From Oligoflexia bacterium (GTDB lineage: Bacteria > Bdellovibrionota > Bdellovibrionia > JABDDW01): DNA of 37,878 nt. Positions within the stretch are counted from its first letter, which is position 1. Each line of letters begins with the position of its first letter. The notes under the pieces were generated by a model. It did no database searches, had not been told where the DNA came from, and saw only the letters and a list, made by a program, of their open reading frames with translations. Position numbers and translations under genes: made by a program. Of this stretch, positions 1-37,878 are shown in pieces. Where the stretch lies: the NCBI GenBank assembly GCA_034439615.1, contig JAWXAT010000040.1:1-37878 (forward strand), given 5' to 3'.

Positions 1-248
1 AAAGTAATGTGCTGGTATATTTCTCAGATTGCGAAAAGTAATGTGCTGGTATATTTCTCAGATTGCGAAAAGTAATGTGCTGGTATATTTCTCAGATTGT
101 GAAAAGTAATGCTCTGGTATATTTCTCAGATTGTGAAAAGTAATGCTCTGGTATATTTCTCAGATTGTGAAAAGTAATGTGCTGGTATATTTCTCAGATT
201 GCGAAAAGTAATTCTGCTGGTATATTTCTCAGATTGTGAAAAGTAATG
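1..248. repeat. 34-bp tandem repeat array (seven copies plus a partial one)
   Basis: Copies begin at 1 (cut by the window edge), 34, 68, 102, 136, 170 and 204, and a partial copy occupies 239-248. The period is exactly 34 bp except for the seventh copy, which has 35 bp. An invariant core (CTGGTATATTTCTCAGATTG) is followed by YG and AAAAGTAAT; variation is confined to three or four bases before the core (GTG in copies 1, 2, 3 and 6, GCT in 4 and 5, TCTG in 7) and to one C/T position. The period is not a multiple of 3, so it is not a coding repeat, and the core has no strong hairpin. The array ends 10 bp from the stop codon of the minus-strand lipoprotein gene and may extend beyond the window. 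Function unknown. Confidence 0.95.
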
Positions 249-258
249 CCGCTAAATG

Positions 259-1269
259 TTAATCCCCAGGCTGACACTGCTTATTTAATACAGCATTTCC
301 CATCTTGCGATGAATGGGCCTGAGATCTAAGTTGTCTCGTGTGCCAGAAGGCCTGCCGTAAGCAAACATCATTAGAGCAATCACTCTTGGGTCATTGTAA
401 CTGTGGTTGTAAGCAGGCATCTGTAGTTCTTTGAGTGTGTTGATATCTTTCCATCCAAAGTTTCGCGAATAGGCCTGCATCACTATGACAATATTTTTAT
501 CAGGTGGAATGCGAGCTTTTGCGCGTTTTAAAAATATATTGAGTTTATCTACATTCACTTTTGAATTTGAATCTCCTGGGGGATCAACATACGCTTCAAG
601 ACCAACCCAATCTAAACCTTGGGCAGTAATCGCATTTTCATCAAGAGATTGAGACTGAGTGTAAACAATTCCTAATGGTTTGTCTTGAACACCTCGACTT
701 CTAAAAAAATTACGAACTTCTTTTAATTTGCTTTCGGTTTCAGCTTTTGTCCACTTGGGTTCATCAGCGAGTTCAACCATGTAAACGTGGGGCCAGATTT
801 TTTCCATGAAATTCATCATGCGTATTAATGTGGAAGTTATCACTGGCCCAGTCGCATCAATACTCAAAGTCCAAACAATTTTTTGTTTTTTAGAGGCAGC
901 GCGGTTCACTGAACGTTCCATATCAGCTAACCACATATCATCGGTATCATCAGAGCTTTTAGCATATCCATTTTTTGCTACAGCAATATAGAGATCAGAA
1001 TAGCAGTCTACTTCTTTTTGAAAATCACCGTATTTGCCGTCTGTAAAATAATAACCAAAACTCATAGCATGATTTGGAACTGGCACTCCATCGACCATCG
1101 AAGGAGTTGGGCTGGGTGCAGGAATTGTAATGGGTGAAGTCCCAGGCGTAGCGGGTACTGTGACACTTGTGTTTGAATCATCAGCGATTTTTGGATTTGC
1201 AAAATTTTGTGATTTACACCCGCTAAAAATGAGTACGGTACAACTCGCCATAATAAATTTAGATTTCAT
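259..1269 (-). CDS. Exported lipoprotein with a glycoside-hydrolase-like domain
   Basis: The 336-residue product starts with a lipoprotein signal peptide (lipobox FSGC, Cys18), followed by a Thr/Pro/Ser-rich linker to about residue 60 and a globular domain from about 66 to 336. The domain has features reminiscent of TIM-barrel glycoside hydrolases: a strand ending in ELADEP (Glu170), a later strand GLEAY (Glu225) and IVIVMQAYS near 260-268. Two strand-end glutamates could be an acid/base and nucleophile pair, but this is a guess from motif shape, not a family identification. It is divergent from the lipoprotein gene at 1432 and shares with it a GCCGATAG promoter element. Its 3' end abuts the 34-bp repeats and no terminator is visible. 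The protein is probably anchored in the outer membrane. Confident as a gene and lipoprotein, weak on enzymatic role. Confidence 0.85.
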   Translation of the reverse strand: MKSKFIMASCTVLIFSGCKSQNFANPKIADDSNTSVTVPATPGTSPITIPAPSPTPSMVDGVPVPNHAMSFGYYFTDGKYGDFQKEVDCYSDLYIAVAKNGYAKSSDDTDDMWLADMERSVNRAASKKQKIVWTLSIDATGPVITSTLIRMMNFMEKIWPHVYMVELADEPKWTKAETESKLKEVRNFFRSRGVQDKPLGIVYTQSQSLDENAITAQGLDWVGLEAYVDPPGDSNSKVNVDKLNIFLKRAKARIPPDKNIVIVMQAYSRNFGWKDINTLKELQMPAYNHSYNDPRVIALMMFAYGRPSGTRDNLDLRPIHRKMGNAVLNKQCQPGD

Positions 1270-1292
1270 GACTCCCCCACATGCTATCTGTA

Positions 1293-1319
1293 CTATCGGC
1301 TGGGGATTGATAAATTTAA
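1293..1319 (-). promoter_or_regulatory. Sigma-28 (FliA)-like promoter of the lipoprotein gene at 259-1269
   Basis: On the minus strand TTAAATTT (1319-1312) is separated by 11 bp from GCCGATAG (1300-1293). The FliA consensus is TAAAGTTT-N11-GCCGATAA, so the match is 6/8 and 7/8 with exact spacing. The start codon lies about 24 bp downstream. No better sigma-70 promoter is evident. Confidence 0.55.
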
Positions 1320-1397
1320 TACTTTAGTCGAGATTATGTTTGAATCAAAACGACTAACTTTTTTGCAAAAAATCGTAATTAGACTTTAGTTTAGTTG

Positions 1398-1424
1398 TTC
1401 ATCTTTTGTTCTCTGTGCCGATAG
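1398..1424 (+). promoter_or_regulatory. Possible sigma-28-like promoter of the lipoprotein gene at 1432
   Basis: GCCGATAG at 1417-1424 matches 7/8 of the FliA -10 element, but the -35 at the right distance (TTCATCTT, 1398-1405) is poor. The -10 lies only 7 bp before the ATG, so transcription from here would give a very short or leaderless 5' end. The element is the mirror image of the one at 1293-1300. Confidence 0.4.
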
Positions 1425-1431
1425 TCTAGGT

Positions 1432-2013
1432 ATGAAGAATGTGATCGTTGCATTTTCAATAGTGATGTTTGCTGCTGGATGTTCCAAACAAGAGGCGTTT
1501 AAGTCGCGCCTGGCTGCGAGTCAGGCAAATCAAAGTACTCCGGCAAAACCAACTCCGGTTGTTTCTCCAACACCAACACCTAGCCCAGGTGCTAGTGCTT
1601 CACCAACTCCGTCACCAACTCCGTCACCAACTCCGACTCCATCGCCAGCAAATAATTGCACACTTCCACCCAAGCCTGAGTGTGGCGCTGCAGAGGGCCC
1701 AGCAGGTGTATGGGGATGTTGCACGGCTGAAAGATCAAGCTTTGATGATGTTGTTGAGAGTGCTATTCAACAATTTCAAGTGTTACGCCCTGATCTTTTC
1801 GATGGAGAAAAAGTTAAAAACGAGGATGCATATGTGCAAGGTGTGGCGGGTGTGCTTAATTCAATGGGTTATTGCGCATCACAAGGTGGTCCAGCTGATG
1901 AAATTGGAATTAAAAACTCTAACGGTTTTAATGATCAATATGACATTCATTTAAGTAATGGTTATATCAGGCATCATGGTTATCAAGTAACGTGTCGACC
2001 TGCTCGATTTTAA
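1432..2013 (+). CDS. Proline-rich-linker lipoprotein with a Cys-rich C-terminal domain
   Basis: The 193-residue product has a lipoprotein signal peptide (lipobox AAGC, Cys17), a low-complexity Ser/Pro/Thr linker at about 37-73 and a small domain with six cysteines (76, 84, 96, 97, 148, 188) suited to disulfides outside the cytoplasm. The linker DNA contains three tandem 12-bp units (1601-1636), a likely length-variable tract. I do not recognise the C-terminal domain. The architecture (lipid anchor, flexible linker, compact domain) parallels that of the divergent neighbour at 259-1269. Its stop codon directly abuts that of the convergent gene 2014-2799, leaving no terminator space. Confidence 0.85.
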   Translation: MKNVIVAFSIVMFAAGCSKQEAFKSRLAASQANQSTPAKPTPVVSPTPTPSPGASASPTPSPTPSPTPTPSPANNCTLPPKPECGAAEGPAGVWGCCTAERSSFDDVVESAIQQFQVLRPDLFDGEKVKNEDAYVQGVAGVLNSMGYCASQGGPADEIGIKNSNGFNDQYDIHLSNGYIRHHGYQVTCRPARF

Positions 2014-2799
2014 TTAAGCAACTTCGAATTGTTTGACGTATTCAACAAAGCTAGATCTTGCTTCGTCAGAAACATTTATGAATTGAAATCCTAAATCATT
2101 TGAATGGCGATATACTACTTTTGCTTTCACGTGAGCAGTTTGCGTAAGCAAGGGTGACTTAATTTTTAAATTAAGTTCTTCTCCAATTTGAAAAGTAGTC
2201 GTTTGAGCTTCTCGAACATAAGTTGTTTCAGACCAAATTTGCGTTATTTCATTGTCAAACATTTGAGTTTTTTCTGTTTGATCTACAATAAATTGATCAG
2301 TGTTCAGCGTACCTGAAATTCCACCTTCTGAAATACATTGTGTAGTTAGAGCAAATTTAACGTTATCAATAAAAATGCTTCCTACAAATGGCGCTCGTGT
2401 GTGTTTGCGACGAGAGATTCCAAGGTACTGCATAAATTCAGAAATTTCGTAAACCGATGACCACTTATTTAAACCTGTTGTCCAAAGTTTTGCAGTCAAT
2501 GATAATTCATTTTTAACTAGTTTTTCAACAACGACCTTAAATGCAAAGGGTCCGTGGTTTGTTCCATCTTCATTAATATACCAAACATCATTTTGACTAG
2601 CAGTCATTGCGGCTTTCTCTATCCAGACTGCAAGATTTTGCCATTCTTTATAGCCGCGCTTCCAGATGAGATCTGAGTCGATATACTGACCAAACTTGAT
2701 GCCTTTATGAACCTCAGATGAGTCGAAAGGACCTCTCACCGTCTGATGATCATAAATAAACCAAATCCTATCCATGTTTTTGTCTAGTTGCTTAGTCAT
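2014..2799 (-). CDS. GYF-GYF-PilZ domain protein (putative c-di-GMP effector)
   Basis: The 261-residue product has two N-terminal GYF_2-type repeats (about 10-62 and 71-123, each with W-x-[IY], G-x-x-x-GPF and a later KW/EW pair) and a C-terminal PilZ-like domain (about 129-261). The PilZ hallmarks are RRKHTR (130-135) and SEGG (157-160), which fit the RxxxR and [DN]xSxxG motifs that bind cyclic di-GMP, although Asp/Asn is replaced by Cys-Ile before the Ser. There is no signal peptide or membrane segment, so it is cytoplasmic. GYF modules bind proline-rich peptides or act as protein-protein adaptors, so the protein could couple c-di-GMP to a partner. An internal Met9 is an alternative start; neither has an obvious ribosome binding site. 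Pathway unknown. Confidence 0.85.
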   Translation of the reverse strand: MTKQLDKNMDRIWFIYDHQTVRGPFDSSEVHKGIKFGQYIDSDLIWKRGYKEWQNLAVWIEKAAMTASQNDVWYINEDGTNHGPFAFKVVVEKLVKNELSLTAKLWTTGLNKWSSVYEISEFMQYLGISRRKHTRAPFVGSIFIDNVKFALTTQCISEGGISGTLNTDQFIVDQTEKTQMFDNEITQIWSETTYVREAQTTTFQIGEELNLKIKSPLLTQTAHVKAKVVYRHSNDLGFQFINVSDEARSSFVEYVKQFEVA

Positions 2800-2849
2800 C
2801 TGTCTAATAATTCGGCAGTTTTTCGAGAGACTTTAGGACTTTTTGATGC

Positions 2850-2877
2850 TTAAACCATGCCATCCTCGTGGTATTAT
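2850..2877 (+). promoter_or_regulatory. Candidate sigma-70 promoter of the lpt-rpoN-hpf operon
   Basis: TTAAAC (2850-2855), a 16-bp spacer and TATTAT (2872-2877) lie 28 bp before the ATG at 2906. The -10 is good and the -35 weak. It is the only plausible pair between the PilZ gene and the operon. Confidence 0.4.
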
Positions 2878-2905
2878 TTAAAGGTGGCTAAAGAGTGATG
2901 GCATC

Positions 2906-3913
2906 ATGCGGCGATTAAAAAAGTGGGGGCTGGCAGCCCTTTTTATATTGTTAGGGCTTGAAATCCTAACGTTAGCTCCAAAAAGTTTGAACACGCCGCA
3001 AGAGGCTGCAATCAAGCCAAAAGTCGATAAGACTTTAGCACCAAAATCAGCAGTGACCACAATGTCACAGATGATGCACGGGGTGCATTTGGTTGAAACT
3101 TCAGCTGGCAAAAAAGAATGGGAATTAGATTCTGATTATGCCCAAGGTTTTAAAGATAAAGGTACTTGGAAATTACAAGGAGTCCACGTGAAGTTTTTTG
3201 GTGCAGCGGGAACAGAATATTCTGTTACAGGAGACAAAGGTTCTGTGCACACAGAAACAAAAGATATGGAAATTAATGGACACGTTGTCACCACGACTTC
3301 TGATGGCTATATGGTCAAAAGTAATTCTTTAAAATATGTATCTACTGATAAAACATTATCTACGCCTGATCATGTTGAGATAACAGGGCCCGAAACCAAA
3401 GACGGAAAATTTGAAATGGTCGGTCGAGGTCTTCAAGCAGTTCTTGATACAAGTACTATGACTTTGAAAGATCAAGTAAGAGCATCAAAGTCGGTTACAG
3501 GAAATCGCGATATGGTCATTCACTCAAAATGGGCGCGTATCAACGGTAAAAACAATCAGGCACATTTTGAAGATAATGTTCAAGTAGATCTAGAAAATGT
3601 GCGCATGACAGGTCAGCAGGCTGACTTTGTATACGAATCAAATACAAAATCTTTGACTTCACTTTTACTTCAAGGAAATGTGCGCGTCACTGACAGACAA
3701 CGTTGGGCTGCATCACAACAAGCGCAAGTTTTGTTTGCGGAAAACGAATTCATCTTGCTGGGTAATCCGCGAGTTCTTCAAGACGATAATGAACTTCGTG
3801 GTGAAGAAATTAGATTTATCAATGGCGGCAAAGAAGTGCGTGTGATCAAAGCAAAAGCACGCGTCGAGAATGAACTTAATCAAATTAATAGCAATACAAC
3901 AAAGAGGCCCTAA
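2906..3913 (+). CDS. Fused LptC-LptA LPS-transport protein
   Basis: The 335-residue product has an N-terminal membrane anchor (about 7-24) without a lipobox, then an LptC-like beta-jellyroll region (about 45-185: repeated strands, 'GSVHTETKDMEINGHV'-type repeats) and an OstA/LptA-like region (about 190-320, including GNVRVTDRQRW and LRGEEIRF). In most proteobacteria LptC (about 190 aa) and LptA (about 180 aa) are separate periplasmic-bridge proteins moving LPS from LptBFG to LptD. Here one open frame has roughly the combined length. The stop overlaps the lptB start by one base, so the two are translationally coupled. The gene occupies the expected position in the conserved lptC-lptA-lptB-rpoN-hpf order. 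The fusion call rests on length, repeated OstA-like pattern and context. Confidence 0.85.
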   Translation: MRRLKKWGLAALFILLGLEILTLAPKSLNTPQEAAIKPKVDKTLAPKSAVTTMSQMMHGVHLVETSAGKKEWELDSDYAQGFKDKGTWKLQGVHVKFFGAAGTEYSVTGDKGSVHTETKDMEINGHVVTTTSDGYMVKSNSLKYVSTDKTLSTPDHVEITGPETKDGKFEMVGRGLQAVLDTSTMTLKDQVRASKSVTGNRDMVIHSKWARINGKNNQAHFEDNVQVDLENVRMTGQQADFVYESNTKSLTSLLLQGNVRVTDRQRWAASQQAQVLFAENEFILLGNPRVLQDDNELRGEEIRFINGGKEVRVIKAKARVENELNQINSNTTKRP

Positions 3914-4635
3914 TGAGTATTCTTGCTATTAGAAATATTTCTAAGAGTTTTAAAAGTCGTAAAGTCGTCGATGGCGTAAGCTTTGATGTTCAATCAGGTC
4001 AAATCGTAGGTCTTTTGGGGCCAAATGGTGCTGGTAAAACAACAAGTTTTTATATGGTGGTTGGCCTTGTAAAACCCGATTCAGGAGATATCTTTATCGA
4101 TGAAAAAAGTATTGGTCAAAAACCAATGTATCAACGTGCACGTATGGGTGTGAGTTATCTTCCTCAAGAGCCCAGTGTATTTAGAAAATTATCTGTTGAA
4201 GAAAATATATTAGTGGCACTCGAGGCTCATGGTTATGAAGGTGCGGAACGGGCTGAACGATTAGCAGAATTGCTTGAAGATTTTAAAATTCACCATGTAC
4301 ATAAAAGTTATGCCTATGCACTTTCAGGTGGTGAAAGACGTCGCGTTGAAATCGCAAGAGCATTAGCTGGGAACCCCTCATTTTTACTATTAGATGAGCC
4401 CTTCGCAGGTATTGACCCTATCGCTGTTGGTGATATTCAAGTCATTGTAAAACAGCTTAAAGAAAGAAACATCGGCGTATTAATTACAGATCACAACGTG
4501 AGAGAAACTTTAAAAATTTGTGATCGAGGTTACATTTTAAAAGAAGGTAAAATTCAGGTTACTGGCACTGCCAATGAAATTGCTGAATCGCCCATTGCTA
4601 AGAAATTTTATTTAGGTGAAAACTTTAAGTTGTAA
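3913..4635 (+). CDS. lptB: LPS export ABC transporter ATP-binding protein LptB
   Basis: The 240-residue ABC ATPase has the Walker A motif GPNGAGKTT (about 34-42), a Q-loop YLPQEPSVFRKL, the signature LSGGERRR and the Walker B LLLDEPFAGIDP followed by a switch His in ITDHN. YLPQEPSVFRKL and the GGERRRVEIARAL stretch are characteristic of LptB, the cytoplasmic engine that powers LPS extraction by LptFG. Length matches E. coli LptB (241 aa). It overlaps the upstream lptC-lptA fusion by one base and is followed after 39 bp by rpoN, the classical arrangement. A short inverted repeat (CACAC/GTGTG, about 4648-4661) lies just before rpoN. Confidence 0.96.
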   Translation: MSILAIRNISKSFKSRKVVDGVSFDVQSGQIVGLLGPNGAGKTTSFYMVVGLVKPDSGDIFIDEKSIGQKPMYQRARMGVSYLPQEPSVFRKLSVEENILVALEAHGYEGAERAERLAELLEDFKIHHVHKSYAYALSGGERRRVEIARALAGNPSFLLLDEPFAGIDPIAVGDIQVIVKQLKERNIGVLITDHNVRETLKICDRGYILKEGKIQVTGTANEIAESPIAKKFYLGENFKL

Positions 4636-4674
4636 TTATTTAACCGTGCACACAGGTGTGTGAGAGGAATGTAA

Positions 4675-6120
4675 ATGGCTTTAGAGCTAAAACAGGGACT
4701 CAAATTATCGCAGCAATTGAGGATGACTCCGCAATTGCAGCAAGCAATCAAGCTCCTGCAACTTTCTCGTCTCGAGTTAGAAACCGTCATCACCAAAGAG
4801 ATGGAAGAAAATCCAATCCTCGAAGAAGCCATGGATACCGCAGATGAAGATGCGGCTGCCACTAAAGAAACTGAGCAGCTCGGCATGGTTGAAGATAACG
4901 AAGCGCCTGTACCTCAAGCTGACGATAATAAAAAAGAAGAGTTTGAGTGGGAAAATTATGTTGAAGATAATTACCGTCAAGCAACAAGCCAAGCCGGTAT
5001 TCGTAACACAGAAGAAGTTCACAATTATGAAAACCTCATCACGCGTCATGAAAGTCTTCAGGAATATCTTCTTTGGCAATTAAAACTCTCAGGATTTAAT
5101 GAAGAAGAAGAGCGAATCGGAACAAAAATTATCGGTAATATCGACGATGATGGTTATTTGAAAATGCCACTTGAAGAAGTTTGCCCTGAAGAAAATCTTC
5201 CTGTGGAAGATCTCGTTGGCATTTTAGAACTTATCCAAGAATTAGATCCTCCAGGTGTTGCGGCTCGCAATCTCCAAGAATGTCTCTTGGTTCAAGCAAA
5301 AGTTTTGGGCGAAGATACAAATGATGTCATTCACGTGATTAAAAATCATATGAAAGATTTAGAGAAAAAGAATTTTGAAGGCATTGCCAAAGCTATGGGC
5401 AAACCACTTGATGAGATGATTGAAATTTGCAAAGTGGTTTTTGACATGGAGCCAAAGCCAGGTCGTAGTTTTGCACCCACTGAAACTCAATATGTAACAC
5501 CTGATGTTTACGTTTATAAAGTCGGTGATGAGTATGTGGTGTCTCTCAACGAAGATGGCCTGCCACGCCTTAAGATCAGCAATTTTTATAAGAATGTTTT
5601 GCAAGGCAAAGGGTCAAGTACTGTCACAAAAGAATATATCCAAGACAAACTTCGATCTGCTGTGTGGCTTATTAAATCAATTCATCAGCGCCAAAGAACT
5701 ATTTATAAGGTTACCGAGAGTATTGTTCGTTACCAACGTGATTTCTTAGATAAGGGTTTAGAGTTTCTCAGACCTATGATTTTAAGAGATATTGCCAATG
5801 ACATCGGGATGCATGAATCTACAGTGAGTCGCGTGACTACTGCAAAATATGTTCATACTCCTCGTGGAATTTTTGAACTTAAATATTTCTTTAACAGTGG
5901 TATTAACAAAACCGATGGTGATTCATTAGCGAGTGAATCTGTTAAAGAAAAAATCAAAGAATTGGTTTCACAAGAAGATATCAAAAACCCATACTCAGAT
6001 CAGAAGATTGTCGAGCTTTTAAAAAATAAATCGGGAATTGATATAGCACGCCGTACCGTAGCTAAGTACAGAGATATACTTGGCATTTTACCAAGTAGTA
6101 AACGCAAAAAATATTTCTGA
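4675..6120 (+). CDS. rpoN: RNA polymerase sigma-54 factor
   Basis: The 481-residue product has all sigma-54 regions. Region I is the Gln/Leu-rich activator-interacting N-terminus (residues 1-50, with SQQLRMTPQLQQAIKLLQLS). Region II is acidic (about 55-110). The core-binding and helix-turn-helix domains follow, and the C-terminal RpoN box ARRTVAKYR lies about 25 residues from the end. Sigma-54 recognises -24/-12 promoters and needs AAA+ activators; it commonly drives pilin and flagellar genes. No convincing -24/-12 promoter was found upstream of any gene in this window, so its targets lie elsewhere. It sits between lptB and hpf, the usual place. Confidence 0.97.
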   Translation: MALELKQGLKLSQQLRMTPQLQQAIKLLQLSRLELETVITKEMEENPILEEAMDTADEDAAATKETEQLGMVEDNEAPVPQADDNKKEEFEWENYVEDNYRQATSQAGIRNTEEVHNYENLITRHESLQEYLLWQLKLSGFNEEEERIGTKIIGNIDDDGYLKMPLEEVCPEENLPVEDLVGILELIQELDPPGVAARNLQECLLVQAKVLGEDTNDVIHVIKNHMKDLEKKNFEGIAKAMGKPLDEMIEICKVVFDMEPKPGRSFAPTETQYVTPDVYVYKVGDEYVVSLNEDGLPRLKISNFYKNVLQGKGSSTVTKEYIQDKLRSAVWLIKSIHQRQRTIYKVTESIVRYQRDFLDKGLEFLRPMILRDIANDIGMHESTVSRVTTAKYVHTPRGIFELKYFFNSGINKTDGDSLASESVKEKIKELVSQEDIKNPYSDQKIVELLKNKSGIDIARRTVAKYRDILGILPSSKRKKYF

Positions 6121-6203
6121 CCTAGACCTTGAAACTTGCCGATAAGAGCATATGTTTTGATTATCACGAAAGCGTGATTTCACCCCATAACTGGAGGTTA
6201 CAT

Positions 6204-6581
6204 ATGCAAATCAAATTCACCTTTAAGCATATACAAGCTTTAGACTCAATCGAGTCGTATGCTACGTCGCGTATAGAGAAGCTTGATAAGTTCGCAATGC
6301 ATAAAGAGGCTAGAGTGCACTTTATTTTTAGTGTTCAAAAGGCTGAGCAAGTAGCTGAGATCAATATCGATGCGGGTCATATTCATTTAACTGCAAAAGC
6401 AAAAGACCCTACGTTGTACGCATCTATTGATAAAGTGGTGGATAAAATGGAGCGCCAGCTCTTGAAGCATAAAGAAAAGGTGCAGAAACACCATAAATTT
6501 GAACTCAGTAACGAGGGTTATCTGCGTCGTGAGCTTATTGAGCAATCAAAAGAACTCCGAGATAAAAAAGACGCGAGCTAA
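6204..6581 (+). CDS. hpf: Ribosome hibernation promoting factor (HPF/YfiA family)
   Basis: The 125-residue product begins at ATG 6204, preceded by a good ribosome binding site (GGAGG at 6193-6197). An upstream TTG (6129) in the same frame would add 25 unrelated residues and lacks such a site, so it was not chosen. The sequence matches the S30AE fold: MQIKFTFKHIQ start, an internal helix with YATSRIEKLDKF, and a second helix KVVDKMERQLLKHKEK. It binds the decoding site of idle ribosomes to stabilise 70S/100S particles. At 125 aa it resembles short HPF plus a charged tail and lacks the C-terminal dimerisation domain of long HPF. It ends the lpt-rpoN operon and has its own intrinsic terminator. 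The 83-bp gap to rpoN contains a perfect 6-bp hairpin (6163-6178) and the word GCCGATAA (6138-6145). Confidence 0.94.
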   Translation: MQIKFTFKHIQALDSIESYATSRIEKLDKFAMHKEARVHFIFSVQKAEQVAEINIDAGHIHLTAKAKDPTLYASIDKVVDKMERQLLKHKEKVQKHHKFELSNEGYLRRELIEQSKELRDKKDAS

Positions 6582-6611
6582 CAGGCTTTTTGCTCTAGAA
6601 GCCATTTTCAT

Positions 6612-6637
6612 AAGCCAGGGACTTCCCTGGCTTTTTT
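6612..6637 (+). terminator. Intrinsic terminator after hpf
   Basis: A 9-bp stem AAGCCAGGG/CCCTGGCTT (6612-6620 with 6625-6633), a 4-nt loop and a T-run form a textbook Rho-independent terminator 30 bp after the hpf stop. Confidence 0.93.
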
Positions 6638-6638
6638 A

Positions 6639-6668
6639 TTGACCATTTTCACCTCTTCAAACTAGAAT
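6639..6668 (+). promoter_or_regulatory. Sigma-70 promoter of metK
   Basis: TTGACC (6639-6644), an 18-bp spacer and TAGAAT (6663-6668) lie immediately after the hpf terminator and 34 bp before the metK ATG, which has the ribosome binding site AGAGGAGAG. Confidence 0.75.
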
Positions 6669-6702
6669 TTAGCGTTTTCCAAAAATTCAAAGAGGAGAGT
6701 GT

Positions 6703-7872
6703 ATGGCGTCAGTCTATGGTCCCAAAGACTATTTTTTTACAAGCGAATCAGTTACCGAAGGTCATCCAGATAAAGTCGCAGACCAAATTAGCGATACAAT
6801 CTTAGATGCATTATTAGCACAAGATCCTAGATCACGCGTTGCGTGTGAAACACTAGTTACGACAGGATTAACTCTCATTTCCGGTGAGATCACTACAAAA
6901 GCTTATGTCGATATGGCTGAGCTAGCGCGAAATACAATTCGTAAAATTGGATACACAGATAATGATTCAGGCTTCAATGCTGATTCTTGTGCGGTACTGA
7001 CAAGTATTGGTCGTCAATCACCTGATATTGCAATGGGTGTAGATGAAGGCGGAGAAAAAGAACAAGGCGCTGGCGATCAAGGCATGATGTTTGGTTATGC
7101 TATTAATGAAACTCCAGAGTTGATGCCGCACACAATAAGTTTGTCTCATAAACTCACACGTCGATTGGCAGAAGTTCGTAAAAATGGAACACTGAAATAT
7201 TTGCGCCCCGACGGAAAAAGTCAGGTAACAATTGAATACAAAGACCGAAAAGCCGTAAGAGCAGATGCCATTGTTGTTTCAACACAGCATCATCCTGATG
7301 TAACGCTTAATCAAATTCGTGAAGACGTTATCGAGAATGTTATTAAAAAATCTATTCCTGCGCATTTACTCGATTCAAAAACAAAAATTTATGTCAATCC
7401 AACCGGGCGATTTGTTGTGGGTGGTCCACAAGGTGATGCCGGTTTGACGGGTCGTAAGATTATTGTTGATACATACGGTGGTCATGGTGGCCATGGTGGT
7501 GGAGCATTTTCAGGTAAAGACCCTTCAAAAGTTGATAGATCAGCATGCTATGCTGCACGTCACATTGCTAAAAACGTAGTAGCAAGCGGCGTTGCTGAGC
7601 GTTGCTTGGTGCAAGTTGCCTATGCGATCGGTGTAGCACAACCTATGAGCTTGATGGTTGATACTTTTGGAACAGAAAAAGTATCAGTTGAAAGTATTAA
7701 TAAAGCTGTAAATGAAATTTGGGATCTCAGACCCGCAGCGATTGTTAAGTACTTTGATCTTTTAAAACCACGTTATTTACCCACTGCAGCTTACGGTCAT
7801 TTTGGTCGTACAGAAGAAAGTTTCACATGGGAAAAAACAGAGCGTGCTGAAGCAATTAAAAAATTAGTTTAA
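6703..7872 (+). CDS. metK: S-adenosylmethionine synthetase
   Basis: The 389-residue enzyme makes S-adenosylmethionine from methionine and ATP in the cytoplasm. Visible signatures are [20 protein letters not shown] near the N-terminus, the [12 protein letters not shown] motif (about 126-137), the [20 protein letters not shown] segment and the glycine-rich [19 protein letters not shown] phosphate-binding loop. Length is near the family norm (about 384 aa). The gene has its own promoter and terminator. It converges with ahcY: synthesis of the methyl donor and removal of the by-product SAH are adjacent here. No SAM riboswitch is visible in the 34 bp between promoter and ATG. Confidence 0.98.
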
Positions 7873-7901
7873 GTAAAATGTAGGTGCTCTATTTATATAA
7901 T

Positions 7902-7934
7902 AAAAAGGCCGTCTCGTAAGAGACGGCCTTTTTT
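7902..7934. terminator. Bidirectional intrinsic terminator between metK and ahcY
   Basis: A 14-bp stem (7902-7915 with 7920-7933), core GGCCGTCTC/GAGACGGCC, has A-runs on the left and T-runs on the right, so it terminates metK on plus and ahcY on minus. Confidence 0.95.
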
Positions 7935-7998
7935 ATTGGTAAGTTATGATCCATTTAACTTTGTTAAGTACGATTTCCAAAAAAACATTCTTTAAAAA

Positions 7999-9396
7999 TC
8001 AATACCGATAACTATCAGCTTTGTAGGGGCCGTTCAAAGGAACGCCGATATACTTGGCTTGATCTTCTCTCAAGACTGTCAATTGAGCATTTAGTTTTTT
8101 CAATTGAAGACGAGCTACTTTTTCATCCAAATGTTTAGGCAAAACGTAAACACCAAGTGGGTATCTCTCTGGGTGAGAGAAAAGCTCGATTTGCGCAATG
8201 GTTTGGTTGGCAAATGAAGAAGACATAACGTAACTGGGGTGACCCGTTCCGCAACCTAAATTCACCAAGCGACCTTTAGCCAATAAGATGATGCGTTTTC
8301 CATCGGGGAAAATAACATGATCCACTTGAGGTTTAATTTCTTCCCATTGGTATTTCTCTAAAGATGCAACTTCGATTTCATTATCAAAGTGACCGATGTT
8401 ACAAACGATAGAATTATTTTTCATAGCTTTCATATGATCATGGGTGATGACATTAAAATTACCCGTGGTCGTCACAAAGATATCCGCTTTATCTGCAGCG
8501 TAATCCATGGTTACAACGCGGTATCCTTCCATTGAAGCTTGAAGTGCGCAAATAGGATCAATCTCTGTGACCCAAACTTGAGCTGAAAGTGCACGTAAGG
8601 CTTGAGCTGAACCTTTGCCCACATCTCCATAACCTGCTACCACAGCAACTTTGCCGGCAATCATAACGTCTGTTGCTCGTTTGATACCATCAACGAGTGA
8701 TTCACGGCATCCGTAGAGATTGTCAAATTTTGATTTTGTAACAGAGTCATTAACATTAATTGCAGGAAATTTTAATTCTCCACGAGCATGCATTTGAATC
8801 AGGCGATGAACGCCTGTAGTGGTTTCTTCAGTAACACCTTTGATTTTTGAAAGACGCTCTGAGTACCAGTGAGGGTGTTTTGAAAGTTTATCTTTAATAG
8901 ATTGAAACAAAATTGTTTCTTCTTCTGAGTGGGGTTTTTCTAAAACGCTTTTGTCTTTTTCAGCGCGTGTTCCTAAATGTAAAAGTAAAGTAGCATCGCC
9001 ACCATCATCTAAAATCATGTTTGAGAATTTGCCACCCGGCCATTCAAAAATGCGATGAGTGTAATCCCAATATTCTTTAAGGCTTTCACCTTTAACCGCA
9101 AAAACAGGATACCCAGCTTTTGCAATAGCTGCGGCAGCGTGATCTTGTGTTGAAAAGATATTACATGAAGCCCATCTGACTTCAGCACCAAGGGCTGCGA
9201 GTGTTTCAATAAGCACAGCTGTTTGAATAGTCATGTGCAAAGAACCTGTGATAAGAGCACCTTTGAGAGGTTGTGTTTTAGCAAACTCTTCTCTGATGGC
9301 CATAAGACCTGGCATCTCTGTCTCGGCAATTTTAATTTCTTTGCGACCCCAGTCAGCAAGACTGATATCGGCTATGACGTAATCTTTATTTTCCAT
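7999..9396 (-). CDS. ahcY: Adenosylhomocysteinase (SAH hydrolase)
   Basis: The 465-residue NAD-dependent enzyme splits S-adenosylhomocysteine to adenosine and homocysteine, relieving methyltransferase inhibition. Diagnostic features are [18 protein letters not shown], the substrate region with DDGGDATLL, the NAD-binding Rossmann motif [20 protein letters not shown]-like segment (GYGDVGKG), [10 protein letters not shown], and the C-terminus [10 protein letters not shown] that reaches across subunits. Length matches the longer bacterial class. The ATG at 9396 is preceded by GAGGAG. It is monocistronic, ends at the bidirectional terminator shared with metK and has a SAH-riboswitch leader, so expression should rise when SAH accumulates. 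Confidence 0.98.
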
Positions 9397-9490
9397 TTGT
9401 GGAATCTCCTCTTATAAATCGCGCAAAACATGACAAGGAGATGAATAGATTGCTTCTCACCTTGTGCGTGTGTCGCACGATTGATTAGGT

Positions 9491-9559
9491 GAGCGCCGTT
9501 TAATGAATAGAATCTGAGCCTAGGGCAACTGATCTGCCTCGCAACGCTCCTCAAATTCT
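9491..9559 (-). promoter_or_regulatory. S-adenosylhomocysteine (SAH) riboswitch
   Basis: On the minus strand a 10-bp P1 helix (AGAATTTGAG with CTCAGATTCT) encloses AGGAGCGTTGCGAGG and a TAGGCTC strand. Downstream, AACGGCGCTC can pair with GAGCG from the 5' half to form a pseudoknot. GGAGCGUUGC, GGCUC and AACGGCGCUC are the conserved blocks of the SAH riboswitch family, which precedes ahcY in many proteobacteria. About 95 nt separate it from the start codon. Known members turn expression on when SAH binds. Confidence 0.9.
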
Positions 9560-9566
9560 GTATTTT

Positions 9567-9595
9567 CTTATATCTAAAATTGGGAAGGTTTGAAA
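9567..9595 (-). promoter_or_regulatory. Sigma-70 promoter of the riboswitch-ahcY transcript
   Basis: On the minus strand TTTCAA (9595-9590), a 17-bp spacer and TATAAG (9572-9567) place the start just ahead of the riboswitch P1 helix. Confidence 0.6.
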
Positions 9596-9686
9596 CTGGA
9601 AAATAGCACCTAATGCATTAATGTGGCGCATTACAGGTAAGTCAAAACAGATATGTCAAGGCGATCGAAGCAAAGCAAACCGTCTC

Positions 9687-9715
9687 TTGCATTAAATCTA
9701 AAGGCCTCTTACGAT
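9687..9715 (+). promoter_or_regulatory. Candidate promoter of the serine protease gene
   Basis: TTGCAT (9687-9692), 17 bp and TACGAT (9710-9715) lie about 30 bp before the preferred start at 9746. Both hexamers are moderate matches. Confidence 0.35.
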
Positions 9716-9745
9716 TTTAAGAATAAAATCTTTATGGGGAGTGCT

Positions 9746-10567
9746 ATGAAGTATATTTTTCTGTCCACAATTATTTTGTCGCTTCTATTTTCAACAACAA
9801 AAAGTTTCGCACTGATCAATGGCGTCATTGATCATACGGGTAAGTTCCCATTTGTTGCTTTAGTGGGCGGGTGCACGGCCACTAAAGTGAGTCCTCAACA
9901 TTATATTTTAGCAGCGCATTGCTACATGCAAAAAATAAAGCCTCTTATCCATACAATGAAAAATTCAAAACAAGCACTCTCATTAGATAATTCTCAAATC
10001 TCCCTACATCCCTCCTGGATTGAAACTTGCTCTAAAATAAATTGTTCTGGTTTAGAAATCGGAACTCCTCAGGATAACCCGCGTAAAGTTGATCTTGCCA
10101 TCGTGAAACTTGCAAAGCCTGATTACTCAATTCCATTTGTACAAATTGATTACGGCTCTATCAACACAGGTGAGTCAGTTGTCATCGCGGGGTTTGGTTG
10201 CACAGCCGATATTGGTGAAGAGGGCGATGGCCTGCGCTATGCTGAAAGTATTGTTGTGAGCGCAGATATCATGAAGCACCAACATTCTTTATATGCACCA
10301 GTAGCCGACCTTGCATCGCAAAGTAACTTTGTCACTCCTGGTTATTCATACAACACTCGGTATTCAAGTTTATGCCCCGGAGATTCTGGTGGGCCTGTGT
10401 TTCGAATGAAGAATAGCTCTCCTGTGCTCATAGGAATCAATGCGGACTACACATTTTTTGGCCCCTATGAACGAAGTATATCTGTGACCAACGTTCACAC
10501 CCGTATCAGTGATGATAGTTTTTATTCAGTAGGTAAATGGGTTCGTGAACAGCTATTGAAATTATAA
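9746..10567 (+). CDS. Secreted trypsin-family (S1) serine protease
   Basis: The start at ATG 9746 is preferred because GGGGAG lies 5 bp upstream and residues 1-22 form a typical Sec signal peptide; the in-frame ATG at 9653 would bury it behind 31 hydrophilic residues. The 273-aa product has the S1 triad: His58 in AAHC, Asp116 in VDLAIVKL and Ser214 in GDSGGPV. The mature chain would begin LINGV, close to the S1 activation-site sequence. The residue six before the catalytic Ser is Ser rather than Asp, suggesting chymotrypsin-like rather than trypsin-like preference. There are several Cys for disulfides. It likely acts in the periplasm or outside the cell; in a predatory lineage it could degrade prey protein, but nothing here proves that. 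It stands alone, not in an operon. Confidence 0.92.
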   Translation: MKYIFLSTIILSLLFSTTKSFALINGVIDHTGKFPFVALVGGCTATKVSPQHYILAAHCYMQKIKPLIHTMKNSKQALSLDNSQISLHPSWIETCSKINCSGLEIGTPQDNPRKVDLAIVKLAKPDYSIPFVQIDYGSINTGESVVIAGFGCTADIGEEGDGLRYAESIVVSADIMKHQHSLYAPVADLASQSNFVTPGYSYNTRYSSLCPGDSGGPVFRMKNSSPVLIGINADYTFFGPYERSISVTNVHTRISDDSFYSVGKWVREQLLKL

Positions 10568-10716
10568 AAATCCAAAAACGATTTTCATTTTACAACACAT
10601 CACATTGATCCTTGCGACCATGACCCCTTTTGTATTATTGAACATGAAGTTTTGGCTTACTCACTAGGCTTTAGTCCACTCGTAAAACCATTAAAAAATT
10701 CCGATAAAGTCATGAG

Positions 10717-12465
10717 ATGTATCACTATGAGATTTTTCAGATTTTTAGAATTTTTAAAAAGGTAAAACCGTTAACAGCAGTTGTGTGGATTGTTTTATTT
10801 TTAGCCACAAACCTCGCTGTTTTACCCGCCACCACTTTTGCTGTTGAAGTAAAATCCGATGCTACATGTATTAAAGTTGAAAAAGACCTCGAAGCACTTT
10901 TTCAAAACCCCAAAAATGATAATCAACTTTACGTCGATAATTATAAAGACCCAAAACGAACCAGCGTGCAATCAGAAGTTGTCACCACGCGTACTACCAA
11001 TAATATTCCTACCATCAAGAAAAAAGGTACTGACGACTACACTTACTTACACCAAAACTTGGTTCTTCGCGAAATGCGTAAAAATAATATTCTTACAAAG
11101 CAAGACATGCTTATTTATAGCGATTATAAAACTTTGCGTTTGAGTCTTAAGACAAAGCCCCATGGTAAAATGGATGAAAAACTCACCCGTGCGCTTGATA
11201 AAGTTTATGACCAAGCGGGTAAGGATTGGCTTGAGTATATGAAGTTAAAGCGTCCTGATCTTTTGGATGAACTTCTTAAAGCAGGTTTTGTTGATCCCAC
11301 ACGTCCACAAGACTTGCCCGGAAAATTATTTAGAGGAGCCTTTGGTGAAAACTCTGCTTCTCCCGAAGAAGTTGCTTTAGCCGTTCGTGCGGCTCGCTAC
11401 TTTGATAAAGACGGAATTATTAATATCGGCTTAGTGACAGAAGATCTTTTAAAATTGCGTGCTGAAGTTTTTGAGCGTCGAATTGCACTTTCACAAAAAT
11501 TTGGAAAAACTGCTTTATTCACCAACCGCGGCTCAACGGGTACGCTGACATCCGATGTCTTTGCTATTTTAAGAAAAACGCAGGACAAAAAAGAAATCGA
11601 AAAACAATTAAATGCTCTTCTCAATGGCAAGCAAGTACTGAGTTCTCAAGATATTGATGACATCATGATGTATAATCGACAGGTCGATGTTTTTTCTCCG
11701 ACCATTGACCCTCAAGTTGAAAGAGCTGATTTTAATTTTGATTCGACTGTAGACGTCACTTCAGCAGATTGTGGCGGCTTAGGTGGATTTAACCAGCAAT
11801 GTACAGCTGAAGCATTAGCTCAAGTGGGTAAATACGGCTCACTTAAAGACACCACTTTTGTAGTTCAAAAAGGAATTAAAAAAGCAGATGAGTATTTGAC
11901 GCGTTTTGAAACAGAACTTAAAAAACAATATGCTAGGGCTAAAGGTTCTGAAAGCCGCAGTTTTTCAAAGATAAATGCTGATGTAGTGAAGGGGGGAGAT
12001 GACTTCCATCTCAAGACTCCTATTAGAGAAAAGCTCACTATGGATCAAAAGAAAAATTTCGTTCGCGGTTTAGGAAGGCCAACGGATAATACGCTTAGAC
12101 CTGGAAATTTTCGTATCACTTTTGGAGCGCAAAATCGTGCTGAAGTTTCAGTACTTGAAAGTGTTGAGAAAAAAATAAGGGATAAATTACTTGTGCCCCC
12201 GGGGCGAAATTCCAAGGATTTTATTATAGCTGTAAATGTGAAACACACTCCTGAAGGTTCCTTTCTTGAGTTTTTTGTGGGTGGAGAAAAAATCCCAGCG
12301 CGTTTTAAGCAAGAGATCGAAAACAGTGCTCAACAGATTCTCAAAGAATCAGAGTTTTCAACTTATAAGCTTGCCCCTCATACAGCTGATTCGTCTCCTG
12401 TTTGGCTAGCACCTCCTTTACCGAAAAAGCAAATACGTAACATAAGCAGTCATCCATCAAATTAG
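10717..12465 (+). CDS. Large exported protein of unknown function
   Basis: The 582-residue product has an N-terminal hydrophobic segment (about 20-42, ending ATTFAVE) that looks like a signal peptide with a long positively charged n-region. No lipobox, TM helix or repeat follows. The body is rich in charged helices; three Cys occur (Cys51 and a pair in the DCGGLGGFNQQC stretch near 350-361, which could form a disulfide). The last 25 residues are proline/serine rich. I recognise no domain. The leader (10568-10716) contains TCCGATAA (10700-10707), a partial sigma-28 -10 element without a good -35. It stands alone between the protease and the small lipoprotein, in an accessory island of exported proteins. 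Confidence 0.8.
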   Translation: MYHYEIFQIFRIFKKVKPLTAVVWIVLFLATNLAVLPATTFAVEVKSDATCIKVEKDLEALFQNPKNDNQLYVDNYKDPKRTSVQSEVVTTRTTNNIPTIKKKGTDDYTYLHQNLVLREMRKNNILTKQDMLIYSDYKTLRLSLKTKPHGKMDEKLTRALDKVYDQAGKDWLEYMKLKRPDLLDELLKAGFVDPTRPQDLPGKLFRGAFGENSASPEEVALAVRAARYFDKDGIINIGLVTEDLLKLRAEVFERRIALSQKFGKTALFTNRGSTGTLTSDVFAILRKTQDKKEIEKQLNALLNGKQVLSSQDIDDIMMYNRQVDVFSPTIDPQVERADFNFDSTVDVTSADCGGLGGFNQQCTAEALAQVGKYGSLKDTTFVVQKGIKKADEYLTRFETELKKQYARAKGSESRSFSKINADVVKGGDDFHLKTPIREKLTMDQKKNFVRGLGRPTDNTLRPGNFRITFGAQNRAEVSVLESVEKKIRDKLLVPPGRNSKDFIIAVNVKHTPEGSFLEFFVGGEKIPARFKQEIENSAQQILKESEFSTYKLAPHTADSSPVWLAPPLPKKQIRNISSHPSN

Positions 12466-12554
12466 CCTAAGTCATTAATTTATCTGGTTTATTAAGCCTT
12501 ACCTTCATCACCTAAGTGCCTCGCATATCAATCTAATATTCTAGCCAAAGGTCC

Positions 12555-12581
12555 TAAAGCTCCGCGTTAAAAGACCGATAG
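12555..12581 (+). promoter_or_regulatory. Sigma-28 (FliA)-like promoter of the small lipoprotein gene
   Basis: TAAAGCTC (12555-12562), exactly 11 bp, and ACCGATAG (12574-12581) compare with TAAAGTTT-N11-GCCGATAA (6/8 and 6/8). The ATG follows 20 bp downstream. Confidence 0.5.
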
Positions 12582-12601
12582 ATAATGTAAGGGGTAGCGG
12601 A

Positions 12602-12823
12602 ATGAAGGCCAGTATGTCGCAGTTTGTAACTCGGTACGCGTTTGCATTCACAGTGATGTTCATGCTTTTAGGTTATCAAAACTGTAGTTTTAGCACTCAA
12701 AGCATAAATGATATCAATAGACAGCCAACCTCAGTTCAGGCGCCAGTAGTAGAACCCTTGGTTGAGCCACAATCTGATAAATCCTCAGCTATTTCTGAAG
12801 TGGCATGCATTAAAGACTGCTAA
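12602..12823 (+). CDS. Small putative lipoprotein
   Basis: The 73-residue product has a charged n-region, a hydrophobic stretch (about 10-24) and a Cys in GYQNCS at position 28. The Cys context is not a strict lipobox, but a hydrophobic stretch followed by QNC is plausible for a lipoprotein in this lineage. The remainder is short, Pro/Val/Glu-rich and ends in a Cys pair (ACIKDC). No domain is recognised. A GGGGTAGCGG tract provides a ribosome binding site. It is preceded by a sigma-28-like promoter. It could be a small surface peptide or a lysis/entericidin-like lipopeptide; function unknown. Confidence 0.65.
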   Translation: MKASMSQFVTRYAFAFTVMFMLLGYQNCSFSTQSINDINRQPTSVQAPVVEPLVEPQSDKSSAISEVACIKDC

Positions 12824-12862
12824 TTTAAATTACGCCACGCATTAAATATATTGCAACGTATT

Positions 12863-12877
12863 GTTACGTATAGTAAC
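12863..12877. promoter_or_regulatory. Palindromic operator candidate before the RHH gene
   Basis: GTTAC-GTATA-GTAAC is a perfect 5-5-5 inverted repeat ending 8 bp before the start of the ribbon-helix-helix gene, with another ACGTA/TTG direct repeat just upstream (12857-12867). Such positioning suits autoregulation by an RHH dimer. Confidence 0.45.
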
Positions 12878-12885
12878 TCTCAAGC

Positions 12886-13107
12886 ATGGCGACAAAAAAA
12901 ATTACAACAACAGTTTATATTACCGAAGAGCAAAATCAGCTCCTCAAAGAACTCAACAAGCGCACAAAAGTGCCCGTGGCAGAGTTCATACGTGAAGGTA
13001 TTGATTTGATTTTAGAGAAAAACCGCTCGCGTTTACCTGGGCAAATTGATTTAAGCCCTACCGAATTTAAAGCACATTCAAATAACTCCAATATTCTCGA
13101 CAATTAA
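12886..13107 (+). CDS. Ribbon-helix-helix (CopG/Arc-type) DNA-binding protein
   Basis: The 73-residue protein begins with a basic strand KKITTTVYITEEQ (residues 4-16), then helix A QLLKELNKRTKV, a turn, and helix B PVAEFIREGIDLILEK. This is the canonical RHH pattern in which the N-terminal strand of a dimer enters the DNA major groove. The C-terminal tail (about 50-73) is short and hydrophilic. No toxin gene is next to it, so it need not be an antitoxin. It lies 30 bp before lepA and 62 bp after the small lipoprotein. A palindrome sits immediately upstream. It could autoregulate or control the downstream lepA-lepB-pyr genes. Confidence 0.85.
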   Translation: MATKKITTTVYITEEQNQLLKELNKRTKVPVAEFIREGIDLILEKNRSRLPGQIDLSPTEFKAHSNNSNILDN

Positions 13108-13137
13108 GCTCGCAGCACCTATAAATTAGCGTCGATC

Positions 13138-14943
13138 ATGAAAAACAATCTTGAACATATCCGAAATTTTTCAATCATTGCCCACATCGATCACGGCAAA
13201 AGCACTCTTGCTGATGGACTCATTGAGTTCACAGGAGCACTTTCCCAGCGTGAGCGAAAAGATCAATTTCTAGATAATATGGAACTAGAACGTGAGCGCG
13301 GCATTACAATAAAAGCTCAAACAGTGCGACTTACATACAAAGCAAAAAATGGAAAAACTTATCAACTCAATTTGATCGATACCCCCGGGCATGTTGATTT
13401 TAGCTATGAAGTTTCAAGATCTCTTGCTGCTTGCGAGGGGGCAATTCTTGTTGTCGATGCGTCTCAGGGTGTTGAAGCTCAAACTTTAGCCAATGTTTAC
13501 ATGGCTCTTGATAGCAATTTAGAGATCATTCCAGTTCTTAATAAAATCGATCTTCCTGCCGCTGACCCAGATGGTGTGAAACAACAAATTGAAGATGCAA
13601 TTGGCATTGATGCCAGTGGTGCTATTTATGCAAGTGCTAAAGAAAAAATCGGTATCGAAGAAATTCTAGAGGCCGTAGTAGCCAAGGTTCCTGCTCCCAC
13701 AGGTGATAAAGACAACGTACTTCAGGCTTTGATTTTTGATAGCTGGTTTGACCCGTATCAAGGTGTGGTTATTTTAGTGCGCGTGATGGAGGGCACCGTC
13801 AAGCCTGGAATGAAAATCAGGCTGATGAGTATTGGTAAAGACTTTGAAGTTTTAAAAGTCGGTGCTTTTATGCCTTTTGCACAACAACTCACAGAGCTTA
13901 ATCCCGGTGAAGTAGGTTTTATTATTTCAGGTATTAAAGACGTTCATGATTCAAAAATCGGTGACACGGTTACGAGTTCTAAAAATCCATCAACAACACC
14001 ACTTGTGGGTTTTAAAGTAGTAAAACCGATGGTGTTTAGCGGCATATTTCCTGTCGACGGGCCAGATTATGACAATCTTCGTGATGCGCTTGAAAAGCTA
14101 GCATTGAATGACTCAAGTTTTTCATTTGAACCTGAAACAAGTATCGCTTTGGGTTTTGGTTTTCGATGCGGGTTTTTAGGTCTTCTTCATATGGAGATTA
14201 TCCAGCAGCGTTTAGAGCGTGAGTATAATCTTAATCTGATTACAACAGCACCAAGTGTTGTATATAGAATTACAAAAACAGACGGTGAAGTTTTAGAATT
14301 AGAAAATCCTGCGGATCTTCCTCCTACAACCCAGATTGCCAAGTTTGAAGAACCCATCATCACCGCGACGATTCACTGCCCCTCAGAATTTATCGGTGGA
14401 ATTTTAAAACTCTGTGAAGACAGACGGGGAATTCAAAAAAAGCTCGAGTACTCGACGACCAATAAAGCAATTATAATGTACGAGCTTCCGCTAAACGAAG
14501 TGGTTTTAGATTTTTATGATAAATTAAAAAGTATCTCAAAAGGTTACGCCTCACTTGATTATGAATTTCTTGAATTTAGAGAAAGCCAATTAGTGAAGGT
14601 CGACATTCTGATCAATACAGAACCCGTTGATGCGTTGTCACTTATCGTACATGAAAGTAAAGCTGTGGTCCGGGGTCGTAAGTTGACAGAAAAACTCAAG
14701 GAGCTTTTGACTCGTCAGCAATTTCAAGTAGCAATCCAGGCTGCAATTGGCGCTAAAGTTATTGCCCGCGAAACGCTTGGCGCGCTGCGAAAAGATGTTA
14801 CTGCGAAATGTTATGGCGGAGATATTAGTCGTAAGCGTAAGCTCTTAGAGAAGCAAAAAGAAGGCAAAAAACGTATGAAGCAGGTGGGAAATGTTGAGAT
14901 TCCACAAGAGGCTTTCTTGGCGATCTTAAAAACGGAGGAGTGA
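13138..14943 (+). CDS. lepA: Elongation factor 4 (LepA) GTPase
   Basis: The 601-residue GTPase has G1 [10 protein letters not shown]3 DTPGH and G4 NKIDL, followed by EF-G-like domains II, III and V and the LepA-specific C-terminal domain with [17 protein letters not shown] and [19 protein letters not shown]-type segments. It binds ribosomes and affects translocation and initiation. Length equals that of E. coli LepA (599). The stop overlaps the start region of the first signal peptidase, the widespread lepA-lepB operon arrangement. No clear ribosome binding site precedes the ATG. Confidence 0.98.
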
Positions 14944-15725
14944 TGTCAGCTTTTGTAGAAAATGTAAAACGTTTTTTGGGTATCGGTCGTAGTGGTAATT
15001 CAGATCAACGTGGAACATGGGGGAGTGGTTTTGGATCCCTATTTTTAGCAGTTGCAGTAGCACTTACCATTCGTTGGTGTCTGATTGAAGCCTACGTCAT
15101 TCCTTCTGGCAGTATGTTGCCCTCGCTTTTGATTCAAGATCATATTTTTGTAAATAAATTCGTATACGGTGTGCGCATTCCTTTTTCAAAAGAATGGTTA
15201 GCACGTTTTAGTCAGCCTCAACGAGGTGATGTTATTGTTTTTAAATACCCTGAAGACGAGAGTACATTTTTTATTAAGCGCGTTGTCGGAATACCGGGAG
15301 ATAAATTATCTTGGGATGGACAACAACTCACCATCAATGGTCAAAAAATTCCAACATCTGAGAATCCCAAAAAAGATTTCTTTTTCTCAATTCTCAATGA
15401 TCGTGAAATGGCCGGTGGTAAAGAGTCTTATGATCTTATGGAAGAAAAACTAGACGGTAATCCTCACCCCACACTTGTTAAAAAAGATGCCGTTCATACA
15501 TTAGTTGAAGGTCAAGAAGTTCCACCTAATTCACTATTTGTCATGGGTGATAACCGCGATAATTCAAACGACAGTCGCTATTGGGGTTTTGTTCCCCAAG
15601 AAAATATTTTAGGTCGCGCTATGTTTGTTTGGCTCAGTTGCGATGAAACATTGCCTGCTCCTGTTAATTTTATTTGCAGTCCATTAGCCATACGCTGGAA
15701 GCGGCTTTTTCACTCTGTACACTAA
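14943..15725 (+). CDS. lepB: Signal peptidase I (first copy)
   Basis: The 260-residue type I signal peptidase removes signal peptides at the periplasmic face of the inner membrane. One TM helix (about 31-50) precedes the catalytic motif IPSGSM (Ser57); the general base is Lys112 in FFIKRVVGIPGD; box E is GDNRDNSNDSRYWGFVP. ATG 14943 is preferred over GTG 14940 because GGAGG at 14934 is better spaced. It overlaps the lepA stop (TGATG). A second paralogue follows after 18 bp. The C-terminus has CxxxxxxxxxxxxC that may be redox relevant, but this is speculative. Confidence 0.95.
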   Translation: MSAFVENVKRFLGIGRSGNSDQRGTWGSGFGSLFLAVAVALTIRWCLIEAYVIPSGSMLPSLLIQDHIFVNKFVYGVRIPFSKEWLARFSQPQRGDVIVFKYPEDESTFFIKRVVGIPGDKLSWDGQQLTINGQKIPTSENPKKDFFFSILNDREMAGGKESYDLMEEKLDGNPHPTLVKKDAVHTLVEGQEVPPNSLFVMGDNRDNSNDSRYWGFVPQENILGRAMFVWLSCDETLPAPVNFICSPLAIRWKRLFHSVH

Positions 15726-15743
15726 GCTGTTGGGGTATTCATT

Positions 15744-16463
15744 GTGACTGAACAAAAACCTCCTAGTGAAAAGGGTCTCATCCGCGAGTACGTTGAAAGT
15801 CTTTTTGTCGCAATAATCATTGCGCTGATACTAAGATCATTTGTAATTGCAGCATATAAGATCCCCACTGGAAGCATGGCTCCAACTCTTAAAGCTGGGG
15901 ATTGTATTTTTGCTTGGAAACTCCCCTATGGTTTAAGAATACCATTTACTCGAATTTCAATTATCCAACCCCAAATTCCAGATCGAGGAGATGTCATAGT
16001 TTTTAGATATCCCGAAGATGAATCCCTCTCTTTTATTAAAAGAGTTGTGGGTGTGCCTGGGGACAAAATTGAGATTCGTCAAAAAAGGCTCTATATCAAC
16101 GATAAGATTTCGCAATATGAAAATCTTAAGCCAGCTGATCTTAAAGTTTTTGATGACTTGCCACATAATGAATTTCACATTTTTCAAAAGGAAACCATTG
16201 ATAATAAATCTCATCTAGTCATGTTTCGCAGAGGTGAGGATGAAGATTCTTATGGCCCTGAAGTTGTTCCCGAAGATAGGCTTTTTGTGCTTGGTGACAA
16301 TCGCGATTCCTCTGATGATAGTCGCTTTTGGGGTATGGTTCCCCTTAAAAATCTTGAGGGTCGGGCTATTTTGATCTGGTGTTCATTTGACTGGGAAAAA
16401 CGTATCAAAAACACTGGCATTCCCCGCGTAAGAACCGAAAGACTTCTCACGGTTATCCATTGA
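15744..16463 (+). CDS. Signal peptidase I (second copy)
   Basis: The 239-residue paralogue starts at GTG 15744. It keeps the full catalytic set: TM helix about 19-37, IPTGSM (Ser44), Lys99 in SFIKRVVGVPGD and GDNRDSSDDSRFWG. It differs from its neighbour in the insertion between Lys and the GDNRD box and at the C-terminus. Two adjacent complete peptidases suggest a split of substrate load or specificity (for example the many exported proteins of this lineage). It is followed after 27 bp by pyrB, apparently within the same transcription unit. Confidence 0.94.
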   Translation: MTEQKPPSEKGLIREYVESLFVAIIIALILRSFVIAAYKIPTGSMAPTLKAGDCIFAWKLPYGLRIPFTRISIIQPQIPDRGDVIVFRYPEDESLSFIKRVVGVPGDKIEIRQKRLYINDKISQYENLKPADLKVFDDLPHNEFHIFQKETIDNKSHLVMFRRGEDEDSYGPEVVPEDRLFVLGDNRDSSDDSRFWGMVPLKNLEGRAILIWCSFDWEKRIKNTGIPRVRTERLLTVIH

Positions 16464-16490
16464 CAATCACTCATGTTTTAACTAATTTAA

Positions 16491-17420
16491 ATGGCTATGA
16501 ATCTTCTCGGCCGCTCACTCTTAGACATACCTGATTTACGTCGAGAAGAGATCGTTTTTTTACTCACCGAAGCCATTAAATTTAAGAAAAAACATAGCGG
16601 TACAGAATCTATTTTGGGTTCTCATGTGGGGAAGAGTGTAGCTCTACTTTTTTTTGAACCCTCAACACGTACACGAACTAGTTTTCAAATGGCAGCTTAT
16701 AGATTAGGCCTTCGCACACTCAAACTTGATTCATCTTCAAGTAGTTCGCAAAAAGGTGAAACCATTTACGATACAGCTCGCAATGTTGAAGCTCTAAGAC
16801 CTGACGCGATGGTCATTAGACATGCGGGCAGTGGAATCCCCCTTCAAATTTCACGGTTGCTTAAAATTCCAGTTATTAATGCAGGTGATGGTTTTCATGC
16901 ACACCCAACTCAAGCTTTGCTCGATGCCTTTACGATTCATGAAGAGTTTTCAGAATTTAAAGGCCTTCATGTTTTGATCGTTGGAGACATTGCTCACAGT
17001 CGTGTAGCACGAAGTAATATTCATTGTCTTAGAACTCTAGGTGCAAAAGTGACCATTTGTGGTCCGCCAACTTTGATTCCACCTCTAGCTCGTGAATTTG
17101 GTGTAGAGGTCTCTCATAATTTAGATGAAATTTTACCATCTGCCGATGTGGTGATGGCTCTTAGGATGCAAACAGAGCGACAAAATTCATTTCAAATTCC
17201 ATCGCTCAAAGAATACACAACTCGTTACGGCATCACTTCTGAAAGATTATTAAAAATTAAAGACAAAGCTCTGATTATGCACCCAGGCCCTGTTAATCGA
17301 GGTGTCGAAATGATGTCTTCGGTGTTGCGCGACCCTCGTTGTCGAGTGCTTGAACAAGTGCAAAATGGTGTGACTATGAGAGCGGTTCTACTAGGACATG
17401 TATTGGGAGTATTGAAGTGA
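16491..17420 (+). CDS. pyrB: Aspartate carbamoyltransferase catalytic subunit
   Basis: The 309-residue enzyme joins carbamoyl phosphate and aspartate, the first committed step of pyrimidine synthesis. It has the carbamoyl-phosphate motif FFEPSTRTRTSF, HPTQALLD and MHPGPVNRG. Length is typical (about 305-310). The start could be ATG 16491 or ATG 16497; neither has a clear ribosome binding site. No pyrI follows, and there is no obvious pyrR attenuator or leader peptide in the 27-bp gap. The last codons overlap pyrC by 4 bp, indicating translational coupling. Confidence 0.97.
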   Translation: MAMNLLGRSLLDIPDLRREEIVFLLTEAIKFKKKHSGTESILGSHVGKSVALLFFEPSTRTRTSFQMAAYRLGLRTLKLDSSSSSSQKGETIYDTARNVEALRPDAMVIRHAGSGIPLQISRLLKIPVINAGDGFHAHPTQALLDAFTIHEEFSEFKGLHVLIVGDIAHSRVARSNIHCLRTLGAKVTICGPPTLIPPLAREFGVEVSHNLDEILPSADVVMALRMQTERQNSFQIPSLKEYTTRYGITSERLLKIKDKALIMHPGPVNRGVEMMSSVLRDPRCRVLEQVQNGVTMRAVLLGHVLGVLK

Positions 17421-18709
17421 CTACAACTTTTAAAAACGCCATTCTTTTTGATCCAAGTCAAAGACTCTTTGAAAAAGGGAGTATTGTTGTTGAAGGTGGA
17501 AAAATTTTAGAAATCTTAAAAGATAAAAATGCTGACAGCGGGAAAATCATAGATCTTAAAGGTCAGTATCTAATGCCAGGTTTTGTAGATCTTCATGTGC
17601 ATTTTCGAGAACCTGGCCAAGAGCACAAAGAAACTATTGCAACAGGTTCACACTCTGCAGCAGCCGGTGGATTCACAACCGTATGTTGTATGCCCAACAC
17701 TCAGCCCGTAAATGATTCAAGTTTTGTCACCCAATACATCATGGAAAAAATCCATCAACAAGCTGTAGTGAGAGTTCACCCTATTGGTGCCATTAGTAAA
17801 AATCTTGATGGTGAATCTATGGCCGGAATTGATGGAATGATTAAAAGCGGATGTGTTGCGCTCAGTGATGATGGCAAATGTGTGATGAATGCGTATCTAC
17901 TTAGAAAAACAATGGAGTATCTTACAAGCTACGGCATTCCTGTTATTGAACATTGCGAAGATGAACATCTTGTGGGCCAAGGTGTTATGAATGAAGGCTT
18001 AGTAAGTTCACAAATTGGGCTAAGAGGAATTCCTCATGCTGCAGAAGATGTCATCGTTTCTCGTGACATCAGTCTTTGCGCTCATACTAATGCAAAACTT
18101 CATCTAGCACATCTTTCTTCACGTGGTGCGGTAGAATACATTGCTCATGCAAAAGCGCGCGGATTACCCGTGACAGGTGAGGTGACACCTCATCATCTAC
18201 TTTTAACGGATGAATCTTTGCGAAATTACGATACAGATTTTAAAATGGCACCTCCACTCAGAACAGAAGCTGATCGACGAGTACTTGTTGATGCTTTGCG
18301 ATCGGGAGTTATTGATTGCATTGCCACAGATCATGCTCCACACAGTGAAGAAGATAAAGACATAGAATTTGAACGCGCAGCCAACGGAGTTGTGGGTCTG
18401 GAGACTGCCTTTGCTGTTTGTTACAAACTTGTTGAGCAAAAAGAGCTTTCTTTAGAGCGGTTAGTTGAGAGTTTAACAACTTCTCCAGCACGCGTATTTA
18501 ACTTTTTAGATCGTGGGCAACTAAAACAAGGACTACTCGCAGATTTTGCAATTGTTGATCTGAAAAAATCATGGAAAATCGATCCAAAGAATTTTTATTC
18601 TAAATCCCGAAATACTCCATTTGGCGGATGGGATGTAAATGTGCAGGTTACATCCACTGTAGTCGGTGGAGAAGAAGTATTTAATGTAGAGAAAGGGATA
18701 TGCATCTGA
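17417..18709 (+). CDS. pyrC: Dihydroorotase
   Basis: The 430-residue type I (Bacillus-like) dihydroorotase cyclises carbamoyl aspartate. Signatures are DLHVHFREPG (metal-binding His pair), the GGFTTVCCMPNT stretch, and DHAPHSEEDK near the C-terminal third. Metal ligands His in EHCED and LHLAHLSS follow. It starts with GTG overlapping the pyrB stop (GTGA) and overlaps the carA start by 10 bp in another frame, so the operon is tightly coupled. Length is typical of the long class (about 425-430). Confidence 0.96.
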   Translation: MTTTFKNAILFDPSQRLFEKGSIVVEGGKILEILKDKNADSGKIIDLKGQYLMPGFVDLHVHFREPGQEHKETIATGSHSAAAGGFTTVCCMPNTQPVNDSSFVTQYIMEKIHQQAVVRVHPIGAISKNLDGESMAGIDGMIKSGCVALSDDGKCVMNAYLLRKTMEYLTSYGIPVIEHCEDEHLVGQGVMNEGLVSSQIGLRGIPHAAEDVIVSRDISLCAHTNAKLHLAHLSSRGAVEYIAHAKARGLPVTGEVTPHHLLLTDESLRNYDTDFKMAPPLRTEADRRVLVDALRSGVIDCIATDHAPHSEEDKDIEFERAANGVVGLETAFAVCYKLVEQKELSLERLVESLTTSPARVFNFLDRGQLKQGLLADFAIVDLKKSWKIDPKNFYSKSRNTPFGGWDVNVQVTSTVVGGEEVFNVEKGICI

Positions 18710-19782
18710 CAGGCTTCCTGGTTCTTGAAGATGAAAAAGTATTTGAAGGAACCTGGCATGGAAATTCTGATTGGACAGGTGTAGGAGAAGTCGTTTTCAA
18801 TACTTCACTTGTTGGGTATCAAGAGGTCATAACTGATCCGAGTTATTATCAACAAATCATCGTGATGACAGCGCCTGAGCAAGGCAATTATGGTGTTTCA
18901 GATAATGAACGTGAATCAAAAAAAGTTTGGTGTGAGGCGTTTGTTTGTCTTGAACTTAATCGCAGTTCAGATGCACGTCGTGGCAATCTTGAAGATGAAT
19001 TAAGTTCCTTTAAGCGACCAGCGCTGAGTTCAATTGATACACGATCATTAACGCTTTATCTTCGCACGCGAGGAACTCCGTGGGGAGCCGCTGTTCGTGC
19101 TGATAGCGCAGAAGAAGCAAAGCGTTTGGCTTTGCCACTGATTGCTGAGCATAAACGTAAGGTTTCTTCAGATTGGGTTTATGACATTACAGTTAAAAAA
19201 TCTGAGTTTTTTCCAGGTCAAAAAGACAAAGGCCGAATTGCTATTCTTGATTATGGGGTGAAGTCAAATATTGTGGGTGAACTTCGTAAACGAAGTGCCC
19301 AGATCGCAGTATTTGGTTCGCGCACACCGGCACATGAAGTTTTAGATTGGTCACCTGATGGAATCGTACTTACCAATGGCCCTGGTGATCCGGCCGCCGT
19401 TCAAGTTGCAGTGGGTGAGCTTAGTAAATTATTAGGGCAAAAACCAATCATGGGAATTTGCATGGGACATCAACTCTTAGCCCGTGCCCTTGGTGGAAAA
19501 ACTTTTAAGCTCAAATTTGGACATCGCGGTTCGAATCACCCCGTAAAAAATCTTAAAACAGGAGAGATCTACATGACTGCCCAGAATCACGGTTATGCAG
19601 TTGATAAAGATCTTCCAAGTGGAGTGAATGTGAGTCAAATCAATCTCTACGACAACACTGTCGAGGGTATCGAAGCCCCTGCTTTAAATGCATGGAGTGT
19701 GCAGTATCACCCTGAGGCGGGGCCAGGCCCCCATGATTCAAGGGTGTTGTTTGATCATTTTATAAGTGAAGTGGTCCGATGA
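18700..19782 (+). CDS. carA: Carbamoyl phosphate synthase small subunit
   Basis: The 360-residue glutaminase subunit supplies ammonia to CarB. Its N-terminal half (GEVVFNTSLVGYQEVITDPSY, EQGNYG) is the CarA-specific domain; the C-terminal class I amidotransferase has the nucleophile Cys in GICMGHQ, NHGYAV and the His/Glu pair in YHPEAGPGPHD. Length is slightly shorter than E. coli CarA (382). Translation starts inside the end of pyrC, and the stop overlaps the next gene by 4 bp (ATGA). Confidence 0.97.
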   Translation: MHLTGFLVLEDEKVFEGTWHGNSDWTGVGEVVFNTSLVGYQEVITDPSYYQQIIVMTAPEQGNYGVSDNERESKKVWCEAFVCLELNRSSDARRGNLEDELSSFKRPALSSIDTRSLTLYLRTRGTPWGAAVRADSAEEAKRLALPLIAEHKRKVSSDWVYDITVKKSEFFPGQKDKGRIAILDYGVKSNIVGELRKRSAQIAVFGSRTPAHEVLDWSPDGIVLTNGPGDPAAVQVAVGELSKLLGQKPIMGICMGHQLLARALGGKTFKLKFGHRGSNHPVKNLKTGEIYMTAQNHGYAVDKDLPSGVNVSQINLYDNTVEGIEAPALNAWSVQYHPEAGPGPHDSRVLFDHFISEVVR

Positions 19783-20426
19783 CGGCATTTGAAAGTATTT
19801 TAGAAAAGTTAATTCAACATTTCACGGGCACTGATTATCAAAAAGAAATCCTTGAAGGTAAACGTGAATTTTTTGAGCGCGCAGGAATCATCGATGAAGA
19901 AAGTGTCAATTTTGAAACGCGCATGTCTCAGTTTTTAGATTGGTATATGTTTTCTCGTGATCTTTCAGAAATGCATATTCCTCCTGTGAATTACTACTTT
20001 GAGCAAAAAAAAGACACTCTTCCTGCTGATGAGTTGGGCCTTTATGAAAATCTCACTAAAAGCCATCACAGTCTTTTTGAGTTTCTAAAACTACGAGACA
20101 GTGATGTTACAATTCGTGATTTGTTTTCAAAAAATAAATACGTGCTTCTTAATTCTCCCATCACTGCTGGGTTTAACGCTGATGAAGTTTTTGAAGCTAG
20201 ATTAATTCCTTTTGAAAAAACTTGGGTGTTCACACATGGTTTTTGCTTTCACCCCGTTGAAGCTACAAAATTTATTTCAAAAGAAATTAAACAAGTCCGA
20301 CATCTTGATCAAAGCCATAAAGAAGCGCTCATGCTTAAGCTTTTAAAAATGCGTTATAAATTTGAACAGTACAAACATATCCGCCTTGATTTTATTTATT
20401 CCAACGATGGAAAGTTAAGAATCTAG
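19779..20426 (+). CDS. Conserved-looking unknown protein between carA and carB
   Basis: The 215-residue product is soluble (no signal peptide or TM) and rich in acidic and aromatic residues. Segments such as FLDWYMFSRDL, AGFNADEVFEARLIPFEKTWVFTHGFCFHPVEATKFI and MRYKFEQYKHIRLDFIYS are the most structured. I do not recognise the family. It is coupled to carA by a 4-bp overlap and sits 12 bp before carB, so it is translated with the carbamoyl phosphate synthase subunits. That location suggests a role tied to the enzyme (assembly, regulation), but nothing in the sequence proves it; it could be an unrelated passenger. Confidence 0.85.
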   Translation: MTAFESILEKLIQHFTGTDYQKEILEGKREFFERAGIIDEESVNFETRMSQFLDWYMFSRDLSEMHIPPVNYYFEQKKDTLPADELGLYENLTKSHHSLFEFLKLRDSDVTIRDLFSKNKYVLLNSPITAGFNADEVFEARLIPFEKTWVFTHGFCFHPVEATKFISKEIKQVRHLDQSHKEALMLKLLKMRYKFEQYKHIRLDFIYSNDGKLRI

Positions 20427-20438
20427 AGAGGAATAGAT

Positions 20439-23400
20439 TTGCCTAAACGTACCGATATCAAAAAAGTATTACTCTTAGGTAGTGGTCCAATTGTTATTGG
20501 ACAAGCCTGTGAGTTTGATTACTCAGGTACTCAAGCATGCAAAGCCCTGCGCGAAGAGGGCTATGAAGTAATTCTTGTAAATTCAAATCCTGCCACAATT
20601 ATGACTGATCCAGAGTCAGCACATCGTGTTTACATTGAACCACTTGAAGTTCCATGGCTTGAAAAAATCATTGAAATTGAAAGACCACAAGCATTGATTC
20701 CAACACTTGGGGGGCAAACTGCTCTAAATGCGGCCATAAAACTTCACGAAGCAGGAGTGCTTAAAAAATATAATGTAGAACTTTTAGGTGCTTCGATAGA
20801 AGCGATCAATAAAGCTGAAGATCGTCAACTTTTTAAGCAGATCATGAAAGACATCGGAGCAAACACTCCAAAAAGCTTTAACGTGCATTCACTCGAAGAA
20901 GGGCAAGCAGCTGCTCGTGAGCTTGGTTTTCCAATTGTTTTAAGGCCAAGCTTTACAATGGGTGGTTCTGGCGGTGGAATTGCTTATTCTCAAAAAGAAT
21001 TTGAAGAGGTATTAGCATCAGGATTATTAGAATCACCCACTCATGAAGTTTTAGTTGAACAAAGTGTTTTGGGTTGGAAAGAATTTGAACTTGAAGTCAT
21101 GCGTGACTACAAGGGCACGTTCGTTGTCATTTGCTCAATTGAGAATTTTGATCCCATGGGTGTTCACACGGGTGATAGTATTACTGTCGCTCCAGCACTG
21201 ACATTGACTGATCGTGAATATCAAGAAATGCGCAACGAAGCGCGAAAAGTTATTGAGGCCATTGGTGTTGCTACAGGTGGAGCAAACATCCAGTTTGCGA
21301 TAAACCCCGATAATGGTCAGCGCATTGTTATCGAAATGAATCCACGTGTATCTAGAAGTTCAGCACTGGCAAGTAAAGCCACTGGATTTCCGATTGCAAA
21401 GATTGCAGCAAAGTTAGCTGTTGGGTTTGAGCTTGAAGATATTCTTAATGACATAACAAAAACAACGCCGAGTTGTTTTGAACCTAGTATTGATTATATT
21501 GTCACAAAAATTCCTCGTTTTGATTTCGAGAAGTTCCCAGGTGTAAAAGACAGTCTGACAACACAGATGAAAAGTGTGGGCGAAGTAATGGGTATTGGCC
21601 GCACTTTTAAAGAAAGTCTTCATAAAGCCCTAGCCTCTCTTGAAAATGGTACGGGCGGATTTGACGAAGTGGTATTTGATGAAAAGAAATTAACTGAGCC
21701 CAACAGTCGGCGCATATTTTACGTGGCCCAGGCTTTTAGAGAGAACTATTCTGTTGAAAAAATCGCAGACCTTACAAAAATCACCCCTTGGTTTTTAGAA
21801 CAAATTAAAACTCTCATCGATGCAGAAAAAAATATTAAACTTGAAGATTTAAGAGATTCAAAAAAATTACTCGCACTTAAAAAGTTTGGATTCACAGATA
21901 AACGTATCGCAAAACTACTTAAAATCAGTGATGAGCAAATTAGAAAAACAAGACAGGGTTTTGGTATCAGGCCGGGCTTTTGGTCTGTTGATACATGTGC
22001 TGGTGAGTTTGAATCAAACACTCCTTATTATTATTCAAGCTATAGCGCCCCATCTCAGACTCCTTTAAATCTTCATAACTCTGTTGTTGTTTTAGGAAGT
22101 GGTCCTAATAGAATTGGCCAGGCCATTGAGTTTGATTACAGCTGTGTACAAGGAATTAAAACAGCCCGAGCAAATGGTTATAAAGCCGTCATGATTAATA
22201 GTAATCCTGAAACTGTATCAACAGATTATGATACCAGTGATTATTTATTCTTTGAACCACTTACCAGTGAACATGTAATTGAAGTTTTAGATTTTATTAA
22301 GCCTGTGGGTGTATGCGTGCAACTCGGTGGTCAAACACCAATAAATTTAGCACCTTTTATTGAGAAGTCAGGGCATAAGATTCTAGGTTCAACCTTAGCA
22401 ACAATTGAGGATGCAGAAGACAGAGAGAAGTTTTCAAAACTTTGTTTTGCTATTGGTTTAACATTACCCAAACATAAAACGGCCACAAATATTAAAGACG
22501 CATTAAGGGTTGCTCAAGAAGTAGGGTTTCCTGTGATATGTCGACCAAGTTTTGTGTTAGGCGGTCGTCGGATGGAAGTCTTGGGCTCGGTAGAAGAATT
22601 AAAAAATTATCTAGATCGATATGACGATCTCATGAGTGAACAAAGTCCACTTCTCATCGATGAATTTCTAGATGATGCTTTAGAAGTAGATGTAGATGTT
22701 GTCAGTGACGGTGAAAACGTTCTTATTGGCGGCATCATTGAGCATATTGAAAACGCTGGCACCCATAGTGGTGATGCCATGGGAGTATTACCCCCACAAA
22801 GATTGCAAAGTGAAGTCATAGCCAATATTGAAAATCTCTCTCGCTCTTTATGTCAAAATTTAAAAATCATTGGGCATATGAATCTGCAATTAGCCATCAA
22901 AGAAGATAAAGTCTATGTTTTAGAGGCAAACCCTCGATCATCCAGATCTGTCCCTTTTGTAGCTAAAGCTACGGGTATTCCACTAGTAAAATTAGGCATG
23001 CAATGCATGTTAGGGCAGCGATTAACAGTTACGCATTACTGGAGAAATCTTGACACTATTTCTGTCAAAGGTGTTGTGTTTCCGTTTAAAAAGTTTTCTG
23101 AAGTAGACACACTTCTTGGTCCTGAAATGCGCTCTACGGGTGAATCAATGGGGCGTTCTACAAAAGATCAGGAGGGTAATCCTGATTATGTTGAAGCTCT
23201 CGAGAAAGCTTTTGTTTCTTCAGGCGTGAAGATTCCTCGCGACGGACAAGTTTTCATTTCTATACGCGATAAAGATAAAAAAAGAGGAAGCAAGATTGCT
23301 CAAGGTTTACTTAGCGGGGGTTTTAGGCTCATCGCAACAAAAGGCACGGCAGAATTTTTAAGTAGCCAAGGTCTACCAGTTGAAGCCGTGAACAAGGTTC

Positions 23401-23636
23401 GTGACGGAAGTCCTCATTGTGTCGATTTGATTTTAGACGGTAAAATTCAAATGGTTGTAAATACAACTGCTGGGGCGCGTTCGATTTCCGACAGTTTTAG
23501 TATTAGGCGCAGCTGTGTTGAACGCAATGTGCCATGTTTGACCGAAATTTCAGTAGCAGAGGCTATGGTTAAAGTTTTAGAGATCCAACCAGGTAAAAAT
23601 CTTAAAAAGATTCGTGTTGCTCCACTTAGTCGATGA
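20439..23636 (+). CDS. carB: Carbamoyl phosphate synthase large subunit
   Basis: The 1065-residue synthase has two homologous ATP-grasp halves (about 1-400 and 550-930), an oligomerisation region and a C-terminal MGS-like allosteric domain (about 930-1065). Landmarks are [31 protein letters not shown] and [18 protein letters not shown] in the first half and [28 protein letters not shown] and [18 protein letters not shown] in the second. Translation starts with TTG 20439 after a GAGAGGAA site. Length is near the E. coli protein (1073). It is the last gene of the pyr/car operon; no terminator is visible before the next gene. Confidence 0.98.
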
Positions 23637-23697
23637 CTTGACGCTTCTTTATCAGCATGAAACAATCTTAACATTATAGCTGTATTCAGGAGGATCT

Positions 23698-24588
23698 ATG
23701 CCGCATTTTTCAAAATGGATTTTATTTTTCGCATGTTTTCTTTATGCGATGGTTGGTTTAGCAAAATCTGAAGGCCCCAATTCTATTACAATTGGTTTTA
23801 TTCCTGGTGAAAATCCTGAATGGCTTAAAAAAAATGGAGTTGAGCTAGCTAAGTATCTTCAACAGAAACTTGATGTACCTATTAATATTTATATTTCAAA
23901 AGATTACAAAGGTTTGGGAGAAGCCATGCGAGAGAAAAAGGTCGACTTCGCATTTTTCTCTGCAAGTACATTTGTAGAGGCCGAAAAAAAAGCAGGTGCG
24001 AAAGTTTTACTTAAAAAAGTATGGGAAGGACCTTTTTACTACAGTGCTATAATAACCACTAAAGCAAGTAAGATTAATAATCTTAACAGCCTTAAAGGAA
24101 AACGTTTTGGTTATGTTGATCAGCATAGTGCTTCGGGGCATTTATATCCGCTCGTGATGCTTAAAAATAAAAAAATCGATAGTGAAAGTTATTTTAAAGA
24201 GATCAAGTTTTTTGGTCAGCATGAAAACTCAGTTAAAGGTCTCATCAAGGGTGATGTAGATGCCGTGGCTGTTTATGCTGATGATCCTAAAGGTAAAACT
24301 GGCGCATGGAATCGTTTTGCACCTGAGCAAAGTGAAAATATTAAAGTGCTATGGGTGAGTGACCCTATTCCAAATGATCCATTTTGTGTGAGACAAGATT
24401 TCTATGACAAGTACCCTCGTCTAACTCATGACATGATGTTTTCTTTAATTGACATGCGAGACGAACCAGCTGAGAAAAATATTCTTAAAAACCTCTACGG
24501 AATTAAATCAATGGATCTCGCAACAAGTAAACAGTATGATCCGGTTAGAGAACTAGTGAAATACTTAGACAAAGGGAAATCTCAGTAA
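23698..24588 (+). CDS. PhnD-like periplasmic substrate-binding protein
   Basis: The 296-residue protein has a signal peptide (about 1-22, ending VGLAKSE) and a type II periplasmic-binding fold of the PhnD/phosphate-phosphonate family: ITIGFIPGENPEWLKK, AKYLQQKLDVPINIYISKDYKGL, KKVDFAFFSASTFVEAEK and a hinge near GKRFGYVDQHSASGHLYPL. A strong ribosome binding site (AGGAGG) precedes ATG 23698. No PhnC/PhnE-type importer genes follow; instead an ABC-2 exporter-type pair begins 4 bp later, and then pilD and pilM-Q. In M. xanthus the equivalent position is held by pilG, so this could be an accessory binding protein of the pilus ABC complex. Its ligand is unknown. Confidence 0.88.
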   Translation: MPHFSKWILFFACFLYAMVGLAKSEGPNSITIGFIPGENPEWLKKNGVELAKYLQQKLDVPINIYISKDYKGLGEAMREKKVDFAFFSASTFVEAEKKAGAKVLLKKVWEGPFYYSAIITTKASKINNLNSLKGKRFGYVDQHSASGHLYPLVMLKNKKIDSESYFKEIKFFGQHENSVKGLIKGDVDAVAVYADDPKGKTGAWNRFAPEQSENIKVLWVSDPIPNDPFCVRQDFYDKYPRLTHDMMFSLIDMRDEPAEKNILKNLYGIKSMDLATSKQYDPVRELVKYLDKGKSQ

Positions 24589-24591
24589 TCA

Positions 24592-25467
24592 ATGTCTAAC
24601 GCTATCGAAGTATCAGGACTTGCGAAAAACTTCATCTTACCACTCACCAGGCGACGTGTCCCTGCGCTCAAGGATCTAAGCTTCTCAGTTAAAGCTGGTG
24701 GTTTAGTTGGTTTTCTTGGCGCAAATGGCGCGGGTAAAACTACGACACTGAAAATAATTCTTCGCTTGATATTCGCTGATCATGGTGAGGTGAAAATCTT
24801 CGGGAAAAATCATAACGATCTTTCTGTAAAGAACAAGATCGGTTTTTTAACAGAGCGTCCTTATTTTTATGACTACTTAACGGGTAGAGAATTTCTTACT
24901 TTCTGCGCAAAAATTTTCAAAAAAAAAGATATTCTAAAACGCATTGACCCTTTACTTGAAGAAGTGGGCCTTTCCCACGCTGCTGATAGACCATTAAGAC
25001 GCTATAGTAAGGGTATGCTTCAACGTATTGGTATTGCGCAAGCCTTAGTGAATGATCCTGAGCTATTAATTTTGGATGAACCAATGAGTGGGCTTGATCC
25101 TGATGGGCGATCTGAGGTGAGTAAGATCATTGCTAGCTGTAATAAGCGAGGAGTAACCGTGATGTTTAGCACGCACTTACTACCTGATGTTGAAACTCTA
25201 TGTGACCGTGTGATTATGATTGATCACGGAAAGCTAATTGTTGAAAGTGCGGTAACAGATCTTTTAGAGAGTCAAACAAAAGGTTTTACTTTAGAAATTA
25301 AAAAGGCTGGGCAAAATCAAAATCTCTCCTTTAATTTTGAAGATGATGCAAGTCTTCAAGCTGCCATTGATCAAGCACGAAAAGAACAAAGCAGAATAAT
25401 AAAAGTACTTCCGCAAAGGCCAAGTTTAGAAGAAGTTTTTTTAAAGTTGAAAGGAACAGGCAAATGA
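24592..25467 (+). CDS. ABC-2 type ATP-binding protein, PilH-like
   Basis: The 291-residue ATPase has Walker A GANGAGKTT (about 43-51), signature RYSKGMLQRIGIAQAL, Walker B LLILDEPMSGLDPDG, a His switch in STHLLPD and a C-terminal extension (about 215-291) typical of ABC-2 exporter ATPases (NatA/GldA-like). It overlaps the permease gene by 4 bp. In M. xanthus, PilH is an ABC ATPase encoded next to pilI, pilD and pilM-Q and needed for pilus assembly; the identical order here makes that the favoured role. The substrate is not known. Alternative: an unrelated ABC-2 exporter. Confidence 0.88.
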   Translation: MSNAIEVSGLAKNFILPLTRRRVPALKDLSFSVKAGGLVGFLGANGAGKTTTLKIILRLIFADHGEVKIFGKNHNDLSVKNKIGFLTERPYFYDYLTGREFLTFCAKIFKKKDILKRIDPLLEEVGLSHAADRPLRRYSKGMLQRIGIAQALVNDPELLILDEPMSGLDPDGRSEVSKIIASCNKRGVTVMFSTHLLPDVETLCDRVIMIDHGKLIVESAVTDLLESQTKGFTLEIKKAGQNQNLSFNFEDDASLQAAIDQARKEQSRIIKVLPQRPSLEEVFLKLKGTGK

Positions 25468-26231
25468 ATGCTGCGTTCCTAGTTGCCAGTAATACAATGA
25501 GAGAAATTTTGCGCGATAGGATCCTCTACGGACTTATTCTTTTTGCTATAGGAGTAGTAGCTCTCAGCGTTTTTCTTGGTGAGCTTAGCTTATTTGAACA
25601 ATCTAGAATTATTACTGACTTTGGCCTTGTAGCTGCGCAATTGGGATGCGGAACGTTGGCTATTTTTATCGGGAGCTCTTTGGTTTGGCGTGAAATCGAA
25701 AAACAAACTATTTTGACATTACTTTCCAAACCCGTTAGTCGAAGTACTTTTATAATCGGAAAATTTTTAGGTTTGTCTTGTGTGATACTTTTGGTTGATG
25801 TTCTTGTTTCGCTTTTTTTAGCTTTCATATGTAGTCAATATGGTCAGGTGTTTTGGACTCAATTTATTATTTCGGCATTTGGAGTTTTTGCTGAATCTCT
25901 TTTTCTTCTTTCAACAGCGATTTTTTTTGGAGTGTTTTGTAGGCCAGTTTTGACGACGCTATTTACACTAAGTGTTTGGCTGGTGGGGCATGGAGTAAAT
26001 GATCTCCACTATTTTAGTGAAAAAAGTAAGAATGTTGTTTTGAAAAATTTCGGTCTTGGGTTTAGCCGAATTTTTCCTAATTTAGAAAATTTTAATTTTA
26101 AAGAAGCGGTATTGTATGGCGACGCTATAACAAATCAAACACTCTTGAATGTCAGCTCATTGTGGTTGGCATGGATTGCTATTTTGTTAGTGGTTTCAAT
26201 ATGGATATTTGAAAAACGTGATTTCACCTGA
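25464..26231 (+). CDS. ABC-2 type permease, PilI-like
   Basis: The 255-residue integral membrane protein has about six predicted TM helices (for example 19-39, 50-72, 95-123, 130-155, 160-176, 232-250) and the N-terminal MREILRDRILYGLILF pattern of ABC-2 permeases. A cytoplasmic stretch WREIEKQTILTLLSKPVSRSTFIIGKFLGL is the coupling-helix region of this family (NosY/GldF-like). It is translationally coupled to the upstream ATPase and overlaps pilD. Gene order matches PilI of M. xanthus. Expected in the inner membrane as the partner of 24592-25467. Confidence 0.86.
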   Translation: MNAAFLVASNTMREILRDRILYGLILFAIGVVALSVFLGELSLFEQSRIITDFGLVAAQLGCGTLAIFIGSSLVWREIEKQTILTLLSKPVSRSTFIIGKFLGLSCVILLVDVLVSLFLAFICSQYGQVFWTQFIISAFGVFAESLFLLSTAIFFGVFCRPVLTTLFTLSVWLVGHGVNDLHYFSEKSKNVVLKNFGLGFSRIFPNLENFNFKEAVLYGDAITNQTLLNVSSLWLAWIAILLVVSIWIFEKRDFT

Positions 26232-27009
26232 GTTTGTTTACGGTATTCTAATTTTTATTTTAGGCGCATGCCTAGGAAGTTTTGGCAACGTCATCATACT
26301 GAGATTACCTGCAGGGAAAAGTATTGTCCGTCCGGGAAGTTGTTGCCCACATTGTAAAAAATCAATTAAATGGTTTGATAATGTTCCAATATTAGCTTGG
26401 TTTTTTTTAAAAGGAAAATGCAGGCAATGTGGTGAACCAATATCGCCCCGCTATTTTATTGTCGAACTACTATCAGCTGTAATTTTTTTGGCGCTCTATT
26501 TGAAATTTGGACTCACAATTACATTTATTGAATGCGCACTCTTTGCTTGGGCTGGACTAGTGGCTAGTGTAATTGATCTAGATCATCGTATTTTGCCTGA
26601 TGTTTTCACGCTGAGTGGAATCATTATTGGCTTAATTGGGGCTTTTATAAATCCAGATCGTACATTTCTTTCTGCATTAATAGGCGTAATTGCTGGTGGA
26701 GGATTTCTTTGGTTGGTTGCAACAGTCTATATGGCAATTCGAAATGAAGAGGGTATGGGCGGTGGTGATATCAAACTTTTGGCCTGGATTGGTGCCGTAC
26801 TAGGTTGGAAAGCAGTGATCTTTTCTATATTAGTGAGTAGTATCACTGGTTCGATTTTTGGTGGCGTGTTTGCAGCTCTCCAAAAGTCTGGGTTGAAAAC
26901 ATCAATTCCTTTTGGTCCATTTTTAGTATTCGCGGCACTTATGTATATTTTTGTTGGTGATGCCGTGATGCATTCTTATCTTTCTATTTTTTTTCCATTC
27001 ACTGAGTGA
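26218..27009 (+). CDS. pilD: Prepilin peptidase/N-methyltransferase
   Basis: The 263-residue integral membrane aspartyl protease cleaves and N-methylates type IV prepilins. It has two CxxC pairs (CPHC and CRQC) separated by about 20 residues in the cytoplasmic zinc-binding loop, aspartate motif 1 in DLDHRILPD and motif 2 GGGDIKLL, with about seven to eight TM helices. GTG 26218 is preferred; TTG 26209 in frame would add three residues. It overlaps the permease end and is followed by a strong promoter for pilM, so it closes one transcription unit. Confidence 0.95.
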   Translation: MISPEFVYGILIFILGACLGSFGNVIILRLPAGKSIVRPGSCCPHCKKSIKWFDNVPILAWFFLKGKCRQCGEPISPRYFIVELLSAVIFLALYLKFGLTITFIECALFAWAGLVASVIDLDHRILPDVFTLSGIIIGLIGAFINPDRTFLSALIGVIAGGGFLWLVATVYMAIRNEEGMGGGDIKLLAWIGAVLGWKAVIFSILVSSITGSIFGGVFAALQKSGLKTSIPFGPFLVFAALMYIFVGDAVMHSYLSIFFPFTE

Positions 27010-27018
27010 GTCAAGAGT

Positions 27019-27047
27019 TTGACATTATGCTCGCGCTTCGCTTTAAT
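27019..27047 (+). promoter_or_regulatory. Sigma-70 promoter of pilMNOPQ
   Basis: A perfect TTGACA (27019-27024), 17 bp and TTTAAT (27042-27047), or TAATAT two bases later, lie about 60 bp before pilM. Confidence 0.7.
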
Positions 27048-27107
27048 ATAAGAGGGAAAACAGTTTAACTTCGCAGCTTTGACGCGCAACAAAAAGGTAA
27101 GAGCCGG

Positions 27108-28160
27108 ATGCTCTTTGGATCCAAAAAGGTTGTGGGTCTCGACATAGGAACAAGTTCAATAAAACTTGTAGAAGTCGAGAAATCACGACAAAACATCACA
27201 CTTACATCTTTTGGTTTTATTCCGACTCCGGCAGGTGCAATCGTTGGCGGTGAAATTACAAATCCAGATGCTCTCACTGAAGCAATTCGTACTCTTATTC
27301 AACAAACAAAAACAAAAAGAAAAAAAGCATGTACGGCAGTTTGGGGTACAGCTGTAATTACGAAAAAGATTTCCATGCCAAGAATCGAAGAACATCTGTT
27401 GGTAGAGCAGCTTAAGTGGGAAGCTGAACAATACATTCCGTTTGATGTGAATGAGAGCAATCTTGAATTTCAAGTTTTGCATAAATCTTTAGCTGCTCCT
27501 GAACAGATGAATGTTTTATTGGTTGCTGCTAAAAGAGATCTTGTATTTCGTTATGCTGAAGTGATTGAGTCCGCCGGACTCGAATGTTCGGTAATTGACG
27601 TAGCAGGTTTTGCATTAAATAATTGCTTTGAAGCCAATTACGGTCAAATGCAAGGCTCCGTCATTTTGTTAAATATTGGCGCCGGAATGACAGACTTTGT
27701 AGTGGTAGAAAACGGCGAAGTTACTTTTTCACGTGATATTCCAGTTGGTGGTTTGACATATACAACAGATATTCAAAAAACAATGGGCATTAGTCTTGAA
27801 GAGGCTGAATCTTTAAAAGTTTCTGCAGGTACAGGGCAACCAGTGCCCCAAGAAGTTACTGACACTCTGAGCCAAACTAATGAAGTCGTTGCAGATGAAA
27901 TTAAAAGAAGTTTTGATTTTTTCATGGCAAGTTCTTCTGAAGTCACTATTCAAAAAATTTATGTCACTGGTGGTGGTTTGGGATTACCCGGGCTCTTTGA
28001 ACATATTCAAGGGGTAATGAATCTTCCTATAGAAAATCTAAATCCATTCCAGCAAGTTCAATTTGATACTCGCACTTTTACAAATGAGTACATAGCTCAA
28101 ATTAGTCCGTACGCTGCAGTTGGAATTGGCCTCGCGATGCGTGAGGTTAAAGACAGATGA
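27108..28160 (+). CDS. pilM: Type IV pilus assembly protein PilM
   Basis: The 350-residue actin-like ATPase (FtsA fold) starts LFGSKKVVGLDIGTSSIKLVEVE, the phosphate-1 loop, and has QYIPFDVNE, a GAGMTDFVVVENGEVTFSRDIPVGG phosphate-2 region and VTGGGLGLPG adenosine loop. It is cytoplasmic and binds the N-terminal tail of PilN, linking the pilus motor to the alignment complex. The stop overlaps pilN by 4 bp. First gene behind its own promoter. Confidence 0.97.
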   Translation: MLFGSKKVVGLDIGTSSIKLVEVEKSRQNITLTSFGFIPTPAGAIVGGEITNPDALTEAIRTLIQQTKTKRKKACTAVWGTAVITKKISMPRIEEHLLVEQLKWEAEQYIPFDVNESNLEFQVLHKSLAAPEQMNVLLVAAKRDLVFRYAEVIESAGLECSVIDVAGFALNNCFEANYGQMQGSVILLNIGAGMTDFVVVENGEVTFSRDIPVGGLTYTTDIQKTMGISLEEAESLKVSAGTGQPVPQEVTDTLSQTNEVVADEIKRSFDFFMASSSEVTIQKIYVTGGGLGLPGLFEHIQGVMNLPIENLNPFQQVQFDTRTFTNEYIAQISPYAAVGIGLAMREVKDR

Positions 28161-28768
28161 TTCGAGTTAATTTACTTAAAGATTCTAGAGACCGAGGAAC
28201 TTCTACAGTTCTCGGTGGAGGCACATTTTTAGGAGGAAGCGATTCAGTTGAAGGTGGCGAATCAGCCAGACCTGATCTTTTGATTAAAATCGTCATGTTC
28301 ATAGTACCTGTAATTTTTCTTTACGGCTATCAACAATACACTGCAGGGATTGCAGAGGCGCAGATGGAAGTACTTAAACAACAATCAGATCAAATTGATA
28401 CTCAACTTAAAGCTTTAGATCCAGTAGTGAAAGAATTGGAAAGATTTGAAGAAGAAAAAAGAAAACTCAATTCACAACTCGATATAATAAAGAGATTGTC
28501 AAAAGAACGCTTGAAGAACGTTAAAAGTTTAGATGCGCTTCAAGGCATCATCCCTGCAAAAGCATGGTTAAGCCAACTTAAGATAGTTGAGAATAAAGTC
28601 GAGTTAGAAGGCTTTGCAACAGATGACATCGTAATTTCTGATTTTATGCAAAGCCTAGATTCTTCCATTTATTTCACGAACATTTCACTTACAACTAGTG
28701 ATGAAGCTAAAAAAGAAGATGGTGTAGTTAAGAAATTCATCATCAAGTGTAATCTGGAGAATCTGTAA
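28157..28768 (+). CDS. pilN: Type IV pilus assembly protein PilN
   Basis: The 203-residue protein starts with the conserved cytoplasmic tail MIRVNLLKDSR (PilM-binding), then a Gly-rich linker, a TM helix (about 45-62), a coiled coil (about 70-130) and a periplasmic fold. The tail-to-TM linker is longer than in Pseudomonas or Thermus PilN: about 35 residues with GGGTFLGGSD. It heterodimerises with PilO. It is one base off overlapping pilO (TAATG), so coupled. Confidence 0.93.
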   Translation: MIRVNLLKDSRDRGTSTVLGGGTFLGGSDSVEGGESARPDLLIKIVMFIVPVIFLYGYQQYTAGIAEAQMEVLKQQSDQIDTQLKALDPVVKELERFEEEKRKLNSQLDIIKRLSKERLKNVKSLDALQGIIPAKAWLSQLKIVENKVELEGFATDDIVISDFMQSLDSSIYFTNISLTTSDEAKKEDGVVKKFIIKCNLENL

Positions 28769-29337
28769 TGGCAACACTACAAGATCGACTCAAATTAGCA
28801 CCTAAAAGTTTTTTTCTTCTGGTGGGTTTAGGTTTAGCTGCAAGTTTGTATTACTCATATGGTTCTAAAGCCGAGGAGCTAGCACCACTGATTGTGCAGT
28901 TAAGAGCCGATGTAGAAAAAAACCGCATCAAACTTAAAGTAACTCAAGATCGAGCTCAAGATAAAGGTAAGTTTCAAGAAGAGATGGAGCGTATTAGTCA
29001 GACATTTAGATTAGCATTGGATTATTTACCTAAAGAACTTGAAATCCAAGACATGCTTAAGAAAATATACTCTGAGGCAAGAACAGCGGGTGTGGAGTTA
29101 TCAAATTTTAAGCCCAAAGAGGTAGTCGTAAAAGATTTTTACGAAGAACTCCCAATGGAAATTCAACTTAAAGGTACTTATCCGCAAATGGTTAATTTTT
29201 TGGGGAACGTGAGCAAAATCCCAAGAATTATCAACATTCGTAACGTAGAAATAGATAAGCCGGTCATAGTAGATGGTTATCCGGTAATGCGTATGACTGG
29301 GGTGCTTGTTGGGTATCGATATAAGGAGCCTCGATGA
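28768..29337 (+). CDS. pilO: Type IV pilus assembly protein PilO
   Basis: The 189-residue inner-membrane protein has one TM helix (about 14-30), a coiled-coil stretch (about 35-75) and a C-terminal ferredoxin-like periplasmic domain with YLPKELEIQDMLKKIYSEARTAGVEL and FYEELPMEIQLKGTYPQMVNFLGNVSKIPRIINI, the PilO hallmark. It partners PilN in the inner-membrane alignment complex. It overlaps pilN and pilP at both ends. Confidence 0.95.
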   Translation: MATLQDRLKLAPKSFFLLVGLGLAASLYYSYGSKAEELAPLIVQLRADVEKNRIKLKVTQDRAQDKGKFQEEMERISQTFRLALDYLPKELEIQDMLKKIYSEARTAGVELSNFKPKEVVVKDFYEELPMEIQLKGTYPQMVNFLGNVSKIPRIINIRNVEIDKPVIVDGYPVMRMTGVLVGYRYKEPR

Positions 29338-29849
29338 ATCGGACTTCATTATTGTATATAGCAATGAGATTATTGTCTGTGATTGTAGTGACCGGTTCTA
29401 CATTATTATTTACCTCTATGGCTCAATCTCAAGATGTAGATGCAGCGGCTACAACAACCCCATCTTCTGCTTCTTCAAACACACCTGATCTTTTGCAGGG
29501 GATCATTGAAGATTACACCTACATTTCTGAAGGAAAGCGTGATCCATTTTTGCCATTAAGTGGAATCAATGATTCTGGTACAACTATTGGCCCAATGTTT
29601 CCGCTGCAGAGATTTGACTTAGATCAATTGAAGCTGGTTGGAATTATTTGGGACGTAAAAAATCCAAAAGCTATGATCATGGATCCAAACGGAAAAAGTT
29701 ATGTTGTTAAAGCGAATGAACGAATCGGGCGCAATAGCGGTTACGTTGCAAGGATTCGTGAGGGTGAATTAGTTATTGTAGAAAGTTTTACTGGTAATGA
29801 TGGAAAAGTGACCTATCAAACAAGATTAGTGAAGCTTGTCACTGAATAA
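29334..29849 (+). CDS. pilP: Type IV pilus assembly protein PilP
   Basis: The 171-residue protein has a signal peptide (about 1-32), a Ser/Thr/Ala-rich linker and the PilP core with EGKRDPFLPL and DLDQLKLVGIIWDVKNPKAMIMDPNGKSYVVKANERIG. PilP couples PilNO to the PilQ secretin in the periplasm. Typical PilPs are lipoproteins, but no Cys follows the signal here, so it is either soluble or held by an uncleaved N-terminus. It overlaps pilO by 4 bp and lies 11 bp before pilQ. Confidence 0.93.
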   Translation: MNRTSLLYIAMRLLSVIVVTGSTLLFTSMAQSQDVDAAATTTPSSASSNTPDLLQGIIEDYTYISEGKRDPFLPLSGINDSGTTIGPMFPLQRFDLDQLKLVGIIWDVKNPKAMIMDPNGKSYVVKANERIGRNSGYVARIREGELVIVESFTGNDGKVTYQTRLVKLVTE

Positions 29850-29860
29850 GCGGAGGACGC

Positions 29861-31918
29861 ATGAAGCGTAAAATTGCAGGAGCCCTTTTTGTATCAACAT
29901 TGATGTTGATGGGTTGTGCTACTACTGAAAATCAAAGTGAAGATGTCACTGAGAGTGCTGAAGGCCCCGGAGATATGACTGATGATTCGCCGGTCGCAGA
30001 TTCCGCGGCAGATTCTGGAGCATCAGACACTACAGAGCAAGATTTAGCTCAACAAGCGACTGAACAAACTCCTCAAGCGACACCTGAGCCTGTGCCTGCG
30101 GAACCTCTTCCGCCAGAAACAGCTCAAGCTGAGCCTCCTCCTCCTCCTCCGCAAGAAGAAGTTGCTGAGCCTACACAAGCGGTAGACGAAGGCCCGCCTG
30201 CGCGAATTACAGCACTTGATTTTGATTCCAATCTCAATGGTGGCACTGTAATTTTAAAAACGAACAAACCTGTTCAGTACTCAACTAGACGGAATGAACA
30301 AAATAATCAATTCGTAATTGAAATACAAAACGCTACTGTCCCTGCAAAATTTCGCAGACCGTATAATACAAAAGAATTTGGTGGTCCAATCGCATCTATT
30401 AATGCGTACCAGGCAAAAGGTACTGCAAAGATTGCTCGTATTGTCGTTCAAATGCGTGATGCTAGTGAGCCAGCTGTCAGTCAAGATGGAAATGTAATTA
30501 ATGTTGCAAGTGCTGGTGGAGTCGCCGCACCTGAGCCTGTCCAAGCAGAAGCGGCGCCAGCACCGGTAGCAGAAGATGCAGAAGATGGTGAAGAGCCCAT
30601 TGCCGCAACAGATGAAAATGTTTTATCAAATCGCTCACTAGGTGAGTTTCTCACCGGTAATAGTAAATTTTATGGTCGTCCAATCTCGTTAGAAGTAAAA
30701 GATGCAGATATCAGAGATGTGTTTCGTTTTATCTCTGAAGAGAGTGGTTTAAATATAATTGTAGGAGATGATGTCGCTGGGAAAGTTTCACTTAAATTGA
30801 GAAGAATTCCATGGGATCAAGCCCTCACTGTAATTCTACAATCAAAACAATTGGGCTATGTGAAGCAAGGAAATATTTTGCGTATTGCAAAACTTACCAC
30901 AATCCAATCTGAATCTGATGTTGCTCGCACAGTGATTGAGTCTCAACGTTTACTCCAGCCCCTACGTGTTCAACTTTTTCCCATCAGTTATGCAAAATCT
31001 GAAGAGATTGAAATGCAAGCAAAAGATTTTTTAAGTACTCGAGGAAAAGCAAAAGCCGATAGACGTACAAATACACTGGTGGTCACAGATATTGAAGAAA
31101 ATCTTTCTCGCATTAAAGCTTTAGTTCAAAGACTTGATACGCAAACACCACAAGTCTTAATTGAAGCTAAAGTAGTTGAAGCGCGTGAAAGCTTTTCTCG
31201 ACTCATGGGTGTAAATTGGGGTTTTACGGGTGCTCCAACTGCAATAGGCCAAAATGCAACAGGCGGAGATGTTAATTTAATACCTCGAGTTTCAAGCAAT
31301 CCAGCAACTGCAACTTCAGCCCTGGATTTAGGGCTTTCAGTTGGTACGCTTGACGTTTTTGGTGATCTCAATGCATCACTGAAACTTTTAGAAATTGAAA
31401 GGCTTGTTAAAGTAATCTCTTCTCCTCGAATTGTAACTCTTGACAGAGTAGATGCAAAAATTGAGCAGACAACCCAGTTTCCCATATTTAGCAGCTCCTC
31501 ATCGACGACGGGAGCCACAACTTCTTCGGTTTCATTTCAAGACGTAAAGTTACAGTTGAGTGTAAAACCTCAAATCACAATTGAAGGCGGAATCATTATG
31601 GATGTTAATATCCTCCGCGAATTTCCTGAACCCGCAACCCGCATCGGCGGAAGCGAAGCTCGAGCAGTCAATAAAAGACAAGCTCAAACCCAAGTGTTAG
31701 TTGAAAATGGAGACACTGTTGTCATCGGCGGAATTTATCAATCCGATGTCAGTGAAAGTGAAACCGGTGTCCCATGGCTTAGAAAAATTCCAATACTTGG
31801 AGCCCTTTTTAGACAACGTGGCATTGAGCGGGATAAAAACGAACTCGTAATATTTCTTACACCACGTGTGCTCAATCGCGATAAAGCTTTTTCTAAGCGT
31901 CAAGAGGGAGAGGAATAA
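29861..31918 (+). CDS. pilQ: Type IV pilus secretin PilQ
   Basis: The 685-residue outer-membrane secretin begins with a lipoprotein signal (LMGC, Cys19), then an acidic Pro/Glu/Ala-rich linker (about 20-110), an AMIN domain (about 114-215), a second linker, an N0/STN domain (about 265-335: FRFISEESGLNIIVGDDV), an N1 secretin domain (about 360-425: TRGKAKADRRTNTLVVTDIEENL) and the secretin core (about 430-670: VLIEAKVVEA, VGINW-like GVNWGFTG, VENGDTVVIGGIYQ, VPWLRKIPILGALFR). It makes the pilus pore. A GGAGGACGC site precedes the ATG. Encoding PilQ as a lipoprotein is uncommon. Confidence 0.97.
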   Translation: MKRKIAGALFVSTLMLMGCATTENQSEDVTESAEGPGDMTDDSPVADSAADSGASDTTEQDLAQQATEQTPQATPEPVPAEPLPPETAQAEPPPPPPQEEVAEPTQAVDEGPPARITALDFDSNLNGGTVILKTNKPVQYSTRRNEQNNQFVIEIQNATVPAKFRRPYNTKEFGGPIASINAYQAKGTAKIARIVVQMRDASEPAVSQDGNVINVASAGGVAAPEPVQAEAAPAPVAEDAEDGEEPIAATDENVLSNRSLGEFLTGNSKFYGRPISLEVKDADIRDVFRFISEESGLNIIVGDDVAGKVSLKLRRIPWDQALTVILQSKQLGYVKQGNILRIAKLTTIQSESDVARTVIESQRLLQPLRVQLFPISYAKSEEIEMQAKDFLSTRGKAKADRRTNTLVVTDIEENLSRIKALVQRLDTQTPQVLIEAKVVEARESFSRLMGVNWGFTGAPTAIGQNATGGDVNLIPRVSSNPATATSALDLGLSVGTLDVFGDLNASLKLLEIERLVKVISSPRIVTLDRVDAKIEQTTQFPIFSSSSSTTGATTSSVSFQDVKLQLSVKPQITIEGGIIMDVNILREFPEPATRIGGSEARAVNKRQAQTQVLVENGDTVVIGGIYQSDVSESETGVPWLRKIPILGALFRQRGIERDKNELVIFLTPRVLNRDKAFSKRQEGEE

Positions 31919-32454
31919 TGTTTAAAAAAATTACTTTTCTAGTTTTATTATTGAGTTTGGCCTGTGCCAAAAAGAATTCAAACCTACTTATAAATCCCAC
32001 CCCCGCTCGACCAATCTTAATTGTTGGAGGAGAAAGTACCACTGTAAATGGTTTTGATTTAAGTCCTCCTTATTTTACGGTGGCCTCTATGTCTGTGCAT
32101 TGGAAGGGTGGAGGTAATCTTGCAATATTGGCCATTACAATGGAAAGCGTTGTTAGTGCTGGGTCAACTACAGCTTCTGCTATCAAAGTAAAATGCGCCC
32201 TTTCAGGTGATGATTTAAAACTAGTTTTTCCAGATAACATTAGCGCTGCAACAGGCGGAATTGTAGTCGCCGAAGGTGCTGCCGCAATTACATCTCGAAT
32301 ATTTGGATGTGGTGGAATTACATTGCCAATACCCGCTCCAGAGAGTTTTAACATCCCTGTTACCGTTAAAGTTACTGGAGTCATACAGGTTCCATCAAAC
32401 CCCAACAACACTACTGGACGAGCAATAGGAACATCCATTATAAATGTCCAGTAA
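31918..32454 (+). CDS. Lipoprotein coupled to pilQ
   Basis: The 178-residue product has a lipoprotein signal peptide (LLSLAC, Cys16) and a beta-rich, Gly/Thr/Ala-rich body without charged clusters. Cys71-73-type region KCALSG and FGCGG could form a disulfide. No domain is recognised. ATG 31918 overlaps the pilQ stop, and its own stop overlaps rarA, so it is translated with the pilus genes. In other systems this slot often holds a pilotin or accessory lipoprotein (M. xanthus has tgl, a TPR protein, but this is not TPR). A PilQ-associated role is an inference. Confidence 0.82.
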   Translation: MFKKITFLVLLLSLACAKKNSNLLINPTPARPILIVGGESTTVNGFDLSPPYFTVASMSVHWKGGGNLAILAITMESVVSAGSTTASAIKVKCALSGDDLKLVFPDNISAATGGIVVAEGAAAITSRIFGCGGITLPIPAPESFNIPVTVKVTGVIQVPSNPNNTTGRAIGTSIINVQ

Positions 32455-33749
32455 TGGACGATTTATTTTCAACATCACAAACTCAATTTATAGATAGCCA
32501 GCCTCTAGCTGAGCGTGTTCGTCCACAAAACGTTGAGGCATTTGTAGGGCAAAAGTACGCTCGAGAACTTCTGAAAGCAGAAAAGCTACCCAGCCTTATT
32601 TTATGGGGCCCACCAGGTAGCGGAAAAACTACTTTTTCTCACCTTGTTTCAAAATATACAAAATCCACTTTTATTAGCCGATCAGCAATCGACACAGGTT
32701 CAAAAGATCTCAAGCTTGAGGGTGAAGACGCAAAACAAAGACTCCTTCGATTCAGTGAAAAAACCATTTTGTTTATTGATGAAATTCATCGACTCAATAA
32801 ATCACAACAAGACTGTATATTGCCCTATATCGAAAAAGGATATTTTACACTCATTGGCGCAAGTACAGAAAACCCAAGTTTTGAATTAAACTCAGCTCTC
32901 TTAAGCCGTTGCCAAGTTATCGTTTTTGAAAGCCTTAATGCCGATTCAATCTCAGCAATTCTTGATCGAGCACTTAAATCACTCGATACTGATATTGAAT
33001 GGAAATCCATTTCTGCTAGCCCCATTAATGAACATATTATTCAAACTGCATCGGGGGATGCTCGGCGAGCACTTAATTTATTAGAGAATGTTTATTCATA
33101 TTATGTGTCTCACGGTTCACAAAAACTAAATGATGAGCAAATAAAAGAGGCGTTTCAGTACATTCCCACTCGTTATGACAAATCAGGTGACAAGCATTAC
33201 GATACAATTTCCGCATTTATTAAAAGTATCCGTGGGAGTGATCCCCATGCTGCACTTTTTTACCTAAGCGCTATGCTTAAGGGTGGAGAAGACCCACTTT
33301 TTATTGCGCGAAGACTTGTGATACTGGCAAGTGAAGACGTGGGTAATGCTGACCCTCGAGCCCTGCAGGTCGCTATTTCTGTAAAACAGGCCGTAGAATT
33401 TGTCGGTTTACCTGAAGCGGCTATTAATTTGGCGCAAGGAGTAACGTACTTGTCCTGCGCACCAAAAAGTAATCGAAGTTATGCTGGTCTGAAAAAGGCT
33501 CAAGAACTTGTTGAAAAACACCCAGATTTAGAGCCCCCACTTTCCATCAGAAATGCTCCAACGCGCTTGATGGAAAACTTAGGTTATGGTGAAAAATATC
33601 AATACGCCCATGACAGTAAGTCTGGCGTGACAGCACAAGAGTTTATGCCCGATAAGCTTAAAAATATAAAAATTTATGAACCCACAAAACATGGTTACGA
33701 AAAACACATAAGCCAGTATCTTGAATGGGTTGAGGAACAAAAAAAGTGA
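32454..33749 (+). CDS. rarA: Replication-associated recombination protein A (RarA/MgsA)
   Basis: The 431-residue AAA+ ATPase has Walker A GPPGSGKTT (52-60), Walker B LFIDEIHRLNK, sensor 1 ASTENPS, an arginine finger region LLSRCQV and the C-terminal clamp-loader-like domain with KSIRGSDPHAALFYLSAMLKGGEDPLFIARRL and YLSCAPKSN. It acts at stalled replication forks. It starts at the last base of the upstream stop codon and overlaps the next gene by 4 bp. Confidence 0.97.
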   Translation: MDDLFSTSQTQFIDSQPLAERVRPQNVEAFVGQKYARELLKAEKLPSLILWGPPGSGKTTFSHLVSKYTKSTFISRSAIDTGSKDLKLEGEDAKQRLLRFSEKTILFIDEIHRLNKSQQDCILPYIEKGYFTLIGASTENPSFELNSALLSRCQVIVFESLNADSISAILDRALKSLDTDIEWKSISASPINEHIIQTASGDARRALNLLENVYSYYVSHGSQKLNDEQIKEAFQYIPTRYDKSGDKHYDTISAFIKSIRGSDPHAALFYLSAMLKGGEDPLFIARRLVILASEDVGNADPRALQVAISVKQAVEFVGLPEAAINLAQGVTYLSCAPKSNRSYAGLKKAQELVEKHPDLEPPLSIRNAPTRLMENLGYGEKYQYAHDSKSGVTAQEFMPDKLKNIKIYEPTKHGYEKHISQYLEWVEEQKK

Positions 33750-34537
33750 AAATATACAGAGTTAACGCATTTCATCTTACTGAGAAATTTAAACTCAAAG
33801 ACATTGGGAATTTTTTAAATATCCAGCCAATTACTTTAAGTGTTTGGGAAGCTGCATTTAAATTTTCAGATGAAAGTTATTTCTTCCTCTATAATTTCGG
33901 CTCTGCAGTATTTTTTAATGTGGCTGAAGAAAATCAAAAAACAATCTTAGATAAGCTCAAAAAAGTAAATCTTCCCCAAAACCCTGGCTACACCACAACG
34001 GATGAATTCAGCGTAGAGGTGACTGGCGAAGGAAAACACGAAGTCAACTTCAATAAAGCTATCATTCATGATCTTACTTATCAAAAAGCACGACTAGTAA
34101 GTATGGTCGTTGCTGAATCAGCAGCTTTAGAATATTTTGAACTCATCGTTGATGATCTTTTAGAGCGTAACCATCAAATATCAGATTCCTTGCGCACAAA
34201 AGGAAAACTCATCAAAGAAACCAAGCAGCTCATAAAATTTATCGGGTTTTGCCTAACCACGAAACAAGAGATCATTGCAAATCTCTACGTTGTCGACGCC
34301 CCAGATGAAGTTTGGGAAGACCAAGTTTTAGACCGCCTTTATGGCGAGTTAAAAAGAATGTTTGAAATTGAAACCAGATACCGCGTACTGGAATATAAAT
34401 TAAAATTAATTCAGGAAAGCGTTGAAATTATAGTAGATCTTTCTAAATCCAGCCGTGAAATTATGCTTGAAATGACTATTATCGCACTTATCGCAATTGA
34501 TATTATAATTGCATTGGTCGGAGGGAAATTCATATGA
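33746..34537 (+). CDS. RMD1/DUF155-family membrane protein
   Basis: The 263-residue product resembles the DUF155 (RMD1/Sif2) family: an N-terminal alpha/beta region with FLYNFGSAVFFNV, central helices with MVVAESAALEYFELIVDDLLERNHQI and KGKLIKETKQLIKFIGFCLTTKQEI, a helix ending in RYRVLEYKLKLIQESVEIIVDLSKSSREIMLEMTI and a C-terminal TM helix (about 240-258). The family is known from yeast mitochondria and many bacteria but its biochemical role is not established. It is coupled to rarA and to the cupin gene by 4-bp overlaps. Confidence 0.85.
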   Translation: MKIYRVNAFHLTEKFKLKDIGNFLNIQPITLSVWEAAFKFSDESYFFLYNFGSAVFFNVAEENQKTILDKLKKVNLPQNPGYTTTDEFSVEVTGEGKHEVNFNKAIIHDLTYQKARLVSMVVAESAALEYFELIVDDLLERNHQISDSLRTKGKLIKETKQLIKFIGFCLTTKQEIIANLYVVDAPDEVWEDQVLDRLYGELKRMFEIETRYRVLEYKLKLIQESVEIIVDLSKSSREIMLEMTIIALIAIDIIIALVGGKFI

Positions 34538-34839
34538 GGATTACTCGTTGGCGTGCCGACAGAAAACCCACAAGAGAAGAAATTGAAGGTGTTTTTAAAG
34601 ACGAGGGTATGGAATTTGTAGTAGAAGACCTACCAGCAGGCTCTGAAGTTAAAGACCATCGCCACCCCTTTGATGAGGTGCGGGTGGTTGTCTCAGGGGC
34701 TATTCGCTACAATGTCGCGGGGAATGAATTTCTTTTACGCGAAGGTGATAGGCTTGATCTCCCAAGTAACACGCGTCATTGGACAAGAGTTGAACCAGAT
34801 GAAGGTTGCGTAACTATCTATGCTTTTCGAGTAAGCTGA
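34534..34839 (+). CDS. Cupin-domain protein
   Basis: The 101-residue protein is a small single-domain cupin. Motif 1 is seen as KDHRHPFDEVRVVVSG (His-x-His and a Glu/Asp for a metal) and motif 2 as GDRLDLPSNTRHWTRV (a third His). It starts with ATG overlapping the DUF155 stop. Reaction and ligand cannot be deduced. It closes the rarA-DUF155-cupin cluster. Confidence 0.88.
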   Translation: MRITRWRADRKPTREEIEGVFKDEGMEFVVEDLPAGSEVKDHRHPFDEVRVVVSGAIRYNVAGNEFLLREGDRLDLPSNTRHWTRVEPDEGCVTIYAFRVS

Positions 34840-34879
34840 TAAGCAGATTAAATATTTTATGTTTTTTAAAAAGGTTTTT

Positions 34880-35866
34880 ATGTTTTTTTTAAATCTGAAG
34901 AAAATAGTTCCAGTTGTAGCAATTATTATTGTTGCGAATACTTCCTATGGAGCAACACGCAAAATCCCCAATGTTTTACGTCCGATCACTCAACAAAAAA
35001 CGTCGCTAAGTGAGCAAGAACTTCTTAAAGATACAACAAAGTCTTCTTATGTAGATTTTCAAGTGAGCTCCGGAACAATCGTTGCACGAAACACTGTTTA
35101 CTCTGGCTACCAAACCAGTTTTCTTTCCCTTCAAGCGGGGTACGGTGCTTATTTAAAAAATGATTGGGAGGCGTCAGCACAACTTCCCATGACATGGCTA
35201 TCTGATGAAAACAATAATCAAGATCGAATTATTGGTAGACCCCATATCAATATTTCAAAATCACTTATGCTTGAAAAAACTGTAAAATTAATTGGAGGTT
35301 TCGGAATGAAACTTCCTCTATATGACACATCATTTGGAAAATCAGAGCTCTATCGAGCTTGGGAGTTTGCCCCTAGAATTGGCGTTAATGTTACTTTTAA
35401 TAATCCTGCCAATAGTTTTTTTGCTAATGGAAGTATCGCCTATAACACAGACACAAAATATACATACGGCACTTATAATGAGAACACTGCTAGCTCAGCA
35501 GTAATAGAACGTTCGATCGATCATCCTTTATTGCTCAGATCAGTAGCCGGTTTATTGCATGAATCTCAAAGCTACACCGTTGGTATAGGCGCTCGTATAA
35601 TTCCAACCTTAAATGCGGGAAGTGAGAAATCATCAAGTACAGCTCAAGGGAGCAATCCAGAAAAACATGAAACAAAACAGCTTACATCTTGGTTGGTTGA
35701 AGTTTTTGGTAGTTATGAGCTTATTGAATCTGTAAATCTAAAAGCAGGAGTATCAAAAAGTTTACGAACTGAATTTGACAATACTCGTCCCAATCTAATC
35801 GCACATGATAATTTTTCAGACATAGCTGATTTGGCTTTTAATCTAGGTGTCGTTCAATCCTTTTAG
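34880..35866 (+). CDS. Putative outer-membrane beta-barrel protein
   Basis: The start at ATG 34880 is preferred because AAGG lies 5 bp upstream; in-frame ATG 34859 would add 7 residues without a ribosome binding site. The 328-residue product has a signal peptide (about 1-25, ending TSYGAT) and alternating polar/aromatic strands such as YQTSFLSLQAGYGAYLKNDWEASAQLPMTWL, with a C-terminal Phe (VVQSF), the BAM recognition feature of outer-membrane barrels. There are no repeats or plug. I estimate 10 to 14 strands. It follows the cupin gene by 40 bp and precedes a likely non-coding RNA locus. Function unknown. Confidence 0.78.
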   Translation: MFFLNLKKIVPVVAIIIVANTSYGATRKIPNVLRPITQQKTSLSEQELLKDTTKSSYVDFQVSSGTIVARNTVYSGYQTSFLSLQAGYGAYLKNDWEASAQLPMTWLSDENNNQDRIIGRPHINISKSLMLEKTVKLIGGFGMKLPLYDTSFGKSELYRAWEFAPRIGVNVTFNNPANSFFANGSIAYNTDTKYTYGTYNENTASSAVIERSIDHPLLLRSVAGLLHESQSYTVGIGARIIPTLNAGSEKSSSTAQGSNPEKHETKQLTSWLVEVFGSYELIESVNLKAGVSKSLRTEFDNTRPNLIAHDNFSDIADLAFNLGVVQSF

Positions 35867-35929
35867 GCAATCCTTCTAGGCAAATTTTTTAGACCAAAGT
35901 GATGAAAATTTCGAATATTTTGCGTTTTA

Positions 35930-35962
35930 AATAAAAGAAGGGGTCATCTTTCGACGACCCCT
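35930..35962 (-). terminator. Intrinsic terminator of the minus-strand small RNA
   Basis: A 7-bp stem AGGGGTC/GACCCCT (35962-35956 with 35945-35939) extended by GTCGTC-type pairing is followed on the minus strand by TTCTTTTATTT. On the plus strand the following bases are A-rich, so the polarity is minus. Confidence 0.8.
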
Positions 35963-35983
35963 AAAAATAATCCCTACTTTTGT

Positions 35984-36034
35984 CTAGAAGGGAGCCACCT
36001 CATTAAAAAAGTGGACTCTATTACATATATGCAT
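35984..36034 (-). CDS. Possible 16-codon ORF inside the small RNA
   Basis: ATG 36034-36032 to TAG 35986-35984 encodes 16 residues (MHICNRVHFFNEVAPF) and is preceded by AAGGAGG 10 nt upstream. The spacing is longer than optimal and the frame overlaps a hairpin, so it may be coincidental. Confidence 0.2.
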   Translation of the reverse strand: MHICNRVHFFNEVAPF

Positions 36035-36078
36035 CGAACCACCACCTCCTTCCAGTCCCTCGTGGGACGTGTCTAAAT

Positions 36079-36107
36079 ATATTAACAAATAATAAGTTTC
36101 TTCTCAA
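36079..36107 (-). promoter_or_regulatory. Sigma-70 promoter of the small RNA
   Basis: On the minus strand TTGAGA (36107-36102), exactly 17 bp and TAATAT (36084-36079). Strong consensus match. It overlaps the plus-strand sigma-28-like -35 element. Confidence 0.7.
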
Positions 36108-36130
36108 GTTGACCTGTTAGAAGCCGATAC
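36104..36130 (+). promoter_or_regulatory. Sigma-28 (FliA)-like promoter of the gene at 36167
   Basis: TCAAGTTG (36104-36111), exactly 11 bp, and GCCGATAC (36123-36130) give the best FliA match in the window (consensus [TC]AAGTTT-N11-GCCGATAA). The -35 overlaps the -35 of the divergent sRNA promoter. Confidence 0.65.
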
Positions 36131-36166
36131 AAACTCTGTGATGTCAATGAGTTGGGGGAAAACTTA

Positions 36167-36688
36167 ATGAATAATGACAAAGAATTTGTCACGCAGCATG
36201 ACTTAATGACGATCATCGAGGATTTCATCAGTAAGTCTGCGGGACTAGTGTTAGCAAAAAGCAACGAAGGAGACGTCGCAATTTGTCAAAAAGGTGATTC
36301 TAAAAAAATCAAAGTTAAGAGTGCTGAACTCGCCGACGTGCTTGTTCGAAAAGATGCTGATGGAAAAGAATTTGTGCAGATCAATTTTGCAAGTGGTCGC
36401 AAGATTTTGCTAACTGATCAACTCATCGGATTCAAACCATTTCCAGTTGCAGATTTAGATGTGACAAAACTTCCTCGTGTAGTGACAACACTTGATCTCT
36501 TAAGTGTGTTTGAAGCCATCGAAGAAGCTGTTACATCAGCCTCAGACGGTCGTGCCGAAGAAACTGAAACACTCAAGCGTGTTTTTAATTCTATCATTTT
36601 GGGTGGAGAAGAAATCGGTTTTGATCTGACAACAGAGCGTTCGTGGATTCGTAGACTTGCTGTTGTTGGCTCAAAGACAAGCGCTTAA
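36167..36688 (+). CDS. Unknown protein behind a sigma-28-like promoter
   Basis: The start at ATG 36167 has GGGGGAA 6 bp upstream; an in-frame TTG at 36152 would overlap that site. The 173-residue cytoplasmic protein has no signal or TM. It begins with a helical segment (about 5-25), then a beta-rich part with GKEFVQINFASGRKILLTDQLIGFKP (about 68-94) and a helical part with KLPRVVTTLDLLSVFEAIEEA (about 103-123) and RVFNSIILGGEEIGFDLTTER. No family recognised. The FliA-type promoter suggests expression with late flagellar/chemotaxis genes. Confidence 0.82.
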   Translation: MNNDKEFVTQHDLMTIIEDFISKSAGLVLAKSNEGDVAICQKGDSKKIKVKSAELADVLVRKDADGKEFVQINFASGRKILLTDQLIGFKPFPVADLDVTKLPRVVTTLDLLSVFEAIEEAVTSASDGRAEETETLKRVFNSIILGGEEIGFDLTTERSWIRRLAVVGSKTSA

Positions 36689-36736
36689 TTAAAGCTAATC
36701 GCAAATTCAAAATCCAATTTGGAAATTATTGATCAT

Positions 36737-36908
36737 TCGATGAATCTCAATTCATGTCGTTGTATTGTTATGTCGTAATTCGAGTCAGTGTATTCTTACG
36801 CGTAAACTTGTGCATAGTTACGCAACATAGTAGTTGCGCCTCAATCCAAGTCGATGAATTGTTACCTCGCAACGATGTTCAATATGTGAATCACAGCACA
36901 TTTTGTGC
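36737..36908. repeat. Cluster of degenerate direct repeats and short palindromes
   Basis: Between the unknown gene and tRNA-Ala, four imperfect copies of TGNATTNTTACG occur at 36761, 36789, 36811 and 36855 (spacing 28, 22 and 44 bp). The 9-mer TCGATGAAT is repeated at 36737 and 36851. There are perfect palindromes: ATGAAT/ATTCAT (36740-36755), TTACGCGTAA (36796-36805), CGCAAC/GTTGCG (36821-36838) and GCACATTTTGTGC (about 36896-36908). No gene is visible. It may be a protein-binding region. Confidence 0.5.
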
Positions 36909-36955
36909 AATAAATTCATGGATTGTGTTGTTGAATAATAGTTCGAAATGAAAAG

Positions 36956-37031
36956 TGGTGGAGGCGAGGGGGATCGAACCCCTGACCCCTAGCTTGCAAA
37001 GCTAGTGCTCTCCCAGCTGAGCTACGCCCCC
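36956..37031 (-). tRNA. tRNA-Ala (UGC anticodon)
   Basis: The 76-nt minus-strand gene encodes its own CCA. Acceptor GGGGGCG pairs with CGCCTCC, including the G3-U70 wobble that marks alanine tRNAs. The anticodon arm CTAGC-TTTGCAA-GCTAG exposes TGC, and the T-loop TTCGATC is normal. It faces away from the 16S gene, unlike the usual tRNA-Ala inside the 16S-23S spacer. Confidence 0.97.
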
Positions 37032-37287
37032 GACAAAACCATAGTCAGCTTGACTTTCAGGGCTTTTGAACACCCGTGTGGTTTGCGGCACTCATGTGCC
37101 TAAAGTTAAAACTGGAACGGCCAAAGTAAATGATGCCGACATTTCTGTCAAACAGTGTTGCTCCTGCTTTTAAAAAATCTCAAAAATACTTATCTAAGTT
37201 TGAATTTGTATCTTGTTTTCCGACGAAGATTGAGTTAGTTAGTCCCTCTGCTTGAGCATTTGGTTTGAAACACCACCGATCGCAGGA

Positions 37288-37344
37288 AAAAATTTAAAAA
37301 ATAGAATTTTAAATATTGACTTACTTTCGGATTGTAACTAGAAC
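37288..37344 (+). promoter_or_regulatory. rRNA operon promoter with AT-rich UP element
   Basis: An A/T-only tract (about 37288-37315) precedes TTGACT (37316-37321), a 17-bp spacer and TAGAAC (37339-37344). UP element plus good -35 is typical of rrn promoters. The remaining 37032-37287 has no gene I can support. Confidence 0.65.
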
Positions 37345-37347
37345 TTG

Positions 37348-37357
37348 TGCTCTTCAC
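37348..37357 (+). promoter_or_regulatory. boxA antitermination site in the rrn leader
   Basis: TGCTCTTCAC matches the boxA consensus TGCTCTTTA and lies just downstream of the promoter. NusB/NusE binding here lets RNA polymerase read through the rRNA. A UUCG-capped hairpin (37470-37485) follows close to the 16S 5' end. Confidence 0.65.
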
Positions 37358-37497
37358 TTAAAAGAATCGCTCTCTGAAAACTAAATAGCTAGTATAAGTT
37401 TTGGCCAAAGTAAGTTTCTTTGAATTGCGAAATTTAAAAGAACATACTTTCTAAATAAGCAAAGTAGAACTCTCCTTCGGGAGAGATTGAAAAAGTT

Positions 37498-37878
<381 letters not shown>

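Follow-up and report, generated by a model that had tools for sequence, protein, structure and literature searches.

The window, a 37,878-nucleotide stretch of DNA from an Oligoflexia bacterium (contig JAWXAT010000040.1), contains two plus-strand genes separated by a short interval. The first of these (34859–35866) encodes a 335-aa protein that appears to have a signal peptide and lacks a Pfam match; it lies between a cupin gene and the interval, and is absent at the corresponding place in both homologous loci described below. The second, gene D (36167–36688), encodes 173 aa; beyond it come tRNA-Ala(TGC) and the first part of a 16S rRNA gene (36959–37878). The order of gene D and then 16S is kept in one relative (G002, L096), with ∼8 kb between them. 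An earlier note had proposed that a minus-strand unit with its own promoter and terminator lies between the two plus-strand genes, and this arrangement holds: we found a TTGAGA-N17-TAATAT promoter, a 5′ hairpin, a Shine-Dalgarno (SD)-like tract, a candidate masking segment, and a terminator, all on the minus strand at 35928–36107.

The sigma-70-type promoter of the unit (36079–36107, minus strand) consists of a −35 element TTGAGA (36107–36102), an N14-TGT spacer, and an extended −10 element TAATAT (36084–36079). The predicted RNA (35930–36073, minus strand) is ∼144 nt long, with a start placed ∼6–7 nt past the −10 element and an end at the T tract of the terminator. Its 5′ hairpin, P1, has the form GUCCC-ACGA-GGGAC (36055–36068; GTCCC-ACGA-GGGAC in the DNA), and the SD-like tract GGAAGGAGGTGG begins at 36053. 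Further downstream lie a hairpin P3 (35995–36014), in which CCACUUU (36014–36008) faces GAGGUGG (36001–35995), and the segment CTCCCTTC (35994–35987) to which the earlier note had assigned a possible masking role. The unit closes in an intrinsic terminator, AGGGGUCGUC-GAAA-GAUGACCCCU plus UCUUUUAUUU (35929–35962), with a 10-bp stem and a T-rich tail. The promoter and the terminator are both oriented to the minus strand, and a plus-strand reading of the unit was therefore rejected.

Taken alone, the promoter was not significant: it matched at 9/12 positions, and the region held 4 such sites compared to 6.4 ± 2.7 in shuffled sequences. Terminator-like sites numbered 6 in the region, compared to 1.6 ± 1.5 in shuffles. 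The folding energy of the whole RNA gave z = −3.3, which fell to z = −1.66 once the terminator was removed, indicating that the structural excess is largely that of the terminator. What sets the unit beyond chance is its conservation in two other genera, with a like promoter architecture and compensated hairpins.

A search of relatives recovered the unit in both other examined genomes of the same family (E = 1.7e-13 and 4.6e-7), the Oligoflexia MAGs SJ240 and nzgw168 (contigs JADLCR010000039.1 and JAHFAE010000073.1). The family sample thus comprises three genomes in three genera, with assemblies that are 95–97% complete. In both homologous loci, the unit is divergent from and upstream of a gene D of 173–175 aa, and adjoins the same cupin gene. 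The three promoters share the architecture TTGAG[A/T]-N14-TGN-TAxxxT with a 17-nt spacer. Within the RNA, a 27-nt block, UGGAAGGAGGUGGUGGUUCGAUGCAUA (36028–36054), is identical in the three genera, as are the stretches UGAGGUG and CCUUCUAGAC, and a 73-nt core contains no insertion or deletion among the three copies. The four-fold sites of gene D are just 26–33% identical among the same genomes, that is, they are saturated, and recent common descent therefore does not explain the conservation of the unit.

We then compared the stems among the three copies. P1 reads GGCCC-AAG-GGGCC and GGUUC-UAUG-GAGCC in the homologues, with two-sided changes from U-A to G-C and from C-G to U-A, and the terminator stems have altered letters while their pairing is retained. 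The other two stems did not provide such support: P3 is paired in 90.5% of cells across the three sequences, but its 7-bp core shows one-sided changes only, and P2 (see below) shows no covariation as it is invariant in all three copies. With just three homologues, the covariation evidence is thin. A search with the Rfam 15 covariance models returned no family at the gathering threshold and, up to E = 10, just chance matches far below threshold, consistent with the proposal of a new small RNA outside known families whose promoter, core, and terminator are kept family-wide. A likeness of GGAAGGA to SRP RNA likewise found no Rfam support. Elsewhere in the window, at 9484–9558 on the minus strand, a SAH riboswitch aptamer was matched by Rfam RF01057 with 56 bits.

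Beyond the family, no further copy of the invariant block was found at ≤3 mismatches over 25 nt in 144 class genomes, a covariance model run on 143 class and 369 phylum genomes returned nothing beyond the three family members, and exact-match scans across collections of genomes and of viruses recovered the same three and no others. Weak extra matches to the covariance model (best E = 0.001 a genome) were dismissed after twelve of them had been read; they were unlike the unit, and several fell plainly within protein genes; in two related genomes, for example, the match lay in a stretch with HFLEH that resembles a peptidase. The loci upstream of gene D that were examined in 27 other class genomes lacked the core of the unit and lacked a promoter and terminator at its spacing; one of them (L045) carries a promoter-like and terminator-like pair that is unrelated to the unit. 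Since gene D is class-wide and the unit is absent from these other loci, the RNA gene looks like an innovation of this one family, placed in a locus that is itself old. The unit is intergenic, carries a promoter and an intrinsic terminator of its own, and is retained in relatives; at the level of sequence, it has the features of an intergenic bacterial sRNA gene. The existence of a conserved, family-restricted small-RNA gene is thus well supported by comparative evidence, and the gene is very probably transcribed, from the minus strand.

To evaluate the SD-like tract, we used the 16S rRNA tail GGAUCACCUCCUUUCU read from the relative genome G001. The earlier note had suggested that the tract could pair with the end of 16S rRNA, and the match proved to be extensive: the site GGAAGGAGGUGGU (36041–36053, minus strand) pairs with AUCACCUCCUUUC in the tail over 13 contiguous positions at −21.9 kcal/mol. 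It is the only site with at least 11 contiguous pairs to the tail on both strands of the window; for comparison, the regions upstream of 24 long ORFs reached −14.2 kcal/mol at best. A second anti-SD-complementary site, GAGGUGGC (35994–36001, minus strand), reads GAGGUGGU and GAGGUGAU in the homologues; it pairs with the tail at −13.0 to −15.3 kcal/mol across the three copies and lies within the top 0.1%–0.4% of 17-mers in all of them. There is no start codon behind this second site. Opening of the SD tract costs 4.4–8.1 kcal/mol across the three RNAs, much less than the 16S duplex gains, and ribosome pairing should therefore beat self-masking in each copy. Pairing with 16S rRNA cannot alone account for all of the conservation, because the invariance reaches past the anti-SD match, into GGUUCGAUGCAUA and CUUCUAGAC. 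Also in the invariant block, GGUGGUUCGAUGC (36030–36043, minus strand) resembles a tRNA T-loop (G-UUCGAUG-C), with a stem that closes one pair only.

The proposed masking of the SD tract stood in part. A helix P2 (35985–36054, minus strand), in which UGGAAGG (36054–36048) pairs with CCUUCUA (35991–35985), can form with 7/7 pairs in all three copies. In fold predictions, however, it dominates in the window's copy only, at a probability of ∼0.76; in the L002 copy, the CCCUUCUA segment favors a downstream partner over the SD tract, and in the L003 copy, the SD tract is paired mostly elsewhere. The mask is thus a candidate only, although its helix is possible in all three copies.

A reading that makes the SD likeness secondary is that of a non-coding RNA that acts by base pairing or by binding a protein, with the invariant block as its seed or as a protein site, for example for CsrA via GGA. 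It has in its favor that conservation extends past the SD and operates at the nucleotide level. CsrA is encoded in 3/3 family genomes, and each RNA has 4–5 GGA motifs, of which the overlapping pair GGAAGGA is invariant. Hfq was not found by a Pfam search of the three genomes (assemblies 95–97% complete). Against it, the other GGAs are not all common to the three RNAs, and the two conserved ones are 4 nt apart and outside hairpin loops (the 5′ hairpin loops, ACGA, AAG, and UAUG, are without GGA), such that one CsrA dimer would be unable to span both. The three RNAs thus lack the several loop-borne GGAs of a CsrA-titrating RNA. They resemble the CsrB/RsmZ/McaS class in their GGA motifs and in the presence of a genomic CsrA gene, but differ from it in that just two GGAs are conserved, overlapping and not displayed in loops. 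The suggestion of a CsrA-titrating RNA consequently keeps its protein partner but loses its display of sites; CsrA may still bind the RNA, but the case for titration is the weaker one. Nor did a scan for complements of the block (15-mers, ≤2 mismatches) point to a partner; it returned only a few additional sites per genome (for one of the two patterns, about as many as with the pattern reversed), and none was traced to a target gene common to the family genomes. On balance, we consider a base-pairing or protein-binding role rather unlikely.

We also asked whether the product might be a peptide. Within the unit, a 16-codon frame (35984–36034, minus strand) runs from an invariant ATG, ∼10 nt behind GGAGG, to an invariant in-frame TAG, and encodes MHICNRVHFFNEVAPF in the window and MHKPHCNCLNFEVVPF and MHTHSVNHSIREVIAF in the homologues. 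A strong SD, a well-spaced ATG, and an equal frame length in three genera across an indel-free core all favor a small mRNA whose functional product is a peptide of the pattern M-H-x9-E-V-x-x-F. However, residues 3–11 have nothing in common among the three, while the neighboring protein is 64%–77% identical; with nine middle residues unconserved, selection appears to act at the RNA level. In the conserved ends of the frame, codon third positions do not vary, nor do the bases that follow the stop codon, again indicating that it is nucleotides that are conserved. Furthermore, a simulation gave P = 0.40 for the frame to be open in all three by chance, given the invariant blocks, and its openness therefore carries no evidential weight. 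Translation of the frame is plausible on these features, whereas the data lend no support to a conserved function of the peptide, and we regard a functional peptide as the purpose of the unit as decidedly unlikely. The idea of a leader for a tiny peptide failed on a further count: unlike in a leader-peptide attenuator, no structural gene follows on the same strand, as the unit closes in its own terminator and the genes on either side are read from the plus strand. A second frame (VVVRCI...) was discarded because its end is unconserved and it would need a start within the SD tract.

The divergent side of the locus offers another explanation. Gene D is preceded by a FliA (sigma-28)-type promoter, TCAAGTTG-N11-GCCGATAC (36104–36130, plus strand), with equivalents in both homologues, and FliA is encoded in 3/3 family genomes. 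A motif of this type (TTAAG/TCAAG-N15/16-(C/T/A)CGA) lies upstream of gene D in 27/30 class genomes compared to 0.35 expected, a contrast that is somewhat flattered because the loose pattern was written after the window's site had been seen. The Bdellovibrio FliA consensus is TTAAG-N16-CCGATA (PMC3627812). Gene D itself occurs in 108/143 class genomes, with a conserved core LTDQLIGFKP...LPKVVTT and a C-terminal SA. It has no Pfam or NCBIfam match; its AlphaFold model is confident (pLDDT 85), yet no PDB fold matched at E ≤ 0.001. The −35 element of the RNA (36107–36102) overlaps the FliA −35 element at 36104–36107, and this TCAAG/CTTGA overlap recurs in both homologues. Conservation of the RNA −35 element is partly forced, as CTTGA is the complement of TCAAG in the FliA −35 element; the extended −10 element of the RNA lies outside the FliA element, and its conservation is independent of it. 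Because the −35 elements overlap, the RNA would be expected when FliA is not engaged there, and we infer a reciprocal expression in which housekeeping sigma drives the RNA and FliA drives gene D. Antisense action of the RNA on gene D mRNA was excluded since the two transcripts diverge.

It is on this overlap, and on the class-wide FliA motif at gene D, that an action in cis could be built: transcription of the unit, or occupancy of its promoter, would tune the FliA-dependent gene D, and the RNA would be a by-product. Part of the −35 conservation is already given by the FliA element, and the proposal leaves the conserved 27-nt block and the covarying terminator inside the RNA unexplained; we consider it improbable. 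That promoter-like and hairpin-like sequences came together by chance, with no RNA made, is hardly credible, given an invariant block and a common architecture in three genera despite saturated neutral sites, even though the promoter match, taken by itself, does not exceed what shuffles give.

The explanation that we favor, while placing it a little short of an even chance, is that of an independently transcribed, family-specific, ∼144-nt minus-strand RNA selected for binding the 16S rRNA 3′ tail. RNA polymerase with the housekeeping sigma would initiate at the extended −10 promoter, in conditions where FliA is not engaged at the overlapping −35 element; the 5′ hairpin would cap the RNA and the terminator would close it. 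The invariant GGAAGGAGGUGGU tract and the second SD-like site would then capture 30S subunits. In doing so, the RNA might be a tiny mRNA competent for translation of its 16-codon frame, might act as a ribosome decoy, or might combine the two roles. The stop codon of the frame is overlapped by the CCUUCUA segment, which may fold back onto the SD tract to tune or reset it. Judged by its complementarity to 16S rRNA, the RNA probably works by engaging ribosomes through an over-strong SD, and the role of riboregulator that had been among the initial suggestions gains support in this form from the 13-bp match and the second conserved site. Ribosome binding and the fold-back switch are both put forward on the basis of predicted pairing.

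A more specific version of ribosome capture is that of a natural ribosome decoy, in which tandem over-long 16S matches (13 bp plus ∼8 bp) would hold the 30S subunit, subject to the fold-back switch, and expression would oppose the FliA program via the overlapping −35 elements. Titration of ribosomes by one small RNA demands a very high abundance, and our limited literature search found no clear precedent for a natural ribosome decoy. We think this version unlikely.

Several known RNAs share parts of this design. Spot 42 RNA of E. coli is a dual-function sRNA with a 15-aa frame that also binds CsrA (PMC10339803). Our RNA is similarly small and intergenic, has a separate promoter and terminator, and includes a ∼15-codon frame, but it differs in having no Rfam match, no Hfq found, a 13-bp 16S complementarity, and an unconserved peptide middle. 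Dual-function sRNAs of the Spot 42/SgrS type have a translated short frame with a conserved product; the frame here has an invariant length, start, and stop but unconserved residues 3–11 (three sequences). Tiny mRNAs of the RyeG/YodE type co-sediment with 30S and 70S; RyeG itself is encoded by a prophage, and its 48-aa product is bacteriostatic (PMC8058203). The unit is likewise a presumed sRNA for which ribosome association is expected through a short frame, here from sequence alone; unlike RyeG, it has 16 codons, is chromosomal, and bears no sign of a toxin. In Bdellovibrio bacteriovorus, merRNA is a 445-nt RNA with a c-di-GMP riboswitch and a proposed sponge, with FliA promoters in the same regulon (PMC3627812). 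Like merRNA and the attack-phase sRNAs of that species, the present RNA is small, lineage-restricted, and from the same broad group; unlike merRNA, it is 144 nt long, has no riboswitch match, and carries a promoter of the sigma-70 type opposite one of the FliA type.

Regulatory RNAs of Bdellovibrio-like groups are little known. Should the RNA bind 30S subunits while making no peptide that the cell needs, it would represent a ribosome decoy of natural origin. Overall, if our favored explanation is true, a family-specific RNA that has the strongest 16S complementarity of its neighborhood and shares promoter DNA with a FliA-type gene would offer a way into how such bacteria could adjust their translation capacity from one life phase to the next.
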